In this document: positions 1 through 64,000 of the stretch, piece after piece | Position numbering within the stretch: position 1 is the first letter of the stretch | How the letters are laid out: each line of letters opens with the position of its first letter | NCBI GenBank assembly: GCA_902596165.1 | Contig: CACJSU010000003.1 | Span: 62,001-126,000, forward strand | Length of the DNA: 64,000 nt | Direction: 5' to 3' | DNA from: an uncultured SAR86 cluster bacterium | Lineage (GTDB): Bacteria > Pseudomonadota > Gammaproteobacteria > Magnimaribacterales > D2472 | Notes under the pieces: model-generated | Told to the model about the DNA's origin: nothing | Seen by the model: the letters and a program-made list of their open reading frames with translations, nothing else | Databases searched by the model: none | Position numbers and translations under genes: made by a program

Positions 1-88
1 TTACGTAGTGACTTCTTGAAAGAACGAGGGCTAATGACATACCAACGTAACCAGCACCAATGATTGAAATTTTTGTTGGTGTTTTCAT
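1..88 (-). CDS. Nucleotide-sugar dehydrogenase, N-terminal fragment (cut by window edge)
   Basis: Only the first 29 codons lie in the window, starting from the ATG at 88-86. They encode MKTPTKISIIGAGYVGMSLA and a few further residues. The GAGYVG Rossmann motif immediately after the start is typical of UDP-glucose/UDP-hexose 6-dehydrogenases, which oxidise UDP-sugars to uronic acids. It lies 61 bases downstream of the nucleotidyltransferase-cupin gene, on the same strand, so it may be the next gene of the same surface-sugar operon. Another NAD-dependent enzyme with this start cannot be excluded from so short a piece. Confidence 0.65.
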   Translation of the reverse strand, partial: MKTPTKISIIGAGYVGMSLALVLSRSHYV

Positions 89-149
89 ACTTTATTGTTG
101 ATACAAAAAATATATTATGAAAGCAATAATTTAGAGAAAATAAATAATT

Positions 150-962
150 TTATGACTCTCTTCCATAGTAATCTTCGTATCTCGTAATATCTGACTCCTC
201 TAATATCTCTCCGCATTGAACCTCTATAACGATCAGCTCTTCAGTATGCTCATTTGAAAGTCTATGAATTGAATGCAATGGAATGAAAACATATTCACCT
301 GAATTAACCAGAGAGATTTTTGAATCGATTTCAACTGTAGCTTGACCTCTAACTACAACCCAATGCTCAGATCTATGTTCGTGTTTTTGCAGGCTAAGTT
401 TTCCACCAGGATTAACATTAAGTTGTTTAACCTTAAATCCAAACTCGTCAATAAATGCAGAGTGCTTTCCCCATGGTGCAATAATTGTTTCTGTGCTAAT
501 GAGGTGATCTGTTTTAATATTTGAAGCATAATTTGTGATAAAGTTTTCAACCATCCATGAACTGCTGTTAATTTTTTCTATTCCACCAATTCCGTATATA
601 AATTCAACGCTTGGATTGTCAGAAAATTTCTTAAGCTCGGGAGTATTTTCTTTGCCTCTATCTCCACCATTTGCAAAAATAACTTTATTTGAAAACTTTA
701 AACATTCGTTTATTGCATCACATGCTGAATTATCCCTGTCATCGAATTCAATTACAGCATCTACAAAATTTAAATTCTCTATAATTGCTTTCCTTTCATT
801 AATTGGCATAAGCAAATATTTTTTCTTTCTTATCAACCATTCATCAGAATTTAAACCAACGATTAGATATTTAGAAGATTTTTTGGCTGCTTTGAAATAC
901 TCTATATGCCCTCTATGCAGGGGATCAAAGCCACCAGTAACTAAGCAGATTTCGTCTTTCAT
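150..962 (-). CDS. Fusion of a cytidylyltransferase-like domain with a ManC-type cupin
   Basis: The 270-residue protein has two parts. Residues 1 to about 135 are a nucleotidyltransferase of the RfaE-C/TagD kind, with GGFDPLHRGH carrying the HxGH nucleotide-binding motif (His16, His19) and a later GGD motif as in HldE. Residues about 160-270 are a complete cupin like the C-terminal isomerase domain of bifunctional mannose-6-phosphate isomerase/GDP-mannose pyrophosphorylase, including PWG, LSLQKHEHRSEHW and the ending RYEDYYGR. The family knowledge predicts activation of a sugar or polyol phosphate plus aldose-ketose isomerisation; the substrate is unknown. It follows a glycerophosphotransferase-like gene by 34 bases, and the transketolase upstream suggests a ketose or heptose phosphate. 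No frame break is seen between the domains, so this is a real fusion. Confidence 0.72.
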   Translation of the reverse strand: MKDEICLVTGGFDPLHRGHIEYFKAAKKSSKYLIVGLNSDEWLIRKKKYLLMPINERKAIIENLNFVDAVIEFDDRDNSACDAINECLKFSNKVIFANGGDRGKENTPELKKFSDNPSVEFIYGIGGIEKINSSSWMVENFITNYASNIKTDHLISTETIIAPWGKHSAFIDEFGFKVKQLNVNPGGKLSLQKHEHRSEHWVVVRGQATVEIDSKISLVNSGEYVFIPLHSIHRLSNEHTEELIVIEVQCGEILEESDITRYEDYYGRES

Positions 963-996
963 TGAAATATTATACTGTTAAAAAATTTTACAGTAA

Positions 997-2382
997 CTAA
1001 AGAATGTCCTCACACATTTTTAATAAGCGATCCTGATATGACAAATGGTCTTGATAATAAAAATAGTTGCGTTGTTCATCGATAAGTTGAGGGTTTAAAG
1101 CGTCTTTAGAATCCAATAACTCAATTAAGCATTCTTCAAGATCATCTAAATTCGAGCAAAGTGTGACTGCATCCATTTCATCTATTCCTTCAAAATGAGT
1201 ATAGTTTTCGTAAACATTATGCATGCTTGTAAAATGTTTTGTATCATCGTGAATTAATCCGAGAAACCTTTTATGAAAAATCAATGCTTCTATCATCATT
1301 GAAGTAAGCCCTCCAATCACAAATTCCGCATTACTAATGAGAGATGGATAATATGATAATGACGGCTGAAGAGATACATCTCGTTTTCCTGATTTATATG
1401 CATCTTCTAATTGCAAGTCAACCACTACATGTTTTAAGTTTTCTAATTCAAATATTTCATCTGTCTGGCGCCATGGATGGGGCCTATATACAATTTTGAT
1501 GCCATGAAGCTTTAAATTTTTTTCAATAATTTCGTTCAATCGAATTAAAACACTTGGTTCATCAAAAACAAGTGCGGTTCCTACAAAGAGAATATACTTA
1601 TAAGTATATGGAGAGTTTAATTGTGAATCTCTTAGAGAAAAATATTCGTCATATCTTGGGGTCCCAAGAAGAAATACTTTTTCATCTTGAAATCCTTGAA
1701 TATTTTTTGCATGCTCTTTGCTTTGAAGGCCCCAAACTCCTATAAAAGATGGTAACTCCCAAAAAATAGACTTGCTTGAAAGATTATCCCAATTATCAAT
1801 TAAAAATCCTATAGGAATATCCTTATCTTTACAGATTTTAATTAGATCTGTTCCTTCTGGATCATGAGCCGAAGAGGGAAACAAAACTAAATCAGGAGTT
1901 AGCTTCTCAATCTTTTGATGAAGTGGCTTATTAATTCCCATAATCATATTTAAAATAAATAAGTAAATCGGCAGAATTAATGAATTAGCTATAAAAATAT
2001 TTCTTAAAAATAAATATGAATATCTAATTAATCTCCAAATAGATTTTAAAAATCTTAATAAAATTGGGACTTTTGATCCGAAATGCAAATCTAAGCCCTG
2101 CACTCTTTTAATACGGAATCTAAATGTTTTTGATTTTGATCGATAGTGCCACATGAATAAATCAAAAAGCTTGTAATAAACTTTCTGCCTGAAAATAGAA
2201 ACTGGATAACTGAAATGCTCTATTTGCTCAATTTCCTCAACAGATTTAATTTCATTTGATATTAAAAAACTAAGTGAAAATTTCTTTTTTAATGCATCAA
2301 GCGCGGAAGTAGTAAGATAATTTCTAATGTAGATATCATTAGTTATTACAAATAAAATTTTCTTTTTATCTTTTGTATTCAT
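997..2382 (-). CDS. Surface-glycan transferase, CDP-glycerol glycerophosphotransferase-like
   Basis: A 461-residue cytosolic or membrane-associated GT-B-like protein. The middle part has VLFPSSAHDPEGTDLIK, IGFLIDNWDNLSSK and VFLLGTPRYDEYF, and the C-terminal half has YRPHPWR and a FVIGGLTSMMIEAL segment. This pattern is seen in proteins related to CDP-glycerol:polyglycerophosphate glycerophosphotransferases and capsule polysaccharide synthesis proteins. A basic hydrophobic stretch around residues 105-150 could attach it to the membrane. It sits between the transketolase (17 bases upstream) and the nucleotidyltransferase-cupin (34 bases downstream), so it may use the product that those enzymes make and activate. 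The exact donor and acceptor cannot be read from the sequence. Confidence 0.55.
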   Translation of the reverse strand: MNTKDKKKILFVITNDIYIRNYLTTSALDALKKKFSLSFLISNEIKSVEEIEQIEHFSYPVSIFRQKVYYKLFDLFMWHYRSKSKTFRFRIKRVQGLDLHFGSKVPILLRFLKSIWRLIRYSYLFLRNIFIANSLILPIYLFILNMIMGINKPLHQKIEKLTPDLVLFPSSAHDPEGTDLIKICKDKDIPIGFLIDNWDNLSSKSIFWELPSFIGVWGLQSKEHAKNIQGFQDEKVFLLGTPRYDEYFSLRDSQLNSPYTYKYILFVGTALVFDEPSVLIRLNEIIEKNLKLHGIKIVYRPHPWRQTDEIFELENLKHVVVDLQLEDAYKSGKRDVSLQPSLSYYPSLISNAEFVIGGLTSMMIEALIFHKRFLGLIHDDTKHFTSMHNVYENYTHFEGIDEMDAVTLCSNLDDLEECLIELLDSKDALNPQLIDEQRNYFYYQDHLSYQDRLLKMCEDIL

Positions 2383-2399
2383 TAAAAGAAAGATAAATG

Positions 2400-4340
2400 T
2401 TATTCACTATATAATAGATTTAATCTATCAAATATTGCCTTCACACTCAGATTATGTGCTTCTAATACCTCATCATTTGTACCGCACTCTGGAATTTTAT
2501 CAACTGCTATCCTTGAAAATGACATATCTTTAATATGATTTCTAGAAATAATTTCACTAATTCTTGCGCCTTGACCACCCTCATAAAAATGATTATCTAA
2601 TGCTATCAAATAAGAACATGAATTAATTTCTTCTAGAAACCATTCTTCATCTATATTATTGAGCCATGGTAAATTTATTACCTTAACCTCTATGTTGTTT
2701 TTCTCTTCAAATAGTTGGGCAGCTTGGAATGCAGATTCAACCATTATTGGGCCATATGCTGTAATGATCATTTTTTCACCCTTTGTTAGACTAACGCCCT
2801 TTCCAGGCTGCGCAATGTAATTAGTCGGTAATTTAAATGAAATTCTCCACGGAACGCTTGTAAGACGAATATAAGAACTTGCAGACGACTCTTCAATGCA
2901 CCAATCTAAAAGCATGCCAACTTCCTTTTCGCATGAGGGTTCCATTAATGTCATACCAGGCATTCCTCCCAAAGAAGATATATCTCTTACTGATTGATGA
3001 GAATGGCCGGGTCCTCCAGGTAGAACTCCTGCCAATGAACCGACATAAATAATTTTTGTATATTCAGTAGAATTATTATAGATTTGCTCATTAGCTCGGG
3101 TTGACAAAAAACATGCAAATGAATGGACTATGGGTATCAAGCCCTTAATTGCCATTCCTCCTGCTTGAGAAACCATATCTTGCTCAGCTATTCCACATTC
3201 TATGAACTGTTCTGGGAATTTTTCTTTTATTGGAGCTATGCCGGTATCTTTTATTAAATCTGCATCAAGTACGGCAATATTTTTGTTTAAAGAAACGTTC
3301 CTTAAAAGAGAATCTGAATACGCAGATATAAGATGTTGATTAGCTTCATTAGAATTGATATTTGGTTGCTCTATTCGTTCAAGGGAAAGTTCAGTCTCTT
3401 TAAGATCTTTTAATAATTTATTTGAATTTGTAATTAACTCCTGAACTGCCAAATGGTATAAATCTGAAGAAGGGGCTCCGCTATGAAATTTATAAAATTC
3501 TGTATCAGAGTCCTCAGATGTATGCTCCATAAAAGAGACACCCTTGCCTTTAACAGTATCTGCAATTATTACTTTAGGTTTCATAATATTATTTTCAAGG
3601 GATTGTAAGACGCTAGAAAACTCTTGAATATTATTACCATCACAACGTGAAACATGCCATCCAAAAGACTTTAATTTGCCCTCTAAATCACCTAAATCAC
3701 TTACATTAGAAACAAAAGTATCAGATTGCAGTTTATTATGATCAATGATTACTATTAACTCATTAATATTATTATTTGCAGCTGAAATAAGGGATTCCCA
3801 GAACTGACCCTCTTGCAATTCACCATCTCCAGTTAATACAAATACATTGCTTTTAATACCCTTGCTTCTATTTGCAAAAATCATACCTTTTGCCTTAGAT
3901 ATTCCCATCCCTAAGGATCCTGTATTAGTAACAACTCCAGAAATAGAAACATCAGGGTGACCTGGAAGACCTCCAATGCGTCTAAGCTGGTGTAAAAGTT
4001 CAAAATCTAACTCTCCTATGCCAATCAATGAAGAATAAATTGCTGGAGCATCATGGCCTTTGGAAGAAAAAAACAAGTATTCTTCCTCAGATTGTATCTC
4101 TTTTGCTATTAATAACTTATTGAGATGAATCCAAGAGATGATGTCCATGCTTGAAAAAGAGCTGCCAATATGACCTGAACCTGCTTTTGCAATCATATAC
4201 AAAGTATTGATTCTGCATAATGATGCATATACTTTAGTCTTATCTATGGGATTTAAATCAGATTCAAGAATCCTTACAAATTCATCACGAGAAACATAAT
4301 ACATCTCTCCAACTACTGCTTTTCCTATTAGATCGCCCAT
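2400..4340 (-). CDS. Transketolase, single-chain, in a sugar-biosynthesis operon
   Basis: At 646 residues this is a full-length transketolase-fold protein. It has an N-terminal thiamine diphosphate domain with GSGHIGSS (His57) and GDGELQEGQFWE (from residue 171, ending in the IIDHN segment of the GDG-N motif), then a pyrimidine-binding domain with ECGIAEQDM, and a C-terminal domain. Transketolases move two-carbon ketol units between sugar phosphates. In other glycan loci such enzymes often appear as two half-genes; here they are joined. It has about ten extra N-terminal residues before the usual fold. It lies 9 bases after the CMP-sugar synthetase in the NeuB operon, which suggests a dedicated role in making an unusual keto sugar precursor rather than central metabolism; that is inference. 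Confidence 0.85.
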   Translation of the reverse strand: MGDLIGKAVVGEMYYVSRDEFVRILESDLNPIDKTKVYASLCRINTLYMIAKAGSGHIGSSFSSMDIISWIHLNKLLIAKEIQSEEEYLFFSSKGHDAPAIYSSLIGIGELDFELLHQLRRIGGLPGHPDVSISGVVTNTGSLGMGISKAKGMIFANRSKGIKSNVFVLTGDGELQEGQFWESLISAANNNINELIVIIDHNKLQSDTFVSNVSDLGDLEGKLKSFGWHVSRCDGNNIQEFSSVLQSLENNIMKPKVIIADTVKGKGVSFMEHTSEDSDTEFYKFHSGAPSSDLYHLAVQELITNSNKLLKDLKETELSLERIEQPNINSNEANQHLISAYSDSLLRNVSLNKNIAVLDADLIKDTGIAPIKEKFPEQFIECGIAEQDMVSQAGGMAIKGLIPIVHSFACFLSTRANEQIYNNSTEYTKIIYVGSLAGVLPGGPGHSHQSVRDISSLGGMPGMTLMEPSCEKEVGMLLDWCIEESSASSYIRLTSVPWRISFKLPTNYIAQPGKGVSLTKGEKMIITAYGPIMVESAFQAAQLFEEKNNIEVKVINLPWLNNIDEEWFLEEINSCSYLIALDNHFYEGGQGARISEIISRNHIKDMSFSRIAVDKIPECGTNDEVLEAHNLSVKAIFDRLNLLYSE

Positions 4341-4349
4341 TTTGACTCC

Positions 4350-5108
4350 TTAGCTAATTTTATAAGCTGGCTTTTTAATTTCTAGAAGAATATTAGGATT
4401 CTCTTTTATAAGATCTCTTGCGAAATGTAGATCTCTAGGATGATTAATATCAAACCCTTCATAACCTGAACTAATAAAAGGTATGATATTTTTTCCAGAA
4501 ATATTTTTTTCTTCTTTCACAACTCTTATCCAAGCTATTTCTAGGCTAGCATTCTGAACATAAATTTCTGGCAATGCTTCATATTGATTACTGTGCCAAG
4601 GAACGCCATTTAAGGTTTTCTGCATAATAGGAGTCATGAATTTTTCATTAACTTCCCACATTTTACCCGGATGTTGAGAGCATTTTTCTACAGCTCTAAG
4701 AGAATCTGCATCTGAATTCTCAAAAAATAATTTAAAAGCTGATTGGATAGTTTTCTTTGTTCTAAAAGGACTAGTTGGTCTTAAGATGCTAAATATATCA
4801 AATACTTTATTATCTTTTTCAAGTTCAAAAATTGTTGAAGTTACCCAGTCAATATCTGGAGAAGAATCTCCCGAAATTTTTTTTGACCTTAAAAAGGGAA
4901 CTTTTGCACCATAATATTCTGCAATTTCTGCATACTCAGGACTGTCTGTTGAACAAATTACTTCATCAAAAAAACCTGATTGAATTGCGACATTAATTGA
5001 ATAAGCAAGCATTGGATGTTTTCCAAGCAAAGTAACATTTTTATTAGGAATTCTTTTAGAACCAGACCGAGCAGGGATAATTGCAAGTGTCTTTGGTTTA
5101 GTTTTCAT
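4350..5108 (-). CDS. CMP-nonulosonate (acylneuraminate-type) cytidylyltransferase, first copy
   Basis: The 252-residue protein starts with LAIIPARSGSKRIPNKN, the CTP-binding motif of the NeuA/KdsB-like family, and continues with VICSTDSPEYAEIAEYYGA and LRPTSPFRTKKTI. The family couples CTP to a 3-deoxy-2-ulosonic acid to give the CMP-sugar used by sialyltransferase-like enzymes. It is co-oriented with a NeuB synthase, KdsC-like phosphatase, SDR and aldehyde dehydrogenase just upstream, so it should activate that pathway's product. A second, distinct NeuA homologue lies at 30405-31106, implying that two different CMP-sugars are made. Confidence 0.82.
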   Translation of the reverse strand: MKTKPKTLAIIPARSGSKRIPNKNVTLLGKHPMLAYSINVAIQSGFFDEVICSTDSPEYAEIAEYYGAKVPFLRSKKISGDSSPDIDWVTSTIFELEKDNKVFDIFSILRPTSPFRTKKTIQSAFKLFFENSDADSLRAVEKCSQHPGKMWEVNEKFMTPIMQKTLNGVPWHSNQYEALPEIYVQNASLEIAWIRVVKEEKNISGKNIIPFISSGYEGFDINHPRDLHFARDLIKENPNILLEIKKPAYKIS

Positions 5109-5151
5109 ATTAATGCAGCAATATATTTCTAATAAATTTTACAGCTATTTT

Positions 5152-6615
5152 TTAAATTAAATCTGGTCTATTCAAAATAGAAATGTTTTTTAACTCTGAA
5201 TATACATCTAGCGCTTCTAAACCAGGCTCTCTTGTTCCATTTCCTGATAGACCAAAACCACCAAATGGCATATGTGGCTCACTTCCATATGTACCAAAAT
5301 TAATGTTTGCGAGCCCAGCCTTAACTTTTTTTGCAAACCATAGTCCTCTATCAATATTTTTGGTATGAATTGCTGCGGTAAGTCCATAATCAGTTTTATT
5401 TGCTATCTCTATGGCTTGAGATAGATCATCAGCTTTTGAAATTGAAGTAACTGGACCAAAAATTTCAATATTGTTAATTAGTGAATTTGAATCAGCGCAT
5501 TCAAAAATAGTTGGCTCAATATAAAATCCATTTTTTAACTCCTTAGTTTCAGGAATGCCGCCCCCACATAGCAAAGTTTCAGTCAATTTTGCTTGATTAA
5601 TTATTTCAATAATCTTTTCTTGTTGGGCTTTATTTATAACTGGCCCAAGGTCTGAACCCTCGTGGATACCAAGTTTTAATGACTTAGCTTTTGCGATAAA
5701 GAGTTCCTTGAATTCTTCATATATATTCTCAAAAACAATTATTCTACTGCCTGAGGCACATCTTTGACCTGCATTGCTAAATGCAGAAAGCGATGCCCAA
5801 TGCACAGCTCTTTCAATATCAGCATCATCACAAACGATAAAAGGATTTTTCCCACCAAGTTCAAGCGACACTCTTGCTAATCTGCTTGCTGCCTCAACAG
5901 CAATTAATTGGCCAACATGTGTGGACCCAGTAAAACTTATGACATTAATTTGTGGATTAGCAACTAACGCTGCTCCAGAAATTTCTCCTTTGCCATGGAT
6001 AACATTTAAGATACCGTCTGGCAAACCAGCTTTTTTAGTTAATTTTGCAAATAAATTAGCTGTATTTGGGGCATCCTCAGATGATTTAAGTATTACGGTA
6101 TTTCCACAAATTAATGCAGGAAAAACTTTCCAAGCAATATTTGCAATTGGGGTATTTGCTGGAACGATAAGAGCTGCAACCCCATGTGGCTCTCTAACAG
6201 TATGACTAGTCTTTCCATCCATTCCAGAGTTTAATGATTGGCCAAAAAGCCTCATTCCCTCACCTGCAAAATATTCCCCTTGCAAAATTGCTCCTTGAAC
6301 TTCACCGCTGGCATCAGAAATAGATTTTCCTGTTTCTAGGGCAACAGTTTCTGTTAGTTCAGATAAGTTATTTTTCATTTGAGCGACAATAGCCCCAAGA
6401 AACTGACCACGTTTAATTGGATTTAATGATGACCATGAAGAAAATGATCTAAAGGCTAGTTTTACAGTATTATCCACAGCTTCTTGGGTTGAGTTGCAAA
6501 AGATAGATAACAGCTTTCCATTGTGTGGATTATATTTCTCAATCCAATCTTCTTGAGGGATAAAAACCTCCTGACCATTTATCCAGTTACCTATTTTTAA
6601 AATTTGCTTATTCAT
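5152..6615 (-). CDS. NAD(P)-dependent aldehyde dehydrogenase in the NeuB operon
   Basis: About 487 residues when started at the ATG at 6615, which lies 5 bases after the SDR stop; the longer frame to 6642 would overlap the SDR gene by 23 bases and adds nine residues without family similarity. Family motifs are present: the LELGGKNPF catalytic Glu (about residue 252), NAGQRCASG with the nucleophile Cys (about 286), FTGSTHVG for NAD(P) binding and the C-terminal MPFGGFGLSGNG. It oxidises an aldehyde to a carboxylic acid. Its place between an SDR and a CMP-sugar synthetase suggests it acts on a sugar or side-chain aldehyde in glycan precursor synthesis; the substrate is not identifiable. Confidence 0.85.
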   Translation of the reverse strand: MNKQILKIGNWINGQEVFIPQEDWIEKYNPHNGKLLSIFCNSTQEAVDNTVKLAFRSFSSWSSLNPIKRGQFLGAIVAQMKNNLSELTETVALETGKSISDASGEVQGAILQGEYFAGEGMRLFGQSLNSGMDGKTSHTVREPHGVAALIVPANTPIANIAWKVFPALICGNTVILKSSEDAPNTANLFAKLTKKAGLPDGILNVIHGKGEISGAALVANPQINVISFTGSTHVGQLIAVEAASRLARVSLELGGKNPFIVCDDADIERAVHWASLSAFSNAGQRCASGSRIIVFENIYEEFKELFIAKAKSLKLGIHEGSDLGPVINKAQQEKIIEIINQAKLTETLLCGGGIPETKELKNGFYIEPTIFECADSNSLINNIEIFGPVTSISKADDLSQAIEIANKTDYGLTAAIHTKNIDRGLWFAKKVKAGLANINFGTYGSEPHMPFGGFGLSGNGTREPGLEALDVYSELKNISILNRPDLI

Positions 6616-6619
6616 AATT

Positions 6620-7423
6620 TTAAATAGCTGTCCATCCACCATCTATAACAAGATTAGAGCCAGTCATATAACTTGAAGCTGAACTAGATAAAAAAAGAAT
6701 TGCTCCATTATACTCATCTAAATTTGCCATTCTTCCAATAGGAATTCTTTTACAATAGGCATCAAGAAATCTTTGATCTTGATCATCTAAAACGCCTGCT
6801 AATGTCAAAGTATTAACTCTTACTCCTTGCTTTGCCCAATATGTTGCAAGATATCTCGTAAGATTATAAATACCTGATTTAGAAGCAGAATAAGAGATAG
6901 GTTTATAAAATTCATTGCCTTCATCTCTTAAGTATTGGTATAAGGATTGATCTGGAGAGACGGAACCATATATAGAGGAAACATTGATAATTGAGCCCTG
7001 GCTATGTCTAGCCATTTCTGACCCATAAACCTGACATGTTAAAAAAATACCTTTTAAATTAACTGATAAAACTTTATCCCATGAACTTTCAGGATAATTT
7101 TCAAATGAACCAGTATCTTCGGGAGGTGCTGATGGGGGTGAATCTAGAGCAGCATTATTAATAAGAACATTTGGGTATCCAAACGATTCGATAGTTTTCT
7201 TAAGAGAGTCAGTAATAGATTCTTTAGAGGTTATGTCAGTACTGCAGAAAATGAAAGAGTTTGGATATTTTTTTTCAAGATAAGAAATATTTTCTGAAAC
7301 TGATATATCAAGGCATACTACCTTTGCATTTGCCTTGAGTAACATTTGAGCATACTCTCCGCCTAAGGCTCCTGATGCACCAGTAATAACTACAACTTTT
7401 TCACTTACATCAAAAAAATCCAT
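6620..7423 (-). CDS. Short-chain dehydrogenase/reductase (classical SDR) in the NeuB operon
   Basis: The 267-residue protein is a classical SDR: VVVITGASGALGG for the cofactor, INVSSIYG carrying the catalytic Ser, YSASKSG carrying the Tyr-Lys pair, and a C-terminal GSNLVIDGGWTAI ending. It probably reduces or oxidises a sugar carbonyl with NAD(P)H. The stop of the upstream phosphatase directly abuts its start, and it is followed by the aldehyde dehydrogenase, so the three are almost surely cotranscribed. SDRs of this type occur in nonulosonate clusters, where several have no assigned reaction. An insertion containing SPDQSLYQYL sits between the Ser and the Tyr motif and may shape the substrate pocket. 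Confidence 0.83.
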   Translation of the reverse strand: MDFFDVSEKVVVITGASGALGGEYAQMLLKANAKVVCLDISVSENISYLEKKYPNSFIFCSTDITSKESITDSLKKTIESFGYPNVLINNAALDSPPSAPPEDTGSFENYPESSWDKVLSVNLKGIFLTCQVYGSEMARHSQGSIINVSSIYGSVSPDQSLYQYLRDEGNEFYKPISYSASKSGIYNLTRYLATYWAKQGVRVNTLTLAGVLDDQDQRFLDAYCKRIPIGRMANLDEYNGAILFLSSSASSYMTGSNLVIDGGWTAI

Positions 7424-7924
7424 TTAATCAGCATCCATGTCTTCGTGTGCATGCAAAATCATGTCACAAATTTCTCTTACAGCTCCCTCACCACCTTTTT
7501 TAGTAGTTTTATTAATAATATATTTATCTATTTCTGGAAATGAATCTGCAACTCCTATTGGATATCTTACACTTTTAAAAGCTGAAATATCGTTAATGTC
7601 ATTACCTATGAACATAGATTGATTAGGCAGAAGGTTTAATTCTTTGCAAATTTCTTTTATTGCCAAACCCTTATCAGATATACCTTGCATTACTGGAATA
7701 TTAAGTTTTTTAGCTCTCTGTGATACAACCGGATTTTTTTCTGTGGATATAATGTATATCTTAATACCAGTTTTTTTAAGGCGCTCAATTCCAATGCCGT
7801 CGGACCTGAAACATCTTACTGATTCAATGCCATTTTGATCAACATAAACAAAATTATTTGTGAAAACACCATCAAAATCAAAACAAACTAGCTTAATTTT
7901 TTTAAGCTCATCTATTGGAATCAT
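7424..7924 (-). CDS. KdsC/YrbI-like HAD phosphatase
   Basis: A 166-residue cap-less HAD protein of the KDO-8-phosphate phosphatase type. FDFDGVFTNN holds the nucleophile aspartates (Asp16, Asp18), IYIISTEKN the second motif, and FIGNDINDISAF the metal-binding acidic motif. The family removes phosphate from 2-keto-3-deoxy sugar acids such as KDO-8-P or KDN-9-P. Directly downstream of neuB (9-base gap) and abutting the SDR, it implies that this NeuB makes a phosphorylated product, as in the KDN-type route. That separates this pathway from the second NeuB cluster, which has no phosphatase. Confidence 0.83.
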   Translation of the reverse strand: MIPIDELKKIKLVCFDFDGVFTNNFVYVDQNGIESVRCFRSDGIGIERLKKTGIKIYIISTEKNPVVSQRAKKLNIPVMQGISDKGLAIKEICKELNLLPNQSMFIGNDINDISAFKSVRYPIGVADSFPEIDKYIINKTTKKGGEGAVREICDMILHAHEDMDAD

Positions 7925-7933
7925 ATTTTTCTG

Positions 7934-8968
7934 CTACTTAGATTCAAAGTGAGAGTATGTTAAATACTCTCCTGCAACTAAATCTTGTTTGGCAATTAAA
8001 CCTATAACTTTGTTAGACTCTCTCACGGGTATGTATTGATCATTAAAAATTTTTCCAGACAAATCATCAATTGAAATAACTTCTCCTGCAGCGATATCTC
8101 TATTCGGAACTAACGATTTTCCAAGCTTTTGGAATACATATTCGTTTCCTAAATCGTCAGCAGGCTTTAGTGGAAGCATATGTCTGACTCTATTAATATC
8201 TCTAACAAAATTCCTAAATCCATGAGGTTCAAGTGCAAAACTATGATCTGTTCCTTTCCAAGCTCGATTGAGGGTAACATGTTTCTCAAATACTCTAGCT
8301 CCTTGCATATATGCAACAGGACCGGAAAGAGTTCCATTGAAATGATCTGATGATCCAATTGTGCATTCAGGGAATTCATTAATAAGAGTCGCAACATTTT
8401 CTAAACCTAGTCTATTAAACTCACATGGATATTCTGAGACACAGTGCAAAAGCGCAACTTCAGATTTAGCAGCAAGCAAGACTTCAATACTTGATCTAAT
8501 TTGATCAATTTTACCTCCCCCAATACTGATTACTATTGGACAACCTACATTGGCCATTTTTTTTATTAAAGGTAAATTTCCAAGATCAAATGAAGCAACT
8601 TTAATTATATCAATACCTACATCCTTCAGAACTTCTATACTTGGTTCATCAAAAGGTGTTGACATGAAATCTACACCATATTTTTTGCAATCTTCTTTTA
8701 AAGTAGGCAGATGTTTAACATCTAATTCAAGCTTTTCCCTATGAGCCCCATAAGTAGCAGAAAAAGCATTCTCGCTATCATAGTTTTTTTCGTATGCTTC
8801 CTTTGCAAATAGATATTTATTGTTTCGAGTTTGAAATTTAATCGCATTTGCGCCCTCAGCAGCAAATATTTTTATGAATTCTCTAGCCGTTTCTAGATCG
8901 CCTTGATGATTTTGTCCTACCTCAGCAATGATGTATGGCGATCCGTCTTCTGTAAATTTTTTAAACAT
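7934..8968 (-). CDS. NeuB-type nonulosonate synthase, first copy
   Basis: The 344-residue protein has the NeuB TIM-barrel domain (residues about 10-260; YIIAEVGQNHQG, IKFQTRNN, FMSTPFDEPSIEVL, GSSDHFNGT) and a C-terminal SAF/antifreeze-like domain (about 280-340; VPNRDIAAGEVIS). The family condenses phosphoenolpyruvate with an aldose to give a 2-keto-3-deoxy acid such as sialic, legionaminic or KDN-type sugars. The FEKHVTLNRAWKGTDHSFAL segment is the metal/phosphate region typical of the family. With the adjacent phosphatase it probably condenses a phosphorylated aldose. It follows rmlA by 16 bases in one long minus-strand operon. Confidence 0.88.
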   Translation of the reverse strand: MFKKFTEDGSPYIIAEVGQNHQGDLETAREFIKIFAAEGANAIKFQTRNNKYLFAKEAYEKNYDSENAFSATYGAHREKLELDVKHLPTLKEDCKKYGVDFMSTPFDEPSIEVLKDVGIDIIKVASFDLGNLPLIKKMANVGCPIVISIGGGKIDQIRSSIEVLLAAKSEVALLHCVSEYPCEFNRLGLENVATLINEFPECTIGSSDHFNGTLSGPVAYMQGARVFEKHVTLNRAWKGTDHSFALEPHGFRNFVRDINRVRHMLPLKPADDLGNEYVFQKLGKSLVPNRDIAAGEVISIDDLSGKIFNDQYIPVRESNKVIGLIAKQDLVAGEYLTYSHFESK

Positions 8969-8984
8969 TTAGGCATTATATAGC

Positions 8985-9866
8985 TTATAAATTAGTAGTT
9001 AAAATATTTATTAAATATTTACCATAATCAGTGTTTTTATAATATTTAGCCTGTTTCTCAACTTGAGATTTACCAATCCAGCCTTTGCTAAAAGCTATTT
9101 CTTCAAGGCATGCAATTTTAAAGCCCTGTCTTTTCTCAATTGTTTGAACAAATTGACTTGCATCAAGCAATGATTCATGTGTGCCAGTATCTAACCAAGC
9201 AAACCCTCTTCCTAAAATTGATACAGTTAACTTTTTCTGCTTTAAATACTCATTATTAATACTTGTGATCTCTATTTCTCCTCTTGTTGATGGTTTGATG
9301 TCTTTTGCGATTTTTACAACATCGTTATCATAAAAATACAATCCAGTAATCGCAAAATTAGATTTTGGTTTTTTTGGCTTCTCTTCAATAGACATCACTT
9401 CCATAGATGAATTAAATTCAACAACTCCAAATTCTTCTGGATTTTGAACTTGATAGCCAAATACTCTTGCGCCATCAGTTTGCATTGTTGCTTCTTGTAA
9501 AAGAGCTGTAAAACTTTGTCCATAAAAAATATTATCGCCCAAAATTAATGATACTTGACTATCGCCAATAAAATCCTCTCCAATAAGAAATGCATCAGCA
9601 AGACCTCTTGGCTCCTCCTGAATAGCATAAGAGATTGATAAGCCAAAGTTTTTCCCATCACCTAACAAATTTTTATAGGCCCTTATGGATTCAGAGGTTG
9701 ATATAATTAAAACTTCTCTAATTTCAGCCAACATAAGTACAGATAATGGATAAAATATCATTGGCTTGTCGTAGATTGGGAGAAGTTGTTTTGAAATAAC
9801 TGACGTCGCAGGTCTTAATCTTGTACCAAGTCCACCAGCTAATATTATTCCTTTATAAGTACTCAT
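8985..9866 (-). CDS. rmlA: Glucose-1-phosphate thymidylyltransferase
   Basis: The start at 9866 gives 293 residues beginning [20 protein letters not shown]; a longer frame to 10016 only overlaps rmlB and is rejected. The GGLGTRLRP nucleotide motif, [23 protein letters not shown] and [16 protein letters not shown] match RmlA/RfbA closely in sequence and length. It makes dTDP-glucose from glucose-1-phosphate and dTTP, the first step to dTDP-deoxysugars. It follows rmlB with a 4-base gap. No rmlD is recognisable in the window, so the product probably feeds other dTDP-sugars built by the genes at 35137-41111. Confidence 0.93.
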
Positions 9867-9870
9867 TTTT

Positions 9871-10923
9871 TTATTTTTTTTCTTCTTGATATGTCCCCTG
9901 CAAGATTTGTTTCCACCAAACCTGATTATCAAGATACCACAAAACAGTTTTTTTAATTCCTGTTTCAAAATTCTCATTTGGAGTCCATCCGAGCTCTTTA
10001 TGAATTTTTGATGCATCTATTGCATATTTTAAATCGTGACCCGGCCTATCTGTGACATATGAAATTAGATCAGCAAAGGAGCTGATAGATTGCGGTTTTT
10101 CCTTGACTTCATTATCCAAAATCTTACATATTTGGTTAACAACATCGATATTCTTGATCTCATTATTACCTCCAATATTGTAATTTTGATTTTGTTCAGC
10201 CTGGAAAACAGCACATAATAAAGCCTGAACATGATCATCAACATAAAGCCAATCTCTAATTTGATTTCCATCTCCATATACAGGGATATCCAACCCATTT
10301 ATTGCATTAAGTATAGTTTGGGGTATTAATTTTTCAGGAAATTGATATGGACCATAATTATTTGAACAATTCGTAAGTATATAAGGCAATCCATAAGTTC
10401 TCCCCCAAGAACGAACTAAATGATCAGAACTTGCCTTAGATGCTGCATAAGGTGAGCTCGGTCTGTATAAAGATGACTCTTGGAATTTCAGGTCTGAATC
10501 ACCTAAATCTCCAAAAACCTCATCTGTAGAGATATGATGAAATCTAAAAAAATAATTGCTCTCACTTTTGCGAGAATTCCATAAGTCTAAACTTAAATTT
10601 AATAAGTTAAAGGTGCCCATAATATTAGTTTCAATAAATTGTTTAGGGCTTAAGATTGATCGATCTACATGACTTTCTGCAGCGAGGTGAAAAATAACAT
10701 TAGGCTCATATTTTTTGAAAATTATCTTTAACTGGTCTTCATCACAAATATCGCATAATTCAAAGCAGTAATTTTTACTATTCTCAGCAAATGGAAGTGA
10801 ATTTAAATTACCTGCATATCTTAAAGCATCTACATTGACGACCTCATAATTCGTGTTTTTGAGCAATTCCCTAATTAATGCACTGCCAATAAAACCAGCG
10901 CCACCAGTAACTAAGATTTTCAA
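9871..10923 (-). CDS. rmlB: dTDP-glucose 4,6-dehydratase
   Basis: An extended SDR with [12 protein letters not shown] for [13 protein letters not shown] holding the Thr-Asp-Glu dehydratase triad, and [13 protein letters not shown] holding Tyr and Lys. It converts dTDP-glucose to dTDP-4-keto-6-deoxyglucose. No ATG fits: I choose the TTG at 10923, which gives about 350 residues and puts the Rossmann motif at the N-terminus as in RmlB; another TTG at 10944 would add seven residues. It is the first gene of the minus-strand block and diverges from the glycosyltransferase at 11040; the roughly 115-base AT-rich space between them should carry both promoters. Confidence 0.92.
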
Positions 10924-11039
10924 GATATATTTACCACTCTGCAATTCAACTGCTTTAATAGAGATAGATTATATATTGTTTAGGTAAAATTATTAGAAAG
11001 TAATAAAATAAATATAAGAAGCTAAAAATAGTACGCAAA

Positions 11040-12179
11040 TTGAAAAAAAGAAAAATAGCCTTTGTCATAAATGAGTTTGGATTTTTTTCATCACATAGAA
11101 AAAAACTTGTTCACTATCTGTCTTCTTTTTATGATGTAACTGTAATAACTGACCTATCTAATTATACTGCTCCCGAAGAAAATGAAAGATACCAATTAAT
11201 TCACTTAGAAAATAATAAGCATCTCAAAAACCCATTTAAATTTTATTTCTTCTCAAAAAAATTTCTTAATATTGTAAATTCTATCCAGCCTGAACATATT
11301 TTCTATGTTTCTCTTGAAAATTGTGTATTTGGCGCGGTAATGTCAAGATTTCTAAATGTTAAAAAATCATTTTTTTTAATTACTGGTATTGGATCATTCT
11401 TAGAAATAGATTCATTGAAAAAATTTTTAGTAAAAAATATTTTTTGCTTATGTTTAAGAAAGTTTTCAGAAAAAGAAAAAACTATATATATTTTTCAAAA
11501 TAATAACGATGCTAAGGACATTGAAAATGTAATTTCAACGAAAATAGAGAAAGCGATAATTCGAGGAAATGGAATTGACATTAATTATTTTAGCTACACA
11601 AATAGAAATATTAAAAATAATAAAATAGCGATTAAGGCTTTATACGCATCTAGATTGCTTGACGAGAAAGGGGTAAAGGAATTTTTTGATGCTGCAAAAG
11701 AATTAAAAAATGAATCTCATAATATAGATTTTTCTATAGCTGGAAGTTATGACAAAACAAATAAGCTTTCGATATCACAAAAGATTTTTGAAGAGATTCA
11801 AAATTCAAACGAAATTAAATATCTTGGAAATGTTGAAAACCAATTAATGAGAGATTTATATCATTCTCATGATATTTTTATACTTCCATCCTATAGGGAA
11901 GGACTTCCAGTTGCGGCTCTTGAGGCTGCCTCAACAGGCATGCCATTAATTATGCCTAATGTTCCAGGGTGCAATGAATGTATAATAAATGATTGTAACG
12001 GGTACCTAATAGAACCAAGAAGTATTGAGAGCCTAAAAAAAGCGATAAAAGAAATATATAAAAATAAATTCTTAATTTCTAAATTTTCAAAACAGTCAAG
12101 ATTAATCATCGAAAAGAATTTTGAAATTTCAATAATTGGTAAGAAATATAAAGAAATTATTGAATTGAATATGTCTTAG
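11040..12179 (+). CDS. Glycosyltransferase, family 4 (GT-B)
   Basis: A 379-residue GT-B enzyme. The N-terminal half starts IAFVINEFGFFSSHRKKL, and the C-terminal half has YASRLLDEKGVKEF and SYREGLPVAALEAAST, the EX7E motif that binds the donor nucleotide sugar, followed by MPNVPGCNECI. The start is a TTG at 11040. It is a retaining hexosyl or HexNAc transferase working on a lipid-linked glycan at the inner membrane face; the sugar is not predictable. It is isolated on the plus strand, divergent from rmlB and convergent with the related glycosyltransferase at 12227-13360 (47-base gap), suggesting it was added to the locus separately. Confidence 0.85.
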   Translation: MKKRKIAFVINEFGFFSSHRKKLVHYLSSFYDVTVITDLSNYTAPEENERYQLIHLENNKHLKNPFKFYFFSKKFLNIVNSIQPEHIFYVSLENCVFGAVMSRFLNVKKSFFLITGIGSFLEIDSLKKFLVKNIFCLCLRKFSEKEKTIYIFQNNNDAKDIENVISTKIEKAIIRGNGIDINYFSYTNRNIKNNKIAIKALYASRLLDEKGVKEFFDAAKELKNESHNIDFSIAGSYDKTNKLSISQKIFEEIQNSNEIKYLGNVENQLMRDLYHSHDIFILPSYREGLPVAALEAASTGMPLIMPNVPGCNECIINDCNGYLIEPRSIESLKKAIKEIYKNKFLISKFSKQSRLIIEKNFEISIIGKKYKEIIELNMS

Positions 12180-12226
12180 AAATTTTAAAATATGATTTTG
12201 CAGAATAGACATCTATGATATTTATA

Positions 12227-13360
12227 TCAATCTACTAAATTACTATAAATACCTAAATGTTCTGAAACTACATGCTCAATCGAGAAGTTTTCTTCAGCAA
12301 AAATTCTACCTGCTTCACCAAATGATTTACAAAGCTCAGGATTGTTTAACAACATTAATATGGCGTCTGCTAATTGATGAGAATCTTTTGCCGGAACCAA
12401 GAGACCAGTTTTTTTATTAATAATCGCATCTCTACAACCCGGTACATCTGATGTTATTACAGGTCTTGAGCATGCCGAAGCTTCTATCAAAACCTTTGGC
12501 AAACCCTCTCTATATGATGGTAAAACTATGATTGTTGCCAAGGGGAGAACCTCTTCCATATTCTCTTTATTGCCCCAGTACTCAACTATATTAGACTTTT
12601 CAAGTTCAGAAATTTCTGAAAGGTCTAATGATGCTTTGTTCCCTTTATCTAACATTCCTACAAGAACAAACTTAGGTGGAATTTTTGTTGACTCAACTAA
12701 TGAAATTTTTTTTGCTGCTTCGATAAACTCCATTACTCCCTTATCTTTTAATATCCTTGACGGAAACATGATAATTGGCTCGTTAGGGGGCAGATTAGAA
12801 GGTTTGAACTTTTGTAAATCTACACCTGAACCCTTAATCAAAATAAATTTTGAAAGGGGGAAATTTCCCATGGTCCTTATTAAGTGAAGATCATCTGTGT
12901 TTTGACAAATAACAATAGAATTTTTGTGTCTAAGAACAAAATTATAAATATATGAACTGATTTTTTGTAAGATTTTATGTCTTATCCTGTTGCCAATAAA
13001 AACATACCCCATTCCAGAAATTGCAAATACTGCGGCAGAAACTTTTACAAATTTTAAAGCCAGGCCTCCAATTAATACTGGTTTAATGGTCACAAAATGA
13101 ACAATATTCGGTTTAATTTTACGAAAAATATTTATAAGTTTAAAAAAATAGTTAACAGCATAAAACGGATTAATTTTGCTTCTATGAAGCGGTATGTTGT
13201 GCACAAAAAATCCCTGCTCAGATAAAAATTCTTTATGAACTGTTATCGATGTTGCAATATGGACCTCATATCCTTCTCTTAAAGCAGCTCTAGCAATATC
13301 AATCCTATGAGATACAAAAAACCAATCTACATTAACTACAAAGAGTAATTTTTTTTTCAT
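12227..13360 (-). CDS. Glycosyltransferase, family 4, PglA/WbpH-like
   Basis: The 377-residue protein begins LLFVVNVDWFFVSHRIDIA, typical of the PglA/WcaL/WbpH group, and has PSRILKDKGVMEFIEAA and SYREGLPKVLIEASAC (the EX7E motif) followed by TSDVPGCRDAI. It transfers a sugar, often a HexNAc, to an undecaprenyl-linked oligosaccharide in the cytoplasm. Lys codons at the start come from a nine-T run on the plus strand (MKKKL). It follows the polymerase gene by 13 bases and ends the minus-strand assembly operon that starts with gmd. The plus-strand neighbour at 11040 is a distant paralogue. Confidence 0.85.
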   Translation of the reverse strand: MKKKLLFVVNVDWFFVSHRIDIARAALREGYEVHIATSITVHKEFLSEQGFFVHNIPLHRSKINPFYAVNYFFKLINIFRKIKPNIVHFVTIKPVLIGGLALKFVKVSAAVFAISGMGYVFIGNRIRHKILQKISSYIYNFVLRHKNSIVICQNTDDLHLIRTMGNFPLSKFILIKGSGVDLQKFKPSNLPPNEPIIMFPSRILKDKGVMEFIEAAKKISLVESTKIPPKFVLVGMLDKGNKASLDLSEISELEKSNIVEYWGNKENMEEVLPLATIIVLPSYREGLPKVLIEASACSRPVITSDVPGCRDAIINKKTGLLVPAKDSHQLADAILMLLNNPELCKSFGEAGRIFAEENFSIEHVVSEHLGIYSNLVD

Positions 13361-13373
13361 TTTAGCTTTTTAT

Positions 13374-14450
13374 TTAATAGCCATAAATACCTTCCAAAGA
13401 TGGAACGCCTGTAATGTAATTAAGATATGGGTCGTAACATATGTCATATAAAATTGATAAAGAAATCCACCCAATAAAGACAATTGATATTAAAGCATAA
13501 GGCAATATAGTCCATAAAAATTTGAATTTAAGATTTGGGATGTAGGGAATTCGTGCAAAGAACAATGCTTGAATAGGTATGAAGTAATAGCCTAGTCTAT
13601 CTGCTATTGTGCTAGAAAAAGGAATCATGAAAAAACATGCTATAACTATTAAAAAACCCAGCACTACTATTCCATATTCTTGAGGAAAAAACGTCTTCCA
13701 TTTTCTTTGAAAAAATACAAAGAATATTATTGAGGTAATTAACAAACTACCCAATCTATAGATTGCTCCAGCAGCTTCATATTCAGCATCAAGATATCGT
13801 ATCGCCAGAATATCACCTATTGATGAAATATATATAAAATAAGCTGCTGGAAGAGATAACAAAATCGCCAACAACAGTCGCTTGATTGAAAATTGAGATT
13901 TTACAAAAGGTAATAATGCGAAGAAAATTAATGCGCTTGTATGGAAACCTACTGCGAGAGCCGTATAAAGTATGTACCTCCAGAAATTTCTATCCATAAA
14001 AGCTACGAAAGCAATACACATCATTCCAATTGCTGCCCCTTGCCTAATTCCAGACATAGGCATATTAAGAATTAATATAGGGAATAAAAGTATAAGAAAT
14101 GCTAAGGGATCTTTCTGCCTCAAGGCTAATTTATTTACTCCATAAAAGAAAATGCCCGCAAAGACTGCATTCAGCCACATAAAAGATAAATCTAGGAAAT
14201 AGATTAATCGCAGAATTGCAATATAAAATGGTTCTGTGAAGCTAGGAATGATGCTTGTCCACTCAGCAAATCGATAACCTTCGTACTGAAGTAAGTAGTT
14301 TGACCAATCGCAACCAACCTGAAATCTAAATCCAGAAAATAAAAAGAGGAAACCAAGCATTACTTTGTATGACAAGTTTTTTAATCTTTCCTGACTCTCC
14401 AATGAAAATCTAAAAATAATCATTGAGAAAAATAAAGATATATAAAACAT
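13374..14450 (-). CDS. EpsG/Wzy-type polysaccharide polymerase, integral membrane
   Basis: A 358-residue, very hydrophobic protein with about nine or ten membrane segments. Near the N-terminus it has FLFSGFRFQVGCDWSNYLLQ, the FRxxxGxDWxNY motif of the EpsG family, and a later GIRQGAAIGMM segment, also typical. These proteins polymerise lipid-linked repeat units in the periplasm (Wzy role). Its start overlaps the last base of the amidotransferase gene. With the Wzz at 24826 it indicates a polymer of controlled length. Wzy proteins diverge strongly, but the motif and the context agree. Confidence 0.78.
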   Translation of the reverse strand: MFYISLFFSMIIFRFSLESQERLKNLSYKVMLGFLFLFSGFRFQVGCDWSNYLLQYEGYRFAEWTSIIPSFTEPFYIAILRLIYFLDLSFMWLNAVFAGIFFYGVNKLALRQKDPLAFLILLFPILILNMPMSGIRQGAAIGMMCIAFVAFMDRNFWRYILYTALAVGFHTSALIFFALLPFVKSQFSIKRLLLAILLSLPAAYFIYISSIGDILAIRYLDAEYEAAGAIYRLGSLLITSIIFFVFFQRKWKTFFPQEYGIVVLGFLIVIACFFMIPFSSTIADRLGYYFIPIQALFFARIPYIPNLKFKFLWTILPYALISIVFIGWISLSILYDICYDPYLNYITGVPSLEGIYGY

Positions 14451-16438
14451 TAAGATTTCCTTTCAGCTTCAAGCCATGCTTGAAACATTAAAACGCTCCA
14501 AAGTTTATATGTATTATCACGTTTTCCAGTTAGGTGTTGATTCCAGGCTTGATTTATATAATCTTGATTTAAATATCCCTCTTGCTGAATTCTTTTCGGT
14601 GATAGTAAATCACTAGCCCAATCCTTGAGAGGCCCTCGCAGCCAATCACCTATAGGTAATCCAAAGCCAACTTTCGGTCTTTCAATTAAATTTTTTGGAA
14701 CATATTTATATAACACTTTTCTTAAAATTTTCTTCCCCAAAGTACCTTGAACTTTCATTTTAAGTGGAAAGCGCCATGAAAGTTTCACAATTTCAGGGTC
14801 TAGAAATGGAACTCTTGTTTCTAAACTTGTTGCCATTGCAGCACGATCAACTTTACATAAAATATCATCTTGCAAATATCCATTCGAATCCTGATACATC
14901 ATTCTTTCAGTAGGATCTTCTAAATTAATATCATTTACATTATTTAACATCATGAAATTATCAGGAAGTAATTCTTTTTGATTATTTTCAGCAATTACTA
15001 TTCCTGGAGCATCTTGCCACTCTGAAATCAAACTAAAGTACAAATCATCAATTGATTCAATCCAGCTTAACCTAGTGCCAAGTTTATAAATTTTCTCATT
15101 TAATCTATTTATACCCCTATTTGCCGGTACAAAAAAATTAATTATTTTTTCAAGAAAAAACCAAGCTTGTTTAGGAAGTATTAATATTATTTTTCCTAAA
15201 ACTTTTCTAATACGAAAAGGTATGATTTGTAATTTTTTCCACAATGAAGGTCCCCAAAAGTATCGATTATAGCCCGCAAAAATTTCATCACCAGCATCCC
15301 CTGATAAAGCAACGGTAACGTGTTCTCGTGCAGCTTTACAAACAATATGAGTTGGTATTTGAGAAAAATCAGCAAAAGGTTCATCATAAATTTTTGGAAT
15401 CTTTGGAATAATAGATCTCACTTCGTCAGAAGTAACAAATAACTCTTTATGATCGGTGCCCAAATGATTTGCGATTTGTTTTGCAAATTTTGATTCATCA
15501 AATTCTGAATCTTCAAATCCAACAGTAAAGGTCTTAATCGGCTTGTCAGAAATCTTCTGCATGATTGAGACAATTAAAGATGAGTCTACTCCACCACTCA
15601 AAAAAGCACCAAGAGGAACATCAGACTGCATTTGTAATTTAATTGACTGAATTAATTGCTCCTCTAAATCTTTGATAGCATTTGATTCATTTGAATAAGA
15701 ATTTTCTTTGCATGAAAGTATAACTTCCTCAAGTGACCAATATTTCTCATAAGATATTTGCTTGATTTTTTTATCTTGTAACTTAAATTGTGCAAATGAG
15801 CCAGCTTCAATTTTAAAAATGTCTTGATAGATGCTTAGAGGAGTTGGAACATAATTATATTTAAGAAATTCTCTCAGGGACCTTCTTGAAACTTTGTTCT
15901 TAAAGTGGGGAAACTTCTTAAACGGCTTTAGTTCAGAACCATAGACTAATGAATGATTTACCATTCCATAGTAAAGAGGCTTTTCGCCAAATCTATCTCT
16001 TGCTAATGTTAACGTTTTTTCTTCTATGTCCCATAGAGCAATTGAAAACATGCCTATGCAGTTTTTAAGTGTCTTTGAAATACCCCATAATTCAAATGCA
16101 GCTAAAAGAGTTTCTGTATCAGAGGTTCCAAGCCAGTCGTATTTTTTAATTGATTCATTATTTATTTTTTCTCTTAAATGATTATGGTTATATATCTCAC
16201 CATTATAAGTGACCACAAATCTTCCTGATTTTGAAGTCATTGGCTGATGGCCGGCTGATGATAAATCTAGGATTGCCAATCTACAAAAACCCATTGCAAT
16301 CCCATCATTTATGTCTACCCAAGATCCTTGATCATCTGGACCTCTATGAATAAGTTCTGAAGACATGCCATCTAATATATTATTCATTTCGATATCCTCA
16401 CTTATGGAATTTGTAAGGAAGCCTGCATAACCACACAT
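14450..16438 (-). CDS. Asparagine synthase-like glutamine amidotransferase (AsnB/WbpS type)
   Basis: 662 residues with an N-terminal class II glutaminase domain (MCGYAGFL with nucleophile Cys2 after Met removal, HRGPDDQGSW, and an FVVTYNGEIYNH segment) and a C-terminal ATP-pyrophosphatase synthase domain with LSGGVDSS at residues 271-277. AsnB makes asparagine, but in O-antigen loci the same family (for example WbpS in Pseudomonas) amidates uronic acids such as GalNAcA. The UDP-HexNAc epimerase and dehydrogenase in the same operon make that role likely here; it is an inference. At 662 residues it is longer than E. coli AsnB and nearer to WbpS-type proteins. Confidence 0.85.
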   Translation of the reverse strand: MCGYAGFLTNSISEDIEMNNILDGMSSELIHRGPDDQGSWVDINDGIAMGFCRLAILDLSSAGHQPMTSKSGRFVVTYNGEIYNHNHLREKINNESIKKYDWLGTSDTETLLAAFELWGISKTLKNCIGMFSIALWDIEEKTLTLARDRFGEKPLYYGMVNHSLVYGSELKPFKKFPHFKNKVSRRSLREFLKYNYVPTPLSIYQDIFKIEAGSFAQFKLQDKKIKQISYEKYWSLEEVILSCKENSYSNESNAIKDLEEQLIQSIKLQMQSDVPLGAFLSGGVDSSLIVSIMQKISDKPIKTFTVGFEDSEFDESKFAKQIANHLGTDHKELFVTSDEVRSIIPKIPKIYDEPFADFSQIPTHIVCKAAREHVTVALSGDAGDEIFAGYNRYFWGPSLWKKLQIIPFRIRKVLGKIILILPKQAWFFLEKIINFFVPANRGINRLNEKIYKLGTRLSWIESIDDLYFSLISEWQDAPGIVIAENNQKELLPDNFMMLNNVNDINLEDPTERMMYQDSNGYLQDDILCKVDRAAMATSLETRVPFLDPEIVKLSWRFPLKMKVQGTLGKKILRKVLYKYVPKNLIERPKVGFGLPIGDWLRGPLKDWASDLLSPKRIQQEGYLNQDYINQAWNQHLTGKRDNTYKLWSVLMFQAWLEAERKS

Positions 16439-16468
16439 TAGATTTTGACTCCGATAATCAAAGAGTAA

Positions 16469-17593
16469 CTATGCATGATTAATATACAAGTCTCTATATA
16501 TTCCTTCCAACTGTGAAGCAAGTTTTTTAAAAGTGAATAATTGAATTCTTTTTTGACCATAATTAATATTTCTATCCTTTAAGTTAACATCTGATAATAT
16601 CAATTGAATTGAATCTTGAATTGATTGAACTTTAATTGGATTAAAATATGAAAGAGCATTTTCAGTGATCTCTTTAAAAACATCAATATCACTCAATAAA
16701 ACTGGCGCTTTTGCATTCATGGCTTCTAAAATTGGAATTCCAAATCCCTCATATAAAGACGGGAAAATAAATAAACTGCAAGATTTATATGCACAATAGA
16801 CCTCAAGATCAGTTAAACCACTATATATCTTTACCCTGTCCTTCATATTCAAAAGATCAATATGCTCAATAATATTTTCTAACTCACCATTATTATTGCC
16901 TATGATTACCAAAGAAAAATCTCTAGCATCTCCTTTTAATTTTGAGATTGCATTTAAAAGACGTATATAGTTTTTTCTCTTTTCAAAGTGACCGACTGCC
17001 AGCAAAAATTTTTCTGGCAGATTTAATCTACTTCGAATATTGCTAAAATCTTTCATATTTATTGATGAGTATTTCTCTGCATCGATACCGTTATATATTA
17101 CTGATATGGAAGATTTAGGGAAAAGTAATGAAATATCTTTTTGAATAATTTTAGATCCTGTAATTATATGATCGCAATTTTTAAAAGACATATTCAAGAC
17201 GGTCTTAAAAATTTTTCTATACAGCAAACTATACTCAGATTTTAAACCTCTTAAATCATGGATAGTCATGACAGTCTTGCCATATCTATTTTTAAACATT
17301 GGCAAATTGAAACCCTCAAAAAGATCAAATTTCTCACGCCTAAGAATTTTATTCCAAAAAAAGAAGCCCTTAAAAAATTTATTCAATCTTCCCTCACTTG
17401 GAATAGGAGTTGTGTAAAATGAAACATGTTTGAATTCATCAAACCAGTTTTCAAAAGAGCAATCTTCAGGCTGGAAGATAATGAACTGAGCATCTGGCAT
17501 TAACTTAAAAAGTTCGTTATACATTCCAATAAATCTTTGCTTTGCACCTGATGGTCTATCATTGAAGCAAGTAGCATTTAGACCTATTTTCAT
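16469..17593 (-). CDS. Glycosyltransferase, family 4 (mannosyl/rhamnosyl type)
   Basis: 374 residues. The N-terminus has IGLNATCFNDRPSGAKQRF, as in the WbaZ/MtfA-like mannosyltransferase group, and the C-terminal domain has LLAVGHFEKRKNY and LYEGFGIPILEAMNA, an EX7E-containing donor site, followed by LLSDIDVFKEI. It would add a hexose to the growing lipid-linked chain. It lies 30 bases upstream of the amidotransferase gene and 29 bases downstream of the FkbM methyltransferase in the same operon. The sugar it uses cannot be told; mannose or a GDP/dTDP deoxysugar is plausible from the resemblance. Confidence 0.82.
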   Translation of the reverse strand: MKIGLNATCFNDRPSGAKQRFIGMYNELFKLMPDAQFIIFQPEDCSFENWFDEFKHVSFYTTPIPSEGRLNKFFKGFFFWNKILRREKFDLFEGFNLPMFKNRYGKTVMTIHDLRGLKSEYSLLYRKIFKTVLNMSFKNCDHIITGSKIIQKDISLLFPKSSISVIYNGIDAEKYSSINMKDFSNIRSRLNLPEKFLLAVGHFEKRKNYIRLLNAISKLKGDARDFSLVIIGNNNGELENIIEHIDLLNMKDRVKIYSGLTDLEVYCAYKSCSLFIFPSLYEGFGIPILEAMNAKAPVLLSDIDVFKEITENALSYFNPIKVQSIQDSIQLILSDVNLKDRNINYGQKRIQLFTFKKLASQLEGIYRDLYINHA

Positions 17594-17622
17594 TGCACTA
17601 CCTTTAAAATATGAAATTAATT

Positions 17623-18417
17623 TTAAGCCTTTAAATCAAGAAATTGTTTATATTCTCCATTATTAATTCGCTTTGAATGTAAGAAAAAAAAATTATTGAT
17701 GTAATTCCCGAAATCACCTATCTGATCGATAGGTTGAAACTGATTGACATTAAAACTTTTTAAATCATGCACCTTGTTATCTTTTAAAAAAAAACCGCTA
17801 TAGCCCATTTGAAACAGTCTTTCAAAGATATTGATTATATTTTCTTTATTATGTCTTTGCTCAATTTCCATTAACAATACTGGCTTATTAGTCTTGATAG
17901 TTTCCACAGCTCCCTCAATTAAACTCGATTCGTGACCTTCCACATCAATTTTAATAAAGTCTATTTCTGTGAATTTAAAAAAATCCAATCTTTCCAAAGG
18001 GACTTCTTGATTTCTAGCATTTTCAAAACTACCGCTTTCAATTGTCGCCGAAGCGTCATGCTCAATACCTAGATTGTCAATTGGAATATATAGATTTGCT
18101 GAACCTGAGGTATTAGAAAGAGCGATTTGGTGAACAGTGACCTGTTTTTTATGATTTGCCCATGAGGCCAATATCTTAAAACAATCTGGATTTGGTTCAA
18201 AGGTTTCGATTTTTAAATCTAATAGATTTAACTTATAAGAATATATTCCTCTATTTCCTCCAATATCAATTGCATGTCCACCAGAAGGAATCAAATATTT
18301 TATATAATTCATTTCTGGTTCCAGCATCTTATTAAAGAAACAATACCAGTACTTGATTGGAACTTGAAAGCTATTTGGTATCAGATCACGAATGATCGAT
18401 TTAATATTTTTTTTCAT
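17623..18417 (-). CDS. FkbM-family methyltransferase
   Basis: 264 residues. HAIDIGGNRGIYSYKLN is the SAM-binding motif I, and EIDFIKIDVEGHESSLIEGA is the FkbM signature, followed by VLLMEIEQRH. FkbM enzymes O-methylate sugars or polyketides using S-adenosylmethionine. In a glycan locus it most likely methylates a hydroxyl of a surface sugar, either on the nucleotide sugar or on the lipid-linked chain. The protein carries an A9 run (positions 17786-17794) coding KK in its C-terminal part. It is flanked by glycosyltransferase genes on the same strand. Confidence 0.82.
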   Translation of the reverse strand: MKKNIKSIIRDLIPNSFQVPIKYWYCFFNKMLEPEMNYIKYLIPSGGHAIDIGGNRGIYSYKLNLLDLKIETFEPNPDCFKILASWANHKKQVTVHQIALSNTSGSANLYIPIDNLGIEHDASATIESGSFENARNQEVPLERLDFFKFTEIDFIKIDVEGHESSLIEGAVETIKTNKPVLLMEIEQRHNKENIINIFERLFQMGYSGFFLKDNKVHDLKSFNVNQFQPIDQIGDFGNYINNFFFLHSKRINNGEYKQFLDLKA

Positions 18418-18451
18418 TTAAGAATAATATATTTAAAAAGATTAAATTTTC

Positions 18452-19552
18452 TTATGAAATTATACTTCTTATTAAATCAATATACTTACTAAGCATAGTA
18501 TTATTGCTATAATGCTCTTCAGCATAACTTCTAGCGTTATTTCCCATTCTGTTTAATTCGTCGGGGTTTTGAAGTAAATGTAGAATTGTATTTGCAAATA
18601 TGCTTTCTTCATTTTTAACGCAATACCCCAAATCTGAATCAGGTTTTATGAGATTATTTACTCCGGATACATCTGAACCAATAATTGGCACGCCGCATCC
18701 CATGCTTTGAAGAATAGATGTGCTTAATGTTTCACCATCAGTTGCATGAACATAAATATCTAATTTATTCATCCAAGAGGCAACTTCTTTTTCTTCAATC
18801 AGGCCTTCAAAAATCACTTGTGAGCTAACAAAACTATTTTGAGCAAGGTTTTTAACTCTAGTAAATTCACTTCCATTTCCAGCTAAAGAAAGTTTTAAAT
18901 TAATACTCGGATCAGTTTTATGTATAAACTCTAATACGTTAATTAAGAAATCCTGTTTCTTAGTCTTAGTAAATCTAGCCGCCATTCCTATAATAAATTC
19001 TTCTTTTTGAATTTTTTTTTCTTCAGAAGGTTTAAAAAGATTAAGATCAATCCCATTATGGATAACAACTACCTTCTTTGATCTAAAAAATATCTTATGC
19101 ATATTTCTTAGCTCTTTGAAATACTGTTTTGTAAGTACCACAATCCTATCTGCAAAAATCATTGATAAAAAACTAGTTAGCTTTTCGTTTCTTGGTTTGA
19201 CAGAATTAGAAGTATGTTCAACACCGATTAATGGTACATTGAATATCCAGGCATAAATTCGACAAACTATAATTGGATTTAAAGTATGGCAAATGATTGC
19301 ATCTGGTTTCTCAGAAATCAGCCATTTGTAGAGCTTGACCCAAGCCGTAAATGGATTCTTTGGCTTTGATAAAAACGATGCATATGAGAGATCTAATTCA
19401 TTACATAATTTATTATAGTCTTGATCTAATTTTTGATTCCCAAGAAAACCAATAATCCAATCATTGTTATTACCCTCATCAGCAAAAATAAGTGAAAAGA
19501 CCACACTGCCAAGACCACCAAAACCTGAATATGTTATCTGTGCAATCTTCAT
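18452..19552 (-). CDS. Glycosyltransferase, family 4, with an altered EX7E motif
   Basis: 366 residues with a GT-B layout: MKIAQITYSGFGGLGSVVFS at the N-terminus, VIHNGIDLNLFKPS at the domain junction and IIGSDVSGVNNLI near the C-terminus. The donor motif reads GETLSTSILQSMGCG, so the second Glu of EX7E is Gln (EX7Q); other GT4 proteins here keep Glu. The first Glu, which matters most in several characterised members, is present. Its start overlaps the previous gene by four bases, indicating translational coupling with the putative sialyltransferase at 19549. It probably adds a sugar next to the nonulosonic acid in the same repeat. Confidence 0.8.
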   Translation of the reverse strand: MKIAQITYSGFGGLGSVVFSLIFADEGNNNDWIIGFLGNQKLDQDYNKLCNELDLSYASFLSKPKNPFTAWVKLYKWLISEKPDAIICHTLNPIIVCRIYAWIFNVPLIGVEHTSNSVKPRNEKLTSFLSMIFADRIVVLTKQYFKELRNMHKIFFRSKKVVVIHNGIDLNLFKPSEEKKIQKEEFIIGMAARFTKTKKQDFLINVLEFIHKTDPSINLKLSLAGNGSEFTRVKNLAQNSFVSSQVIFEGLIEEKEVASWMNKLDIYVHATDGETLSTSILQSMGCGVPIIGSDVSGVNNLIKPDSDLGYCVKNEESIFANTILHLLQNPDELNRMGNNARSYAEEHYSNNTMLSKYIDLIRSIIS

Positions 19553-20604
19553 GAGTAGCTGGCTAATTTATTAAACTGATTTATGCTTAAGAAATTTCCA
19601 TTACTAGGATCGTCGCTAATAATCTTTATTCCAGTTCTTCTAAGAGATTTAGCTAGGTCTAATTCAAGATTATTCGTGAGGCTTTCATTTAAAAGTATTG
19701 AAACACTCTTTGTATGCTCTCGTAAGTTCAATAAGACTGATGATGAAAATCCATAAAGTATTATATTTGTATAACCATTTTTAATTAATTCAAAAATAAT
19801 GTCTTCTGCAACAAAATTTTCTATCATATTTTTGCTAATCACATCTTTCAAAAAATCTGGTGATCTAAACTCTAATTTACTTGCTGGATGAGGAATAAAG
19901 ATATCAAATTTATTAGATCTAGAAATTTCATCATGAATGAGAGATGAAGATTTCTTTATATGTCCAAATGTATTACCAATTAGGATCCTTAATTTGACTC
20001 TTGAATTTGATATCCTTTCACGAGAAAGTAAATCACTTTTAAATAAATTGATTTTGGCTGATTTACAAGGCATCCACTCTGACATCTTTGGATCATATAT
20101 TGTGTAATGAGTATTAATCCTTTTTAAAATATCTTGATTTTTATGTATAGATAGAATTGTTCTAAAAAAGACATGAAGCGAATGGTCAAAGTTAATCATG
20201 TAATAAAAATCTTTTTTATTGATATTAAGCAAGCCATCATCAAATAAATTAAGTTCTGCTTTTATATTTTTGGTAGATAGCTTTGACAGTAATATGCTAT
20301 TGAGACTGGCAAAGTAGATTTCACTGAATGATGAGTTCTTTATAATTCTTGGCAATCTATTCCAAGCAAATAACTCACCTAAAATGAATGGAAATTTGTC
20401 TAGAAATTTTATAAAAATTTTATTTTTTGTTTTAAGGTTTTTGTAGTAGTAACTATGCTTTTTGTTATTATTGGTTGGATGGTAAATTAAAAAATAATTG
20501 CGGCTCAAATTATTAATATCAATTATTCTTTTTGCTATTTTTAGTTGGAGGGGAGTCCTGCAATAAAACAGTGATTTAAGATTTAAGGGGGTTTCGGCAC
20601 TCAT
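19549..20604 (-). CDS. Putative sialyltransferase-like glycosyltransferase (GT52-like)
   Basis: 351 residues with no strong match to common GT4 or GT2 motifs, but three landmarks of bacterial family 52 sialyltransferases: FYCRTPLQLKIA at residues 13-24, FDDG at 121-124 (the acidic D/E-D-G motif holding the general base), and IPHP at 217-220 (the HP motif for CMP binding), with ILYGFSSSVLLNL at about 262-274 where the CMP phosphate-binding serines lie. GT52 enzymes transfer sialic acid or related sugars from CMP donors. The window contains two CMP-nonulosonate pathways and this is the only visible candidate to use their products. It overlaps the next gene by four bases. The family assignment rests on motifs only. 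Confidence 0.62.
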   Translation of the reverse strand: MSAETPLNLKSLFYCRTPLQLKIAKRIIDINNLSRNYFLIYHPTNNNKKHSYYYKNLKTKNKIFIKFLDKFPFILGELFAWNRLPRIIKNSSFSEIYFASLNSILLSKLSTKNIKAELNLFDDGLLNINKKDFYYMINFDHSLHVFFRTILSIHKNQDILKRINTHYTIYDPKMSEWMPCKSAKINLFKSDLLSRERISNSRVKLRILIGNTFGHIKKSSSLIHDEISRSNKFDIFIPHPASKLEFRSPDFLKDVISKNMIENFVAEDIIFELIKNGYTNIILYGFSSSVLLNLREHTKSVSILLNESLTNNLELDLAKSLRRTGIKIISDDPSNGNFLSINQFNKLASYS

Positions 20605-20641
20605 TCTAATATTCTATTTCAGAAAACCTTTAAATAAATCT

Positions 20642-22450
20642 TTAACTATTTTCTGACATATTTCGGAATATTTCATTCCTATTCACCAAATCATTATAAG
20701 AGCCTTCATCGAGAATCTTTCCTTCTGATAAAAGATATATAATATCGCAACTTTTTACCGTATTAAGGCGATGAGCTATTAATATAATTGTTTTTTGACC
20801 TGAAAGATCGTGAATGGCTTTCATAATTAATTTTTCAGATAAGCCATCTAAAGAGCTAGTAGCTTCGTCCATAATTAAAACTTCTGCATCGTGATATAGT
20901 GCTCTAGCAATGCCTATTCTTTGACATTGGCCCCCCGAGAGTTGCACTCCTCTTTCGCCAACAATTGTGTCAATTCCCTCTGGCAAGCTTTCAATTAAAT
21001 CATCTAGCTGCGCCATGGCTGTAGCCCTAGAAACCCTTTCATTATCGATTTGTTCTAATGATAAACCGAATGCAATATTTTCTTTAATAGTTGAATCAGA
21101 TAAAAATATTCTTTGAGCAACAAACCCTAAATTATTCTGCCATGAACGCTTATTCTCCATGTTGATAACTGTTTTATCCACTGAAAGCTCTCCTTTGGAT
21201 GGCTCTATAAGACCAAGCATGATATCTATCAATGTTGATTTTCCAGAGCCTGATGGTCCAACTAATCCAATTACTTTTCCAGCTGGGACAGAGATATTTA
21301 CACCTGAAAGAGTTGGCTCTTCAATATTTGGGTATGTAAAGTGTACATCTTTTAATTTAATTGAGTCCTTAATTAATATTTTTTCTAAATTATCATTAAC
21401 TTCATGAACTAGTTTATTCTGAGAACTTTCTGAACTAGCTTCAAGGTCAGCTTTTAAATTTTCCAATGCAGCTATATTTCCTCGAATAGTTGTGAAACTA
21501 TAATAAATTTGCTGAAATCCAGGCAGTAGTTTGAATCCAGCTAGAGCAAAAACAGATAATAATGGAAGTATTGAGGCTAAATCGCCATCAAATGAAAACA
21601 CCAAATACGCAACAAGAAAGATGACTAGACTAAATGCAGCTAACTCCATTACATACCTTGGTCCAAGGCTTAAAACGCTATTATTTCCAGAAACTCTTGC
21701 ATACTCATTGCTGGCTTTAGTAAAACGACTATTAAATAGTCCCGCTCTTCCAAGAAGCAGCGTATCCTTAATTCCACCAAAACCTTCATTCATAAGCTTG
21801 AATCGTAATGCTTGCATTCTACTAATTGTTGCTCCATTTCTTACAAGCCTTTGCTCTGCAATTCTATATATAAAAAAATAAGAAACAGAAAAAATTAATG
21901 CAGCAGATATTGCCATCCAAAAATTATAAATACATATAGCTAAGGACATTAAGACTGCCATAATTATTTTTGAATTTACAAGCATGATGTGATTGATTAT
22001 TGAGTAAGTGATTCTGTATGACTCAGCTGCAATTTTATTGATTAGGGTGCTGCTATTATTAGAGGTATGGAATAACCAAGTCTGACCCATATAATATCTG
22101 TATAAACGGTTACTTAAATCTGCTCCAACCTTAGCGCCGTACATAGACAAACGCCATAATGTAAAAATTGATACTAAAGTTGTTAAAATTAAAAAAATAA
22201 AAGTCATCAATGCAACAAAAATGACAAAGGATGTTTTGCTATCAAATCCAAGTTCATCAAAAAGATAGCCACCAAAGCCATCCAAATTAAATTGATTAAA
22301 ATCACCTATAAGAGACATGAATGCGCCAACAGCCAATACACTACCAACCTCAGTTAAAGAACCAATAATTACAAGAATCTGCAATGCATGCAATTTCTTT
22401 CTCTGATCAGCATTTAATAAGTGATAGAGTTGTTTTAGGCTAGAAATCAT
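20642..22450 (-). CDS. ABC transporter, fused membrane and ATPase domains (PglK-like flippase)
   Basis: 602 residues: six membrane helices in the first ~310 residues, then an ATPase domain with GPSGSGKST (Walker A, residues 398-406), LSGGQCQRIGIARAL (signature), VLIMDEATSS (Walker B) and an AHRLNTVKSCD His-switch. This half-transporter form, which works as a homodimer, is shared by MsbA and PglK; PglK flips lipid-linked oligosaccharides. Its place in a glycan assembly operon without any visible Wzx favours a role as the flippase for lipid-linked repeat units. Signature reads LSGGQCQR, with Cys in place of the more common Gln or Arg, a conservative variation. Confidence 0.85.
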   Translation of the reverse strand: MISSLKQLYHLLNADQRKKLHALQILVIIGSLTEVGSVLAVGAFMSLIGDFNQFNLDGFGGYLFDELGFDSKTSFVIFVALMTFIFLILTTLVSIFTLWRLSMYGAKVGADLSNRLYRYYMGQTWLFHTSNNSSTLINKIAAESYRITYSIINHIMLVNSKIIMAVLMSLAICIYNFWMAISAALIFSVSYFFIYRIAEQRLVRNGATISRMQALRFKLMNEGFGGIKDTLLLGRAGLFNSRFTKASNEYARVSGNNSVLSLGPRYVMELAAFSLVIFLVAYLVFSFDGDLASILPLLSVFALAGFKLLPGFQQIYYSFTTIRGNIAALENLKADLEASSESSQNKLVHEVNDNLEKILIKDSIKLKDVHFTYPNIEEPTLSGVNISVPAGKVIGLVGPSGSGKSTLIDIMLGLIEPSKGELSVDKTVINMENKRSWQNNLGFVAQRIFLSDSTIKENIAFGLSLEQIDNERVSRATAMAQLDDLIESLPEGIDTIVGERGVQLSGGQCQRIGIARALYHDAEVLIMDEATSSLDGLSEKLIMKAIHDLSGQKTIILIAHRLNTVKSCDIIYLLSEGKILDEGSYNDLVNRNEIFRNMSENS

Positions 22451-22466
22451 TTTATTAGTTTTACTA

Positions 22467-23486
22467 TCAAGAATTTTTTATATACCAAGGCATAGCTTCA
22501 GCTAAGCCTTCTTTGATATTATGAGATGGGTTAAAACTTAATTCATTTTTTGCTTTTTTAATGCTTGCTTGGGAATGTAAAACATCTCCTGATCTGAAAT
22601 CTCTAAAAATAGGATCTCTAATATAATCAAGACCAGATTCTTTGAGCGCTTCTTTTAGCAAAACAAAGAGTTCATTTAGCGAAGTTCTTTCACCTACAGC
22701 AATGTTAAAAACATCATTTTTTATGTTTTGAGATAAGGTGGCTGCTAGAATATTTGCCTGAACTGCATTTTCAATATAGCAAAAATCTCTGCTTGTACTT
22801 CCATCACCATTAATAAATATTTCCTCACCAGCAATCATCGCAGATATCCATTTTGGTATAACTGCTGCATATGCTCCATTAGGATCTTGTCTTTTTCCAA
22901 AAACATTAAAATACCTTAATCCAATTGAATGAAAATTATAATTAACTGAAAAAGTATGTGCATAGAGTTCATTGACATATTTTGATACTGCATATGGAGA
23001 TAAGGGTTTTCCAATTTGATTCTCTATTTTTGGTAAAGCCTCATGATCTCCATAGGTAGAACTGCTAGCTGCGTATGTAAAACTTGTTACATTTGCATCT
23101 TTTGAAGCTGTTAAAATATTTAGAAACCCTTCAATATTAATTTTATTTGTTAAAAAAGGATCTTCTATTGATCTTGGTACAGAACCTAAAGCAGCTTGAT
23201 GGAGAACAAAATCTACATCCCTAGTCACATCATGACATGTTTCAATATCGCAAATATCACCATTAACAAATGAAAAATTTTTCCAATTATCTTCTGAGAC
23301 AACAGATTGCACATCCTCTAAATTTGATAGGTGTCCTGTGAGCAAATTATCAAGACCGATTACTTTTTGATTGAATTTTAAAAGTGTTTCAAGAATATTG
23401 CTTCCTATGAATCCTGCAACTCCTGTAATCAGCCATGTTTTTGGGCTATCTATTAAGCTATCCAGGGAAGTTCTATAAGGTGACAT
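22467..23486 (-). CDS. tviC: UDP-N-acetylglucosamine/galactosamine 4-epimerase, WbpP/TviC-like
   Basis: 339 residues. [47 protein letters not shown] and [12 protein letters not shown] are characteristic of WbpP and TviC, including the extended N-terminus before the Rossmann fold and the wide substrate pocket serving N-acetylated UDP-hexoses. It interconverts UDP-GlcNAc(A) and UDP-GalNAc(A). The dehydrogenase gene (tviB-like) lies five bases upstream, the classic pairing for UDP-GalNAcA as in Vi antigen and P. aeruginosa O6. The catalytic Ser, Tyr and Lys are all visible. Confidence 0.88.
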
Positions 23487-23491
23487 ATATT

Positions 23492-24787
23492 TTATAAGCG
23501 TAAATCGGTTTCACTGGAGGGAAAAATATATTTTAAATCATAAATCAGATGTTTTTCCTTTCCAAGGTTACTAATTTCTTCAATATCCATATTACAAAAT
23601 TCTTTATGTGCTACTGCAAGAATAATTGCGTCATATGTTTTGTTTGCTGCCTTGTCTATAAAGTTAATATCAGGAAAATTCCCTTTATTTTTTTCTGAAA
23701 CCCAAGGATCCAAACAATCAACTTGAACCTGAAATTTCTTTAAACCATTAATAATATCTATCACTTTTGAATTTCTCATATCAGGACAATTCTCTTTAAA
23801 AGTAATACCCATAACCAATACTCTGGATTTATTCAAATGCATTTCTTCAGTAATCATTCTTGTTGTTAATTGATCAACAACATAATTGCTCATTTCATCG
23901 TTCAAATGACGGCCTGCAAGAATAATTTTTGGATCATACCCTATCTCCTGAGCTTTATAAGTCAGATAGTAAGGATCAACTCCTATGCAGTGACCTCCAA
24001 CTAAGCCTGGTTTAAATGGTAAAAAATTCCACTTAGTTTCTGCAGCATTAAAAACTGCCTCAGAATCAATTCCTAATTTATTAAATATTATTGAAAGTTC
24101 ATTAATTAGAGCAATATTTACATCTCTTTGAGTATTTTCAATTACTTTTGCTGCCTCGGCAACACGAATTGACGAGGCCATATGAGTTCCAGCAGTAATT
24201 ATTGACCCATACAAATCATCTATTAATTTTGCAGTTTCAGGCGTGGATCCTGATGTAACTTTAACAATTGATTGGAGTCTATGATTCTTATCTCCTGGAT
24301 TTATCCTTTCTGGACTGTATCCTAGGAAAAAATCTTTATTAAACTTTAGGTTGGACAAAGCCTCTAAAATTGGAACAGCAATTTCCTCTGTTGCCCCTGG
24401 ATAAACAGTAGACTCATAAATAACAATATCGCCTTTTTTCAAAATTGAGCCTATTGAATTGGTTGCGCTTTGAAGAGGAGTTAAATCTGGTTTTTTGTTA
24501 ATATCAATTGGAGTTGGGACGGTAACTATATAACAGTTGCAGTCCCTAATATCTTCGATGTTATTTGAGAAACTTAGATTTATTGAGCCTTTTAGTTCTT
24601 TTGAACTAACTTCTAGAGTTGAATCTGTACCAATTTTCAATTCACTAATTCTTTCTTCATTAGTATCAAAGCCTATCACTTTTCTTGTTGCTCCAAATGA
24701 TGTGGCAAGAGGCAAGCCTACATAACCAAGCCCAATAATTGCTAATTTGAGATTATTATGAGACTTATTTTTTGCTTGATCGTTCAA
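23492..24787 (-). CDS. tviB: UDP-N-acetyl-hexosamine 6-dehydrogenase, WbpO/TviB-like
   Basis: 431 residues. [17 protein letters not shown] for [30 protein letters not shown], and [16 protein letters not shown] with the catalytic Cys are the family hallmarks. It oxidises C6 of UDP-GlcNAc or UDP-GalNAc to the uronic acid. The closest well-known relatives are TviB and WbpO. Encoded just upstream of the epimerase, it makes the UDP-HexNAcA pool; the AsnB-like amidotransferase in the same operon could then amidate the sugar. A separate nucleotide-sugar dehydrogenase begins at the left edge of the window. Confidence 0.88.
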
Positions 24788-24825
24788 ATGCTAAAATTTA
24801 TATGTAGGTTTTAAGCTAATTACTA

Positions 24826-25755
24826 TTATGTATTTTCTTTTTTTTCAGAGTTTAAAAAAAAGTGACGACCAACCACAAATACAATTCCAGCTAATAATCC
24901 AACAATAGTTGCAACAACTACTATCCTTAACCTGGAAGGACTGGACTTTTCTTTAGGTATAAAAGGTTCATCTATTGGCTGAAGAATATAATGTGTCCTT
25001 ACTTTAGCGAGCATCTGAGTTTTTAATTGACCTTCAATTAATTGATTAATGGAAAGTTTAATATCAATGTCCATAACATTGTTAAACTGCTCATATAAGT
25101 ACTCAAGAGAAGATTGAGATTCAAGTATATCTCTTTCCCTCTGCAAAAGATTAATTTCTCTAACTATTAATGAGACTAATTCCTCAGCAAAAATTGGTGA
25201 TTTATGTGCAATTGATAGTTCCACAAAATTAGTCCTTCTGTCTAAATTACACTTTACTATTTGTCGATATATTTTATATGCATCCAAATAATGAGGTTCT
25301 CCTGCAACCCAAGATTTTTTTACAGGATCATATAGATTTGTATCAAAAATTATTGATCCAGAATTGGTATCATAGCTTTTTGAAGCAACAAGCTTGGGCA
25401 GAATGCTATCAAAAGATATTAAATGTTTGAAAAAGTCTCTAGAAAGAATTGTTTCCCTTGCTATTTCTCCACTTTTCGAACCATACGAAGAAAATCCCAT
25501 GCCAGCCAATGAAGCTAGAGATCCAAAAGCACTGGAGTCTGCAGAGCTAGATTCAGATTGCAGACCTTTTGCAGGGGAAAGCAAGCTTGATGAAATATAA
25601 ATATTTGAAAGATTAAGACTATAAAAAATTGATCCAATAGCAAATATGGAAGTGATCAGTAATAATAAGATTTTTTGATTCCAGCAAACTAAGAAAATTT
25701 CTTTGATATCAATATCATCATTAATCTTGCTATCTTGGTTAATATACTCTGACAT
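24826..25755 (-). CDS. wzz: Wzz-like polysaccharide chain-length determinant
   Basis: 309 residues with the polysaccharide co-polymerase layout: a short cytoplasmic N-terminus, membrane helix at about 29-50 (ILLLLITSIFAIGSIF), a long periplasmic region with helical stretches (about 190-260), a Pro-rich motif IDEPFIPKEKSSPSR at about 265-280, and a second membrane helix at about 281-303. Wzz proteins set how many repeats Wzy polymerises. There is no attached tyrosine kinase domain. A Ser/Gly-rich segment (about 65-95) follows the first periplasmic strand, as in several marine Wzz proteins. It is nearly flush with gmd (one-base gap). Confidence 0.85.
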   Translation of the reverse strand: MSEYINQDSKINDDIDIKEIFLVCWNQKILLLLITSIFAIGSIFYSLNLSNIYISSSLLSPAKGLQSESSSADSSAFGSLASLAGMGFSSYGSKSGEIARETILSRDFFKHLISFDSILPKLVASKSYDTNSGSIIFDTNLYDPVKKSWVAGEPHYLDAYKIYRQIVKCNLDRRTNFVELSIAHKSPIFAEELVSLIVREINLLQRERDILESQSSLEYLYEQFNNVMDIDIKLSINQLIEGQLKTQMLAKVRTHYILQPIDEPFIPKEKSSPSRLRIVVVATIVGLLAGIVFVVGRHFFLNSEKKENT

Positions 25756-25756
25756 A

Positions 25757-26794
25757 CTAGTTCACCTTATTTGTATTAAAAAAATTATTTAGTTTTATTT
25801 CCTCTGAACACATTAAAGAAACTAAATCTTCCAAAGATGTTTTTGGCTTCCAACCAGCAACTTTTTTAATCTTATCATAGCAACCTATTAGAATATCAAC
25901 TTCAGCTGGTCTATAAAATTTTGGATTAACTCTTATGAGGGTTTTATTAGTCTTAGAGTCAAAGCCAATTTCTTCGACTCCCTTACCCTTCCATGCAATA
26001 TTATATCCAAATTCATTAGCAGCTAATTCGCAAAAATATCTAATAGTATTGGTCTTGTTCGTAGCTATAACAAAGTCGTCTGGTTTATCTAGATTTGTAA
26101 TCATCTCCATCCCCTCAACATAATCTTTTGCATAGCCCCAATCTCTTTTAGCATCCAGATTTCCTAACTCAAAGAAATCAATATTGTTTTGTGAAATCTG
26201 AAAAAAACAACTAACTATTTTTTTTGTAACAAACTCATCTCCACGTAATGGACTTTCATGATTAAATAAAATTCCATTTGAACAATGCATCCCATATGAT
26301 TCCCTATAGTTAATTGAGGCCCAATGAGCTGCTAGTTTAGAAACACCATAAGGACTTCTGGGGTGAAAGGGAGTTAATTCATTTTGAGGAATAGTTTTAA
26401 CCTCTCCAAACATTTCTGATGTTGAAGCTTGATAAAATCTCGTTTCTAGCTCAGCCAGTCTAATAGATTCAAGAACTCTTAGAGCTCCTAGGTAATTTAC
26501 TTCCTGAGTATATAAAGGTTGGTCGAATGAAGTGCCAACAAAAGACATTGCACCAAGGTTATAAAAATAATCTGGTTTTATATCTTTAATAGCCTTAAAG
26601 ATTTGAGCAAACTCTGATAGTTCAAACTCTAGAGGCTCAATATCCTTGTCGATACCTAAATACTTTAATCTCCAAGATGTCCTTTCTGCGCCTCTTCTGA
26701 AAGCACCAATCACTCTAACATTTTTATTAAGTAAATATTGCGCTAGATATGCTCCATCTTGACCGGTGATACCAGTGACTATTGCTGTCTTCAT
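25757..26794 (-). CDS. gmd: GDP-mannose 4,6-dehydratase
   Basis: 345 residues: AIVTGITGQDGAYLAQYLL for NADP, FYQASTSEMFGEV with the Thr-Glu dehydratase site, YGVSKLAAHW with Tyr-Lys, and LFNHESPLRG, a hallmark of Gmd. It converts GDP-mannose to GDP-4-keto-6-deoxymannose, precursor of GDP-rhamnose, fucose, perosamine and others. No GDP-fucose synthase or perosamine synthase is firmly identifiable nearby; the SDRs at 37994 or 39769 could be the reductase. It is the first gene of the assembly operon and lies 64 bases downstream of tRNA-Cys. Confidence 0.9.
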   Translation of the reverse strand: MKTAIVTGITGQDGAYLAQYLLNKNVRVIGAFRRGAERTSWRLKYLGIDKDIEPLEFELSEFAQIFKAIKDIKPDYFYNLGAMSFVGTSFDQPLYTQEVNYLGALRVLESIRLAELETRFYQASTSEMFGEVKTIPQNELTPFHPRSPYGVSKLAAHWASINYRESYGMHCSNGILFNHESPLRGDEFVTKKIVSCFFQISQNNIDFFELGNLDAKRDWGYAKDYVEGMEMITNLDKPDDFVIATNKTNTIRYFCELAANEFGYNIAWKGKGVEEIGFDSKTNKTLIRVNPKFYRPAEVDILIGCYDKIKKVAGWKPKTSLEDLVSLMCSEEIKLNNFFNTNKVN

Positions 26795-26858
26795 TTTTTT
26801 TAATATTTATATTGCTAGTATGATTAATTATATTACCAATCATCATCAAAGGCTAAAG

Positions 26859-26932
26859 TGGAGGCTGAAGCCGGAATCGAACCGGCGTAGGCGGCTTTGC
26901 AGGCCGCAGCATAACCACTCTGCCATCCAGCC
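26859..26932 (-). tRNA. tRNA-Cys (anticodon GCA)
   Basis: On the minus strand the sequence folds as a full tRNA: acceptor stem GGCTGGA paired with TTCAGCC (one G-U pair), anticodon stem GCGGC/GCCGC around loop CTGCAAA with anticodon GCA, T-arm with GGTTCGATTCC, and an encoded CCA end (complement of 26859-26861). It is a single gene standing between the LhgO-like gene and gmd inside the glycan region; tRNA genes often mark island borders. Confidence 0.96.
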
Positions 26933-26976
26933 TGAAAATACGTTAGCGGTAGGAATTATAACTAAACGAATGAATA

Positions 26977-28098
26977 TTATAAATCTAATTTTTCCCTTAC
27001 AAATTTAGCAATTGATAATGAGCAAGTTAATCCAGGGCTTTCGATTCCCTGCATAAATAATAATCCCCTACATCCATGATCTTCTTCCGATAAAAATGAA
27101 AAATCAGCAAAAGATTCATCTTTTTTTTGGATTTTTGGTCTAATGCCGACGTAATCTTCGTTCAATTCTCTTTCTAGAACACCCTCCCAATAATTTTTAA
27201 TTGAATTACGAAACTTTTCTTTTGAACCAGATGAAAATGAGTAGTCTTCTTGATTGGTAAACTCTACATCAGGTCCAAACTTAGCGGCTCCAGAAATATC
27301 TAAAGTGTAATGAATACCTAGCCCATGACTTCCTGGCAAAGGATAAATTAGATGATTAAAGGGAGGTATGCCAGAAACTTTATAGTAGTGTCCTTTTGAG
27401 TAATTGATGTTTCTAAGTGAATTTAAGGATCTAATTGGCTTAATATTCCTACCCACATTGTAAGAATTCAATCCGCAAGATAAAACCAAATTTTCTGTAC
27501 TAAGCCAAAATTTTTCATCTCCTGTTTGAATAAGTGCTTGATGCATGTCAGATTTATTTTGATATTCAAGGAATTTCGAATTCTTTGTAATGATGCCTCC
27601 TAAAAATTCAAAATTCTTTGCATATGAATTTACTAACTCTGGAACATCAATGATTCCAGTGAACTTAGAAAATATTCCAATTTTAATATCTTTATTTAAG
27701 TTCGGCTCAAGTATTCTAATATCATGGGAGTCTATTAAAGAAAGTCCGAGCACTTGATTGTCTTCTCCATTTTTTAAAAGTGCTGCAATGGATTCCTCAT
27801 CACCTTCTTTTCCAAAGATTATTTTACCAACTTGGTTAATAGGGATATTATTTTTTTTGGCATATGAATACAAAAGTTGATTTCCTTCAAAAGTTAAAGA
27901 TGCCTTAAGTGATCCAGTTGGATAATATATTCCTGAATGAACAACTCCTGAATTTCTTGAAGAAACTTCATCACCAAGAAGCGAGTTTTTTTCAACTAAT
28001 ACAGTATTATGCCCAGCTTTTTGAAGCTCCAACGCTGAAGCAAGGCCTACAACCCCCCCTCCAACAACAACAACTTTAGCATCTATTATTTCTTCCAT
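26977..28098 (-). CDS. FAD-dependent oxidoreductase, L-2-hydroxyglutarate oxidase (LhgO)-like
   Basis: 373 residues of the DAO/glycine-oxidase fold. VVVVGGGVVGLASALELQKA binds FAD, followed by SSRNSGVVHSGIYYPTGSLK, typical of the LhgO/YgaF group, and a C-terminal QGIESPGLTCSLSIA segment contacting FAD. LhgO oxidises L-2-hydroxyglutarate to 2-oxoglutarate and passes electrons to the quinone pool. Its place between the legionaminic-type aminotransferase gene (24-base gap) and tRNA-Cys, inside a glycan region, is odd. It may be a metabolic gene predating the sugar genes, or it may have been recruited for a hydroxy-acid side chain; the sequence does not decide. Confidence 0.78.
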   Translation of the reverse strand: MEEIIDAKVVVVGGGVVGLASALELQKAGHNTVLVEKNSLLGDEVSSRNSGVVHSGIYYPTGSLKASLTFEGNQLLYSYAKKNNIPINQVGKIIFGKEGDEESIAALLKNGEDNQVLGLSLIDSHDIRILEPNLNKDIKIGIFSKFTGIIDVPELVNSYAKNFEFLGGIITKNSKFLEYQNKSDMHQALIQTGDEKFWLSTENLVLSCGLNSYNVGRNIKPIRSLNSLRNINYSKGHYYKVSGIPPFNHLIYPLPGSHGLGIHYTLDISGAAKFGPDVEFTNQEDYSFSSGSKEKFRNSIKNYWEGVLERELNEDYVGIRPKIQKKDESFADFSFLSEEDHGCRGLLFMQGIESPGLTCSLSIAKFVREKLDL

Positions 28099-28122
28099 AA
28101 AAGTTTGTTATTTGTATATTTT

Positions 28123-29280
28123 CTAAATGGATTTGAAAAAAGTATTAATTACATGAACTGTATGATTTAACTCATCCTCAGATATATTTGTCGAGGATGG
28201 CAGCGTGCAAACTCTTTTATAGATAGACTTAGAGACCTTTAAATTTTGCTTTAAACATAGTTTAAATGGTGGCTGCATTTGCATTGGTACCCAAAATGGC
28301 CTTAGCTGAATACCTTTTTTTTGAGCATAGTTATAAAGTTTTTCGAGGTCTATATTAAAGTTATCCTTCACTAAACAATATGATATCCATCTTGATGAGC
28401 AAATATTTTCATGAAAGCTCGCAAAATCACTTATATTTAAATTTTTTGAGTAAAATTTGTGGATGTATGATTTTTTATTAATAAATTCATCATATCGCTC
28501 TAATTGAGCGCATCCTACTGCAGCCTGAATATTTGTCATTCTATGATTGAATCCAATCTGATCATGAATATATTCATAACCAGATCTTGCGGTTGTGCTC
28601 GTGTGTTTGCATGTGCGATAGAATTCAGAATTATTAGTTAGAATTGCTCCTCCGCCTCCGCTGGTAAATGTTTTATTTCCATTAAATGAAATAGTTGCGC
28701 AAGTAATTTTAAGCTTTCCCAATGCCTGTTTATCCGAGGTTACTCCAAGCGCTCCAGCGGCATCTACTATGACTGGGATTCCAAAATTTGAATATAAATC
28801 ATTTAATTCTTTAAAATTAATTGCATTTCCTAGTGCAAATACAGGCACAATTGCTGCAAGTCGTTGCCCAGTTTTCTTATGCCACCAAGAACCTCTAACT
28901 TTTTTGCAATTTTCTTCAATAGCATTCTTTACTCTCTTAATATCAAGATTTAGATTTTTAGGATTTATGTCAATCAGCCAAGGATCTCCGCCGCAATGCT
29001 TAACAGCATTTGCAGTAGCTACAAATGTGTAATCAGGAATAATGACTAAATCATTATTCCTTACTCCAGAATTATGAAGTGATAGTGATAGAGCTGAAGT
29101 TCCTGAGTTAACAGCGCAAGCATGCTTAAAGGTTGTCAGTCGCTCTAATTGGTTCTCAAATTCATCAACAAATTTTCCAACTGATGAAACAAACTTAGTT
29201 TCAATGCACTCTGATAAGTTCCTTGCCTCATTCCCGCTAATATTTGGAATTGCAAGAGGAATATTAAATTTATTGCTCAT
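28123..29280 (-). CDS. legC: LegC-type PLP-dependent sugar aminotransferase
   Basis: 385 residues, DegT/DnrJ/EryC1 fold. The N-terminal IPLAIPNISGNEARNLSECI and TKFVSSVGKFVDEFE are typical of the LegC branch, which aminates C4 of GDP- or UDP-4-keto-6-deoxy-GlcNAc on the way to legionaminic and related acids. IVDAAGALG and FNGNKTFTSGGGGAI hold the PLP contacts and the Schiff-base Lys. Eleven bases of its start overlap the end of the SDR gene upstream. Together with the divergent NeuA-NeuB-NeuC genes it defines the second nonulosonate pathway; the expected LegB dehydratase is not found. Confidence 0.82.
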   Translation of the reverse strand: MSNKFNIPLAIPNISGNEARNLSECIETKFVSSVGKFVDEFENQLERLTTFKHACAVNSGTSALSLSLHNSGVRNNDLVIIPDYTFVATANAVKHCGGDPWLIDINPKNLNLDIKRVKNAIEENCKKVRGSWWHKKTGQRLAAIVPVFALGNAINFKELNDLYSNFGIPVIVDAAGALGVTSDKQALGKLKITCATISFNGNKTFTSGGGGAILTNNSEFYRTCKHTSTTARSGYEYIHDQIGFNHRMTNIQAAVGCAQLERYDEFINKKSYIHKFYSKNLNISDFASFHENICSSRWISYCLVKDNFNIDLEKLYNYAQKKGIQLRPFWVPMQMQPPFKLCLKQNLKVSKSIYKRVCTLPSSTNISEDELNHTVHVINTFFKSI

Positions 29281-30349
29281 TTATGATTTGATAATTTCCA
29301 TAAAAATTTTTATCGATTTCTACATCATTATATAAACCATTCTCAAGAAAATTAATTAGCTCTTTTATTCCGTCATTTACACTCCAAGATGGCTCAAAGA
29401 ACAGAACTTTTTTTACCTTTGAAAAATCTACAATATAGTTTCTAGGATCTGTTCCCCCGTCCACATATTTTACTGTTAAATTAGGGATGTATTTTTGAAT
29501 TAAATCCACTATATTTCTTTTGGTCAGGTTGTTAGAGTCTCCTCCAGCATTAAAAATTTGGTAATCGGTTTTTTTAATTTCCATTATAAGAACTCTTTCT
29601 ATTAAATGTGCAAAATCTCTCACATGACAGTATGGTCGCCAAGTATCTGCATCATATACTTCAAGAAAATTTTTAATATAAGCATCACGTATGAATTCAT
29701 TTACAGTTAAATCAAACCTCATTCTTGGGGCAGCCCCAAAAGCAGTAGCAAATCTAAGAATTGTTGCCGAAAAATCAAATTTATTTCTATTATCAATTAT
29801 GTATTTTTCGTTGTTAACCTTGTCTTGTGCATACAAAGAAAGAGGATTTAATTCAAAATTTTCATCTGCCTTTTCCCCATCCTTTATTAGCCCATAATTT
29901 GAACAAGTTGAGATAAATATTAATTTATTGATACCCTGACCATTCGCAGAATTAATAAAACCCTTGATTGCTTTATTATTGATATCGTCAGAAAGTTCAG
30001 GATATTTTTTTGTAATTGGATCTCCAACTAAACCTGCCAAAACTACTACATCAGTGATATTGTTTTTTTTGAAAAAATCTACTTCTAATTCGTCTCTAAG
30101 GTCATGTTGAAAGAATTTAATATTTTTATTTAATAAAGATGAGAGCAAAGATTTTCCATGATTATAGATAAAATTATCCATTATCAATACCTTGATACCT
30201 TTTGAGGCTAATGTATTTGCTATGCATAGCCCAATGTATCCACCTCCACCTGCAAGCAAAACGACTCTAGGATTTCCTTTAAAAATTTCTTTGAACCTCT
30301 GAGTTTCTATTTCAATGGATTGAGAGACTTCAGTATCTTCATTGTGCAT
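29270..30349 (-). CDS. NAD-dependent epimerase/dehydratase (extended SDR), unassigned
   Basis: About 359 residues from the ATG at 30349; a longer frame runs on to 30487 but lies under the divergent neuA gene and lacks similarity. VVLLAGGGGYIGLCIANTLA binds the nucleotide, STCSNYG holds the Ser site, and LYAQDKVNNE the Tyr-Lys pair; ATAFGAAPRMRFDLTVNEFI and WRPYCHVRDFA are features of an extended SDR group common in sugar loci but without a settled reaction. Its position next to legC is where a 4,6-dehydratase would be expected, but it lacks the Thr-Asp-Glu dehydratase triad seen in RmlB. Epimerase or ketoreductase are the simplest alternatives. Confidence 0.72.
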   Translation of the reverse strand: MHNEDTEVSQSIEIETQRFKEIFKGNPRVVLLAGGGGYIGLCIANTLASKGIKVLIMDNFIYNHGKSLLSSLLNKNIKFFQHDLRDELEVDFFKKNNITDVVVLAGLVGDPITKKYPELSDDINNKAIKGFINSANGQGINKLIFISTCSNYGLIKDGEKADENFELNPLSLYAQDKVNNEKYIIDNRNKFDFSATILRFATAFGAAPRMRFDLTVNEFIRDAYIKNFLEVYDADTWRPYCHVRDFAHLIERVLIMEIKKTDYQIFNAGGDSNNLTKRNIVDLIQKYIPNLTVKYVDGGTDPRNYIVDFSKVKKVLFFEPSWSVNDGIKELINFLENGLYNDVEIDKNFYGNYQIINEQ

Positions 30350-30404
30350 AATATATAATGATGTTTTAAAATCTAAATTATACTCCACAATTTTTTTAAG
30401 CTCT

Positions 30405-31106
30405 GTGATAAATAAAAATAAAAATAAAAATATAGCCTTTATCTTTGCTCGAGGTGGCTCAAAGGGTTTATCAAAAAAAAATATCAAAGACTTTCATGGA
30501 AAGCCTCTTATAGCATGGACTGTAGAGCAAGCTCTTAAAACTAACATTTTTGAATCAGTTATTGTCAGTACTGACGATGATGAAATAGCAGGTATAGCCA
30601 AAGAATATGGGGCTAAAATACCCTTTTCTAGACCCACTGAACTTGCATCAGATACTTCTAATGAATGGTTTTCATGGAAACATAGTGTTGAAAATTTAGA
30701 TCATGATTTTCACTACAATTTTGTATCATTACCATGTATTAGTCCCTTGAGATCAGAGGAAGATATTATTAATACAATAAATTTTTATGAAAAAAATAAT
30801 TTTGACTTAGTTTTTACAATTGCAATCTCAGACAGATCTCCATACGTGAATATGGTTGAATTTAACAGTACAGGCGAGGTTAGCTTATCAAAAACAATAG
30901 ATTCTAAAAAAATATATAGAAGGCAGGATTCGCCAAAAATATATAATATTGTTCCATCTGTCTATGTAACCAGTCCTAAATATATTAAAGAAAATGAATC
31001 AATGTGGTCTGGGAAGCTTTCCGGATACGAAATTCCTATTTCAAGATCAGTAGATATTGATACCTATAAAGATTTTAAATTTGCAGAAATGTTATTTAAA
31101 GAATGA
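30405..31106 (+). CDS. CMP-nonulosonate (legionaminate-type) cytidylyltransferase, second copy
   Basis: About 233 residues from a GTG at 30405, chosen because IAFIFARGGSKGLSKKNIK, the CTP-binding motif, then follows within a dozen residues; an ATG at 30342 would add 21 residues of no family similarity and overlap the divergent SDR start. IVSTDDDEIAGIAKEYGA, LPCISPLRSEEDI and SRSVDIDTYKDF match NeuA/LegF proteins. It activates the product of the neighbouring NeuB as CMP-sugar. The gene begins with an NK-coding repeat (three TAAAAA units) and overlaps neuB by four bases. Confidence 0.83.
   Translation: MINKNKNKNIAFIFARGGSKGLSKKNIKDFHGKPLIAWTVEQALKTNIFESVIVSTDDDEIAGIAKEYGAKIPFSRPTELASDTSNEWFSWKHSVENLDHDFHYNFVSLPCISPLRSEEDIINTINFYEKNNFDLVFTIAISDRSPYVNMVEFNSTGEVSLSKTIDSKKIYRRQDSPKIYNIVPSVYVTSPKYIKENESMWSGKLSGYEIPISRSVDIDTYKDFKFAEMLFKE
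30413..30430 (+). repeat. Three tandem TAAAAA units at the start of neuA
   Basis: The hexamer TAAAAA occurs three times in a row, coding alternating Asn and Lys just after the predicted GTG start. Gain or loss of one unit would keep the frame. It lies 64 bases from the divergent SDR start and so also inside the likely promoter of that gene. In AT-rich DNA such repeats arise often, so function is uncertain. Confidence 0.6.
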
Positions 31107-32122
31107 AAAATAAAAGCATCAAAATTATAGCTGAGGTAGGTGTAAATCATAATGGAGATATACAAAGCGCTCAGAGATATATAAAAGCAGCAAAAGATGC
31201 TGGAGCAGATGCAGTTAAATTCCAATTATTTACCTCTGAAAAATTAGTAACTGAAGATGCTAATACGGCTAAATATCAAAAAAATCAGACAGGCTCTTTA
31301 AAACAAAAAGATTTATTAAAAGGCCTTGAATTAACAAAAAAACATATAATTTATCTCAAAAAATATGCAGAAAAATTAAAAATTGAATTCATATGCACTC
31401 CATTTGACATAGATTCTCTAAAATTTTTAATAAATCAAAAAATTTCATGTTTAAAACTTTCTTCCGGTGATTTTGATAATATATTTATGCATGAGGAAAT
31501 TATAAAACACTCTTACCCGGTGATTCTTTCAACCGGAATGTCTGATCTTGAAGAAATTAAGAAAGTATTTAATCTATACAAATCTAAAGGACATACTAAT
31601 TTCTCTTTTCTCCATTGTGTAAGCATCTATCCCGCAGACTTATCTTTAATTAACTTAAGTTTTATTAAAACTTTAGAAAATTCATTTCCAGACATTTCGA
31701 TAGGCTTTTCAGATCATACTTCTGAGACCATCTCGGGTGCATTAAGCGTTGTTGCAGGAGCAAAAATTATTGAAAAGCATATCACCTTTTCAAATCATGC
31801 CGCTGGCCCTGATCACAAAGCATCTCTAACCATTTCAAATTTTAGAAAATATGTTAACAACATTCGTGTTGCCGAAGAATCAATTGGTGATGGAAAGAAA
31901 TATATTTCTAGAGAAGAGCTAGAAGTTAAAAGAATTGCAAGAAGAAGTCTTGCATATTCAAATACATTAAAAAAAGGTACGAAAATTAAAAAAAATGACT
32001 TAATTTCACTTAGGCCAAATATTGGTATATCAACATTTAGATATAAAGAGGTAGTTGGAAATATCTTAAAGAAAAATGTTCGAAAAAATTCACTTATTAA
32101 ACTTTCAGATTTTATAAAATGA
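31103..32122 (+). CDS. NeuB-type nonulosonate synthase, second copy (LegI-like)
   Basis: 339 residues: NeuB barrel with IIAEVGVNHNGDIQSA, ADAVKFQLF, FICTPFDIDSLKFL, GFSDHTSETISGALSVVAGA and IIEKHITFSNHAAGPDHKASL, then a C-terminal SAF domain (about 275-335). This GPDHKASL form is that of the unphosphorylated-substrate NeuB/LegI enzymes, unlike the first copy's WKGTDHSF. It condenses phosphoenolpyruvate with a 6-deoxy-diamino-mannose type sugar. It is coupled by four-base overlaps to neuA before and the NeuC-like gene after it. Confidence 0.87.
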   Translation: MKNKSIKIIAEVGVNHNGDIQSAQRYIKAAKDAGADAVKFQLFTSEKLVTEDANTAKYQKNQTGSLKQKDLLKGLELTKKHIIYLKKYAEKLKIEFICTPFDIDSLKFLINQKISCLKLSSGDFDNIFMHEEIIKHSYPVILSTGMSDLEEIKKVFNLYKSKGHTNFSFLHCVSIYPADLSLINLSFIKTLENSFPDISIGFSDHTSETISGALSVVAGAKIIEKHITFSNHAAGPDHKASLTISNFRKYVNNIRVAEESIGDGKKYISREELEVKRIARRSLAYSNTLKKGTKIKKNDLISLRPNIGISTFRYKEVVGNILKKNVRKNSLIKLSDFIK

Positions 32123-33231
32123 AAAAGTTGGGAGTGGTCAGCGTTGGAAGATCGGATTTTTCAATTCTTGAAGATTTTTTACTGAAACTACAAAAAAATA
32201 AAATTAATTTTAAAATTTTTGCTTCAACTGCACATTTTTCTATGGAATATGGAAGAACAGTAGATGAAATATTGAAATTATTTCCAAAAAAAAGAGTTGT
32301 GGATGTGGATACAAAAATTCGAGTTCTTTCAAATCTGGATTTATCTTGTTCCATTGCAGAACATATTTCGCTATTTTCTAAAAAATTTAAATCAGAAAAA
32401 ATTTCCTCTCTCTTGCTTCTTGGCGATAGATTTGAAACTTTTGCAGCTGCAATTGCAGCAACTTCATTGGGAATTGAAATTGTTCATCTGCATGGTGGTG
32501 TTGTAACTCTAGGATCAATGGACAATGCCTTTAGGGGCGCTATATCTGAGATGTCTAAATATCACTTTGTAGATAATAAAAAAGCTCATGAAAGACTTAC
32601 AAGAAAAGGTTTTAAAAAGTCTGAAGTCTTTTTTCTTGGCTCCTTAGCAGTTGAAAATTTTCTTACATCTGAAGCAATTTCAGATAAAGTTTTTTATAAA
32701 AAAATATTTGGTAAAAATAATTCTTTTCCATTTGCTTTGGGAACCTTTCATCCATCTACAAAAATAATAGAAAATGATGAGCAGGTTTTAAAAAATATTA
32801 TAAAAGGAGTTACCTCAAAGAAAATCCATCTTTTATTTACTTTTCCTAATGCAGATATAAATAATGCTCATATTATAAAAATTTTAAGAAAAGAGGCTTC
32901 GAAAAATAAATTTTTAACTATCAAAAAAAATTTAGGGACAAATTTATATTATTCTGCAATAAAAAAATCACTATTCATGATAGGCAATTCGTCAAGCGGA
33001 ATAATAGAATCATGTGCATGTAAGGTGCCTGCAATCAATATTGGTTCTCGACAAAATGGTAGAGACATGAACTTCAATACTCTTTCGTGCAAAGGGACTC
33101 AACAGTCCATAAAAGCTGGTATTAAAAAAATACAGAGTAATTCATTTTTAAACAAGGCGTTTAAGAATGATATCTACTTCAAAAAAGGTTCTAGCGACTT
33201 TCTTCTTAAAAAAATAATTGAGATTATTTAG
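32119..33231 (+). CDS. NeuC/LegG-like UDP- or GDP-HexNAc 2-epimerase, with a catalytic Glu replaced
   Basis: 370 residues of the hydrolysing 2-epimerase family: KLGVVSVGRSDFS, LLGDRFETFAAAIAAT (Asp103), IVHLHGGVVT, MDNAFRGAISEMSKYHF (Asp135), FHPST and IGNSSSGIIE. The family removes the nucleotide and inverts C2, giving the free mannose-type aldose that NeuB uses. In characterised members the HxHGG motif is followed by a Glu that is catalytic; here it is Val128 (codon GTT at 32500-32502). The His of FHPS and the two Asp remain. The family's IRH is also changed to FRG. It is the last gene of the three-gene plus-strand operon and ends two bases from the convergent gene. Confidence 0.8.
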   Translation: MKKLGVVSVGRSDFSILEDFLLKLQKNKINFKIFASTAHFSMEYGRTVDEILKLFPKKRVVDVDTKIRVLSNLDLSCSIAEHISLFSKKFKSEKISSLLLLGDRFETFAAAIAATSLGIEIVHLHGGVVTLGSMDNAFRGAISEMSKYHFVDNKKAHERLTRKGFKKSEVFFLGSLAVENFLTSEAISDKVFYKKIFGKNNSFPFALGTFHPSTKIIENDEQVLKNIIKGVTSKKIHLLFTFPNADINNAHIIKILRKEASKNKFLTIKKNLGTNLYYSAIKKSLFMIGNSSSGIIESCACKVPAINIGSRQNGRDMNFNTLSCKGTQQSIKAGIKKIQSNSFLNKAFKNDIYFKKGSSDFLLKKIIEII

Positions 33232-33233
33232 AC

Positions 33234-34295
33234 TTATATAAAATCTTGGAATTTTTTTAAATCTTCTTTTGATCCAATATCAATCCATAGATCTTGTATT
33301 TTGTGAACACCAACAGTCATATCTGAATCAAGCAATATTTCAATTAAAGATGTTGCATCAAATACAGTATCTTTGGGTATAAGCTCAAGTGCTTTTCTAG
33401 TGAATGAGTAAATACCGCTATTTATGTTGAAAGAAATTTTTGGCTTTTCTTCTATCTTAATTAATTCAGAATTATTTTCATCTATGACGCCATATGGGAC
33501 TGTAATAGAATAATCTTTTGCACAAATCGTTGCATCAAAATTATTTGTATTATGAAAATCTAAAATATTATTATATTTTGTAGTACAAATAATATCTCCA
33601 TTTGTTAGCAAGATAGGATATTTGATTCCATCCATAGATAAAAGTTCTGATAAGGCGCCAATTGTTCCTCTTGTTTTTGTCTCATGAATGTATTTAATAT
33701 TAATATCTCTACTGGACCCATCTCCAAAATAACCTGTGATCATTTCAGAAAGATAATTCACTGAAATAACAAAGTCTTTGAATCCTTGTGATTTAAAGCG
33801 CTCAATAATACTTTCTAAAATAGGTGTATCTCCAATTTTAAGCATTGGTTTTGGTGTATCTAATGTAAGCGGGTGTAGACGCGTTCCAAGGCCGCCAGCC
33901 ATTATTACAATAGTATTAGAATGATCTACAAATCCAGAAGACGAAACTCTTAGCCCAACTAATTGACCTTTTGAGTCAAGAAGTGGCAAATGCTGGATAT
34001 TATTTTTCTCAATTGCTGAAATTTGATCAGATAAAGCACTTGAATAATTTTCTGTAATTGGTGCATAGTTAATTATCTCAGTTGCATTAAAGTCCAAAGT
34101 TTTGTGTTTGACAATGCCTCTTCGAATATCAAAATCAGTTATTATCCCTTGAAATTCTTTTTTTTGATTCTGCACCAATGCAATTCTGTGGCCTTCTTGC
34201 TCAATAATATTTAGAATCTCCAGAATTGAAAGATCCTCAGTAACTGATATTTTTTTAAGCGCATCTCCCTGGAGTAAAATTGTATTTATGATCAT
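33234..34295 (-). CDS. CBS-domain nucleotidyltransferase, PtmE-like (GlcN-1-P guanylyltransferase type)
   Basis: 353 residues. The first ~115 hold two CBS domains (ILEILNIIEQEGHRIALV, GIITDFDIRRGI, LPLLDSKGQLVGL), and the rest a sugar-phosphate nucleotidyltransferase domain with [20 protein letters not shown] and ILLTNGDII. PtmE in Campylobacter, with the same layout, makes the GDP-amino sugar that starts the legionaminic acid route, so this fits the second NeuB pathway. The CBS pair may bind adenine nucleotides for regulation. It overlaps by four bases the NeuD-like gene that precedes it. Confidence 0.83.
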   Translation of the reverse strand: MIINTILLQGDALKKISVTEDLSILEILNIIEQEGHRIALVQNQKKEFQGIITDFDIRRGIVKHKTLDFNATEIINYAPITENYSSALSDQISAIEKNNIQHLPLLDSKGQLVGLRVSSSGFVDHSNTIVIMAGGLGTRLHPLTLDTPKPMLKIGDTPILESIIERFKSQGFKDFVISVNYLSEMITGYFGDGSSRDINIKYIHETKTRGTIGALSELLSMDGIKYPILLTNGDIICTTKYNNILDFHNTNNFDATICAKDYSITVPYGVIDENNSELIKIEEKPKISFNINSGIYSFTRKALELIPKDTVFDATSLIEILLDSDMTVGVHKIQDLWIDIGSKEDLKKFQDFI

Positions 34296-34903
34296 AATCT
34301 TTTAGCAGGAATCCCTACATAGCTCCCCGGCTTGCTAATGTCATTGATGACGATAGATCCACTTCCAATTATGACATCATCACAAACTGAAACTCCTGGA
34401 TTAATACAGCTATTTGCACCAACAAACACATTTGATCCCAAGGAGACTCCTCCACATATAACCGCACCAGGAGCAATTTGAGAGAAATCTCCGATAAAAC
34501 AATCGTGCTCTATAATTGAATTCGTATTGACAATAACATGCTTTGAAATATGAGCATCTATATTTATTACAGCGCCAGGCCCTACAAAAATACCTTCCTC
34601 GAAATTATAGCGATTAGATAAAGTTGATTCTTTGCTAATGATGTTGCAGAAAGAATGATCTTTAAATTTCGAGTAAATTTTCTTTCTAGTGACTCCTTCA
34701 CCTATTCCTATAAATGATTCTATTTTATTGTTAGGCTGTGAAATAGGTTCATTATATTGCAGGAAAAATTTATCAGAAATTGATTCAATAATTTTTGATT
34801 CACCATTTCCATGAAATATAATTTTTTCATAGCGCTCTAGTTTAAGAGCAGTGTCTGCAACTATCTTTGCATGCCCTCCAGCGCCAAATATCCAAAGCTC
34901 CAT
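34292..34903 (-). CDS. NeuD/PglD-like acyltransferase (left-handed beta-helix)
   Basis: 203 residues. LWIFGAGGHAKIVADTALKL at the start is the Rossmann-like sugar-binding part of the NeuD/PglD/LegH group, and from about residue 95 on come hexapeptide repeats (GAVINIDAHI, IEHDCFIGDFSQIAPGAVIC and GANSCINPGVSV) that form the beta-helix for acetyl-CoA, with the catalytic His in IEHDC. It N- or O-acetylates an amino sugar. In the legionaminic pathway this class acetylates the C4 amine put in by LegC. It is the first gene of a two-gene minus-strand unit facing the 230-base divergent gap. Confidence 0.85.
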   Translation of the reverse strand: MELWIFGAGGHAKIVADTALKLERYEKIIFHGNGESKIIESISDKFFLQYNEPISQPNNKIESFIGIGEGVTRKKIYSKFKDHSFCNIISKESTLSNRYNFEEGIFVGPGAVINIDAHISKHVIVNTNSIIEHDCFIGDFSQIAPGAVICGGVSLGSNVFVGANSCINPGVSVCDDVIIGSGSIVINDISKPGSYVGIPAKRL

Positions 34904-34987
34904 ATAAAAAATAAATCAATTTAAAAAATTAAAGATACTTTAACACTTTTTCATTTATGAAATTAATTTAGTGATAATTTTCTGGTC

Positions 34988-35007
34988 AAAGTTATTTAAA
35001 TAACTTT
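34988..35007. promoter_or_regulatory. Perfect 20-base palindrome in the divergent gap
   Basis: Within the 233-base space between the NeuD-like and RmlC-like genes lies a perfect 20-base inverted repeat with no spacer, followed by three Ts. Having only two G-C pairs, it is a weak terminator candidate; a protein-binding operator for the divergent promoters is equally possible. Chance occurrence in AT-rich DNA cannot be excluded. Confidence 0.4.
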
Positions 35008-35062
35008 TTTATTTAAATCAATAATCTTATTTTGCAACACAGTAACTAATTTAAGGAAGATT

Positions 35063-35104
35063 ATGGGACAATGGTCAATTGCTCTTTGTATTGAAAAAAC
35101 TTAA
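35063..35104 (+). CDS. Possible 13-residue leader ORF before the rmlC-like gene
   Basis: ATG at 35063 is preceded at good spacing by AAGGAAG (35053-35059), a stronger ribosome binding site than that of the next gene. The ORF encodes MGQWSIALCIEKT and stops 32 bases before the RmlC-like start. It could be a leader peptide or the remnant of a gene. The sequence gives no other sign of selection. Confidence 0.25.
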   Translation: MGQWSIALCIEKT

Positions 35105-35136
35105 AAATACTAAGTGAGGTTAATAAAATTAATTTA

Positions 35137-35664
35137 ATGAAACTTATTGAACAGAACATTGAGGGATGCTACAAAATAGAAAATGAGGTCTTTAAAGATA
35201 AACGAGGATTCTTCTTTGAATGCATGAATGAAAAAATTCTTAAAAAATTATCTGTCGAAAAAATAGATCAAACAAATATATCAAAATCTCATTATGGAGT
35301 GTTTAGAGGTTTCCATTATCAAGTTGAAGAGAAGTTAACTCAATTTGTAACTTGCATTAAAGGCGAAGTTATAGATTTTGCCCTTGATATTAGAAAAGAT
35401 TCATCAACTTTTGGAAAAATTGTTGAGGTAAGACTCTCTGAGGACAACCATCATACTCTATATTTGCCTCCTGGACTCGCGCATGCCTTTTTAAGCGTAT
35501 CCAATGAAACTATATTGTTATATCATGTTGCTGGAAAATATGTGAAAGGAAAAGAGCGAGGGGTTAACTTTAATTCTCTTGACCTAGAGCTACCTTTCCG
35601 CCCAAAAATTATTAATGATAGAGATCTATCTTGGCCAAGCTTTGATGAGTGTGAATATATATAA
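35137..35664 (+). CDS. rmlC: dTDP-4-dehydrorhamnose 3,5-epimerase-like
   Basis: 175 residues of the RmlC cupin family: CYKIENEVFKDKRGFFFE, FRGFHYQ with the catalytic His, LYLPPGLAHAFLSVSNET, and YHVAGKY with the Tyr region. It epimerises C3 and/or C5 of dTDP-4-keto-6-deoxyglucose. The family's WNDP segment is FNSLD here, so it may be a C5- or C3-only enzyme for a branched or amino sugar rather than L-rhamnose; no rmlD is seen. It starts the plus-strand operon rmlC-methyltransferase-aminotransferase-SDR, fed by the distant rmlAB. No clear ribosome binding site is at the usual distance; the nearest GAGG is about 17 bases from the ATG. Confidence 0.82.
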   Translation: MKLIEQNIEGCYKIENEVFKDKRGFFFECMNEKILKKLSVEKIDQTNISKSHYGVFRGFHYQVEEKLTQFVTCIKGEVIDFALDIRKDSSTFGKIVEVRLSEDNHHTLYLPPGLAHAFLSVSNETILLYHVAGKYVKGKERGVNFNSLDLELPFRPKIINDRDLSWPSFDECEYI

Positions 35665-35669
35665 ATATT

Positions 35670-36896
35670 ATGAATAACAAGACTATGAAATGCAGATTTA
35701 CTGGCGATGATATACCAATTATTCATTCATTTGGGAACCAACCAATAGCAAATGGTTTCTTAAAAGATAAAGAAAATCAGGATGAATATTTCTTTGAGAT
35801 GTCTGTTGCAATTAACCTAGAAAATGGTTTATTTCAATTAGTAAATCAGCCTGATCCCACTCAAATGTTTCATGAAAACTATGCTTTTTTCAGCAGAACT
35901 TCAAACTTTATGAAAATTCATTTTGAATCAGTTGCTGATGAAATTTTACAGATTATTTCTAAAGATAATAAAATTAATGAAACTTCCTTTGTAATAGAAG
36001 TTGGTTCAAATGACGGGGTGATGCTTGAGCATTTAGTGAGGAATAATGTTCCTTGTCTTGGTGTCGAGCCTTCTCTAAATGTTGCTAAAGAATCTAATAA
36101 ATATGGCGTTGAAACTATTAGTGAATTTATTAGCTCTGATTTGGCAGAAAAGATTATTCAATCAAAAAATAATGCTGATGTTATATATGCAGCAAATGTT
36201 TTTTGTCACATCCCAGATATTGATGATCTTGCTAGAGCCTGCTCTATATTATTGAAAGATAATGGCTATTTAATTTTTGAAGATCCATACCTAGGTGATG
36301 TTCTTGAAAAGGTCTCATATGACCAAATATATGATGAGCATGTATATCTGTTCAACTGCAATGCGGTTCAAAATGTATTTAAAAAATATGGATTAACTTT
36401 ATTCGACTGCAAGCCACTTAATACTCATGGTGGATCAATGCGATATTATCTCAAAAAATCTGTTGAAGTTAATTCATCAGATGCTCTGAATTATCAGCTA
36501 ATAAAAGAGGATAAGATTGGGATCATGGATATTAGTTCGTATGAAAAATTTAGTTCTGAATGCGAAATGTCTAAGATAGCTTTTAAAGAACATCTCACAA
36601 AATGTAAATCCAATAATGAAAAAGTTGTTGGTTATGGGGCAACATCCAAAAGCACTACAATTCTTAATTATTGTGATATTGGCCCAGATCTAATTGACTT
36701 CATTGTTGATACAACGCCTATCAAGCAAAATACATATACTCCTGGTAAACATATTCCAGTATTGCCGTATGAGAAATTTGTTCCCCATCCAGACACATCA
36801 GTTCTCTTTGCGTGGAATCATAAAGAGGAAATATTAAAAAAAGAAAAAGACTTTTCAGGAAAATGGATTACTCACTTATATCAAGATTTTTTCTAA
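35670..36896 (+). CDS. SAM-dependent C-methyltransferase (TylC3/NovU/TcaB9 type)
   Basis: 408 residues in the three-part layout of sugar C-methyltransferases: N-terminal part (1-75), SAM domain with FVIEVGSNDGVMLEHL (motif 110-116) and catalytic YDEH (221-224), and C-terminal part with VVGYGATSKSTTILNYC. These enzymes add a methyl to C3 (or C5) of a dTDP-4-keto-deoxysugar to make a branched sugar. The N-terminal zinc site normally has four Cys; here only Cys8 remains (CRFTGDD), and the second CxxC is absent. Five bases follow the RmlC-like gene, and the aminotransferase is next, so a methyl-branched aminosugar is predicted. Confidence 0.82.
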   Translation: MNNKTMKCRFTGDDIPIIHSFGNQPIANGFLKDKENQDEYFFEMSVAINLENGLFQLVNQPDPTQMFHENYAFFSRTSNFMKIHFESVADEILQIISKDNKINETSFVIEVGSNDGVMLEHLVRNNVPCLGVEPSLNVAKESNKYGVETISEFISSDLAEKIIQSKNNADVIYAANVFCHIPDIDDLARACSILLKDNGYLIFEDPYLGDVLEKVSYDQIYDEHVYLFNCNAVQNVFKKYGLTLFDCKPLNTHGGSMRYYLKKSVEVNSSDALNYQLIKEDKIGIMDISSYEKFSSECEMSKIAFKEHLTKCKSNNEKVVGYGATSKSTTILNYCDIGPDLIDFIVDTTPIKQNTYTPGKHIPVLPYEKFVPHPDTSVLFAWNHKEEILKKEKDFSGKWITHLYQDFF

Positions 36897-36903
36897 TACT
36901 TTT

Positions 36904-38013
36904 ATGAGCCTCTTTTTTTCCAATCCAAAGGCTGGATTCAAATTAAATAAAAAAAAGATTTTAAAAAGTCTTGGAAACTTAATCGATTCTGGGGAATATA
37001 TACTTGGACCCAACGTCAATCTTTTTGAACAAGAAATGGTCTCTTATCTTGGCTCAAAGGGATATTTTGTATCCTGTGCAAATGGAACAGATGCCATCAC
37101 ACTTGCATTATTATCTTATAATATCAATTCTGGAAAGGTTATTGTGCCCTCACACACTGCAACTGCTTCTGTAGCAGGCATCCAAAAAGCAGGTTGTTCA
37201 CCTGTATTTGTTGATATTGATTCTGATACATTGCTTATGTCCATTCATGAGGTAGAGAGAGCCCTAAAAAAACACAACGATATCAAGGCAATTTTAGCAG
37301 TACATCTTTATGGTACTGGAATAAATATTAATCTTTTAAAGAAAATAGCAAAAAAATATAAATGTATCGTGATAGAGGATTGCGCACAAAGTCATGGAAC
37401 TAAAATTCATGGTAAACAAGCTGGCACTATTGCTTCTGCTGGAACATTTAGTTTTTTCCCCACAAAAAATTTAGCTGCTTTAGGTGATGGTGGCGGCATT
37501 TGGGTACCATCAAAAAAGATAAGAGATAAAGCTATATCTCTTAGGCAATATGGTTGGAATAAGAATAGAATTGTTGCTTATGATAATGGATTTAATTCTA
37601 GATTGGATGAAATTCAGGCTATGATTTTGAGAATAAGGCTAAAAAATTTAAATCAAGATATAAAAAAAAGACAGAAAATTGCACAAACCTATCAAGCGAA
37701 ACTATCTGATAGTTTTAAGCAAATTTCATATCCCGAATATCAATCCTCATCCTTTCACTTATTTGTTGTTAAAGTAAAAAATAGACGTAAATTAATGTCA
37801 TTTTTAGCTAAAAATAATATTTACCTTGGAGTACATTACTTTCCATCAAATCATAATAATGGAAAGTTACAAACAAAAAGGTTTTCGCTTCCAATTACGG
37901 ACAGTGCATCAAAGTCTGTTGTATCATTGCCAATATTTCCTGAGCTTAAAAAAATTGATCAATTAAGAATTATTGAGTTGTTAAATAGCTTTTATGATAA
38001 ACAAAAAATCTAA
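36904..38013 (+). CDS. PLP-dependent dTDP-sugar aminotransferase (FdtB/DesV-like)
   Basis: 369 residues, DegT/DnrJ fold: SGEYILGPNVNLFEQEM, CANGTDAITLALL, ILAVHLYGTGIN, VIEDCAQSHG, and FSFFPTKNLAALGDGG with the PLP Lys in FFPTKN. The resemblance is to 3-keto aminotransferases such as FdtB, DesV and TylB rather than LegC. With the 3,4-ketoisomerase (FdtA-like, 40698-41111) and rmlAB it would give a dTDP-3-amino-3,6-dideoxyhexose. Its end overlaps the next SDR gene by 20 bases. It begins eight bases after the methyltransferase stop. Confidence 0.83.
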   Translation: MSLFFSNPKAGFKLNKKKILKSLGNLIDSGEYILGPNVNLFEQEMVSYLGSKGYFVSCANGTDAITLALLSYNINSGKVIVPSHTATASVAGIQKAGCSPVFVDIDSDTLLMSIHEVERALKKHNDIKAILAVHLYGTGININLLKKIAKKYKCIVIEDCAQSHGTKIHGKQAGTIASAGTFSFFPTKNLAALGDGGGIWVPSKKIRDKAISLRQYGWNKNRIVAYDNGFNSRLDEIQAMILRIRLKNLNQDIKKRQKIAQTYQAKLSDSFKQISYPEYQSSSFHLFVVKVKNRRKLMSFLAKNNIYLGVHYFPSNHNNGKLQTKRFSLPITDSASKSVVSLPIFPELKKIDQLRIIELLNSFYDKQKI

Positions 38014-38944
38014 GATTTTAGTTCTTGGTGGATCTGGTCAAGTAGGCTCATCCTTAACTAATTTGCTATCTGAAAATAATTATGATTTCTCTTTAGTAAG
38101 AAAAGGGAAATGGGGTAATGATTCTCTGATTAAAAAAGCTAAATTAATTTCAACTGATTTATTTGATTTAAATGAGAAAGGCATAAAAAAACTTATTCAT
38201 AAATATGATGTAATTTTTCATTTAGCAGCAAATACTCAAGTTCAAAATAATCTTAAGATTGAAAATAAAAACTTTATAGATCAAGTCGGTCTATTAAATA
38301 AACTGCTTCTATCCATGATTGGCACAAAAAAGGTTTTAGTTTTTTCAAGTTCATGCTCAGTATATGCGGGCTCAAATGATAAGGTGATTGATCAATATTC
38401 TTCAGCAATGCCTTTAACTTCATATGATTTAGTAAAATCAACCTCAGATAAGATTATTGAGTACTATAAAAATACTCATAATGTGAAGTGCTCATCAGTA
38501 AGATTTTCAAACATTTATGGGCCTGATCAAAACTTAGAAAAGAAAAAAAATAGGCGTATTTTGAATACCCTATTATCTCAAATGCACTCAAATGGAGCGG
38601 TAGAAATTGTAGGCAATGGTAAATTTTATAGAAATTATATACATGTAAATGATGCTTGCAGAATGCTAGTCAAAATTGCAAAAAATATAAATACCAAGCA
38701 AGCTATTTTTTTAGGATGCTCTAAAGAAAATATTTTTTTTATTGATGCAATTAAGATTTTATCTAAAATATATAACAAAACTTTTGATGCTAATGTCAAA
38801 ATTAAAACAGGTCGAAAAGTCAAATATAGATCTGATACAAGATCATATAAAATAATGCCATCTGAAATCTTTCTATCTAACTTCAGATATGAATTTAATA
38901 TTGAAAAAGGTTTTAATAATTTATTAGAAAATACAGAATTTTAA
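37994..38944 (+). CDS. Extended SDR, NAD-dependent sugar epimerase/reductase
   Basis: 316 residues: ILVLGGSGQVGSSLTNLL, FHLAANTQVQNNL, VFSSSCSVYAGS (Ser site) and SYDLVKSTSDKI (Tyr-Lys). It is an extended SDR of sugar loci, probably the 4-ketoreductase or epimerase finishing the sugar made by the preceding three genes. It overlaps the aminotransferase by 20 bases. Its stop abuts, without a single spacer base, the stop of the convergent methyltransferase gene at 38945. The specific reaction is unknown; fusing the local pathway into a branched deoxysugar is inference. Confidence 0.72.
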   Translation: MINKKSKILVLGGSGQVGSSLTNLLSENNYDFSLVRKGKWGNDSLIKKAKLISTDLFDLNEKGIKKLIHKYDVIFHLAANTQVQNNLKIENKNFIDQVGLLNKLLLSMIGTKKVLVFSSSCSVYAGSNDKVIDQYSSAMPLTSYDLVKSTSDKIIEYYKNTHNVKCSSVRFSNIYGPDQNLEKKKNRRILNTLLSQMHSNGAVEIVGNGKFYRNYIHVNDACRMLVKIAKNINTKQAIFLGCSKENIFFIDAIKILSKIYNKTFDANVKIKTGRKVKYRSDTRSYKIMPSEIFLSNFRYEFNIEKGFNNLLENTEF

Positions 38945-39733
38945 TCATTTTGCTTTTTTCTTAAAAAGCAAATGAACAGTATTTCGTAATCTATATTTTT
39001 TTTTAAAATTCATCATTGGAAGATCGTCCTCATGACCTGCTCTAATACCAGTAGCTGCATCTTGATGAATAAGTTCGTATCCTATTGAGACTAATACTTC
39101 TTCTATTTCTTGCTGAGATAAAAACCAATGTGGTATTTTTGACTCGTAGTAATTCTGCAATGAAGCAAATGACTGAATGTTGCCACAAAATACATCTCCA
39201 AGAAGTATATAGTCAGGATTTGTTTTAGATAATTCAATTAGTTGCTGCTTCCAGTTCTTTATATACTGAATAACAGATCCGCAAAAAACAAAGTCATATT
39301 TTGAACGAGGTATATTTTCGGAAAAACTTACTGGCAAATTTAGGTTCTTATAAAATTTTTTTCCATGGGCTACAACCTCGGGAACTTCAACTATTTTATA
39401 TAAAATGCTCGATCTAGTCTTTGGGATACATTCCTGCAAGTTTAAGTATCCCACCCCAAGGCCGCCACCAAAATCTAGAACCTTAAACTTTCTTGAGATT
39501 CTAAAACTTTTCATAGCAATTGATACCATGGCCGGATAACTTGTAAAACGCTGCTTATAAAATTTAGGAATCTGTTTTCCTTTATTTATCATAGCAAGAG
39601 AATCCTTAGCAGCTTTCTTTGCTGATTTTAAATATGTGCTGCCACTAAAGCCTTTTCCTACAGCAGAATTTTCTGCTTCGGCAAAGTCTGAATAAACTCC
39701 TTCCCATATGTAAAAATCTTTGAGCTTTGTCAT
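38945..39733 (-). CDS. Putative SAM methyltransferase of the TIGR04325-like group
   Basis: 262 residues. The N-terminal FYIWEGVYSDFAEAE, then KVLDFGGGLGVGYLNLQE (SAM motif I) and YDFVFCGSVIQYIKNW, are typical of a family of putative methyltransferases found in polysaccharide loci, whose reactions are unknown. It lies convergent to the SDR gene and 35 bases downstream of the SDR at 39769, on the minus strand. It probably methylates a sugar oxygen of the surface glycan, adding to the FkbM and C-methyltransferase genes of this region; substrate unknown. Confidence 0.7.
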   Translation of the reverse strand: MTKLKDFYIWEGVYSDFAEAENSAVGKGFSGSTYLKSAKKAAKDSLAMINKGKQIPKFYKQRFTSYPAMVSIAMKSFRISRKFKVLDFGGGLGVGYLNLQECIPKTRSSILYKIVEVPEVVAHGKKFYKNLNLPVSFSENIPRSKYDFVFCGSVIQYIKNWKQQLIELSKTNPDYILLGDVFCGNIQSFASLQNYYESKIPHWFLSQQEIEEVLVSIGYELIHQDAATGIRAGHEDDLPMMNFKKKYRLRNTVHLLFKKKAK

Positions 39734-39768
39734 ACTAATATATATATTATTAAAAAATTAAACTCTCC

Positions 39769-40701
39769 TCAGGGCTTGTGAGGTAAATTATAAATTGTTT
39801 CCTTAATAGCTTTCTCTAGATTACCCTGATAAGAAAACCCTTCATCTAAAAACTTTTTAGTTGAAACTTCATAACTCAATTGATTCATGATTTTATTTTT
39901 TACAAATTTAATCTTCATATCTGGGATATATTTTTTAATGGTATCAGAAACCTCTTTAACAGTTAGATTGTTAGTAAGAGCATTATAAGTAGTATTTTTA
40001 AAAAGATTTTTTTCAATAGCAAATATAATTGCTCTGGCTGCATCATTTAAATCAAGGTAAGGTCTTTTTTGATGATAAGCTGTTTCCCAAACAGTCAATT
40101 CATCTCCAAGGCATGCTTGCCAGCAAAATTTATTTACAGCGGTATGAAATCTCATGCCAATTGAAAAGCCATAAATAGTGCCAAATCGAAAACATAAAAA
40201 TTGTAAATTTTTTGATTTTGAATATTTCTTTAATAAGGACTCTTCTCTTAATTTAGACTCGGCATATGGGCTTTGTGGATTCAACTCTTCATCTGGGCAG
40301 GTTTCATCAACCAGATTAGACTGAGTGCCATAAACTGATGTAGAGGAAATATGGATTAACTTTGCTCCTGATCTAGATGCTGCCTCAGCCAAGACTTGCG
40401 TGCAATCAAAATTATTTTTTTCGACCTCTTCAGAGTTTTCAAAACTTCCAGCTGCATCAGTAATTGCGGCTAAGTTTATTATGAAAGTATCATTATCAAG
40501 AATTTTATTAAAATCAAATTCTCTTACATCTGCACTAAAAAATTTATAGCTATGATTAGATGGAAGTTTGAATAATGAAGCAAATCTTTGTGTTAATAAA
40601 TTGTCGATTAAGATAATTTCTGATTTAGGAAATGCCTCAGGCAGTCTTCTAATTAAATGAGATCCAATATGGCCAAGAGCACCCGTAACTATTATTTTCA
40701 T
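39769..40701 (-). CDS. Extended SDR, NAD-dependent epimerase/dehydratase
   Basis: 310 residues: IIVTGALGHIGSHLIRRLP, FIINLAAITDAAGSFEN, IHISSTSVYGTQSN (Ser site) and SPYAESKLREES (Tyr-Lys). TIYGFSIGMRFHTAVNKFCW resembles the segment in the SDR at 29270, so the two may be paralogues. It overlaps by four bases the 3,4-ketoisomerase gene before it, which suggests it acts on the dTDP-3-keto or 3-amino sugar, for example as a C4-reductase. GDP-sugar reduction after gmd is another possibility. The reaction is not decided by the sequence. Confidence 0.72.
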   Translation of the reverse strand: MKIIVTGALGHIGSHLIRRLPEAFPKSEIILIDNLLTQRFASLFKLPSNHSYKFFSADVREFDFNKILDNDTFIINLAAITDAAGSFENSEEVEKNNFDCTQVLAEAASRSGAKLIHISSTSVYGTQSNLVDETCPDEELNPQSPYAESKLREESLLKKYSKSKNLQFLCFRFGTIYGFSIGMRFHTAVNKFCWQACLGDELTVWETAYHQKRPYLDLNDAARAIIFAIEKNLFKNTTYNALTNNLTVKEVSDTIKKYIPDMKIKFVKNKIMNQLSYEVSTKKFLDEGFSYQGNLEKAIKETIYNLPHKP

Positions 40702-41111
40702 TTTTTTAACCTTGCTTTTAAGAAATTTTTGTAATCCCTAATATAGTCTCTTTCATCAAAGGGCTGATCACAAAATACATTGATTATTGAGTTTTCTTCT
40801 AAATAATCTTGAGAAGCCCAAATTCCACAAGGTACCAGTAATCCATTTCCTGGAAGCAAAGTGTATTTAGCTAAATTATTACCATCGTCGCACTTAACAT
40901 TGATACTTCCACTAATGCAAAATATAAATTGATTACATAATTTGTGGGCATGATTTCCTCTTGTGGAGCCTTTGCCTGAAGATACTGAAAATGCTCTTAT
41001 GGGAGAAAAAGGTAAAACCTTAAAGTCTAAAGAAATTAGATAACTTTCACTTCCAATTTTTTCGGAGTCAATCCTAAGAATGTTATCAATCGTATGCAGA
41101 GGAAAGTTCAT
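40698..41111 (-). CDS. fdtA: FdtA/WxcM-like dTDP-4-oxo-6-deoxyglucose 3,4-ketoisomerase (cupin)
   Basis: 137 residues, one cupin domain. FSVSSGKGSTRGNHAHKLCN contains the RGxHAH motif of FdtA/QdtA/WxcM with the catalytic His residues, followed by NQFIFCISGSINV and LVPCGIWASQDYL. The enzyme moves the keto group of dTDP-4-keto-6-deoxyglucose from C4 to C3, the step before a 3-aminotransferase. Such an aminotransferase is encoded at 36904. It is the first gene of a three-gene minus-strand unit that faces the glycosyltransferase at 41245 across 133 bases. Confidence 0.83.
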   Translation of the reverse strand: MNFPLHTIDNILRIDSEKIGSESYLISLDFKVLPFSPIRAFSVSSGKGSTRGNHAHKLCNQFIFCISGSINVKCDDGNNLAKYTLLPGNGLLVPCGIWASQDYLEENSIINVFCDQPFDERDYIRDYKNFLKARLKK

Positions 41112-41244
41112 AAAATAATGTAGTTTTTAAAAAATTATAATGATTGTACTAGACCCAATACAATTCTATGCAATTAATTAAAAATTAGTTGGAAGTATCT
41201 ATATAATTTGTATCTAAGTATATTGGGTTATATAAACTTAAGAA

Positions 41245-42198
41245 TTGAAAATAATCAATCATCCAAAAATTGCGCTGGGAATGATAACTTGGATGTCAGG
41301 CTATGGGCATCTCAGTGAAACATTAAATTCATTATTAAATCAATCATATAAAAATTTTGAGCTGACCATTTATGATGACTGCAGTCCAGAAGATCCTTCA
41401 AAATATATCTTAGATATAGTCAATAAGGATTCAAGAGTTAAATATGTAAGAGGAGCCAAAAGACTTGGAGCAGCAAAAGCTTTTCAAAACATTCTTCAGC
41501 TAATTGATTCTGAAGCAGACTTCTTTGCTTGGTGCCCTGATCATGATATTTATCACCAAGATTGGCTGAAAGAGTTAACCAACACCCTCCTTTTAAATAA
41601 AAATGCTGCTGTTGCATATCCACTACTAACTGGGATTGATAATGATGGCAAACAAAATAAAAGATTGCCGACTACTTATGATAATTCTAATATGAGTACC
41701 ATCATGAGAATTAAAAGCTTTGCCTTTTTAAGGGCTGGAGCTGGAAATATAGCTCATGGCTTATTTAGACTGTCTATGATTCAGCGAGTTGGAGGGTGGC
41801 CAGAAAATCAAGTTTTAGCTGATGTAATATTAATCCTTAAACTTCAAAAATATGGATGTATTTGTCTTAAAGAAAAAAAATTATTTTATAGACGAGACAA
41901 AGAAGAAAACGAAATTTTTGATAAAAATATTAATAAAAGGCAACTCCAAATGATATTTCCTGATGGGATACCTATTTCTAGAAAAATTTTAGGTTATAGG
42001 GCTTTGAATCTATTGCACCTCATTAAGCATGATCTTATTCCATCTATTTACAAAAAGGATGAGAGTTTTATTTACGCAATATCAGAATGCTTTTTTTTAT
42101 TTTTGAAACAAGTATTTGATATCTTCTCTATTATAATTAGGCGAGTATTTTATAACAGAATCATACGTTCATTTATCAGCCATTTATTAAGCAGATAA
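41245..42198 (+). CDS. Glycosyltransferase, family 2 (GT-A)
   Basis: 317 residues from a TTG at 41245 (no upstream ATG fits). IALGMITWMSGYGHLSETLN, FELTIYDDCSPEDPSK and ADFFAWCPDHDIYHQDWL (DxD-like metal site PDHD) are family 2 features. It adds a sugar from a nucleotide donor in the cytoplasm. The C-terminal region from about residue 275 is hydrophobic (FFLFLKQVFDIFSIIIRR), possibly a membrane anchor. It is the last glycan gene before the housekeeping region, convergent with pgsA at a 32-base gap, and so marks the right border of the variable region. Confidence 0.8.
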   Translation: MKIINHPKIALGMITWMSGYGHLSETLNSLLNQSYKNFELTIYDDCSPEDPSKYILDIVNKDSRVKYVRGAKRLGAAKAFQNILQLIDSEADFFAWCPDHDIYHQDWLKELTNTLLLNKNAAVAYPLLTGIDNDGKQNKRLPTTYDNSNMSTIMRIKSFAFLRAGAGNIAHGLFRLSMIQRVGGWPENQVLADVILILKLQKYGCICLKEKKLFYRRDKEENEIFDKNINKRQLQMIFPDGIPISRKILGYRALNLLHLIKHDLIPSIYKKDESFIYAISECFFLFLKQVFDIFSIIIRRVFYNRIIRSFISHLLSR

Positions 42199-42230
42199 CT
42201 GTAATAAATGCTAAAAAGATGCCTATAACT

Positions 42231-42782
42231 TTAATCAGATATTTTGATTAATTTCAAAGATTGAATGGAGTATTGAAAACCTGTTTGTAAGGAGAGGAGC
42301 ATCGCTAAAACAAGAAAAAAGTCTGAAAGAAAAATAATTAAAGCTTTATCAAAATATAATCCAGCAAGAAATCCTGTAATTGCTATAAATTGAATTGAGG
42401 TTTTAGTTTTTGCCATCAATGTTACATTTGTTGCATTTGAAATCCCATTTCTAGCATTTAGATCTCGCAAAGCACTTATCCAAAAATCTCTTGCAAGCAT
42501 TACACCTCCAAGAAAAGCTATCAAAACGCTAGATAGCTCAATACTAAGTGCAAGAATAAGAAAAATTACTAAAATTTTATCTGCAATCGGATCTAATATA
42601 GATCCTATAATTGATTCAAGCTTATATTTTCTCGCAAGAAAACCATCCCAGTAATCAGAAACACTAGCTAATAAAAAGAGAATTAATGCCCATCCGTAAT
42701 AATCAAACAAAGTTATTAATATAAAAATTACAGGTGCTATTAAGATTCTTAAATAAGTGAGAGATTGAATAAAATAATTCAT
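42231..42782 (-). CDS. pgsA: CDP-diacylglycerol-glycerol-3-phosphate phosphatidyltransferase
   Basis: 183 residues, about four or five membrane helices. The CDP-alcohol phosphotransferase motif is visible as DGFLARKYKLESIIGSILD followed by PIAD, giving DGx2AR-x8-Gx3Dx3D. PgsA makes phosphatidylglycerophosphate for phosphatidylglycerol and cardiolipin. In many gammaproteobacteria pgsA follows uvrC, as here; the genes overlap by four bases. This is the first core gene next to the glycan region. Confidence 0.9.
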   Translation of the reverse strand: MNYFIQSLTYLRILIAPVIFILITLFDYYGWALILFLLASVSDYWDGFLARKYKLESIIGSILDPIADKILVIFLILALSIELSSVLIAFLGGVMLARDFWISALRDLNARNGISNATNVTLMAKTKTSIQFIAITGFLAGLYFDKALIIFLSDFFLVLAMLLSLQTGFQYSIQSLKLIKISD

Positions 42783-44563
42783 GGTTTGTAAAATAAATTT
42801 ATATTTTTAGCTAGTTTAATACTTATTCCTGAAACCTTACATAAATCATCGACCGAAGAAGCTTTGATGGCTTGAATTGATTTAAAGTAATTCATCAGAT
42901 GCTTTTTCTTTTTTGGACCAAGGCCTTTTATTTTATCAAGAGAAGATTTCTTTATGGACTTATTTTTTTTCTTTCTATTGCTTGTGATAGCAAATCTATG
43001 CGATTCATCGCGAATTTGCTGAAGAAGCAAAAAACCTGCACTATCTTTTGGCATTTCAATAATGCCATCCTTGGCAAGTATTGTCTCTGTAGACCTAACT
43101 CTCTTTGAGCCCTTTACAATACTGAGTATCATTGGAGGCTTTTTAACCAAGGAAGAAAAGGTACTCAATGCAGCTTCCAGCTGAAGCTTACCCCCATCAA
43201 TTAGAATTATATCCGGCAATGGATTAATATTTGATTTTTTAATTCTCCTTTCAAGAACATGCCTAATTGAGCCTACATCATTTCCAGATAATTCTTTTGG
43301 AATATTAAAAAGTCTGTACTTTTCTTTTTCAGGGCCAAAAATAGAAAATCTCACGGCTGAAGCCACTGCATACTTGCCGCCATGATGACTTATATCAAAC
43401 CCCTCTATAGTTAGATTTTTTTTCTTTAAAGCTAAATTAGAAATTAGATCATTTATGGCAAAAGAAAATTTGTCAGTCTGATTAACACGATTTTCAATGA
43501 CTTGGTTCGCATTTAATTTGCCTAAATTGGCTATCCTCCTGAGGTTAGAGTTTATATTTGCAGAAATTAAAATTTGCTTACCAAATTTAAGTTTTACAGC
43601 TTGCTTAATCAGAGAGAGATTTCTAGGCTTGATATTTAATACAATTTTCTTAGGCAATGAGAAGCTATTTTGATAATAAGAGAATATTAAACTTTGAAAT
43701 AAATTATCAATATCTTGCAACTGATCTCCTTTCAGATAATGGGTTTTAGTTCCTCGAATCTTTCCATCCCTGACTGATAATATGCATATCCCTGTTCTGC
43801 CAAGCTTAGAGACACATGCAAAAAAATCAACGCTAACTAGAGAACTATTAAATGATTGTTCTTGATGAATAAGATCCAAGCTTTTAATTCTTTTTTTTAC
43901 CTCCTGAGCTCTTTCAAATTCCTGCTGCTCAGCAAGTTTATGCATCTGAGCCATCATTAGTGATTTAGTTTTCTTTCCAGTAGATGATAGGTATTGTTGT
44001 GAAGATGCAATATCTCCTTTATAGCTAATCTCAGAAATTAAATTTACACATGGAGCAGAGCATCGTTGCATTTGATGCTCAATACATGGTCTAGATCTAT
44101 TATTAAATGTTGCTTCGCTACAATTTCGAATTTGATAAATTTTCTGCAAATCTTTTATTGTTGCTTTAACAGCTTGAGCGCTTATATACGGACCAAAAAA
44201 ATTTTTTGAAACAGCATGCTTGGATCTTTTCATGCTGATGCTTGGATATTTATGATCCATTGAGAAATGTACATATGGATATGTCTTATCATCCCTTAAA
44301 AGAATATTAAATCGAGGTAAATTTTCTTTTATTAAAGATTGTTCTAAAAGCAAAGCTTCGGCTTCTGTGGTTGTTGAAAAAGTTTCAATTTTATCGGTAA
44401 GGTTTTTAATTTGTTGTGTTTTTCTATCCTTCAAAGATTTGCCAAAATATGAAGATACCCTTTTTTTTAGATCTTTTGCCTTACCAATATATATAATCTT
44501 ATTTTTAGAAAAAAACTTATATATTCCAGGTGTATTGGGAACTTGTTTTAAATCCAAAGGCAT
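42779..44563 (-). CDS. uvrC: UvrABC system subunit C
   Basis: 594 residues in the standard order: GIY-YIG nuclease domain at the N-terminus (NTPGIYKFF, IIYIGKAKDLKKRVSSYF), UVR motif near 200 (MHKLAEQQEFERAQEVKKR), RNase H-like nuclease with IEGFDISHHGG and LIDGGKLQLEAAL, and C-terminal HhH motifs (KGLGPKKKKHLMNYF). UvrC makes both incisions in nucleotide excision repair. It overlaps pgi by one base and pgsA by four, so the three form one unit. Length is near the family norm of about 610. Confidence 0.94.
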   Translation of the reverse strand: MPLDLKQVPNTPGIYKFFSKNKIIYIGKAKDLKKRVSSYFGKSLKDRKTQQIKNLTDKIETFSTTTEAEALLLEQSLIKENLPRFNILLRDDKTYPYVHFSMDHKYPSISMKRSKHAVSKNFFGPYISAQAVKATIKDLQKIYQIRNCSEATFNNRSRPCIEHQMQRCSAPCVNLISEISYKGDIASSQQYLSSTGKKTKSLMMAQMHKLAEQQEFERAQEVKKRIKSLDLIHQEQSFNSSLVSVDFFACVSKLGRTGICILSVRDGKIRGTKTHYLKGDQLQDIDNLFQSLIFSYYQNSFSLPKKIVLNIKPRNLSLIKQAVKLKFGKQILISANINSNLRRIANLGKLNANQVIENRVNQTDKFSFAINDLISNLALKKKNLTIEGFDISHHGGKYAVASAVRFSIFGPEKEKYRLFNIPKELSGNDVGSIRHVLERRIKKSNINPLPDIILIDGGKLQLEAALSTFSSLVKKPPMILSIVKGSKRVRSTETILAKDGIIEMPKDSAGFLLLQQIRDESHRFAITSNRKKKNKSIKKSSLDKIKGLGPKKKKHLMNYFKSIQAIKASSVDDLCKVSGISIKLAKNINLFYKP

Positions 44564-45930
44564 TAAGTTAGAAATTTTTTTGAAATAACTTTACCTGCAG
44601 CAACCCCATATTGATCAAAAGAATTAATTTGAAGCATGCAAGCAGTTATAAAAACTCTATGCTCCCAGGTTGCAAGTAAAAAACCTAAACCTTCAAGCGA
44701 TAGCTTTTTTAAATTAAGAAGATTAACAGGAGAGTTGCTATTAGTTTTTTCTAGCAAATTGTTAGACCCTTTAAAGTCAGAAGATAACAAAGAAGCCTGC
44801 CCCCTTGCTTGAGCAGATGATAAAGTGCTATTAGTTGAGGCTGAATAAACAATATCAGTACAAAACTCTGCTGTGCCTTGATGCAATAATTGAAAGTAAG
44901 AGTGTTGGGCAGTGGAACCAAAACCTCCAAAAATTGACTGGCCTGTCTCTTGAAAAAAAGATTTAGGATTAGCTTGTTTTCCAAGCGACTCCATTTCAAG
45001 TTGTTGAATGTAATTAGTTAGTGATCGTAATTTCCAATTATAGGAGAGTACTACTCTGTTCTTTTTATTTTTAAAGTTAGCAAACCACAAATCTGAGAAT
45101 GCTAATATTTTTACAAATTTTTGATATTGTTTATCTTCTTTCGATGAGCCTAGTAGCATTTTATCTGCATTAAAACCACCTTTTAAAAATTTAGAAAAAT
45201 TATTTTCTAATTCAACGCTTAGAGATATTGGTGACCAAATAGAATACCTCCCCCCAACAGACTCAGGAAATGGAACGATGCAGCTTTTTTTGAAACCCAT
45301 AGAAATAGCTTTTTTTGTATTTGCTGTAATAACTATTGAATTTTTTGAATTTCTCTCGTGGCCAAGCCATTTAAAGCATAACAATGTCTCATCTGTTGAT
45401 AATGATTTTGATGAAAAAATATAGAAATTCTTTTGTCCAATCAATGGTTTCAATATTGAGTTAAATTCATCTTTATCAGGCCCAGAGACAAAATAGTAAT
45501 TGAAATTTGATGATTGCTTATTTGTAAACTCTTGAAGGAGCTTTGGCCCCTCATATGAACCGCCAATACCAAAAGTAATAATATTCTGAAAGCCTTCCCT
45601 TTTGATTCTTTTGATATGGGGTGCTGTAATTTTCTTAAAGTTAAAATCTTCTGATTTTGGATTAATGCGATATTGATGATGCATAGCTGGTTTATTCTCT
45701 GTCTTGTTAACAATCTCGCCACTAAACAGGTCTTCTAAAGAGCCTTGCAAATCTAGCTTCTGTGAAAATTCATCAAAAATTTTATAATGCTTAGATGAAA
45801 AATCTTTTAAGTGAGGATGATAATCAAGAAACTCTGATTCAAACTTAAATGATAGTTTTCTATTCTTAAACCCAGACTTGGACAGCTTCTTAAGGTCTGA
45901 AAAGATACTTTTAGCAGACCTAGTATCCAT
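44563..45930 (-). CDS. pgi: Glucose-6-phosphate isomerase, short form
   Basis: 455 residues against about 549 in E. coli. Kept motifs: TFGIGGSYEGPKLL, FYIFSSKSLSTDETL, PFPESVGGRYSIWSPISLS (with the VGGRYS core), LEMESLGKQ with the catalytic Glu, and QHSYFQLLHQGT with the catalytic His. It interconverts glucose-6-phosphate and fructose-6-phosphate. The shortening is mainly in the N-terminal part and in loops, giving a length like that of Firmicute Pgi. It overlaps uvrC by one base and pyrF by 11 bases (45920-45930). Confidence 0.9.
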   Translation of the reverse strand: MDTRSAKSIFSDLKKLSKSGFKNRKLSFKFESEFLDYHPHLKDFSSKHYKIFDEFSQKLDLQGSLEDLFSGEIVNKTENKPAMHHQYRINPKSEDFNFKKITAPHIKRIKREGFQNIITFGIGGSYEGPKLLQEFTNKQSSNFNYYFVSGPDKDEFNSILKPLIGQKNFYIFSSKSLSTDETLLCFKWLGHERNSKNSIVITANTKKAISMGFKKSCIVPFPESVGGRYSIWSPISLSVELENNFSKFLKGGFNADKMLLGSSKEDKQYQKFVKILAFSDLWFANFKNKKNRVVLSYNWKLRSLTNYIQQLEMESLGKQANPKSFFQETGQSIFGGFGSTAQHSYFQLLHQGTAEFCTDIVYSASTNSTLSSAQARGQASLLSSDFKGSNNLLEKTNSNSPVNLLNLKKLSLEGLGFLLATWEHRVFITACMLQINSFDQYGVAAGKVISKKFLT

Positions 45931-46606
45931 ATATCAAATTATTAAAATTTTTTAATTCTTTTAAAATATCTTCAGCTTGAGTAATGGGCCTGCCAATAAC
46001 TAAAAATGAAGCTCCATTCTCAATAGCACTTTTAGCACTCATTGTTCTTGCCTGATCATCTTCTACTTTAACATTTCTTATTCCTGGCGTGATTTTAATT
46101 GAATTAGGATTCAAAATATTATTAGCCACTTCTAATTCATGAGGGGAACAAACAATGCCGTCTAGATTAGTATCTTTAGCCATATTAAATAAATTTACTA
46201 TTTGATCATTAAGAGAATTGCCAAATAAAGCCAATATATCTAATTCCTTCAAGCTTGTAAGCACAGAAACTCCAATAACCTTTGCATTTATATTTTTACC
46301 CGCATCCATTGCTTTGTTTAGCATTTTCTCACCACCAGACAAATGAACTGTAAGCATTTCAATTTCGCAGTCATTGAAGCCTAAAATTGTGTCATGAACT
46401 GTATTTGGTATGTCATGAAATTTTAAGTCAAGAAAAATTTTGAATCCACGCCTAGATACTGACTGAAGAAATGATTTGCCCAGAGCATTAAACACTATAC
46501 TCCCTATTTTAATCCTACAAAGCTCTGGATCTAGCTGATCTAAAATGGAATTAGCTTTTGAAAGATCATATGTATCAATAGCTACAATGATTCTTGGATC
46601 AGCCAT
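45920..46606 (-). CDS. pyrF: Orotidine 5'-phosphate decarboxylase
   Basis: 228 residues from the ATG at 46606, giving PRIIVAIDTYDLSKA at the N-terminus; a longer frame to 46693 overlaps ihfB and is rejected. IFLDLKFHDIPNTV carries the catalytic Asp-Lys-Asp set, and LVIGRPITQA binds the phosphate. It makes UMP, the last step of pyrimidine synthesis. ihfB and pyrF are neighbours in many gammaproteobacteria near rpsA; here both have come to sit downstream of ihfA. It overlaps ihfB by eight bases. Confidence 0.92.
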   Translation of the reverse strand: MADPRIIVAIDTYDLSKANSILDQLDPELCRIKIGSIVFNALGKSFLQSVSRRGFKIFLDLKFHDIPNTVHDTILGFNDCEIEMLTVHLSGGEKMLNKAMDAGKNINAKVIGVSVLTSLKELDILALFGNSLNDQIVNLFNMAKDTNLDGIVCSPHELEVANNILNPNSIKITPGIRNVKVEDDQARTMSAKSAIENGASFLVIGRPITQAEDILKELKNFNNLIYGY

Positions 46607-46895
46607 CAGCTTTAAGGAGTTTCTTTGAAGCTTTAAAATGCATAATAGATGTTTCCCCCAAATAAGATTCTTCTTTTGTCTTAGGATTGACAAATCTTCT
46701 TGGTCTTATGGTTTTTTTTGAGAATGAACCAAAACCTCTTATTTCAACTCTATTATCTAATGCAACAGTATTAATGATTTCCTGCAGAATTAAATCAATT
46801 CCTTCAAGAATTATTTCATCATTTAAAGATGGAAATCTTCTTGATAGATGAATTGCTAAGTCAGATTTATTAAAATTTTGTATTTGTTTCTTCAT
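46599..46895 (-). CDS. ihfB: IHF beta subunit-like (HU/IHF family)
   Basis: 98 residues: KSDLAIHLSRRFPSLNDEII, GIDLILQEIINTVALDNRVE and IRGFGSFSKKTIRPRRFVNP with the DNA-intercalating Pro-containing arm. In IHF-beta the arm reads GRNPKT; here it is FVNPKT. It pairs with IhfA to bend DNA in recombination, replication and transcription. In gammaproteobacteria ihfB usually follows rpsA; here it follows ihfA by two bases, so both IHF subunits come from one mRNA. Pairing with IhfA is inferred from neighbour and family. Confidence 0.85.
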   Translation of the reverse strand: MKKQIQNFNKSDLAIHLSRRFPSLNDEIILEGIDLILQEIINTVALDNRVEIRGFGSFSKKTIRPRRFVNPKTKEESYLGETSIMHFKASKKLLKADG

Positions 46896-46897
46896 TT

Positions 46898-47176
46898 TTA
46901 GTTTAAGAAGTACTTAGCTTTTGAAGTTGGGCTAAAACGAACTTTATTTTGGGATGGAATCTTATAATTTTTCATGCTCTTTGGATTTCTGCCTATTCTT
47001 TCTTTTGTTGTAAATATTTCAAAAGAACCAAACCCAGAAAGCTTAAGGCTTTTTTTAGATCTAAGCGTTGTTTTTAAAGCTTTAAAAAATTCATCTACCA
47101 GAGAATTAGAGATATCAACAGAAAGCTTCAATTCTTTTTTTAATAATGCACTGAGATCCTTCTTGGTCAAATTCAT
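46898..47176 (-). CDS. ihfA: IHF alpha subunit
   Basis: 92 residues: LTKKDLSALLKKELKLSVD, LVDEFFKALKTTLRSKKSLK, LSGFGSFEIFTTKERIGRNP (arm with the intercalating Pro of GRNPKS). Its start overlaps the end of pheT by four bases, the standard pheST-ihfA order in gammaproteobacteria. It works as a dimer with IhfB. Slightly shorter than E. coli IhfA (99 residues). Confidence 0.9.
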   Translation of the reverse strand: MNLTKKDLSALLKKELKLSVDISNSLVDEFFKALKTTLRSKKSLKLSGFGSFEIFTTKERIGRNPKSMKNYKIPSQNKVRFSPTSKAKYFLN

Positions 47177-49188
47177 GACCTTATTTTAGCATTCAATCTT
47201 TTTTCTAAAAGTCTCAAAGTCATATGCATTGATCTATTAATTTCAGATTCTAATAAAGATTTAGCATTGCTTTGAAAAGTAAATCTTAACGTCATGCTAA
47301 TAAAGCCTTTGGGGATATCTTTTCCTTCGAAAGTATCAATAAGGTTAAATGAGGTTAGGTGCTTAATTGCTCCCTGAGCTATCAAGTTTTCAACCTCTTT
47401 ATAAACAATAGATTTATCTATAACAATATTAATATCTCTGGTTGATGATGGAAACTTACTTGTCTTTTTAATTTTAGGATTCTTGATAGATAATGAAATT
47501 TTCTCTGGATAAATTTCAAATCCATAAGCGACTTTTTTGATTAACTTTTCTGTAATAGATAGGTCAATTTCGCCAATTATTCCAATTTTTTGTTTGCCAG
47601 CAAATATATCTAATGCATTTTCATTAAATGGGCTTAAAGAACTCGCTTTGTTAAATTCTACATTTTGTATGCCAAGTGTTTGTAGTAATTTTAAAATTTC
47701 AGCCTTTATTGAAAAAAAATCGTATATGAATTTTTTCTGGTTCCAGCCTTGATTAAGTTCGTGATTGTAAATAATTCCAGATAAATGTAACGATTGCACA
47801 AAACCTCTTTTTTCCTTTTTAAATACATTGCCAGCTTCAAAAAATTTAATAGATGTATATTCTTTCTTTACATTCTTATTTACTGCAGTAAATAAAGACC
47901 AAAATAGACTTCCCCTAAGAAATGGCTCATTTTCATTGATAGGGTTTCTCAGTTCAGCAGCAGTCCAATTCTTAGGATTTAATTTTTTAAAAGATTTTAT
48001 GGAAACAAATGGCATATGCATTAGCTCTTTAAAGCCAGCATAAACAAACCCAAGCCTAAGTTTATCCAATACATCATCCTCTTTATTTTTTATGATTGGG
48101 CCAGCCTTGGGTATTGATATAGGAATATTGTCATACCCATAACACCTTAGTAATTCCTCATATAAGTCTTCTTCAAGACAAATATCAAATCTATGACTAG
48201 GAATATTAAATACAAGACTTTTTGAGTTCTTGCTCACAACATCAAAACCTAGATTTTTTAATATTAGGCTCGCTTGGCTTGCCTTCATGCTGAGGCCAGA
48301 AAAATTATTAAATCTTTCTATATTAAGATGCACATTTTTCTCTCTAGTTTTTATAGACTTTGAATGATATAACTCAATTGAATCGTATGTTGAGATTTGA
48401 TTTAATAGAAACACGTATCTTTCTATAGCTAATTGCTGAATTTCTGGATCTACACCTCTCTCAAAGCGATGCGACGCATCGGTTGCTAGACCATATTTTC
48501 TAGCTTGATTAACTATAGTTTCGGGTTTAAAAAAAGCAGCTTCTACAGCAATATTAGAAGTATTAGATGAAACTGAAGATCTTTCACTACCAATGATTCC
48601 AGCTATAGCTTGAATACCAGATTGATCTTGGATTGTTAGTGAGGATAATTGAATATCTTTTACATCACCCCCTATAACTTCTAATGAATTATTATTTGAC
48701 TTAGGGAATTGAATATTAATAGGTAGATCCAACTTATCTAAATCAAATACATGCATTGGAGCGCCAATTTCTAACATCACATAATTACCTAAATCTACTA
48801 GGGGATGTATTAATGGAACCCCAGCAGATTCAATAAAATTTCGTTTTTTAGCATCTAGATTTTTAATTTTTTGCAAACCCTCAACAAGCATTAAGTGATA
48901 GTTCCCGCAACCAGAACCATCGATTTGACTAATAACTTTCTGGTCTTTGATTAAATTTAGTTTAGATGTCTTTAATTTATTATTAGATTTTCTTCCTTGG
49001 TAAGCATAGAATTCCCTTTCCAAACCTGTAAGCGATAGCATATCTCCTCGATTTGGGGTTATGTCAAACTCTATTACATCTCCCACAGATTCACATTCAA
49101 AGCCCACTTGAGTGAATAAATCTACAAGTCTATTTTGGCTAAGCTTTGTATTAAGAAAATTCTTTAAATATGAATATTGAATTTTCAT
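47173..49188 (-). CDS. pheT: Phenylalanyl-tRNA synthetase beta subunit lacking the tRNA-binding-type (B2) domain
   Basis: 671 residues against about 795 in E. coli. The N-terminus (YSYLKNFLNTKLSQNRLVDL) jumps from FECESVGD at residues 30-37 directly to VIEFDITPNRGDMLSLTG, so the OB-fold tRNA_bind (B2) domain of about 110 residues is missing in frame. The later B3/B4 editing region (ATDASHRFERGVDPE), B5, catalytic-like core (LEEDLYEELLRCYGYDNIPI) and C-terminal anticodon-binding FDX domain (SKFPSSTRDINIVIDKS) are kept. With PheS it charges tRNA-Phe. It overlaps pheS by four bases and ihfA by four. Confidence 0.92.
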   Translation of the reverse strand: MKIQYSYLKNFLNTKLSQNRLVDLFTQVGFECESVGDVIEFDITPNRGDMLSLTGLEREFYAYQGRKSNNKLKTSKLNLIKDQKVISQIDGSGCGNYHLMLVEGLQKIKNLDAKKRNFIESAGVPLIHPLVDLGNYVMLEIGAPMHVFDLDKLDLPINIQFPKSNNNSLEVIGGDVKDIQLSSLTIQDQSGIQAIAGIIGSERSSVSSNTSNIAVEAAFFKPETIVNQARKYGLATDASHRFERGVDPEIQQLAIERYVFLLNQISTYDSIELYHSKSIKTREKNVHLNIERFNNFSGLSMKASQASLILKNLGFDVVSKNSKSLVFNIPSHRFDICLEEDLYEELLRCYGYDNIPISIPKAGPIIKNKEDDVLDKLRLGFVYAGFKELMHMPFVSIKSFKKLNPKNWTAAELRNPINENEPFLRGSLFWSLFTAVNKNVKKEYTSIKFFEAGNVFKKEKRGFVQSLHLSGIIYNHELNQGWNQKKFIYDFFSIKAEILKLLQTLGIQNVEFNKASSLSPFNENALDIFAGKQKIGIIGEIDLSITEKLIKKVAYGFEIYPEKISLSIKNPKIKKTSKFPSSTRDINIVIDKSIVYKEVENLIAQGAIKHLTSFNLIDTFEGKDIPKGFISMTLRFTFQSNAKSLLESEINRSMHMTLRLLEKRLNAKIRS

Positions 49189-50168
49189 GAAGGAAATTGA
49201 TTTAAAAAGTCTAAATTTGAAGAATAAAATTCTCTGATATCTGTGACGCCATAATAAAGCATAGCTAATCTCTCAATCCCCATACCAAAGGCAAAACCAC
49301 GGAATTTTTTAGTATCAATATTACATCCCTTAAGAACATTAGGGTGAACCATTCCACAACCTAAAATTTCTAACCAACCTTTGTTTCCAAATTTTATGTC
49401 AACTTCAGCTGAAGGCTCTGTAAACGGAAAATAGGACGGCCTAAACCTTACATCCATTTTTTCATTAAAAAAGTCTTCCAGGAAGTCAATAAGAATTCCT
49501 TTTAAGTCTCCAAATGTAACTCCTTCATCCACTACCAAACCTTCTATTTGGGTGAACATTGGAAGATGAGTAGTATCAGAATCACACCTAAAGACTCTTC
49601 CAGGAGAAAGCATATATAAAGGCAAATCCTCTGATAGCATTGCATGGATTTGAGTGTTTGAGGTATGTGTTCTCAACAAATAATCTGAACTACTTTTAGA
49701 ATTCAGATAAAAAGTGTCATGCATTTGTCTTGCGGGATGATTTTCAGGAAAATTTAAAGCCTCAAAATTATAAAAGTCTGTTTCGATCTCATTGCCAGAA
49801 AAAATTTGATAGTTTAATGGAGCAAAATATTTAATAATTTTTTTTGAAATTTTTGTTATTGGATGCTCAGAACCTAGATTATAAGGATCGGCCGGGAGAG
49901 TGACATCTAGCTTAACAAGATTACTTTTATTCTCCATTTCAGCCAGGGCAGTTTCAAATAATTTAGTTAAATCATCTTTAAGTATATTCAATTCCTTAGC
50001 AGCAATTACTTTTTCTTCTGACTTAAGATCTCTAAGCTTAGAGAATGAAGAAGCAATAAAAGATTTCTTACCAAGAAATTGAGCTCTTAGTTGAAAGAAT
50101 TCAGCCTCTGATTGAATGGATTTTAATTTGAGCGCGGCTGTTTCAATTAAATCCTGAGGGATTTGCAT
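49185..50168 (-). CDS. pheS: Phenylalanyl-tRNA synthetase alpha subunit
   Basis: 327 residues, the same as E. coli. N-terminal coiled coil (about 5-85), then the class II catalytic core with HPARQMHDTFYL, LLRTHTSNTQIHAM, FRCDSDTTHLPMFTQIEGL, and motif 3 in FGMGIERLAMLYYGVTDIR. It activates phenylalanine and forms the alpha2-beta2 enzyme with PheT. It follows rplT by seven bases and overlaps pheT by four, all within the infC operon. Confidence 0.95.
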   Translation of the reverse strand: MQIPQDLIETAALKLKSIQSEAEFFQLRAQFLGKKSFIASSFSKLRDLKSEEKVIAAKELNILKDDLTKLFETALAEMENKSNLVKLDVTLPADPYNLGSEHPITKISKKIIKYFAPLNYQIFSGNEIETDFYNFEALNFPENHPARQMHDTFYLNSKSSSDYLLRTHTSNTQIHAMLSEDLPLYMLSPGRVFRCDSDTTHLPMFTQIEGLVVDEGVTFGDLKGILIDFLEDFFNEKMDVRFRPSYFPFTEPSAEVDIKFGNKGWLEILGCGMVHPNVLKGCNIDTKKFRGFAFGMGIERLAMLYYGVTDIREFYSSNLDFLNQFPS

Positions 50169-50175
50169 GAGAACA

Positions 50176-50523
50176 TTATACCCTGACTTTTTCTACGATT
50201 TTCTTAAAAGTATCAGGATCAGAAAATGCAATGCCGGCTAGAGACTTTCTATCAAGCTTTACATTAGCTTTAGAAAGTTGATTGATAAATCTGCTATAAG
50301 AAACTTCTAACGGCAATAAAGCTGCTGAGATTCTTGAGATCCATAATGAACGAAAGGTTCTTTTCTTATTCCTTCTGTCTCTAAATGCATACTGAAGAGC
50401 TTTTACGTTAGATTGTTTTGCAGTTCTAAATAATCTGCTTCTAGCGCCATAGTGACCTTTAGTCGCTTTTAGTACTTTCTTATGCTTTGCTTTTGCTGTT
50501 AATGCTTTAGTTACTCTAGGCAT
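50176..50523 (-). CDS. rplT: 50S ribosomal protein L20
   Basis: 115 residues, basic. VLKATKGHYGARSRLFRTAK and RRNKKRTFRSLWISRI are strongly conserved L20 segments, and the C-terminal LDRKSLAGIAFSDPDTF binds 23S rRNA. L20 is an early assembly protein and, in E. coli, represses its own operon through the rpmI leader. It follows rpmI by five bases in the usual infC-rpmI-rplT order. Confidence 0.96.
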   Translation of the reverse strand: MPRVTKALTAKAKHKKVLKATKGHYGARSRLFRTAKQSNVKALQYAFRDRRNKKRTFRSLWISRISAALLPLEVSYSRFINQLSKANVKLDRKSLAGIAFSDPDTFKKIVEKVRV

Positions 50524-50528
50524 GATAT

Positions 50529-50726
50529 TTAAATGTTATATAAAAGTTTTTGCGCAATTTTTTTTGTCTCGTCAGCCATCTTAATCATTCCGCGATTATG
50601 ACGCTTTCTTTTAGTGGTTTGCTTGGTCAAGATATGAGCGCGAGAAGCACTTCTTCTTTTCAAGCCACTGCCAGTAGCTTTAAAACGCTTTTTTGCACTT
50701 GAATGTGTTTTTAATTTATAACCCAT
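50529..50726 (-). CDS. rpmI: 50S ribosomal protein L35
   Basis: 65 residues: [20 protein letters not shown], then [19 protein letters not shown], the normal L35 sequence and length. It is two bases downstream of infC and five upstream of rplT. Its mRNA start region is the likely site for L20 control, as in E. coli, but no obvious pseudoknot can be read without folding. Confidence 0.96.
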
Positions 50727-50728
50727 AA

Positions 50729-51250
50729 TTATTTCTTTCTTATTTTTGAGAGAACCATCAATAATTGTCTACCCTCAAGAGATGGCTCTTGGTCAACCTG
50801 AGCTATCTCTTGGAGGTCTTCCCTCAAACGATTAAGAAGATCAAGACCTAAATTACTATTTAATATTTCCCTACCTCTAAATCGAACGCTGATTTTAGTC
50901 TTATCTCCATCATTAATAAAGCTTTTTATCTTTTTTAATTTAATATTGTAGTCACCAATATCAGTAGTAGGACGAAATTTAATCTCTTTTAAAGATTGTT
51001 TTTTAGGTTTTTTAGTACCGCCAGAGCTTTTTTTCTTTTCAAATTGAAATTTACCAAAATCTAAGAGCTTGCAAACTACTGGCTGGGTGTCAGATGGAGA
51101 AACCTGAACTAAATCAAGACTTTTTTTCTGCGCCTCTTCCAAAGCATCATCGATACCCAATAATCCTATTTTTTCTCCATCAGAGCCAATAAGCATAACC
51201 TCTTTTGCATAGATATTGTTGTTTATAGGAGTCGTTGATTTATTTTTCAA
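50729..51250 (-). CDS. infC: Translation initiation factor IF-3 (non-ATG start)
   Basis: About 173 residues. [20 protein letters not shown] (N-domain), the lysine-rich linker, [20 protein letters not shown] and VRFRGREI (C-domain) are typical. IF-3 checks start codons on the 30S subunit. No ATG fits the start: TTG at 51250 is annotated here, but ATC at 51256-51254 lies nine bases from AAGG (complement of 51266-51269), while TTG lies 15 away. IF-3 genes classically use rare starts such as AUU so that IF-3 can repress itself, so ATC is a serious alternative; it would add two residues. Confidence 0.9.
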
Positions 51251-51353
51251 AGCGATAGCTAAAGACCTTATATAGAAATAGAAAGAGAGGGATTAATCAA
51301 AATATCTTTGATGTGAAATATGGATTGCTAAGTGATTTAACATTGAGATGGAT

Positions 51354-51359
51354 TTTATA
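51354..51359 (-). promoter_or_regulatory. Candidate extended -10 box for the infC operon
   Basis: On the minus strand, between pdxH and infC, the stretch TGCTATAAAAT resembles an extended -10 element (TGnTATAAA). No good -35 is visible. It would place the start point about 90 bases ahead of infC, leaving an AT-rich leader. This is the only space between pdxH and infC (about 130 bases). Confidence 0.35.
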
Positions 51360-51385
51360 GCATTATTCACAAAAAGAAAACATTC

Positions 51386-51985
51386 TTATGGCTGAAGCAA
51401 TCGTTCCACCCATTCATTGTCAATTTGCTCAAAGACATGCCGTTTATTTAGTCTATTTTCATGACCTTGCCAAAACTCAAAATAATAAGGGATGAAAGAA
51501 TACCCTCCCCAGAAATCTGGTCTCACGGTCTCAGGAGTCATAGTTTTTAGAGTATCTTGAAAATTTTTCTTAACTTCATTTAAAGAATTAATGGGCTTAG
51601 ATTGACTAGAACTTATAGCTAATGCATTTTTTTCTTTAGTCCTTCCAATAAAGTGCTTATCAGAAAATTCAGGAGACGTTTTAAAAATTCTGGCTTTCAT
51701 TCTAATTTGAGTATTAATGCTAGCCCAATAGACAAGAACAGAAACTTGATCATGAAACTCAAACTGACTTGCTTTTGGGGAAAGGTAATTTGAAAAAAAT
51801 ATCCATTCATCATTAACAATATACTTAAGGTTGACATATCTTGCTTCGACTTCTTCCTTAGGCTGGTTATAGGATGAAACAGAAATTGCTTCAATCCCTT
51901 TTTGACCATTTTGTTTGGCTTCTTGGTATAAAGAATAAAAATTAATGTAAGGTTTTTCAGTACTTAGATTAAGAAATTTAATCAT
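51386..51985 (-). CDS. pdxH: Pyridoxamine 5'-phosphate oxidase family protein
   Basis: 199 residues (about 218 in E. coli). ARYVNLKYIVNDEWIFFSNY and LVYWASINTQIRMKARI (FMN-binding region) and the C-terminal FEFWQGHENRLNKRHVFEQ, a PdxH hallmark. It oxidises pyridoxine or pyridoxamine phosphate to pyridoxal phosphate, the cofactor used by HisC, SerC and the sugar aminotransferases nearby. It lies 16 bases downstream of tRNA-Leu on the same strand. The usual RxVLLK is R-YVNLK here. Confidence 0.83.
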   Translation of the reverse strand: MIKFLNLSTEKPYINFYSLYQEAKQNGQKGIEAISVSSYNQPKEEVEARYVNLKYIVNDEWIFFSNYLSPKASQFEFHDQVSVLVYWASINTQIRMKARIFKTSPEFSDKHFIGRTKEKNALAISSSQSKPINSLNEVKKNFQDTLKTMTPETVRPDFWGGYSFIPYYFEFWQGHENRLNKRHVFEQIDNEWVERLLQP

Positions 51986-52001
51986 GAAAAGTCAAATGTG
52001 A

Positions 52002-52089
52002 TGGTGCCCAGAGCCGGACTTGAACCGGCACGAAGTTGCCTTCGAGGGATTTTAAGTCCCTTGTGTCTACCAATTCCACCACCTGGGCA
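52002..52089 (-). tRNA. tRNA-Leu (anticodon TAA)
   Basis: Minus-strand class II tRNA of 88 bases. Acceptor stem TGCCCAG pairs with CTGGGCA, D-loop has the GGTGGTGGAATTGGTAGACA pattern of tRNA-Leu, anticodon loop CTTAAAA gives TAA (reads UUA), a long variable arm (CGAAGGCAACTTCG), T-arm GGTTCAAGTCC and an encoded CCA. It lies between rpsA and pdxH. Confidence 0.96.
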
Positions 52090-52138
52090 ATTAGTTTGTA
52101 TGATTGATACTTTTCTTAATTTCAGTATTTTAGAAAAA

Positions 52139-53446
52139 TTAAGCACTAAGCTTGAGCGAAATCCTTTCTCTTTCAGCATCTATTCCAAATATAATACAAG
52201 AGAGCTTGTCACCTTTTTTATAATTTTCCATTGCTTCAGTAGGATTTTCATCTTCAGTAATATCAGAAAGATGAATCAAACCATCAATATCACCTTCTAA
52301 ACCAACAAAAATTCCAAAGTCAGTAACAGATTTAATATTACCTTCAACAGCATCACCTAATCCATATTTATTAGCGAATTCTGTCCAAGGATTAGATTTA
52401 GTTTGTTTCAAACCTAAAGAAATCCTTCTTTTATCGTGGTCTATTTCTAGAACCATGACTTTAATTTTCTCGTCTAAATCTACAACCTTTGACGGATGAA
52501 TATTCTTATTGGTCCAATCTAGTTCTGATAAGTGTATTAAACCCTCTACGCCTTGCTCAAGCTCCGCGAAACACCCATAGTCAGTTATATTTGAAACCAT
52601 AGCTTCATATACGCCGCCAACTGAATATTTTCCTTCAATTGTTTCCCATGGATCATTTTGAATCTGCTTTAATCCTAAAGAGACTCGAAGCTTTTCTTTA
52701 TCAAAACTTAATATCTTTACATCGATTTCTTGTCCAAGACTTAAAACTTCAGATGGGTTGGTTACTCTTGACCAAGAAATATCTGTAATATGCAACAAGC
52801 CATCTAGACCACCGAGATCAACAAATGCGCCATAGTCAGTTAAGTTTTTAACTATACCTTTAACGACTTGACCCTCATCAAGATTTTTTAACAATTCAAT
52901 CTTTTCAGCAGAATTAATCTTTTCTAGAACTGCTTTTCTTGATAGAACAACGTTGTTTCTTTTGTAATCTAATTTAATAACTTTAAATTCTTGAACAGTA
53001 TTCTCAAGCTCCGGAGCTTCCTTGACAGGTCTTATATCAACGAGGGATCCAGGTAAAAATGCTTTAACAACATCAACTTCAACAGAAAAGCCGCCTTTGA
53101 CTCTAGTTAAAACCCTCCCTTCAACAAACTCACCTGTTTCTAATGCCTCTTCAAGCTTTTTCCAAGTACCAATTTTTCTAGCCTTTTCTCGAGAAATTCT
53201 TGTTTCTCCATATCCATCTTCAACTGCCTCTAAAGCAACTTGGACCTCATCACCAGGTTCAATTTCTACTGATCCATCGTTGTTTCTAAACTCATCCAAG
53301 GAAATGACTCCCTCTGATTTCAATCCAACGTGGACTGTCACCCATTCTTTATCAACATCTAAAACAACTCCTGTGACTATGGAGCCGGGTTGCATTTCAA
53401 GTGTGCTTAGACTTTCATCTAGTAATGCGGCAAAGCTTTCTGACAT
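52139..53446 (-). CDS. rpsA: 30S ribosomal protein S1 with five S1 domains
   Basis: 435 residues instead of about 557. Domains by repeat count: 1 at about 18-87 ([20 protein letters not shown]), 2 at about 102-170, 3 at about 189-260 ([19 protein letters not shown]), 4 at about 276-347 and 5 at about 363-433 ([19 protein letters not shown]). The sixth domain and tail of E. coli S1 are absent; the last domain ends at [10 protein letters not shown]1 binds mRNA and delivers it to the 30S subunit. It follows cmk by five bases, the usual pairing. The truncation is clean and in frame. Confidence 0.93.
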
Positions 53447-53451
53447 ATTTT

Positions 53452-54114
53452 TTAATCTTCCCTAATCTTTTCTTTATAAATTTTTAAAACAATTTCCAAA
53501 ACTTCTTGAGGAGTAAGATTGGAGGAATTCACTTCAACCGAATCATCTGCTGGCATCAAGGGAGATATTTCTCTTGCCTTGTCAGCTTCATCTCGCAATC
53601 TAATATCATCAATTAGATCGCGCATATTAACGTCTTGACCCGCATTCTGCAACTCTAAAAACCTTCTCTTTGCCCTCACTTCAGAATCAGCAACTAAAAA
53701 AATTTTAGTCCCAGCATCAGGAAACACAACAGTACCCATATCCCTCCCATCTGCAACCAATCCGCGATTACTAGCTAGGTCTCTTTGAAAACTTATTAAA
53801 TTATCTCTTGTTTCTTTTAAGCTGCTTAATATAGATGCTGATTTCGCAACATTTTCATCCCTAAGAATTGGAGTAATATCTTTATTACTCTCAAAAACAT
53901 GCATTTGGTGGTCTATGCTATTAATTTGCAAATTTGAAAATAGGTTCTTCGCGTTAACATGGTTTTGACTCTGCTCAAAACAATACGAGTATGCTCGGTA
54001 AAGCAAACCGCTGTCTAGTAAAATAAAATCAAGCTCTTTAGCCAAAGCTTTTGCGAGGGAACCTTTTCCAGATGCTGATGGCCCATCAATGGTAATAATA
54101 TTTTTATTTTTCAA
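53452..54114 (-). CDS. cmk: Cytidylate kinase
   Basis: 220 residues. [20 protein letters not shown] contains the P-loop, [15 protein letters not shown] the substrate site and [20 protein letters not shown] the family motif with RDMGT. It phosphorylates CMP and dCMP, supplying CTP recycling, which is relevant to the CMP-sugar pathways of this genome. It overlaps aroA by 11 bases and precedes rpsA, as is typical. Confidence 0.94.
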
Positions 54115-55420
54115 GCTTATATCCTACGGATGAAATGAGTTCTATAAAATTAGGAAATGATGTGAATATATTTTTACAATCCTTTACAGTGATTGGTTTT
54201 GAGCATTTCAAACCAGCAATCAAAAAACTCATGGCAATCCTATGATCATCATGAGATTCAATAAAAATGGGTTCCTCTATACAAAGGCTCTCTGAACTTC
54301 CCAAAATAGACATGCCATCATCAAAATTTTTATGAGCAATTCCAAGCATTCTAAAACCATCTGAGACGGCTTGAAGTCTGTCAGATTCCTTAACCCTTAA
54401 TTCCGCAGCATCTCTAATCAGGGTTTCACCCTCTGCAAATGCAGCAGCAATAGATAGGATAGGTATTTCATCAATAATATTAGGGATTATTTCTCCTGTG
54501 AGCTCAACTCCTTTTAATTTAGATTGTTTAACTGTCAGATCAGCGCAAAACTCCCCTGACTCTAATCTTTGATTTTTAACCTCAATATTTGCGCCCATTT
54601 TTTTTAAGGCTTCTAACACCCCGGTTCTAGAGGGATTCATTCCGACTTTGGTAATCTCTAGTCCTGATGAATTACTAATTAAAGCAGCAACTATTAAAAA
54701 AGCTGCTGAAGAAATATCACCCACTACAGTATAATTTTTGGCAACTAATTTATTCGAGGGTTGCAGTTGAATAATATTTTTACTCTCCACAGAGCTAATT
54801 TCTATATTTGCACCAAAGTTTTTTAACATTCTTTCTGTATGATCTCTTGTTTGAATAGGTTCAATAATTTCAACACCTGATCCTGAAGCAAGACCAGCTA
54901 ATAGTATGCTTGATTTTACTTGAGCACTTGCCACTGGCAACTCATATCTGTATTGCTTTTGGAGTGACGTTGTTGATATTGAAATGGGCAGCTTGCCACT
55001 TGATGATTTAATATTGGCACCCATTTCGGTCAATGGGTTTATTATCCTGCTCATTGGTCGAGAAGACAAAGACTCATCACCACAAAAAGAGAGGTTTAAC
55101 CCAATTCCAGAAGTCAGACCCAGCATAAGACGCAAGCCAGTCCCAGAATTACCAAGGTTAAGTGGCTCGTCACAATTTTGAAAAACATGATTTCTTTTGC
55201 TCAAATGAACCAAGCCATTTTCATCAACTGTAATGCCGGCTCCAATTTGATTGAGGGCATTCATTGTTGAAAGCGGATCTTCTCCATGCAGGAAACCATC
55301 AACTATCATTTCTTGATTCATCAAAGCTCCAATCATTAGCACTCTTTGCGAGATGGATTTATCTCCAGGACATTGCACCGTCCCAAAAATCTGATTATTG
55401 ATAGACGTGGTTAAATTCAA
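54104..55420 (-). CDS. aroA: 3-phosphoshikimate 1-carboxyvinyltransferase (EPSP synthase)
   Basis: 438 residues. PGDKSISQRVLMIGALMNQ (the K-SxSxR motif that binds shikimate-3-phosphate), LNLGNSGTGLRLMLGLTSG and DESLSSRPM near the N-terminal domain, and KESDRLQAVSDGFRMLG near the C-terminus. It joins PEP to shikimate-3-phosphate on the aromatic path. LNLGNSGTGLRLM has Gly-Thr, as in class II type enzymes. It overlaps tyrA by four bases; in pseudomonads these two genes are fused, here they are separate. Confidence 0.94.
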   Translation of the reverse strand: MNLTTSINNQIFGTVQCPGDKSISQRVLMIGALMNQEMIVDGFLHGEDPLSTMNALNQIGAGITVDENGLVHLSKRNHVFQNCDEPLNLGNSGTGLRLMLGLTSGIGLNLSFCGDESLSSRPMSRIINPLTEMGANIKSSSGKLPISISTTSLQKQYRYELPVASAQVKSSILLAGLASGSGVEIIEPIQTRDHTERMLKNFGANIEISSVESKNIIQLQPSNKLVAKNYTVVGDISSAAFLIVAALISNSSGLEITKVGMNPSRTGVLEALKKMGANIEVKNQRLESGEFCADLTVKQSKLKGVELTGEIIPNIIDEIPILSIAAAFAEGETLIRDAAELRVKESDRLQAVSDGFRMLGIAHKNFDDGMSILGSSESLCIEEPIFIESHDDHRIAMSFLIAGLKCSKPITVKDCKNIFTSFPNFIELISSVGYKLEK

Positions 55421-56259
55421 TAGTTTGATTCCTTAAAATCTTTAAGTTCGCTTAAAAAAACCTGAAGACTCTGCGGGTCATTTCCGATCTTGTCCTTCAA
55501 GACGTTGAGACTTTTTATCAAATCATCTATTGCTAAGGAAATATTCTTTTCATTCAATGAAAAAATATCTGTCCACATTTCTGGAGAGGATGATGCCAAT
55601 CTTAAAAATTCTCCAAGACCACCGCCTGAAAAATTTGAAAGATCATCTTTCTTAAACTCCTTTAAAGTATTTAATAATGCATATGCCGCTATGTGAGGAA
55701 GATGACTCGAGTATGCAAATATCTGATCATGCAACTCAACATCGAGCACTGAGATGTTTGATCCAAGTTTACTCCAAAGACTTCTAACTCGATCTAAATG
55801 CTGTGATGTTACGGAGTTATGATAAGACAGAATTGTGGATTTTTTATCGAAAAGATTAGCAACTGCATTTTCTTCACCTGAAAGATGAGAGCCTGCTACA
55901 GGATGGGAAAAAATAAAATTTTCAGGAAAATGAAATTTTTGCAAAGTTTTATTTAAAAAGCTTTTAGAACTTGTCGTATCTGTGATAGTAACTGAAGAAT
56001 TAAATAAAAAATCTAAGGATTTTAGAATTTTATTAGTTACATTCGGAGGAGTGGAGATAATGACCAATGAATTTGCGTATTCAGTGCTTTCTAAATCATT
56101 AAGAGAATTAAGTGATCCCTGAATTGATTGATTATCTAATGCATTCTTGATGCTTTTTGGATTCGAATCAAAAGCTAAGATCTCGTAATCATTTGAGCTT
56201 GATAAAGTTTTAGCTATCGAGCCTCCTATTAATCCTAAGCCAATAATAATAATTTTCAT
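55417..56259 (-). CDS. tyrA: Prephenate dehydrogenase (TyrA family, monofunctional)
   Basis: 280 residues: IIIIGLGLIGGSIAKTL for NAD(P), FDSNPKSIKNAL, VTDTTSSKSFLNKTL, and HPVAGSHLSGEENAV with the conserved HPxAG. There is no attached chorismate mutase domain, unlike E. coli TyrA. It converts prephenate to 4-hydroxyphenylpyruvate for tyrosine. It overlaps hisC and aroA by four bases each. Confidence 0.9.
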   Translation of the reverse strand: MKIIIIGLGLIGGSIAKTLSSSNDYEILAFDSNPKSIKNALDNQSIQGSLNSLNDLESTEYANSLVIISTPPNVTNKILKSLDFLFNSSVTITDTTSSKSFLNKTLQKFHFPENFIFSHPVAGSHLSGEENAVANLFDKKSTILSYHNSVTSQHLDRVRSLWSKLGSNISVLDVELHDQIFAYSSHLPHIAAYALLNTLKEFKKDDLSNFSGGGLGEFLRLASSSPEMWTDIFSLNEKNISLAIDDLIKSLNVLKDKIGNDPQSLQVFLSELKDFKESNY

Positions 56260-57353
56260 AAGAGGTCTTCTAGTGCTCTAAGAAATTTTAAGTTTTCAGC
56301 TTCTGTGCCAATTGTCACTCTTATATAGTCTTTCATATCATACAAATCAACACATCGTACGATGACTCCTTTTTTCATTAGGCTATCAAAAATTTCTTTA
56401 CCTACAAAGTTTCCTTTGAAGGTAATAAAGTTTCCAACTGATGGAATGCAGTCAAGTCCAAGGGTGGATAATTGATCAAACAAAAATTCATACTGCTGTG
56501 AGTTAAGCTCCATGCTTTTTCGAATATGCTCATGATCATTGATTGCTTTGCAAGCCATAGCTTGGGCTATAGTATTTACATTGAAAGGCTGTCTGATTCG
56601 ATTAAGAGCCTCAACTAAAGATGGATTAGCAACGCCATACCCAACACGGATGCTGGCCAAACCATGGATTTTAGAAAATGTTTTTGTAATTAATAAATTA
56701 TCAAATTTATTTAGAAGATCTATAGGTCTTACGTAATCGTCTTTGGTTACATACTCGAAATATGCACAATCTAATACTACCAATACGGACGAAGGAACTT
56801 TTTTAAGCAACGAATGAACTTCTTCGTGAGTATTGTATGTGCCAGTTGGATTATTTGGGTTTGCAATAAAAATTACTCTTGTGCCACTATCCAAGTAATC
56901 ATCAAATGATTTTAAATCATGACCCCAGTTGCATGAAGGAACTTCTGTTAATGATGCGCCTGAGGATTTAGTAACAATTTTATATACTGCAAACGCATGC
57001 TTTGAAGCAATTGCTGAGGTGTTTGGGCTCAGGAAGGCTCTTGCTGCTAATTCCAAAATCTCATTAGAGCCATTACCTATAATAATATTGTCAAAAGCAA
57101 CATTCTCATGATCGGCGATCTCTTTTTTAAGCTTTGTACCATTTCCATCTGGATATAAATGTAAATCATTTTCAAGCTCTGTTAGGATTGATAGCGCTTT
57201 GGGAGATGCTCCAAGTGGATTTTCATTGCTCGCTAGTTTAACTACTTCATGATGGCCAAATTCTGCAACAACTTCATCGATTGAACGACCAGGTTCATAT
57301 GGACGAAGATCCCCAATCCCAGAGTTAAGATTTTTAAGAATGTCGGGACTCAT
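56256..57353 (-). CDS. hisC: Histidinol-phosphate/aromatic aminotransferase
   Basis: 365 residues, class I aminotransferase: LASNENPLGASPKALS, IIGNGSNEILELAA, FIANPNNPTGTYN, VVLDCAYFEYV and ITKTFSKIHGLASIRVGYG, which holds the PLP Lys. In this setting, between pheA and tyrA, the enzyme (often called HisC2 or AroJ) probably serves phenylalanine and tyrosine synthesis as well as, or instead of, histidine. It overlaps both neighbours by four bases. Confidence 0.88.
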   Translation of the reverse strand: MSPDILKNLNSGIGDLRPYEPGRSIDEVVAEFGHHEVVKLASNENPLGASPKALSILTELENDLHLYPDGNGTKLKKEIADHENVAFDNIIIGNGSNEILELAARAFLSPNTSAIASKHAFAVYKIVTKSSGASLTEVPSCNWGHDLKSFDDYLDSGTRVIFIANPNNPTGTYNTHEEVHSLLKKVPSSVLVVLDCAYFEYVTKDDYVRPIDLLNKFDNLLITKTFSKIHGLASIRVGYGVANPSLVEALNRIRQPFNVNTIAQAMACKAINDHEHIRKSMELNSQQYEFLFDQLSTLGLDCIPSVGNFITFKGNFVGKEIFDSLMKKGVIVRCVDLYDMKDYIRVTIGTEAENLKFLRALEDLL

Positions 57354-58432
57354 GAGTCAGAAGGATATGATCCAAGAATACGAACGGATGCACCTAATTC
57401 TTTCAAACTGATAATAACTTGCTTAAGCTTTACATCTTTATAGTGGCCACAGCTATCTATAAAAAAATTATGAGCATTCTTTGATTCTCTTGATGGACGT
57501 GTTTCAATTCTTTCCAAATTAATTTTTCTCTTTTTAAAAGGTTCAAGAATCTTAATTAAAGCTCCAGGCTGATTATCTGTTTGTATCAAGAAAGAGGTTT
57601 TATCTTTTTTAGTTTGCCCGATATCAATATTTCCGATAACTAAAAATCTTGTGTTATTGTCAGGAAAATCTTCAATATTTTTTTGATAATGATGAAGTTT
57701 ATATTTATTGATCGCTAAAGAGCTAACTATGCATAATGTTTTTTGCTGAGTTTTAGACAGTTTTGCAGCTTCTGCAGTGCTTGAGGTTATCTCTCTCTTA
57801 GCATTTGGTAAATTTGCATCTAGCCATTTACTGCATTGACCTAGAGCTTGAGGATGAGATGCAATAACTTCAGCATCAGTTAACTTAAATTTTTTTGCTG
57901 AGGCAAGTTGATGATGAATGGGAAGATAAGTCTCACCGCAAATTTTTAAATCTTCGTCAGCCAAAGAATTCAAAGTTGCATTAACAACTCCCTCAGAAGA
58001 ATTCTCTACTGGCACAATACCAAAGTTTACTGATCCAGTTCTTACTTGATGAAAAACATCTTCAATGGTTACTCTGGGTATTCTGACTGGTGAAGAACCA
58101 AATTGCTGAATCACTGCTCCTTCAGAATGTGTGCCTTCTGGACCAAGATATGCGATAGTCATTGCTTCTTCTAATGACAGACATGAAGAAATAATTTCTT
58201 TAAATATATATTGAATTTTTTTTTCTGAAATTGGGCCTTCATTGAGCTTAGAAATATTTCTCAATATTTCTGCCTCTCTGTCAGGCTTATAAAATGATTT
58301 ATTAGAATTAACCAAGGCCTTTAGGTCACCTATTTTTTGAGCTAAAGAGCCTCTTTTTTGAATAAGCTTCAAAATTTGATGGTCAATTGCATCAATTTTC
58401 TGCCTAATCGGTTTAATTTTATTCTTACTCAC
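57350..58432 (-). CDS. pheA: Bifunctional chorismate mutase/prephenate dehydratase
   Basis: 360 residues in three parts: chorismate mutase (about 8-90; RQKIDAIDHQILKLIQKRG), prephenate dehydratase (about 94-270; IAYLGPEGTHSEGAVIQQF, VPVENSSEGVVNATLNSLA, DNNTRFLVIGN with the catalytic TRF), and an ACT domain (about 280-355; NLERIETRPSRESKNAHNFF) that binds phenylalanine for feedback control. It makes phenylpyruvate. It overlaps hisC by four bases and follows serC by four. Confidence 0.94.
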   Translation of the reverse strand: MSKNKIKPIRQKIDAIDHQILKLIQKRGSLAQKIGDLKALVNSNKSFYKPDREAEILRNISKLNEGPISEKKIQYIFKEIISSCLSLEEAMTIAYLGPEGTHSEGAVIQQFGSSPVRIPRVTIEDVFHQVRTGSVNFGIVPVENSSEGVVNATLNSLADEDLKICGETYLPIHHQLASAKKFKLTDAEVIASHPQALGQCSKWLDANLPNAKREITSSTAEAAKLSKTQQKTLCIVSSLAINKYKLHHYQKNIEDFPDNNTRFLVIGNIDIGQTKKDKTSFLIQTDNQPGALIKILEPFKKRKINLERIETRPSRESKNAHNFFIDSCGHYKDVKLKQVIISLKELGASVRILGSYPSDS

Positions 58433-58436
58433 AACT

Positions 58437-59510
58437 TTATCCGTGCTTAGATTGAAAATCTCCCATAAAATTTATCAATGCTTCTACTGCTTCAATTGGT
58501 GTAGCATTATAAATACTTGCTCTCATCCCGCCAACTGACCTATGCCCTTTTAAGTTAAGTAAACCTGCATTTTCCGCATCATGCAAGAATTCAGCATCTA
58601 ATTCTGAGTTTGCCAGCAGAAAAGGAATATTCATTATCGATCTATTTTTTTTAGAAATAGGATTCGAAAAAAAATCTGATTGATCTATAAAATCATATAA
58701 TTTCTTTGCCTTATGCTTGTTAATCTTGCCAATGGATTTTAAACCACCCATATCTTTTAGCCATTTAAAAACTTTACCGGATAAATACCATGCAAATGTT
58801 GGTGGAGTATTAAACATGGATTCTGCACTTGCATGTTTTGCATAATGAAGCATGTCCGGCAATTTATTAGAAGCTGTATTTAAAAAGCTATCTTTTATAA
58901 TGCAAATAGTTAATCCAGCAGGGCCAATATTTTTTTGCGCGCCTGCATAAATCATAGAAAATTTTGATACGTCAATCTGCTCACTCAAAATAACTGATGA
59001 CATATCTACTATTAGAGGCGCATTTATTGTTGGAGGAAAATGCAACGCATTGCCTTGGATTGTCTCATTTGCGACATAATGCAGGTATGCCGCATCTTCA
59101 GAGCAGGTCCAACTTTCTTCGTTTGGTACATGATCAAAATTAGATGATTCAGAGCTTGTAACTACATTTACATCTATTACTTTTGATGCTTCATTGATAG
59201 CTTTTTTAGACCAACTTCCAGTTAGAGCATAGTCAGCAACCTTCTCTGATCCAAAATTCATTGGAATCATAGAGAATTGAAGAGTTGCACCTCCTTGAAG
59301 AAATAAAACTTGATAATCACTTGGGATTTCTAAAAGATCTATTAAGTCTTGTCGTGCTGTATTTGCTATGTTTATGTAATCAGAGGATCTATGGCTCATT
59401 TCCATAACTGACATTCCAGAATCTTGCCATTCCAGCATTTCAGATTGGGCTTCTTGCAAAACAGGTTCAGGAATAGCAGCAGGACCTGCTGAAAAGTTCC
59501 ATTTTCTCAT
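58437..59510 (-). CDS. serC: Phosphoserine aminotransferase
   Basis: 357 residues. NFSAGPAAIPEPVLQEAQ at the start, VLFLQGGATLQFSMIPMN, VDMSSVILSEQIDVSKFSM, and YAGAQKNIGPAGLTICI with the PLP Lys. It gives phosphoserine for serine and also serves pyridoxal phosphate synthesis. Its start shares one base with the gyrA stop, an overlap shown by TAATG. The gyrA-serC-pheA order is the gammaproteobacterial one. Confidence 0.95.
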   Translation of the reverse strand: MRKWNFSAGPAAIPEPVLQEAQSEMLEWQDSGMSVMEMSHRSSDYINIANTARQDLIDLLEIPSDYQVLFLQGGATLQFSMIPMNFGSEKVADYALTGSWSKKAINEASKVIDVNVVTSSESSNFDHVPNEESWTCSEDAAYLHYVANETIQGNALHFPPTINAPLIVDMSSVILSEQIDVSKFSMIYAGAQKNIGPAGLTICIIKDSFLNTASNKLPDMLHYAKHASAESMFNTPPTFAWYLSGKVFKWLKDMGGLKSIGKINKHKAKKLYDFIDQSDFFSNPISKKNRSIMNIPFLLANSELDAEFLHDAENAGLLNLKGHRSVGGMRASIYNATPIEAVEALINFMGDFQSKHG

Positions 59511-62047
59511 TATTCCTCTTCTTCTTCAGGAGGAATTCTAACGCCCTCGATTAACTTTTCTCCGTCCTTAGGAGAAATCACCTTGACGCCTTGAGTATTT
59601 CTACCCAAGGTAGGTATTTGACTGATAGCAGTCCGAATTAATGTTCCTTTATCACTAATAAGCATAATTCCGTCATTCTCGTCCACGGAGACAGCTGAAA
59701 CCATATTTCCGTTTCTCTCACTTGTTTTCAAAGCAATAACTCCTTGCCCGCCTCGGTTATAGGATGGAAAATCTTCAAGCTTTGTTCTCTTGCCAAAACC
59801 ATTTTCAGACAAGCATAAAATGGTCTTGGAAGGATCGCCAATCATTAAAGAGATAACTTTCATGCCGTCTTTAAGTGTTATTCCTTTTACGCCTCTTGCA
59901 GTTCTACCCATAGGACGAACTTTGGATTCATGAAATCTAATCAATTTCCCAGAGTAGGATGAAAGTAAAATATCATTATCTCCATTGGTAATGACTGTTC
60001 CAACTAATTTGTCGTCATCATCTAATCGAATTGCTTTGATGCCAGATTTATATTTTTTATTAAATAAATTTAGATTTGTTTTTTTAACAACGCCATTTCG
60101 AGTTGCCATAAAAATAAATTTATCTTCTGCAAATTCATCTACAGGCAAGATCTGCGTTACTGTTTCGTCATCATCCAGCTTCAACATATTGACTAAAGGC
60201 CTGCCTTTAGATGTTCTGCTTGCTACAGGGATCTCATATACTTTTAACCAAAAAACTTTTCCTTTGGTTGTAAAGCAAAGAAGTTGGCTATGAGAACTCA
60301 AAACATAGAGATTTTGAATTAAGTCTTCCTCCTTAACTGATGCACCAGCTTTGCCAACACCACCTCTTCGCTGCTCTCTGTATTCATCAAGAGGTTGAGT
60401 TTTCGCGTAACCACTTCTTGATAAAGTTAAAACTCGTGTCTCCTCTGGAATTAAATCTTCATTGGAAATGTCATGACGAGTGTCATTGATATTTGTTTTT
60501 CTTTCATCACCAAAATTTTCTCTAACTTCTATTAGCTCATCTTTGATTAACTGTAAGAGCGTTCCTTTGTCATCGAGGATTTTCTGAAGCTCTAAAATCA
60601 CGGCTAGAATTTCATTGAATTCTGCCGAAAGATTATCTTGCTCTAGACCAGTAAGTCTTCCAAGTCTTAATTCAAGTATTGATTTAGCTTGGGTTGGAGA
60701 TAACTTGTAGCTTTTTCCTTTTATACCATACTCAGATGAGAGGCCTTTAGGGCGACAAGCATCCTTGCCAGCTTTTTTAAGAATTGTCTCAATTGGACCC
60801 GCTTTCCAAGATTTCTTGCATAGCTCAGTTGCTGCAATCTTGGTATCTTTAGATTTTTTAATTATTTTAATAACTTCATCAATGTTGGCTATTGCAACCA
60901 TTAATCCCTCAACAACATGACCTCTCTCTTTAGCCTTTCTAAGATCAAACTTTGTTCTCTTTATAACAACATCCTTTCTATGTTTTATAAATTCTTGAAG
61001 GATCTCTTTAATGTTCAATACTCTGGGTTGACCATCTACAAGAACAGTAAAATTTATACCAAAGGATTGTTCTAATTGTGATTGAGCAAACAAGTTATTT
61101 TCTAGAACCTCAACCGACTCTCCACGCTTAACCTCGATGACCACCCTCAGACCATCTTTATCAGATTCATCCCTAATTTCGCTGATTCCATCTATCTTCT
61201 TTTCTTTTACCATCTCAGCAATTCTTTCCAGCATTTTTGCTTTATTTACCATGAAAGGTATCTCATTAATTATCAACGAGCTCTTTCCTGATTTATCCTC
61301 TTCTACAGAAGTTTTGGCGCGGATATGAATAATCCCTCTACCAGTTTTATAGCCTTCGTATATTCCAATTCTTCCATCTATAGTCCCACCTGTAGGGAAG
61401 TCAGGGCCGGTAATAATTTGAATGATTTCATCAATACTAGCTTTAGGATTGTCCAATAAAAGCAAGCAGCCATTTAATACCTCTGTTAAGTTATGTGGAG
61501 GTACATTTGTTGCCATTCCAACCGCGATACCTGATGAGCCATTAACAAGCAGAGCTGGTATTCTTGTAGGCATTACATCAGGGATCTGCTCTGTTCCATC
61601 ATAATTAGGAGAATAACTGACTGTTTCTTTCTCTATATCATTGAGAATCATATCTGTAATTTTTGCCATTCTAACTTCGGTATAACGCATGGCTGCTGGA
61701 GAGTCTCCATCGATGGAGCCAAAGTTACCCTGCCCCTCAACCAAGGTATATCTCATTGAAAAATCTTGGGCCATCCTCACCATTGCCTCATACACAGCAG
61801 AATCACCATGAGGATGATATTTACCTATTACATCCCCTACAACTCTTGCTGATTTTTTATAAGGCTGTCGATAAGTATTTTTTAGAATATGTTGTGCATA
61901 TAAAATTCTTCTATGCACTGGCTTTAGACCGTCTCTTACATCTGGAAGTGCTCTTCCATGAATAACACTCATTGCATAACTTAGATATGAAGTTTTTAGC
62001 TCATCTTCAATGTTTATTGGTAAGATTTGTTTTGCAAAATCAGACAT
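59510..62047 (-). CDS. gyrA: DNA gyrase subunit A
   Basis: 845 residues. The N-terminal breakage-reunion domain has [39 protein letters not shown] (Ser at position 83 equivalent, Glu at 87 equivalent), and [10 protein letters not shown] with the catalytic Tyr. The C-terminal six-blade domain has [14 protein letters not shown], a GyrA box with Val at the sixth position of QRRGGRG. The end is a short acidic tail (PPEEEEE). Gyrase introduces negative supercoils. The ATG at 62047 is preceded by AAGG at seven bases. Translated with serC. Confidence 0.96.
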
Positions 62048-62050
62048 TTT

Positions 62051-62105
62051 TTAACCTTAAAATTGATATTTTTTACGTGCAGAAAATTCCCTTAATTAAG
62101 GTTAA
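62051..62105 (-). promoter_or_regulatory. gyrA leader with an inverted repeat that includes the ribosome binding site
   Basis: In the 82-base gap before gyrA, TTAACCTTAA (62051-62060) and its exact reverse complement TTAAGGTTAA (62096-62105) face each other 35 bases apart. On the transcript the arm nearest gyrA reads UUAAGGUUAA and contains the AAGG ribosome binding site. The upstream arm also lies in a 12-base palindrome CCTTAATTAAGG (62090-62101), so two mutually exclusive folds are possible. A TAAAAT box of -10 type overlaps 62103-62108. Confidence 0.5.
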
Positions 62106-62129
62106 ATTTTACCATACTTCGGGGGGAAT

Positions 62130-63521
62130 TTAGTCTTTAAATTCGGCTACAATTTGGCCGATTGATTCCTTTGCATCGCCAAATAACATTCTAGTATTTT
62201 CTCTAAAAAATAATGGGTTTTGGACCCCAGCAAAACCAGAAGACATTGATCTTTTGAGAACAAAAACTGTCTTGGCATTATGAACTTCTATGATTGGCAT
62301 TCCATAAATTGGACTTCCTTCCTCCTCAGTTGCAGAAGGATTCACAACATCATTAGCGCCAATAACTATTGCTACATCTATTGTGTCCATGGAAGGGTTA
62401 ACATCATCAGGTTCGGCAAGCAAATCATACGAGACATTTGCTTCTGCTAACAAAACATTCATGTGACCAGGCATACGCCCTGCGACGGGATGGATTCCAT
62501 ATTTTACTTCTGTGCCATTCTCCTCTAAAAGCTCCCCCATTTCTCGAACAACATGCTGAGCTTGAGCAACTGCCATGCCATACCCGGGAACCACCAGAAC
62601 ACTGGACGCATTTTCTAAAATTAGGTATGCATCATCAGAGGTAATGGGTTTAACTTCACCCTGCTCTTCAGAGGAGCCTGTTTGACTGGATGATGCGTAT
62701 CCAACAAAAAGAATATTCGTGATGGTTCTATTCATAGCCTTGGCCATTATAATAGTTAAGATTAATCCACTAGCTCCAACAAGCGACCCAGCAACGATTA
62801 ACACGTTATTAAGCAATAATAAGCCTGCAAAAGCTGCAGCAATTCCTGATAATGAGTTAAGAAGGGAAATAACGACAGGCATATCTCCACCACCAATAGG
62901 CATCACAAATCCGATACCAGCAATTAATGTTATGCCTAAAAAGATTAGGAAGTATGATGGAACTTGCGGCATAAACTGAGAAATGGTTGGCTCAGCAATC
63001 ACATAGATTAATGCTGGCATACTTAAGTAAAAGAAAGATATAAAAATGTTTGTAATCATTGAGCCTTTACCCAACTTTAACTTTTCAGATAGCTTTCCAT
63101 ATGCTATCAAAGAGCCTGTAAAAGTTATGCCTCCAATATAAATTGTTAACATAATTAGCACATGCTGGAATGCAGAGTTACTTGGTTCATTGAACGATGA
63201 CCATGCAATTAAAAATGTAGCCAAACCACCAAAGCCATTAAATAAAGCCACCATTTCTGGGATGGCAGTCATCTTGACCTTCAGAGCGATAATAGAACCT
63301 ATTAGACCGCCAAGCAAAATACCAGCAAGGATAATCTTAAGGTCAATTTCTAAACTTAAACAAGTGACTCCAACCGCAGAGAACATGGCAAGGGCGGATA
63401 GATAGTTTCCCTTAACTGCTGTGGCTTCTTTTCCAAGCATCTTTATCCCCAGAATAAACATTACAGAGGAGACAATGTAAACAATGTTTTGGATGACTTG
63501 GATGTTGGCTATATTTTCCAT
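62130..63521 (-). CDS. pntB: NAD(P) transhydrogenase beta subunit
   Basis: 463 residues: about nine membrane helices in the first 270 residues (IVYIVSSVMFILGIKMLG, GLIGSIIALKVKMTAIPEM), then the NADP-binding domain III with VPGYGMAVAQAQHVVREMGE, YGIHPVAGRMPGHMNVLLAE and VIGANDVVNPSA. It couples proton entry to hydride transfer from NADH to NADP. It lies three bases after the small alpha-2 gene. Length matches the E. coli protein. Confidence 0.95.
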   Translation of the reverse strand: MENIANIQVIQNIVYIVSSVMFILGIKMLGKEATAVKGNYLSALAMFSAVGVTCLSLEIDLKIILAGILLGGLIGSIIALKVKMTAIPEMVALFNGFGGLATFLIAWSSFNEPSNSAFQHVLIMLTIYIGGITFTGSLIAYGKLSEKLKLGKGSMITNIFISFFYLSMPALIYVIAEPTISQFMPQVPSYFLIFLGITLIAGIGFVMPIGGGDMPVVISLLNSLSGIAAAFAGLLLLNNVLIVAGSLVGASGLILTIIMAKAMNRTITNILFVGYASSSQTGSSEEQGEVKPITSDDAYLILENASSVLVVPGYGMAVAQAQHVVREMGELLEENGTEVKYGIHPVAGRMPGHMNVLLAEANVSYDLLAEPDDVNPSMDTIDVAIVIGANDVVNPSATEEEGSPIYGMPIIEVHNAKTVFVLKRSMSSGFAGVQNPLFFRENTRMLFGDAKESIGQIVAEFKD

Positions 63522-63524
63522 TTT

Positions 63525-63797
63525 TTATTTCTTCTTGAACATACTTAACATTCTGTTTGTAACTAAGTAGCCGCCAAAGACATTAATAGAGGCAAATAAA
63601 ATAGCACCGAAAGCTAAAATATCCTGCATCTGGCCAGAACTTGACAGCATTAACGCACCGACTAACGCAATTCCAGAAATAGCATTGGCACCTGACATTA
63701 AGGGAGTATGAAGAGTACTTGGAACTTTTGAAATCAGCTCCAAACCTAAAAAAATAGACAATAGTAGAACAAACCCTAGCAAAATATACATTTCCAT
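63525..63797 (-). CDS. pntAB: NAD(P) transhydrogenase alpha subunit, membrane part (alpha-2)
   Basis: 90 residues with three membrane helices: ILLGFVLLLSIFLGLELISK, HTPLMSGANAISGIALVGAL, and a third ending in GGYLVTNRMLSMFKKK. It is the C-terminal part of E. coli PntA as a separate protein, as in Rhodospirillum rubrum. Its ATG overlaps the stop of the upstream alpha-1 gene as TAATG, and pntB follows by three bases. Confidence 0.93.
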   Translation of the reverse strand: MEMYILLGFVLLLSIFLGLELISKVPSTLHTPLMSGANAISGIALVGALMLSSSGQMQDILAFGAILFASINVFGGYLVTNRMLSMFKKK

Positions 63798-64000
63798 TAT
63801 GCAAACCTCTCATTCATTATTTTTCCTTCGTATGCAAGGACACTGCTTTGGATAACCTCATCTTCAAAATCAAAATTAAGGATATGAGATTCTTCGTCAT
63901 AAAAATCAGTGATCCAATTAATAATATTATTTGAGAGAGCAAAAGAAGCATGTGAAGAAACTTTTGAAGCCAAGTATGAGATACCTACAACTTTAACACC
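63797..64000 (-). CDS. pntAA: NAD(P) transhydrogenase alpha subunit, soluble part (alpha-1), C-terminal fragment
   Basis: Cut by the window's right edge. The visible C-terminal ~67 residues read VKVVGISYLASKVSSHASFA, a NIINWITDFY segment and an end with LAYEGKIMNERFA, matching the end of the NAD-binding part of PntA. It ends at a TAA shared with the next gene's start. It binds NADH and feeds the hydride to the membrane parts; together with the next two genes it forms the three-gene transhydrogenase. Confidence 0.9.
   Translation of the reverse strand, partial: GVKVVGISYLASKVSSHASFALSNNIINWITDFYDEESHILNFDFEDEVIQSSVLAYEGKIMNERFA

Follow-up and report, generated by a model that had tools for sequence, protein, structure and literature searches.

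A conserved gene cassette joins a NeuB-family synthase to a variant transketolase and may make a CMP-activated sugar acid

INTRODUCTION

What would a NeuB operon make if, besides a phosphatase and a CMP-synthetase, it encodes a short-chain dehydrogenase (SDR), an aldehyde dehydrogenase (ALDH) and a full-length transketolase (TKT)? Such an operon lies in a 64,000-nt stretch of DNA from an uncultured SAR86 cluster bacterium (GenBank assembly GCA_902596165.1, contig CACJSU010000003.1, positions 62,001 to 126,000, forward strand). This whole stretch is termed the window in what follows, and coordinates refer to it.

RESULTS

The six-gene set

Six closely packed genes, defined by ORF coordinates and family profiles, run along the minus strand from 8968 to 2400. 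An earlier note, made from the letters alone, had placed them together in one operon, and their coordinates and their Pfam and NCBIfam families bear this out. With the two genes that follow them, they are:

7934..8968, minus strand: NeuB-family 3-deoxy-2-ulosonate synthase, 344 aa, NeuB barrel plus SAF domain
7424..7924, minus strand: KdsC/KDN-9-phosphatase-like HAD phosphatase, 166 aa
6620..7423, minus strand: NAD-type SDR (PF13561/PF00106)
5152..6642, minus strand: NAD-type ALDH (PF00171, 475.1 bits)
4350..5108, minus strand: CMP-synthetase of the NeuA/PseF class (PF02348, 78.9 bits; PseF, 137.9 bits, cut-off 205.7)
2400..4340, minus strand: full-length variant TKT, 646 aa (PF00456, PF02779, PF02780)
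997..2382, minus strand: putative glycosyltransferase, the next operon gene, 17 nt past TKT
150..962, minus strand: fusion of a cytidylyltransferase-like domain (PF01467, 40.8 bits) with a type II phosphomannose-isomerase cupin (PF01050, 110.9 bits)

The gaps are 9 nt (NeuB/KdsC), 0 (KdsC/SDR), 43 nt (ALDH/CMP-synthetase) and 9 nt (CMP-synthetase/TKT), and the SDR and ALDH genes overlap by 23 nt. The synthase has the barrel and C-terminal SAF domain that mark the NeuB family, both above their Pfam cut-offs (PF03102, 221.9 bits; PF08666, 31.4 bits); against NeuB_NnaB it scores 243.3 bits, below the NCBIfam cut-off of 399.65. The phosphatase scores 109.9 bits with TIGR01670 (cut-off 106.95) and 97.8 bits with KDN-9-PPhBT (cut-off 180). 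Among the NCBIfam matches listed (25 of 44 for the ALDH, 25 of 202 for the SDR), none of the six proteins reaches an equivalog cut-off, and the KdsC-like protein alone passes one at subfamily level. The best listed family for the ALDH is alpha-ketoglutaric semialdehyde dehydrogenase (412.7 bits, cut-off 770), while the listed SDR matches comprise gluconate 5-dehydrogenase, KduD and many others, all below cut-off. Scores this generic would count against specific roles for the two enzymes.

The Tyr and Lys of the YxxxK motif are present in all 54 aligned cassette SDRs, which end beta-2 with Asp (50) or Glu (4), and the catalytic Cys, catalytic Glu and NAD-type Glu in 51/51 aligned cassette ALDHs. 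These NAD-type residues would be in line with oxidation by both enzymes.

The product of 997..2382 has no Pfam match and matches the BFO_1060 family of glycosyltransferases weakly (23.7 bits, cut-off 200); tblastn places relatives (23–50% identity) directly downstream of TKT in loci L008, L010, L011 and L071. It is a possible user of the CMP-sugar. None of the six genes encodes a ketose-aldose isomerase; a phosphomannose-isomerase-type cupin lies two genes further on, in the fusion gene at 150–962, which ends the same-strand run in the window and is a candidate operon member. The window holds a second NeuB set at 30342–33231, with a NeuC (TIGR03568, above cut-off).

Recurrence and spread of the cassette

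The check named in the earlier note, conserved co-occurrence of the six genes, had a positive outcome. The neighbourhoods of 54 relatives of the TKT with adequate flanks contain NeuB (51), CMP-synthetase (51), SDR (50), ALDH (46) and a HAD phosphatase (42); 37 of the 54 loci hold all six genes, and 48 hold NeuB, SDR and CMP-synthetase. The phosphatase is of the KdsC type in 29 loci and of the HAD2 type in 13, never both in one locus, as if the two stand in for each other; neither occurs in 12. Viewed from the SDR, TKT adjoins 37 of 40 matches at 52% identity or more, or 32 of 35 once five previously known genomes are removed. Judged by record title, the same gene set surrounds TKT in loci of many phyla; Methyloversatilis thermotolerans (L085), Methylomonas (L022) and Moorena strains are among the carriers. 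Recurrence around TKT and, reciprocally, around the SDR rules out a chance neighbourhood. The six genes are a true cassette, patchily distributed and grouped beyond chance, and apparently spread horizontally.

In the class to which a locus titled Candidatus Sulfopaludibacter (L051) belongs, 29 of 193 genomes carry the cassette SDR. A class-wide NeuB search at the strict limit of 1e-95 returned the window itself as its sole match (1/369). Among plasmid records a single related TKT passed the limit of E 1e-120 (Streptomyces, 43.9% identity), and phage-labelled records gave 17 matches at E 1e-20 or better, every one below 33% identity.

Gene order is shuffled in L045 and L075, and TKT is replaced in L136. 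One genome from the window genome's own order (G045) has NeuB, KdsC, SDR, ALDH and CMP-synthetase followed by a two-gene split transketolase; because this enzyme is far more distant (28–37% identity), transketolase activity itself appears to be needed. The ALDH is not indispensable, since it is missing from 19 kb around L181 and from ∼15 kb on each side in Streptomyces L148, and since a search of the genomes of L031, L047, L065 and L072 with the ALDH of L066 as query yielded no relative above 38% identity.

A further variation is seen in L008 and L071, whose titles name different phyla. Both have an aldonate-dehydratase-family protein and a PanE-type reductase inserted after the ALDH (79% and 46% identity between the loci, respectively), and they have in common a divergent CMP-synthetase (71% identity). 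Such an insert would fit an ALDH whose product is a sugar carboxylate.

The variant transketolase

The earlier note had let its proposal depend on the cassette TKT not being the sole transketolase of the genome. A separate canonical transketolase is encoded there, retaining all surveyed catalytic and phosphate-contact residues, which rules out the cassette TKT as the only enzyme of this kind for the pentose phosphate pathway.

We surveyed 93 distinct cassette TKT sequences (E. coli numbering). Thiamine-binding and catalytic residues are those of canonical pentose phosphate transketolase (H26, H66, H100, E411 and H473 in 93/93), as is the three-domain architecture. The positions that we take to be its phosphate contacts, S385, H461 and R520, are in contrast replaced: the first is Asp in 93/93, the second never His and the third never basic, one such pocket being S385D/H461G/R520S. 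D469 is also replaced. H286 of the window TKT, at the H261 position, is invariant in the alignments. The alignment is unsure in the R358 region, where nearly all rows of three alignments have a gap (Arg in L065, Ser in one row) and another alignment has Ile or Val. The split TKT of L136 retains R358 and S385.

The structural model (mean pLDDT 77.9) has low-confidence active-site loops and leaves the pocket without resolution. Its overall domain arrangement superposes on DXS (TM 0.72) better than on TK (0.45), with human TK first by E-value, at 22–24% identity in the structure comparison. Because the phosphate-contact positions are replaced throughout the family, ordinary sugar-phosphate traffic into NeuB is argued against. 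By analogy, the cassette TKT may be specialised for an unphosphorylated keto-acid donor.

DISCUSSION

A proposed route

We give roughly even chances to the reading that the cassette makes a CMP-activated sugar acid of a surface polysaccharide by truncating the tail of a longer acid. What is observed is the gene linkage and the change in the TKT pocket; for each step, the substrate, the place in the sequence of reactions and the product are our inference, as follows. NeuB would condense an aldose phosphate, which is probably a hexose 6-phosphate, with PEP to form a 3-deoxy-2-ulosonic acid phosphate, and the KdsC-like phosphatase (HAD_2-type in other lineages) would take off the phosphate. The NAD-dependent SDR would then oxidise the last carbon but one (C8 if the acid is KDN-like) to leave a CH2OH-CO- tail. 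With this unphosphorylated keto-acid as donor, the variant TKT would remove a two-carbon ketol, giving an aldehyde at C7, which the NAD-dependent ALDH would oxidise to a 3-deoxy-hept-2-ulosaric acid bearing a carboxylate at each end; the CMP-synthetase would activate this product. The stereochemistry fits on paper: by derivation, C7 and C6 of 8-keto-KDN, read from the tail, are D-threo, as in fructose and xylulose, the usual transketolase donors. The two-carbon acceptor would not obviously be a pentose phosphate, the phosphate site being changed.

The wider proposal is somewhat short of an even chance: a new and widespread class of CMP-activated 3-deoxy-ulosaric acid, a natural keto-sugar-acid TKT that cuts the tail of a nonulosonic acid, and, in L008/L071, a side branch leading on to a 3,5-dideoxy product once the acid end is dehydrated and reduced.

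Comparison with known systems

As in the KDN pathway, one operon unites a NeuB-family synthase, a KdsC/BT-type phosphatase and a NeuA-type CMP-synthetase, and the six genes include neither an aminotransferase nor an N-acetyltransferase. All three enzyme classes of that pathway are thus present, with the phosphatase short of the KDN-9-PPhBT cut-off. The KDN pathway needs no more sugar-modifying enzymes, whereas the cassette adds a near-constant SDR (50/54), ALDH (46/54) and TKT (beside 37/40 SDRs). Of the 2-epimerase or dehydratase and the amino- and acetyl-transfer genes of the sialic, legionaminic and pseudaminic pathways, none is among the six. These comparisons support the earlier note's transketolase-linked NeuB pathway outside the known KDN, Kdo, sialic, legionaminic and pseudaminic sets. 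No description of such a pathway or gene combination was found in the open-access literature, a scope that leaves out most subscription journals and all bioRxiv preprints, and the product is probably a CMP-activated keto acid that the papers searched do not describe. Among the open-access matches listed for transketolase together with glycans and sugar nucleotides, and among those listed for nonulosonic gene clusters, nothing was relevant.

The proposed enzyme triad has a parallel in the route from 5-keto-gluconate to tartaric semialdehyde and L-tartrate. For grapevine, passages of PMC11066805 propose a dehydrogenase, a transketolase that cleaves a keto-sugar acid and a semialdehyde dehydrogenase; the second and third of these steps are putative. 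An engineered E. coli TktA, R358I/H461S/R520Q, is altered at the same positions as the cassette TKT and is 55.3% more active on unphosphorylated 5-keto-gluconate, according to PMC12016104. That gain is modest and no substrate switch, which would weigh against the analogy. Tartrate, moreover, is a free C4 acid, whereas in the cassette the triad is coupled with NeuB and a CMP-synthetase, and its TKT forms a natural, separate family.

The predicted product would be, like Dha, a C7 ketodiacid. Dha is D-lyxo; by derivation, mannose 6-phosphate would give the L-arabino isomer and glucose 6-phosphate the L-lyxo isomer. In the family to which the Rhizobium locus belongs, only 2 of 394 genomes carry the cassette SDR, which rules out the cassette as the general origin of Dha in the LPS of Rhizobiaceae; the remaining 15 SDR matches in that family (45–47% identity) have neither NeuB nor TKT within 19 kb.

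Alternative explanations

An ordinary KDN or sialic-type locus, with TKT, SDR and ALDH as chance neighbours serving other sugars, is strongly disfavoured and to us very improbable: polysaccharide loci are modular and gene-rich, and in the available text of PMC9000132 a Serratia KDN/Neu5Ac capsule locus has sialic acid genes named only neuA and neuB, but the linkage here is reciprocal and widely recurring, shuffled orders (L045, L075) and a replaced TKT (L136) included. The earlier note had also suggested a new aldose precursor, with TKT supplying NeuB with a new aldose phosphate by normal two-carbon transfer between sugar phosphates. NeuB and a KdsC-like phosphatase do imply a phosphorylated aldose, and the TKT belongs to the operon; S385, H461 and R520 are however replaced in 93/93 sequences, the genome already has a canonical TKT, and the SDR and ALDH are left without a step. 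This suggestion has lost ground and seems improbable.

Two readings that give the SDR a role are unlikely rather than improbable. In the slightly stronger one, the triad would act before NeuB: the SDR would make a 5-keto-aldonate, TKT a tetruronic semialdehyde, and NeuB with PEP the ulosaric acid directly. TKT would then need no long-chain substrate, the SDR scores as gluconate-5-dehydrogenase-like, and what was improved in engineered TktA (PMC12016104) is the cleavage of 5-keto-gluconate to tartaric semialdehyde; yet the phosphatase of 42/54 loci has no role, and the ALDH, in making tartrate, would use up the substrate meant for NeuB. Equally doubtful, if not a little more so, is a two-carbon extension, in which the SDR makes an aldehyde of a terminal alcohol of the ulosonic acid and TKT lengthens it with a ketol taken from an unphosphorylated donor, so that the chain exceeds nine carbons. 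Transketolase reactions are reversible and NeuB-SDR-TKT sets without ALDH exist (L148, L181), but where the ALDH is present (46/54 loci) it would have no step and would compete for the aldehyde, and the aldonate-dehydratase-family protein of L008 and L071 is left unexplained. Of the earlier note's alternative of a C2-extended or carboxylated side chain, the carboxylated form comes closest to tail truncation, the route that we favour; extension gives way to a proposed two-carbon removal followed by oxidation.

Significance

If true, the cassette would be a natural source of keto-sugar-acid transketolase, an activity so far engineered (PMC12016104) or proposed (PMC11066805) in the portions of the papers found. 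It would also offer a genetic candidate for making a heptulosaric-type sugar acid; the enzymes for plant Dha are listed as unidentified in the accessible part of PMC12168206. For the bacteria that carry it, in loci titled after many phyla, it would mean a new class of monosaccharide on their surfaces.

Gene layout

The cassette genes lie almost without gaps on one strand, and the strand run continues past the transketolase (TKT); coordinates and family searches give the following layout:

8968 down to 2400, minus strand: NeuB, KdsC-like phosphatase, SDR, ALDH, CMP-synthetase and a 646-aa TKT, in that order
997-2382, minus strand: glycosyltransferase-like gene
150-962, minus strand: nucleotidyltransferase/phosphomannose-isomerase-cupin fusion

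The fusion is unusual, joining an HldE/TagD-like cytidylyltransferase domain to a type II phosphomannose-isomerase cupin. RmlA- and RmlB-like genes, identified by eye, lie upstream of the six-gene run, and the region around the cassette reads as one of surface-polysaccharide synthesis. The window's genome (1.45 Mb in 26 contigs, 86.6% complete) has a canonical transketolase elsewhere (C17), scoring 499.2 bits against PF00456 versus 97.9 for the window TKT.

A second, separate NeuB set without a transketolase occupies window 30342-34903, where CMP-synthetase, NeuB and NeuC (the last above cut-off) are on the plus strand, adjoined on the minus strand by an acetyltransferase of NeuD type, also above cut-off, and by an N-terminally extended nucleotidyltransferase. 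It looks like a sialic/legionaminic-type pathway.

Distribution and linkage

The six genes are a sporadic cassette. No close single-chain copy of the TKT was found among the 59 relatives searched, the top match being 39% over 229 residues. The TKT-first set comprises the best 80 of 92 TKT relatives from one scan of genome contigs (loci L006-L085), whose record titles include Proteobacteria, Acidobacteria, Cyanobacteria, Chloroflexi, Planctomycetes, Nitrospirae, Actinobacteria, Bacteroidetes, Parcubacteria and others. Neighbours were sought up to 9 kb from TKT with profile HMMs made from the loci themselves, and were counted in the 54 of 81 loci (the 80 plus the window) with at least 6 kb upstream and at least 3 kb downstream; the remaining 27 were left out, the window, trimmed to 18 kb, among them. 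Near TKT in these 54 were NeuB (51), CMP-synthetase (51, one of them a 53-bit match in L070 left unconfirmed when its genome was searched with the window enzyme), SDR (50), ALDH (46) and a phosphatase (42), this last being KdsC in 29 and another HAD phosphatase in 13, never both together. The complete set was present in 37/54, and neither ALDH nor a recognised phosphatase is universal.

Some missing members were found farther off. In Moorena bouillonii (L033) NeuB, SDR and ALDH lie ∼14–19 kb from TKT on the same contig, and in a second Moorena genome (L034) they are grouped on a contig other than that of TKT; in Svornostia (L079) SDR, ALDH and CMP-synthetase lie ∼13–16 kb beyond TKT. Contigs other than that of TKT also carry SDR-NeuB (L023), ALDH and CMP-synthetase (the L054 genome), and a 46% ALDH relative (the L040 genome, L066 query). 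The same ALDH query found no relative above 38% in L031, L047, L065 or L072, and the CMP-synthetase search gave only 32% relatives in L024 and L025 and one at 39% in L040.

With SDR as bait, linkage to TKT was again found. SDR occurred in 2 of 203 genomes of the window's order (E 1e-60), both with TKT alongside; in 3 of 311 in the order of a Methylomonas, namely L022 and two whose contig positions correspond to those of L019 and L020; and in 4 of 399 in the order of Methyloversatilis, all four with TKT and one of them (L145) new with respect to the other loci. In the class of L051, searched with the L051 SDR, it occurred in 29 of 193 genomes, and TKT was present at the centre and at 25 of the 28 others; of the three without it, L154 and L162 are cut by a contig end and L168 has none within 6.7 kb. 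The family of the Rhizobium locus (L014) had SDR at ≥52% in 2 of 394 genomes, both with TKT, and 15 further matches at 45–47% without NeuB or TKT (L182-L196). Pooled, TKT was alongside SDR in 37/40 at ≥52% identity and in 37/55 counting all; without the five centres known beforehand (window, L022, L085, L051 and L014) the former is 32/35, many of these non-centre loci overlapping the TKT-first set.

In the two of L182-L196 that were looked at (L185 and L190), the neighbours of SDR look, by eye, like transporter parts, a regulator of GntR type and a protein of RraA/HMG-aldolase type. L049, whose record is titled Bifidobacterium breve MAG, has the same stretch as a genome from the L051-centre class (L167), and its title is probably wrong.

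The transketolase pocket

Residues were mapped onto E. coli TktA, their roles being textbook knowledge. The catalytic residues H26, H66, H100, D155, N185, E411 and H473 are retained in 79/79 TKTs (an alignment without L083 and L084, which are cut by contig ends), and H26, H66, H100, E411 and H473 in 93/93 distinct TKTs (110 rows minus near-duplicates, with split and shorter partial TKTs left out). The H261 equivalent, window H286, is invariant in all 110 rows, duplicates included. Among the 93, the S385 position is always Asp, H461 is Gly (86), Ala (5) or, in the rest, Cys or Phe, R520 is Ser (86) or otherwise Thr, Asn or Ile, and R358 is a gap in 91, Arg in one (L065) and Ser in one, with Ile/Val in a smaller alignment. 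The D469 position is Gly, Ala or Ser, and Pro in the window by a smaller alignment. A structure model of the TKT was poor at the active site, its whole-model overlay being closer to DXS than to TK.

Activity on unphosphorylated 5-keto-gluconate, which yields tartaric semialdehyde, is reported to be 55.3% higher in the E. coli variant R358I/H461S/R520Q (PMC12016104). The natural TKT substrate may be an unphosphorylated keto-sugar acid, for which the positions shared with this engineered variant, modest as its gain was, are the best pointer.

Genome G045, from the window's order, carries NeuB, KdsC, SDR, ALDH and CMP-synthetase followed by a two-gene transketolase (L136:6520-12892), one gene with the thiamine-diphosphate domain and the other with the pyrimidine and C-terminal domains, at 37% and 28% identity to the halves of the window TKT. 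Because a much more distant transketolase fills the same slot here, the reaction, rather than a particular TKT protein, is suggested to be what matters to the cassette. The split enzyme retains R358 and S385 but is Val at 461 and Ala at both 469 and 520; position 520 is Lys or Arg in five split TKTs whose clusters lack the cassette. Split transketolases without the cassette occur in relatives of the window's genome at L133, L134, L135, L137 and L138, the last with NeuB ∼5 kb off. Two other TKTs are long: the Svornostia ORF (L079:9986-13282) has 1098 aa, with no Pfam family matching the last ∼500, and that of Streptomyces (L148) has 908 aa.

Proposed route

NeuB and the phosphatase would make a 3-deoxy-2-ulosonic acid, whose penultimate carbinol SDR would oxidise to leave a ketol tail; TKT would take off this tail as a two-carbon unit, ALDH would oxidise the resulting aldehyde to a diacid, and CMP-synthetase would activate the diacid. 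Such tail truncation gives every cassette gene a step. SDR and ALDH have generic family scores, and both carry NAD-type residues: the end of beta-2 in SDR is Asp in 50 and Glu in 4 of 54 aligned, and the NAD-type Glu of ALDH is present in 51/51 aligned. On paper, 8-keto-KDN has, from its tail, the fructose configuration and so fits a transketolase donor; KDN would give 3-deoxy-L-arabino-hept-2-ulosaric acid, and the L-lyxo isomer would come from a glucose-derived acid. The same triad appears in the plant tartrate proposal, where the transketolase and semialdehyde dehydrogenase are still putative (PMC11066805, PMC7970118).

Two loci, L008 (titled Hydrogenophilales) and L071 (titled Nitrospira), have two extra genes between ALDH and CMP-synthetase (L008:7065-9151, L071:3072-5209). 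One, 79% identical between the loci, belongs with the galactonate/mannonate dehydratases, though its scores are below cut-offs; the other, 46% identical between them, is a 2-keto-acid reductase of PanE type that in L008 exceeds the TIGR00745 cut-off. L011 likewise carries a PanE relative on its short contig. Their CMP-synthetases are 71% alike and only 27% to that of the window. Going by family names, the pair fits the proposed ALDH step: a CHOH-CHOH-COOH end, if ALDH leaves one, would be expected to go to an aldonate dehydratase and then to a 2-keto-acid reductase.

Probable destination of the sugar

Directly after TKT, L024 has glucose-1-phosphate cytidylyltransferase-like and CDP-glucose-dehydratase-like genes (by eye); in L080 genes from these clusters occur near TKT, and L025 has genes of equal sizes there.

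A ∼575-aa protein lies near TKT in 29/54 loci, its representative from L082 scoring 19.1 bits to capsule polysaccharide synthesis proteins, under the cut-off of 20; the window and some other loci instead have a 460-aa glycosyltransferase-like gene there. The putative tail-truncation mechanism we hold to be about evenly balanced, and we are largely confident in the broader prediction of a new transketolase-dependent CMP-keto-acid pathway, whose sugar is likely destined for a cell-surface polysaccharide.
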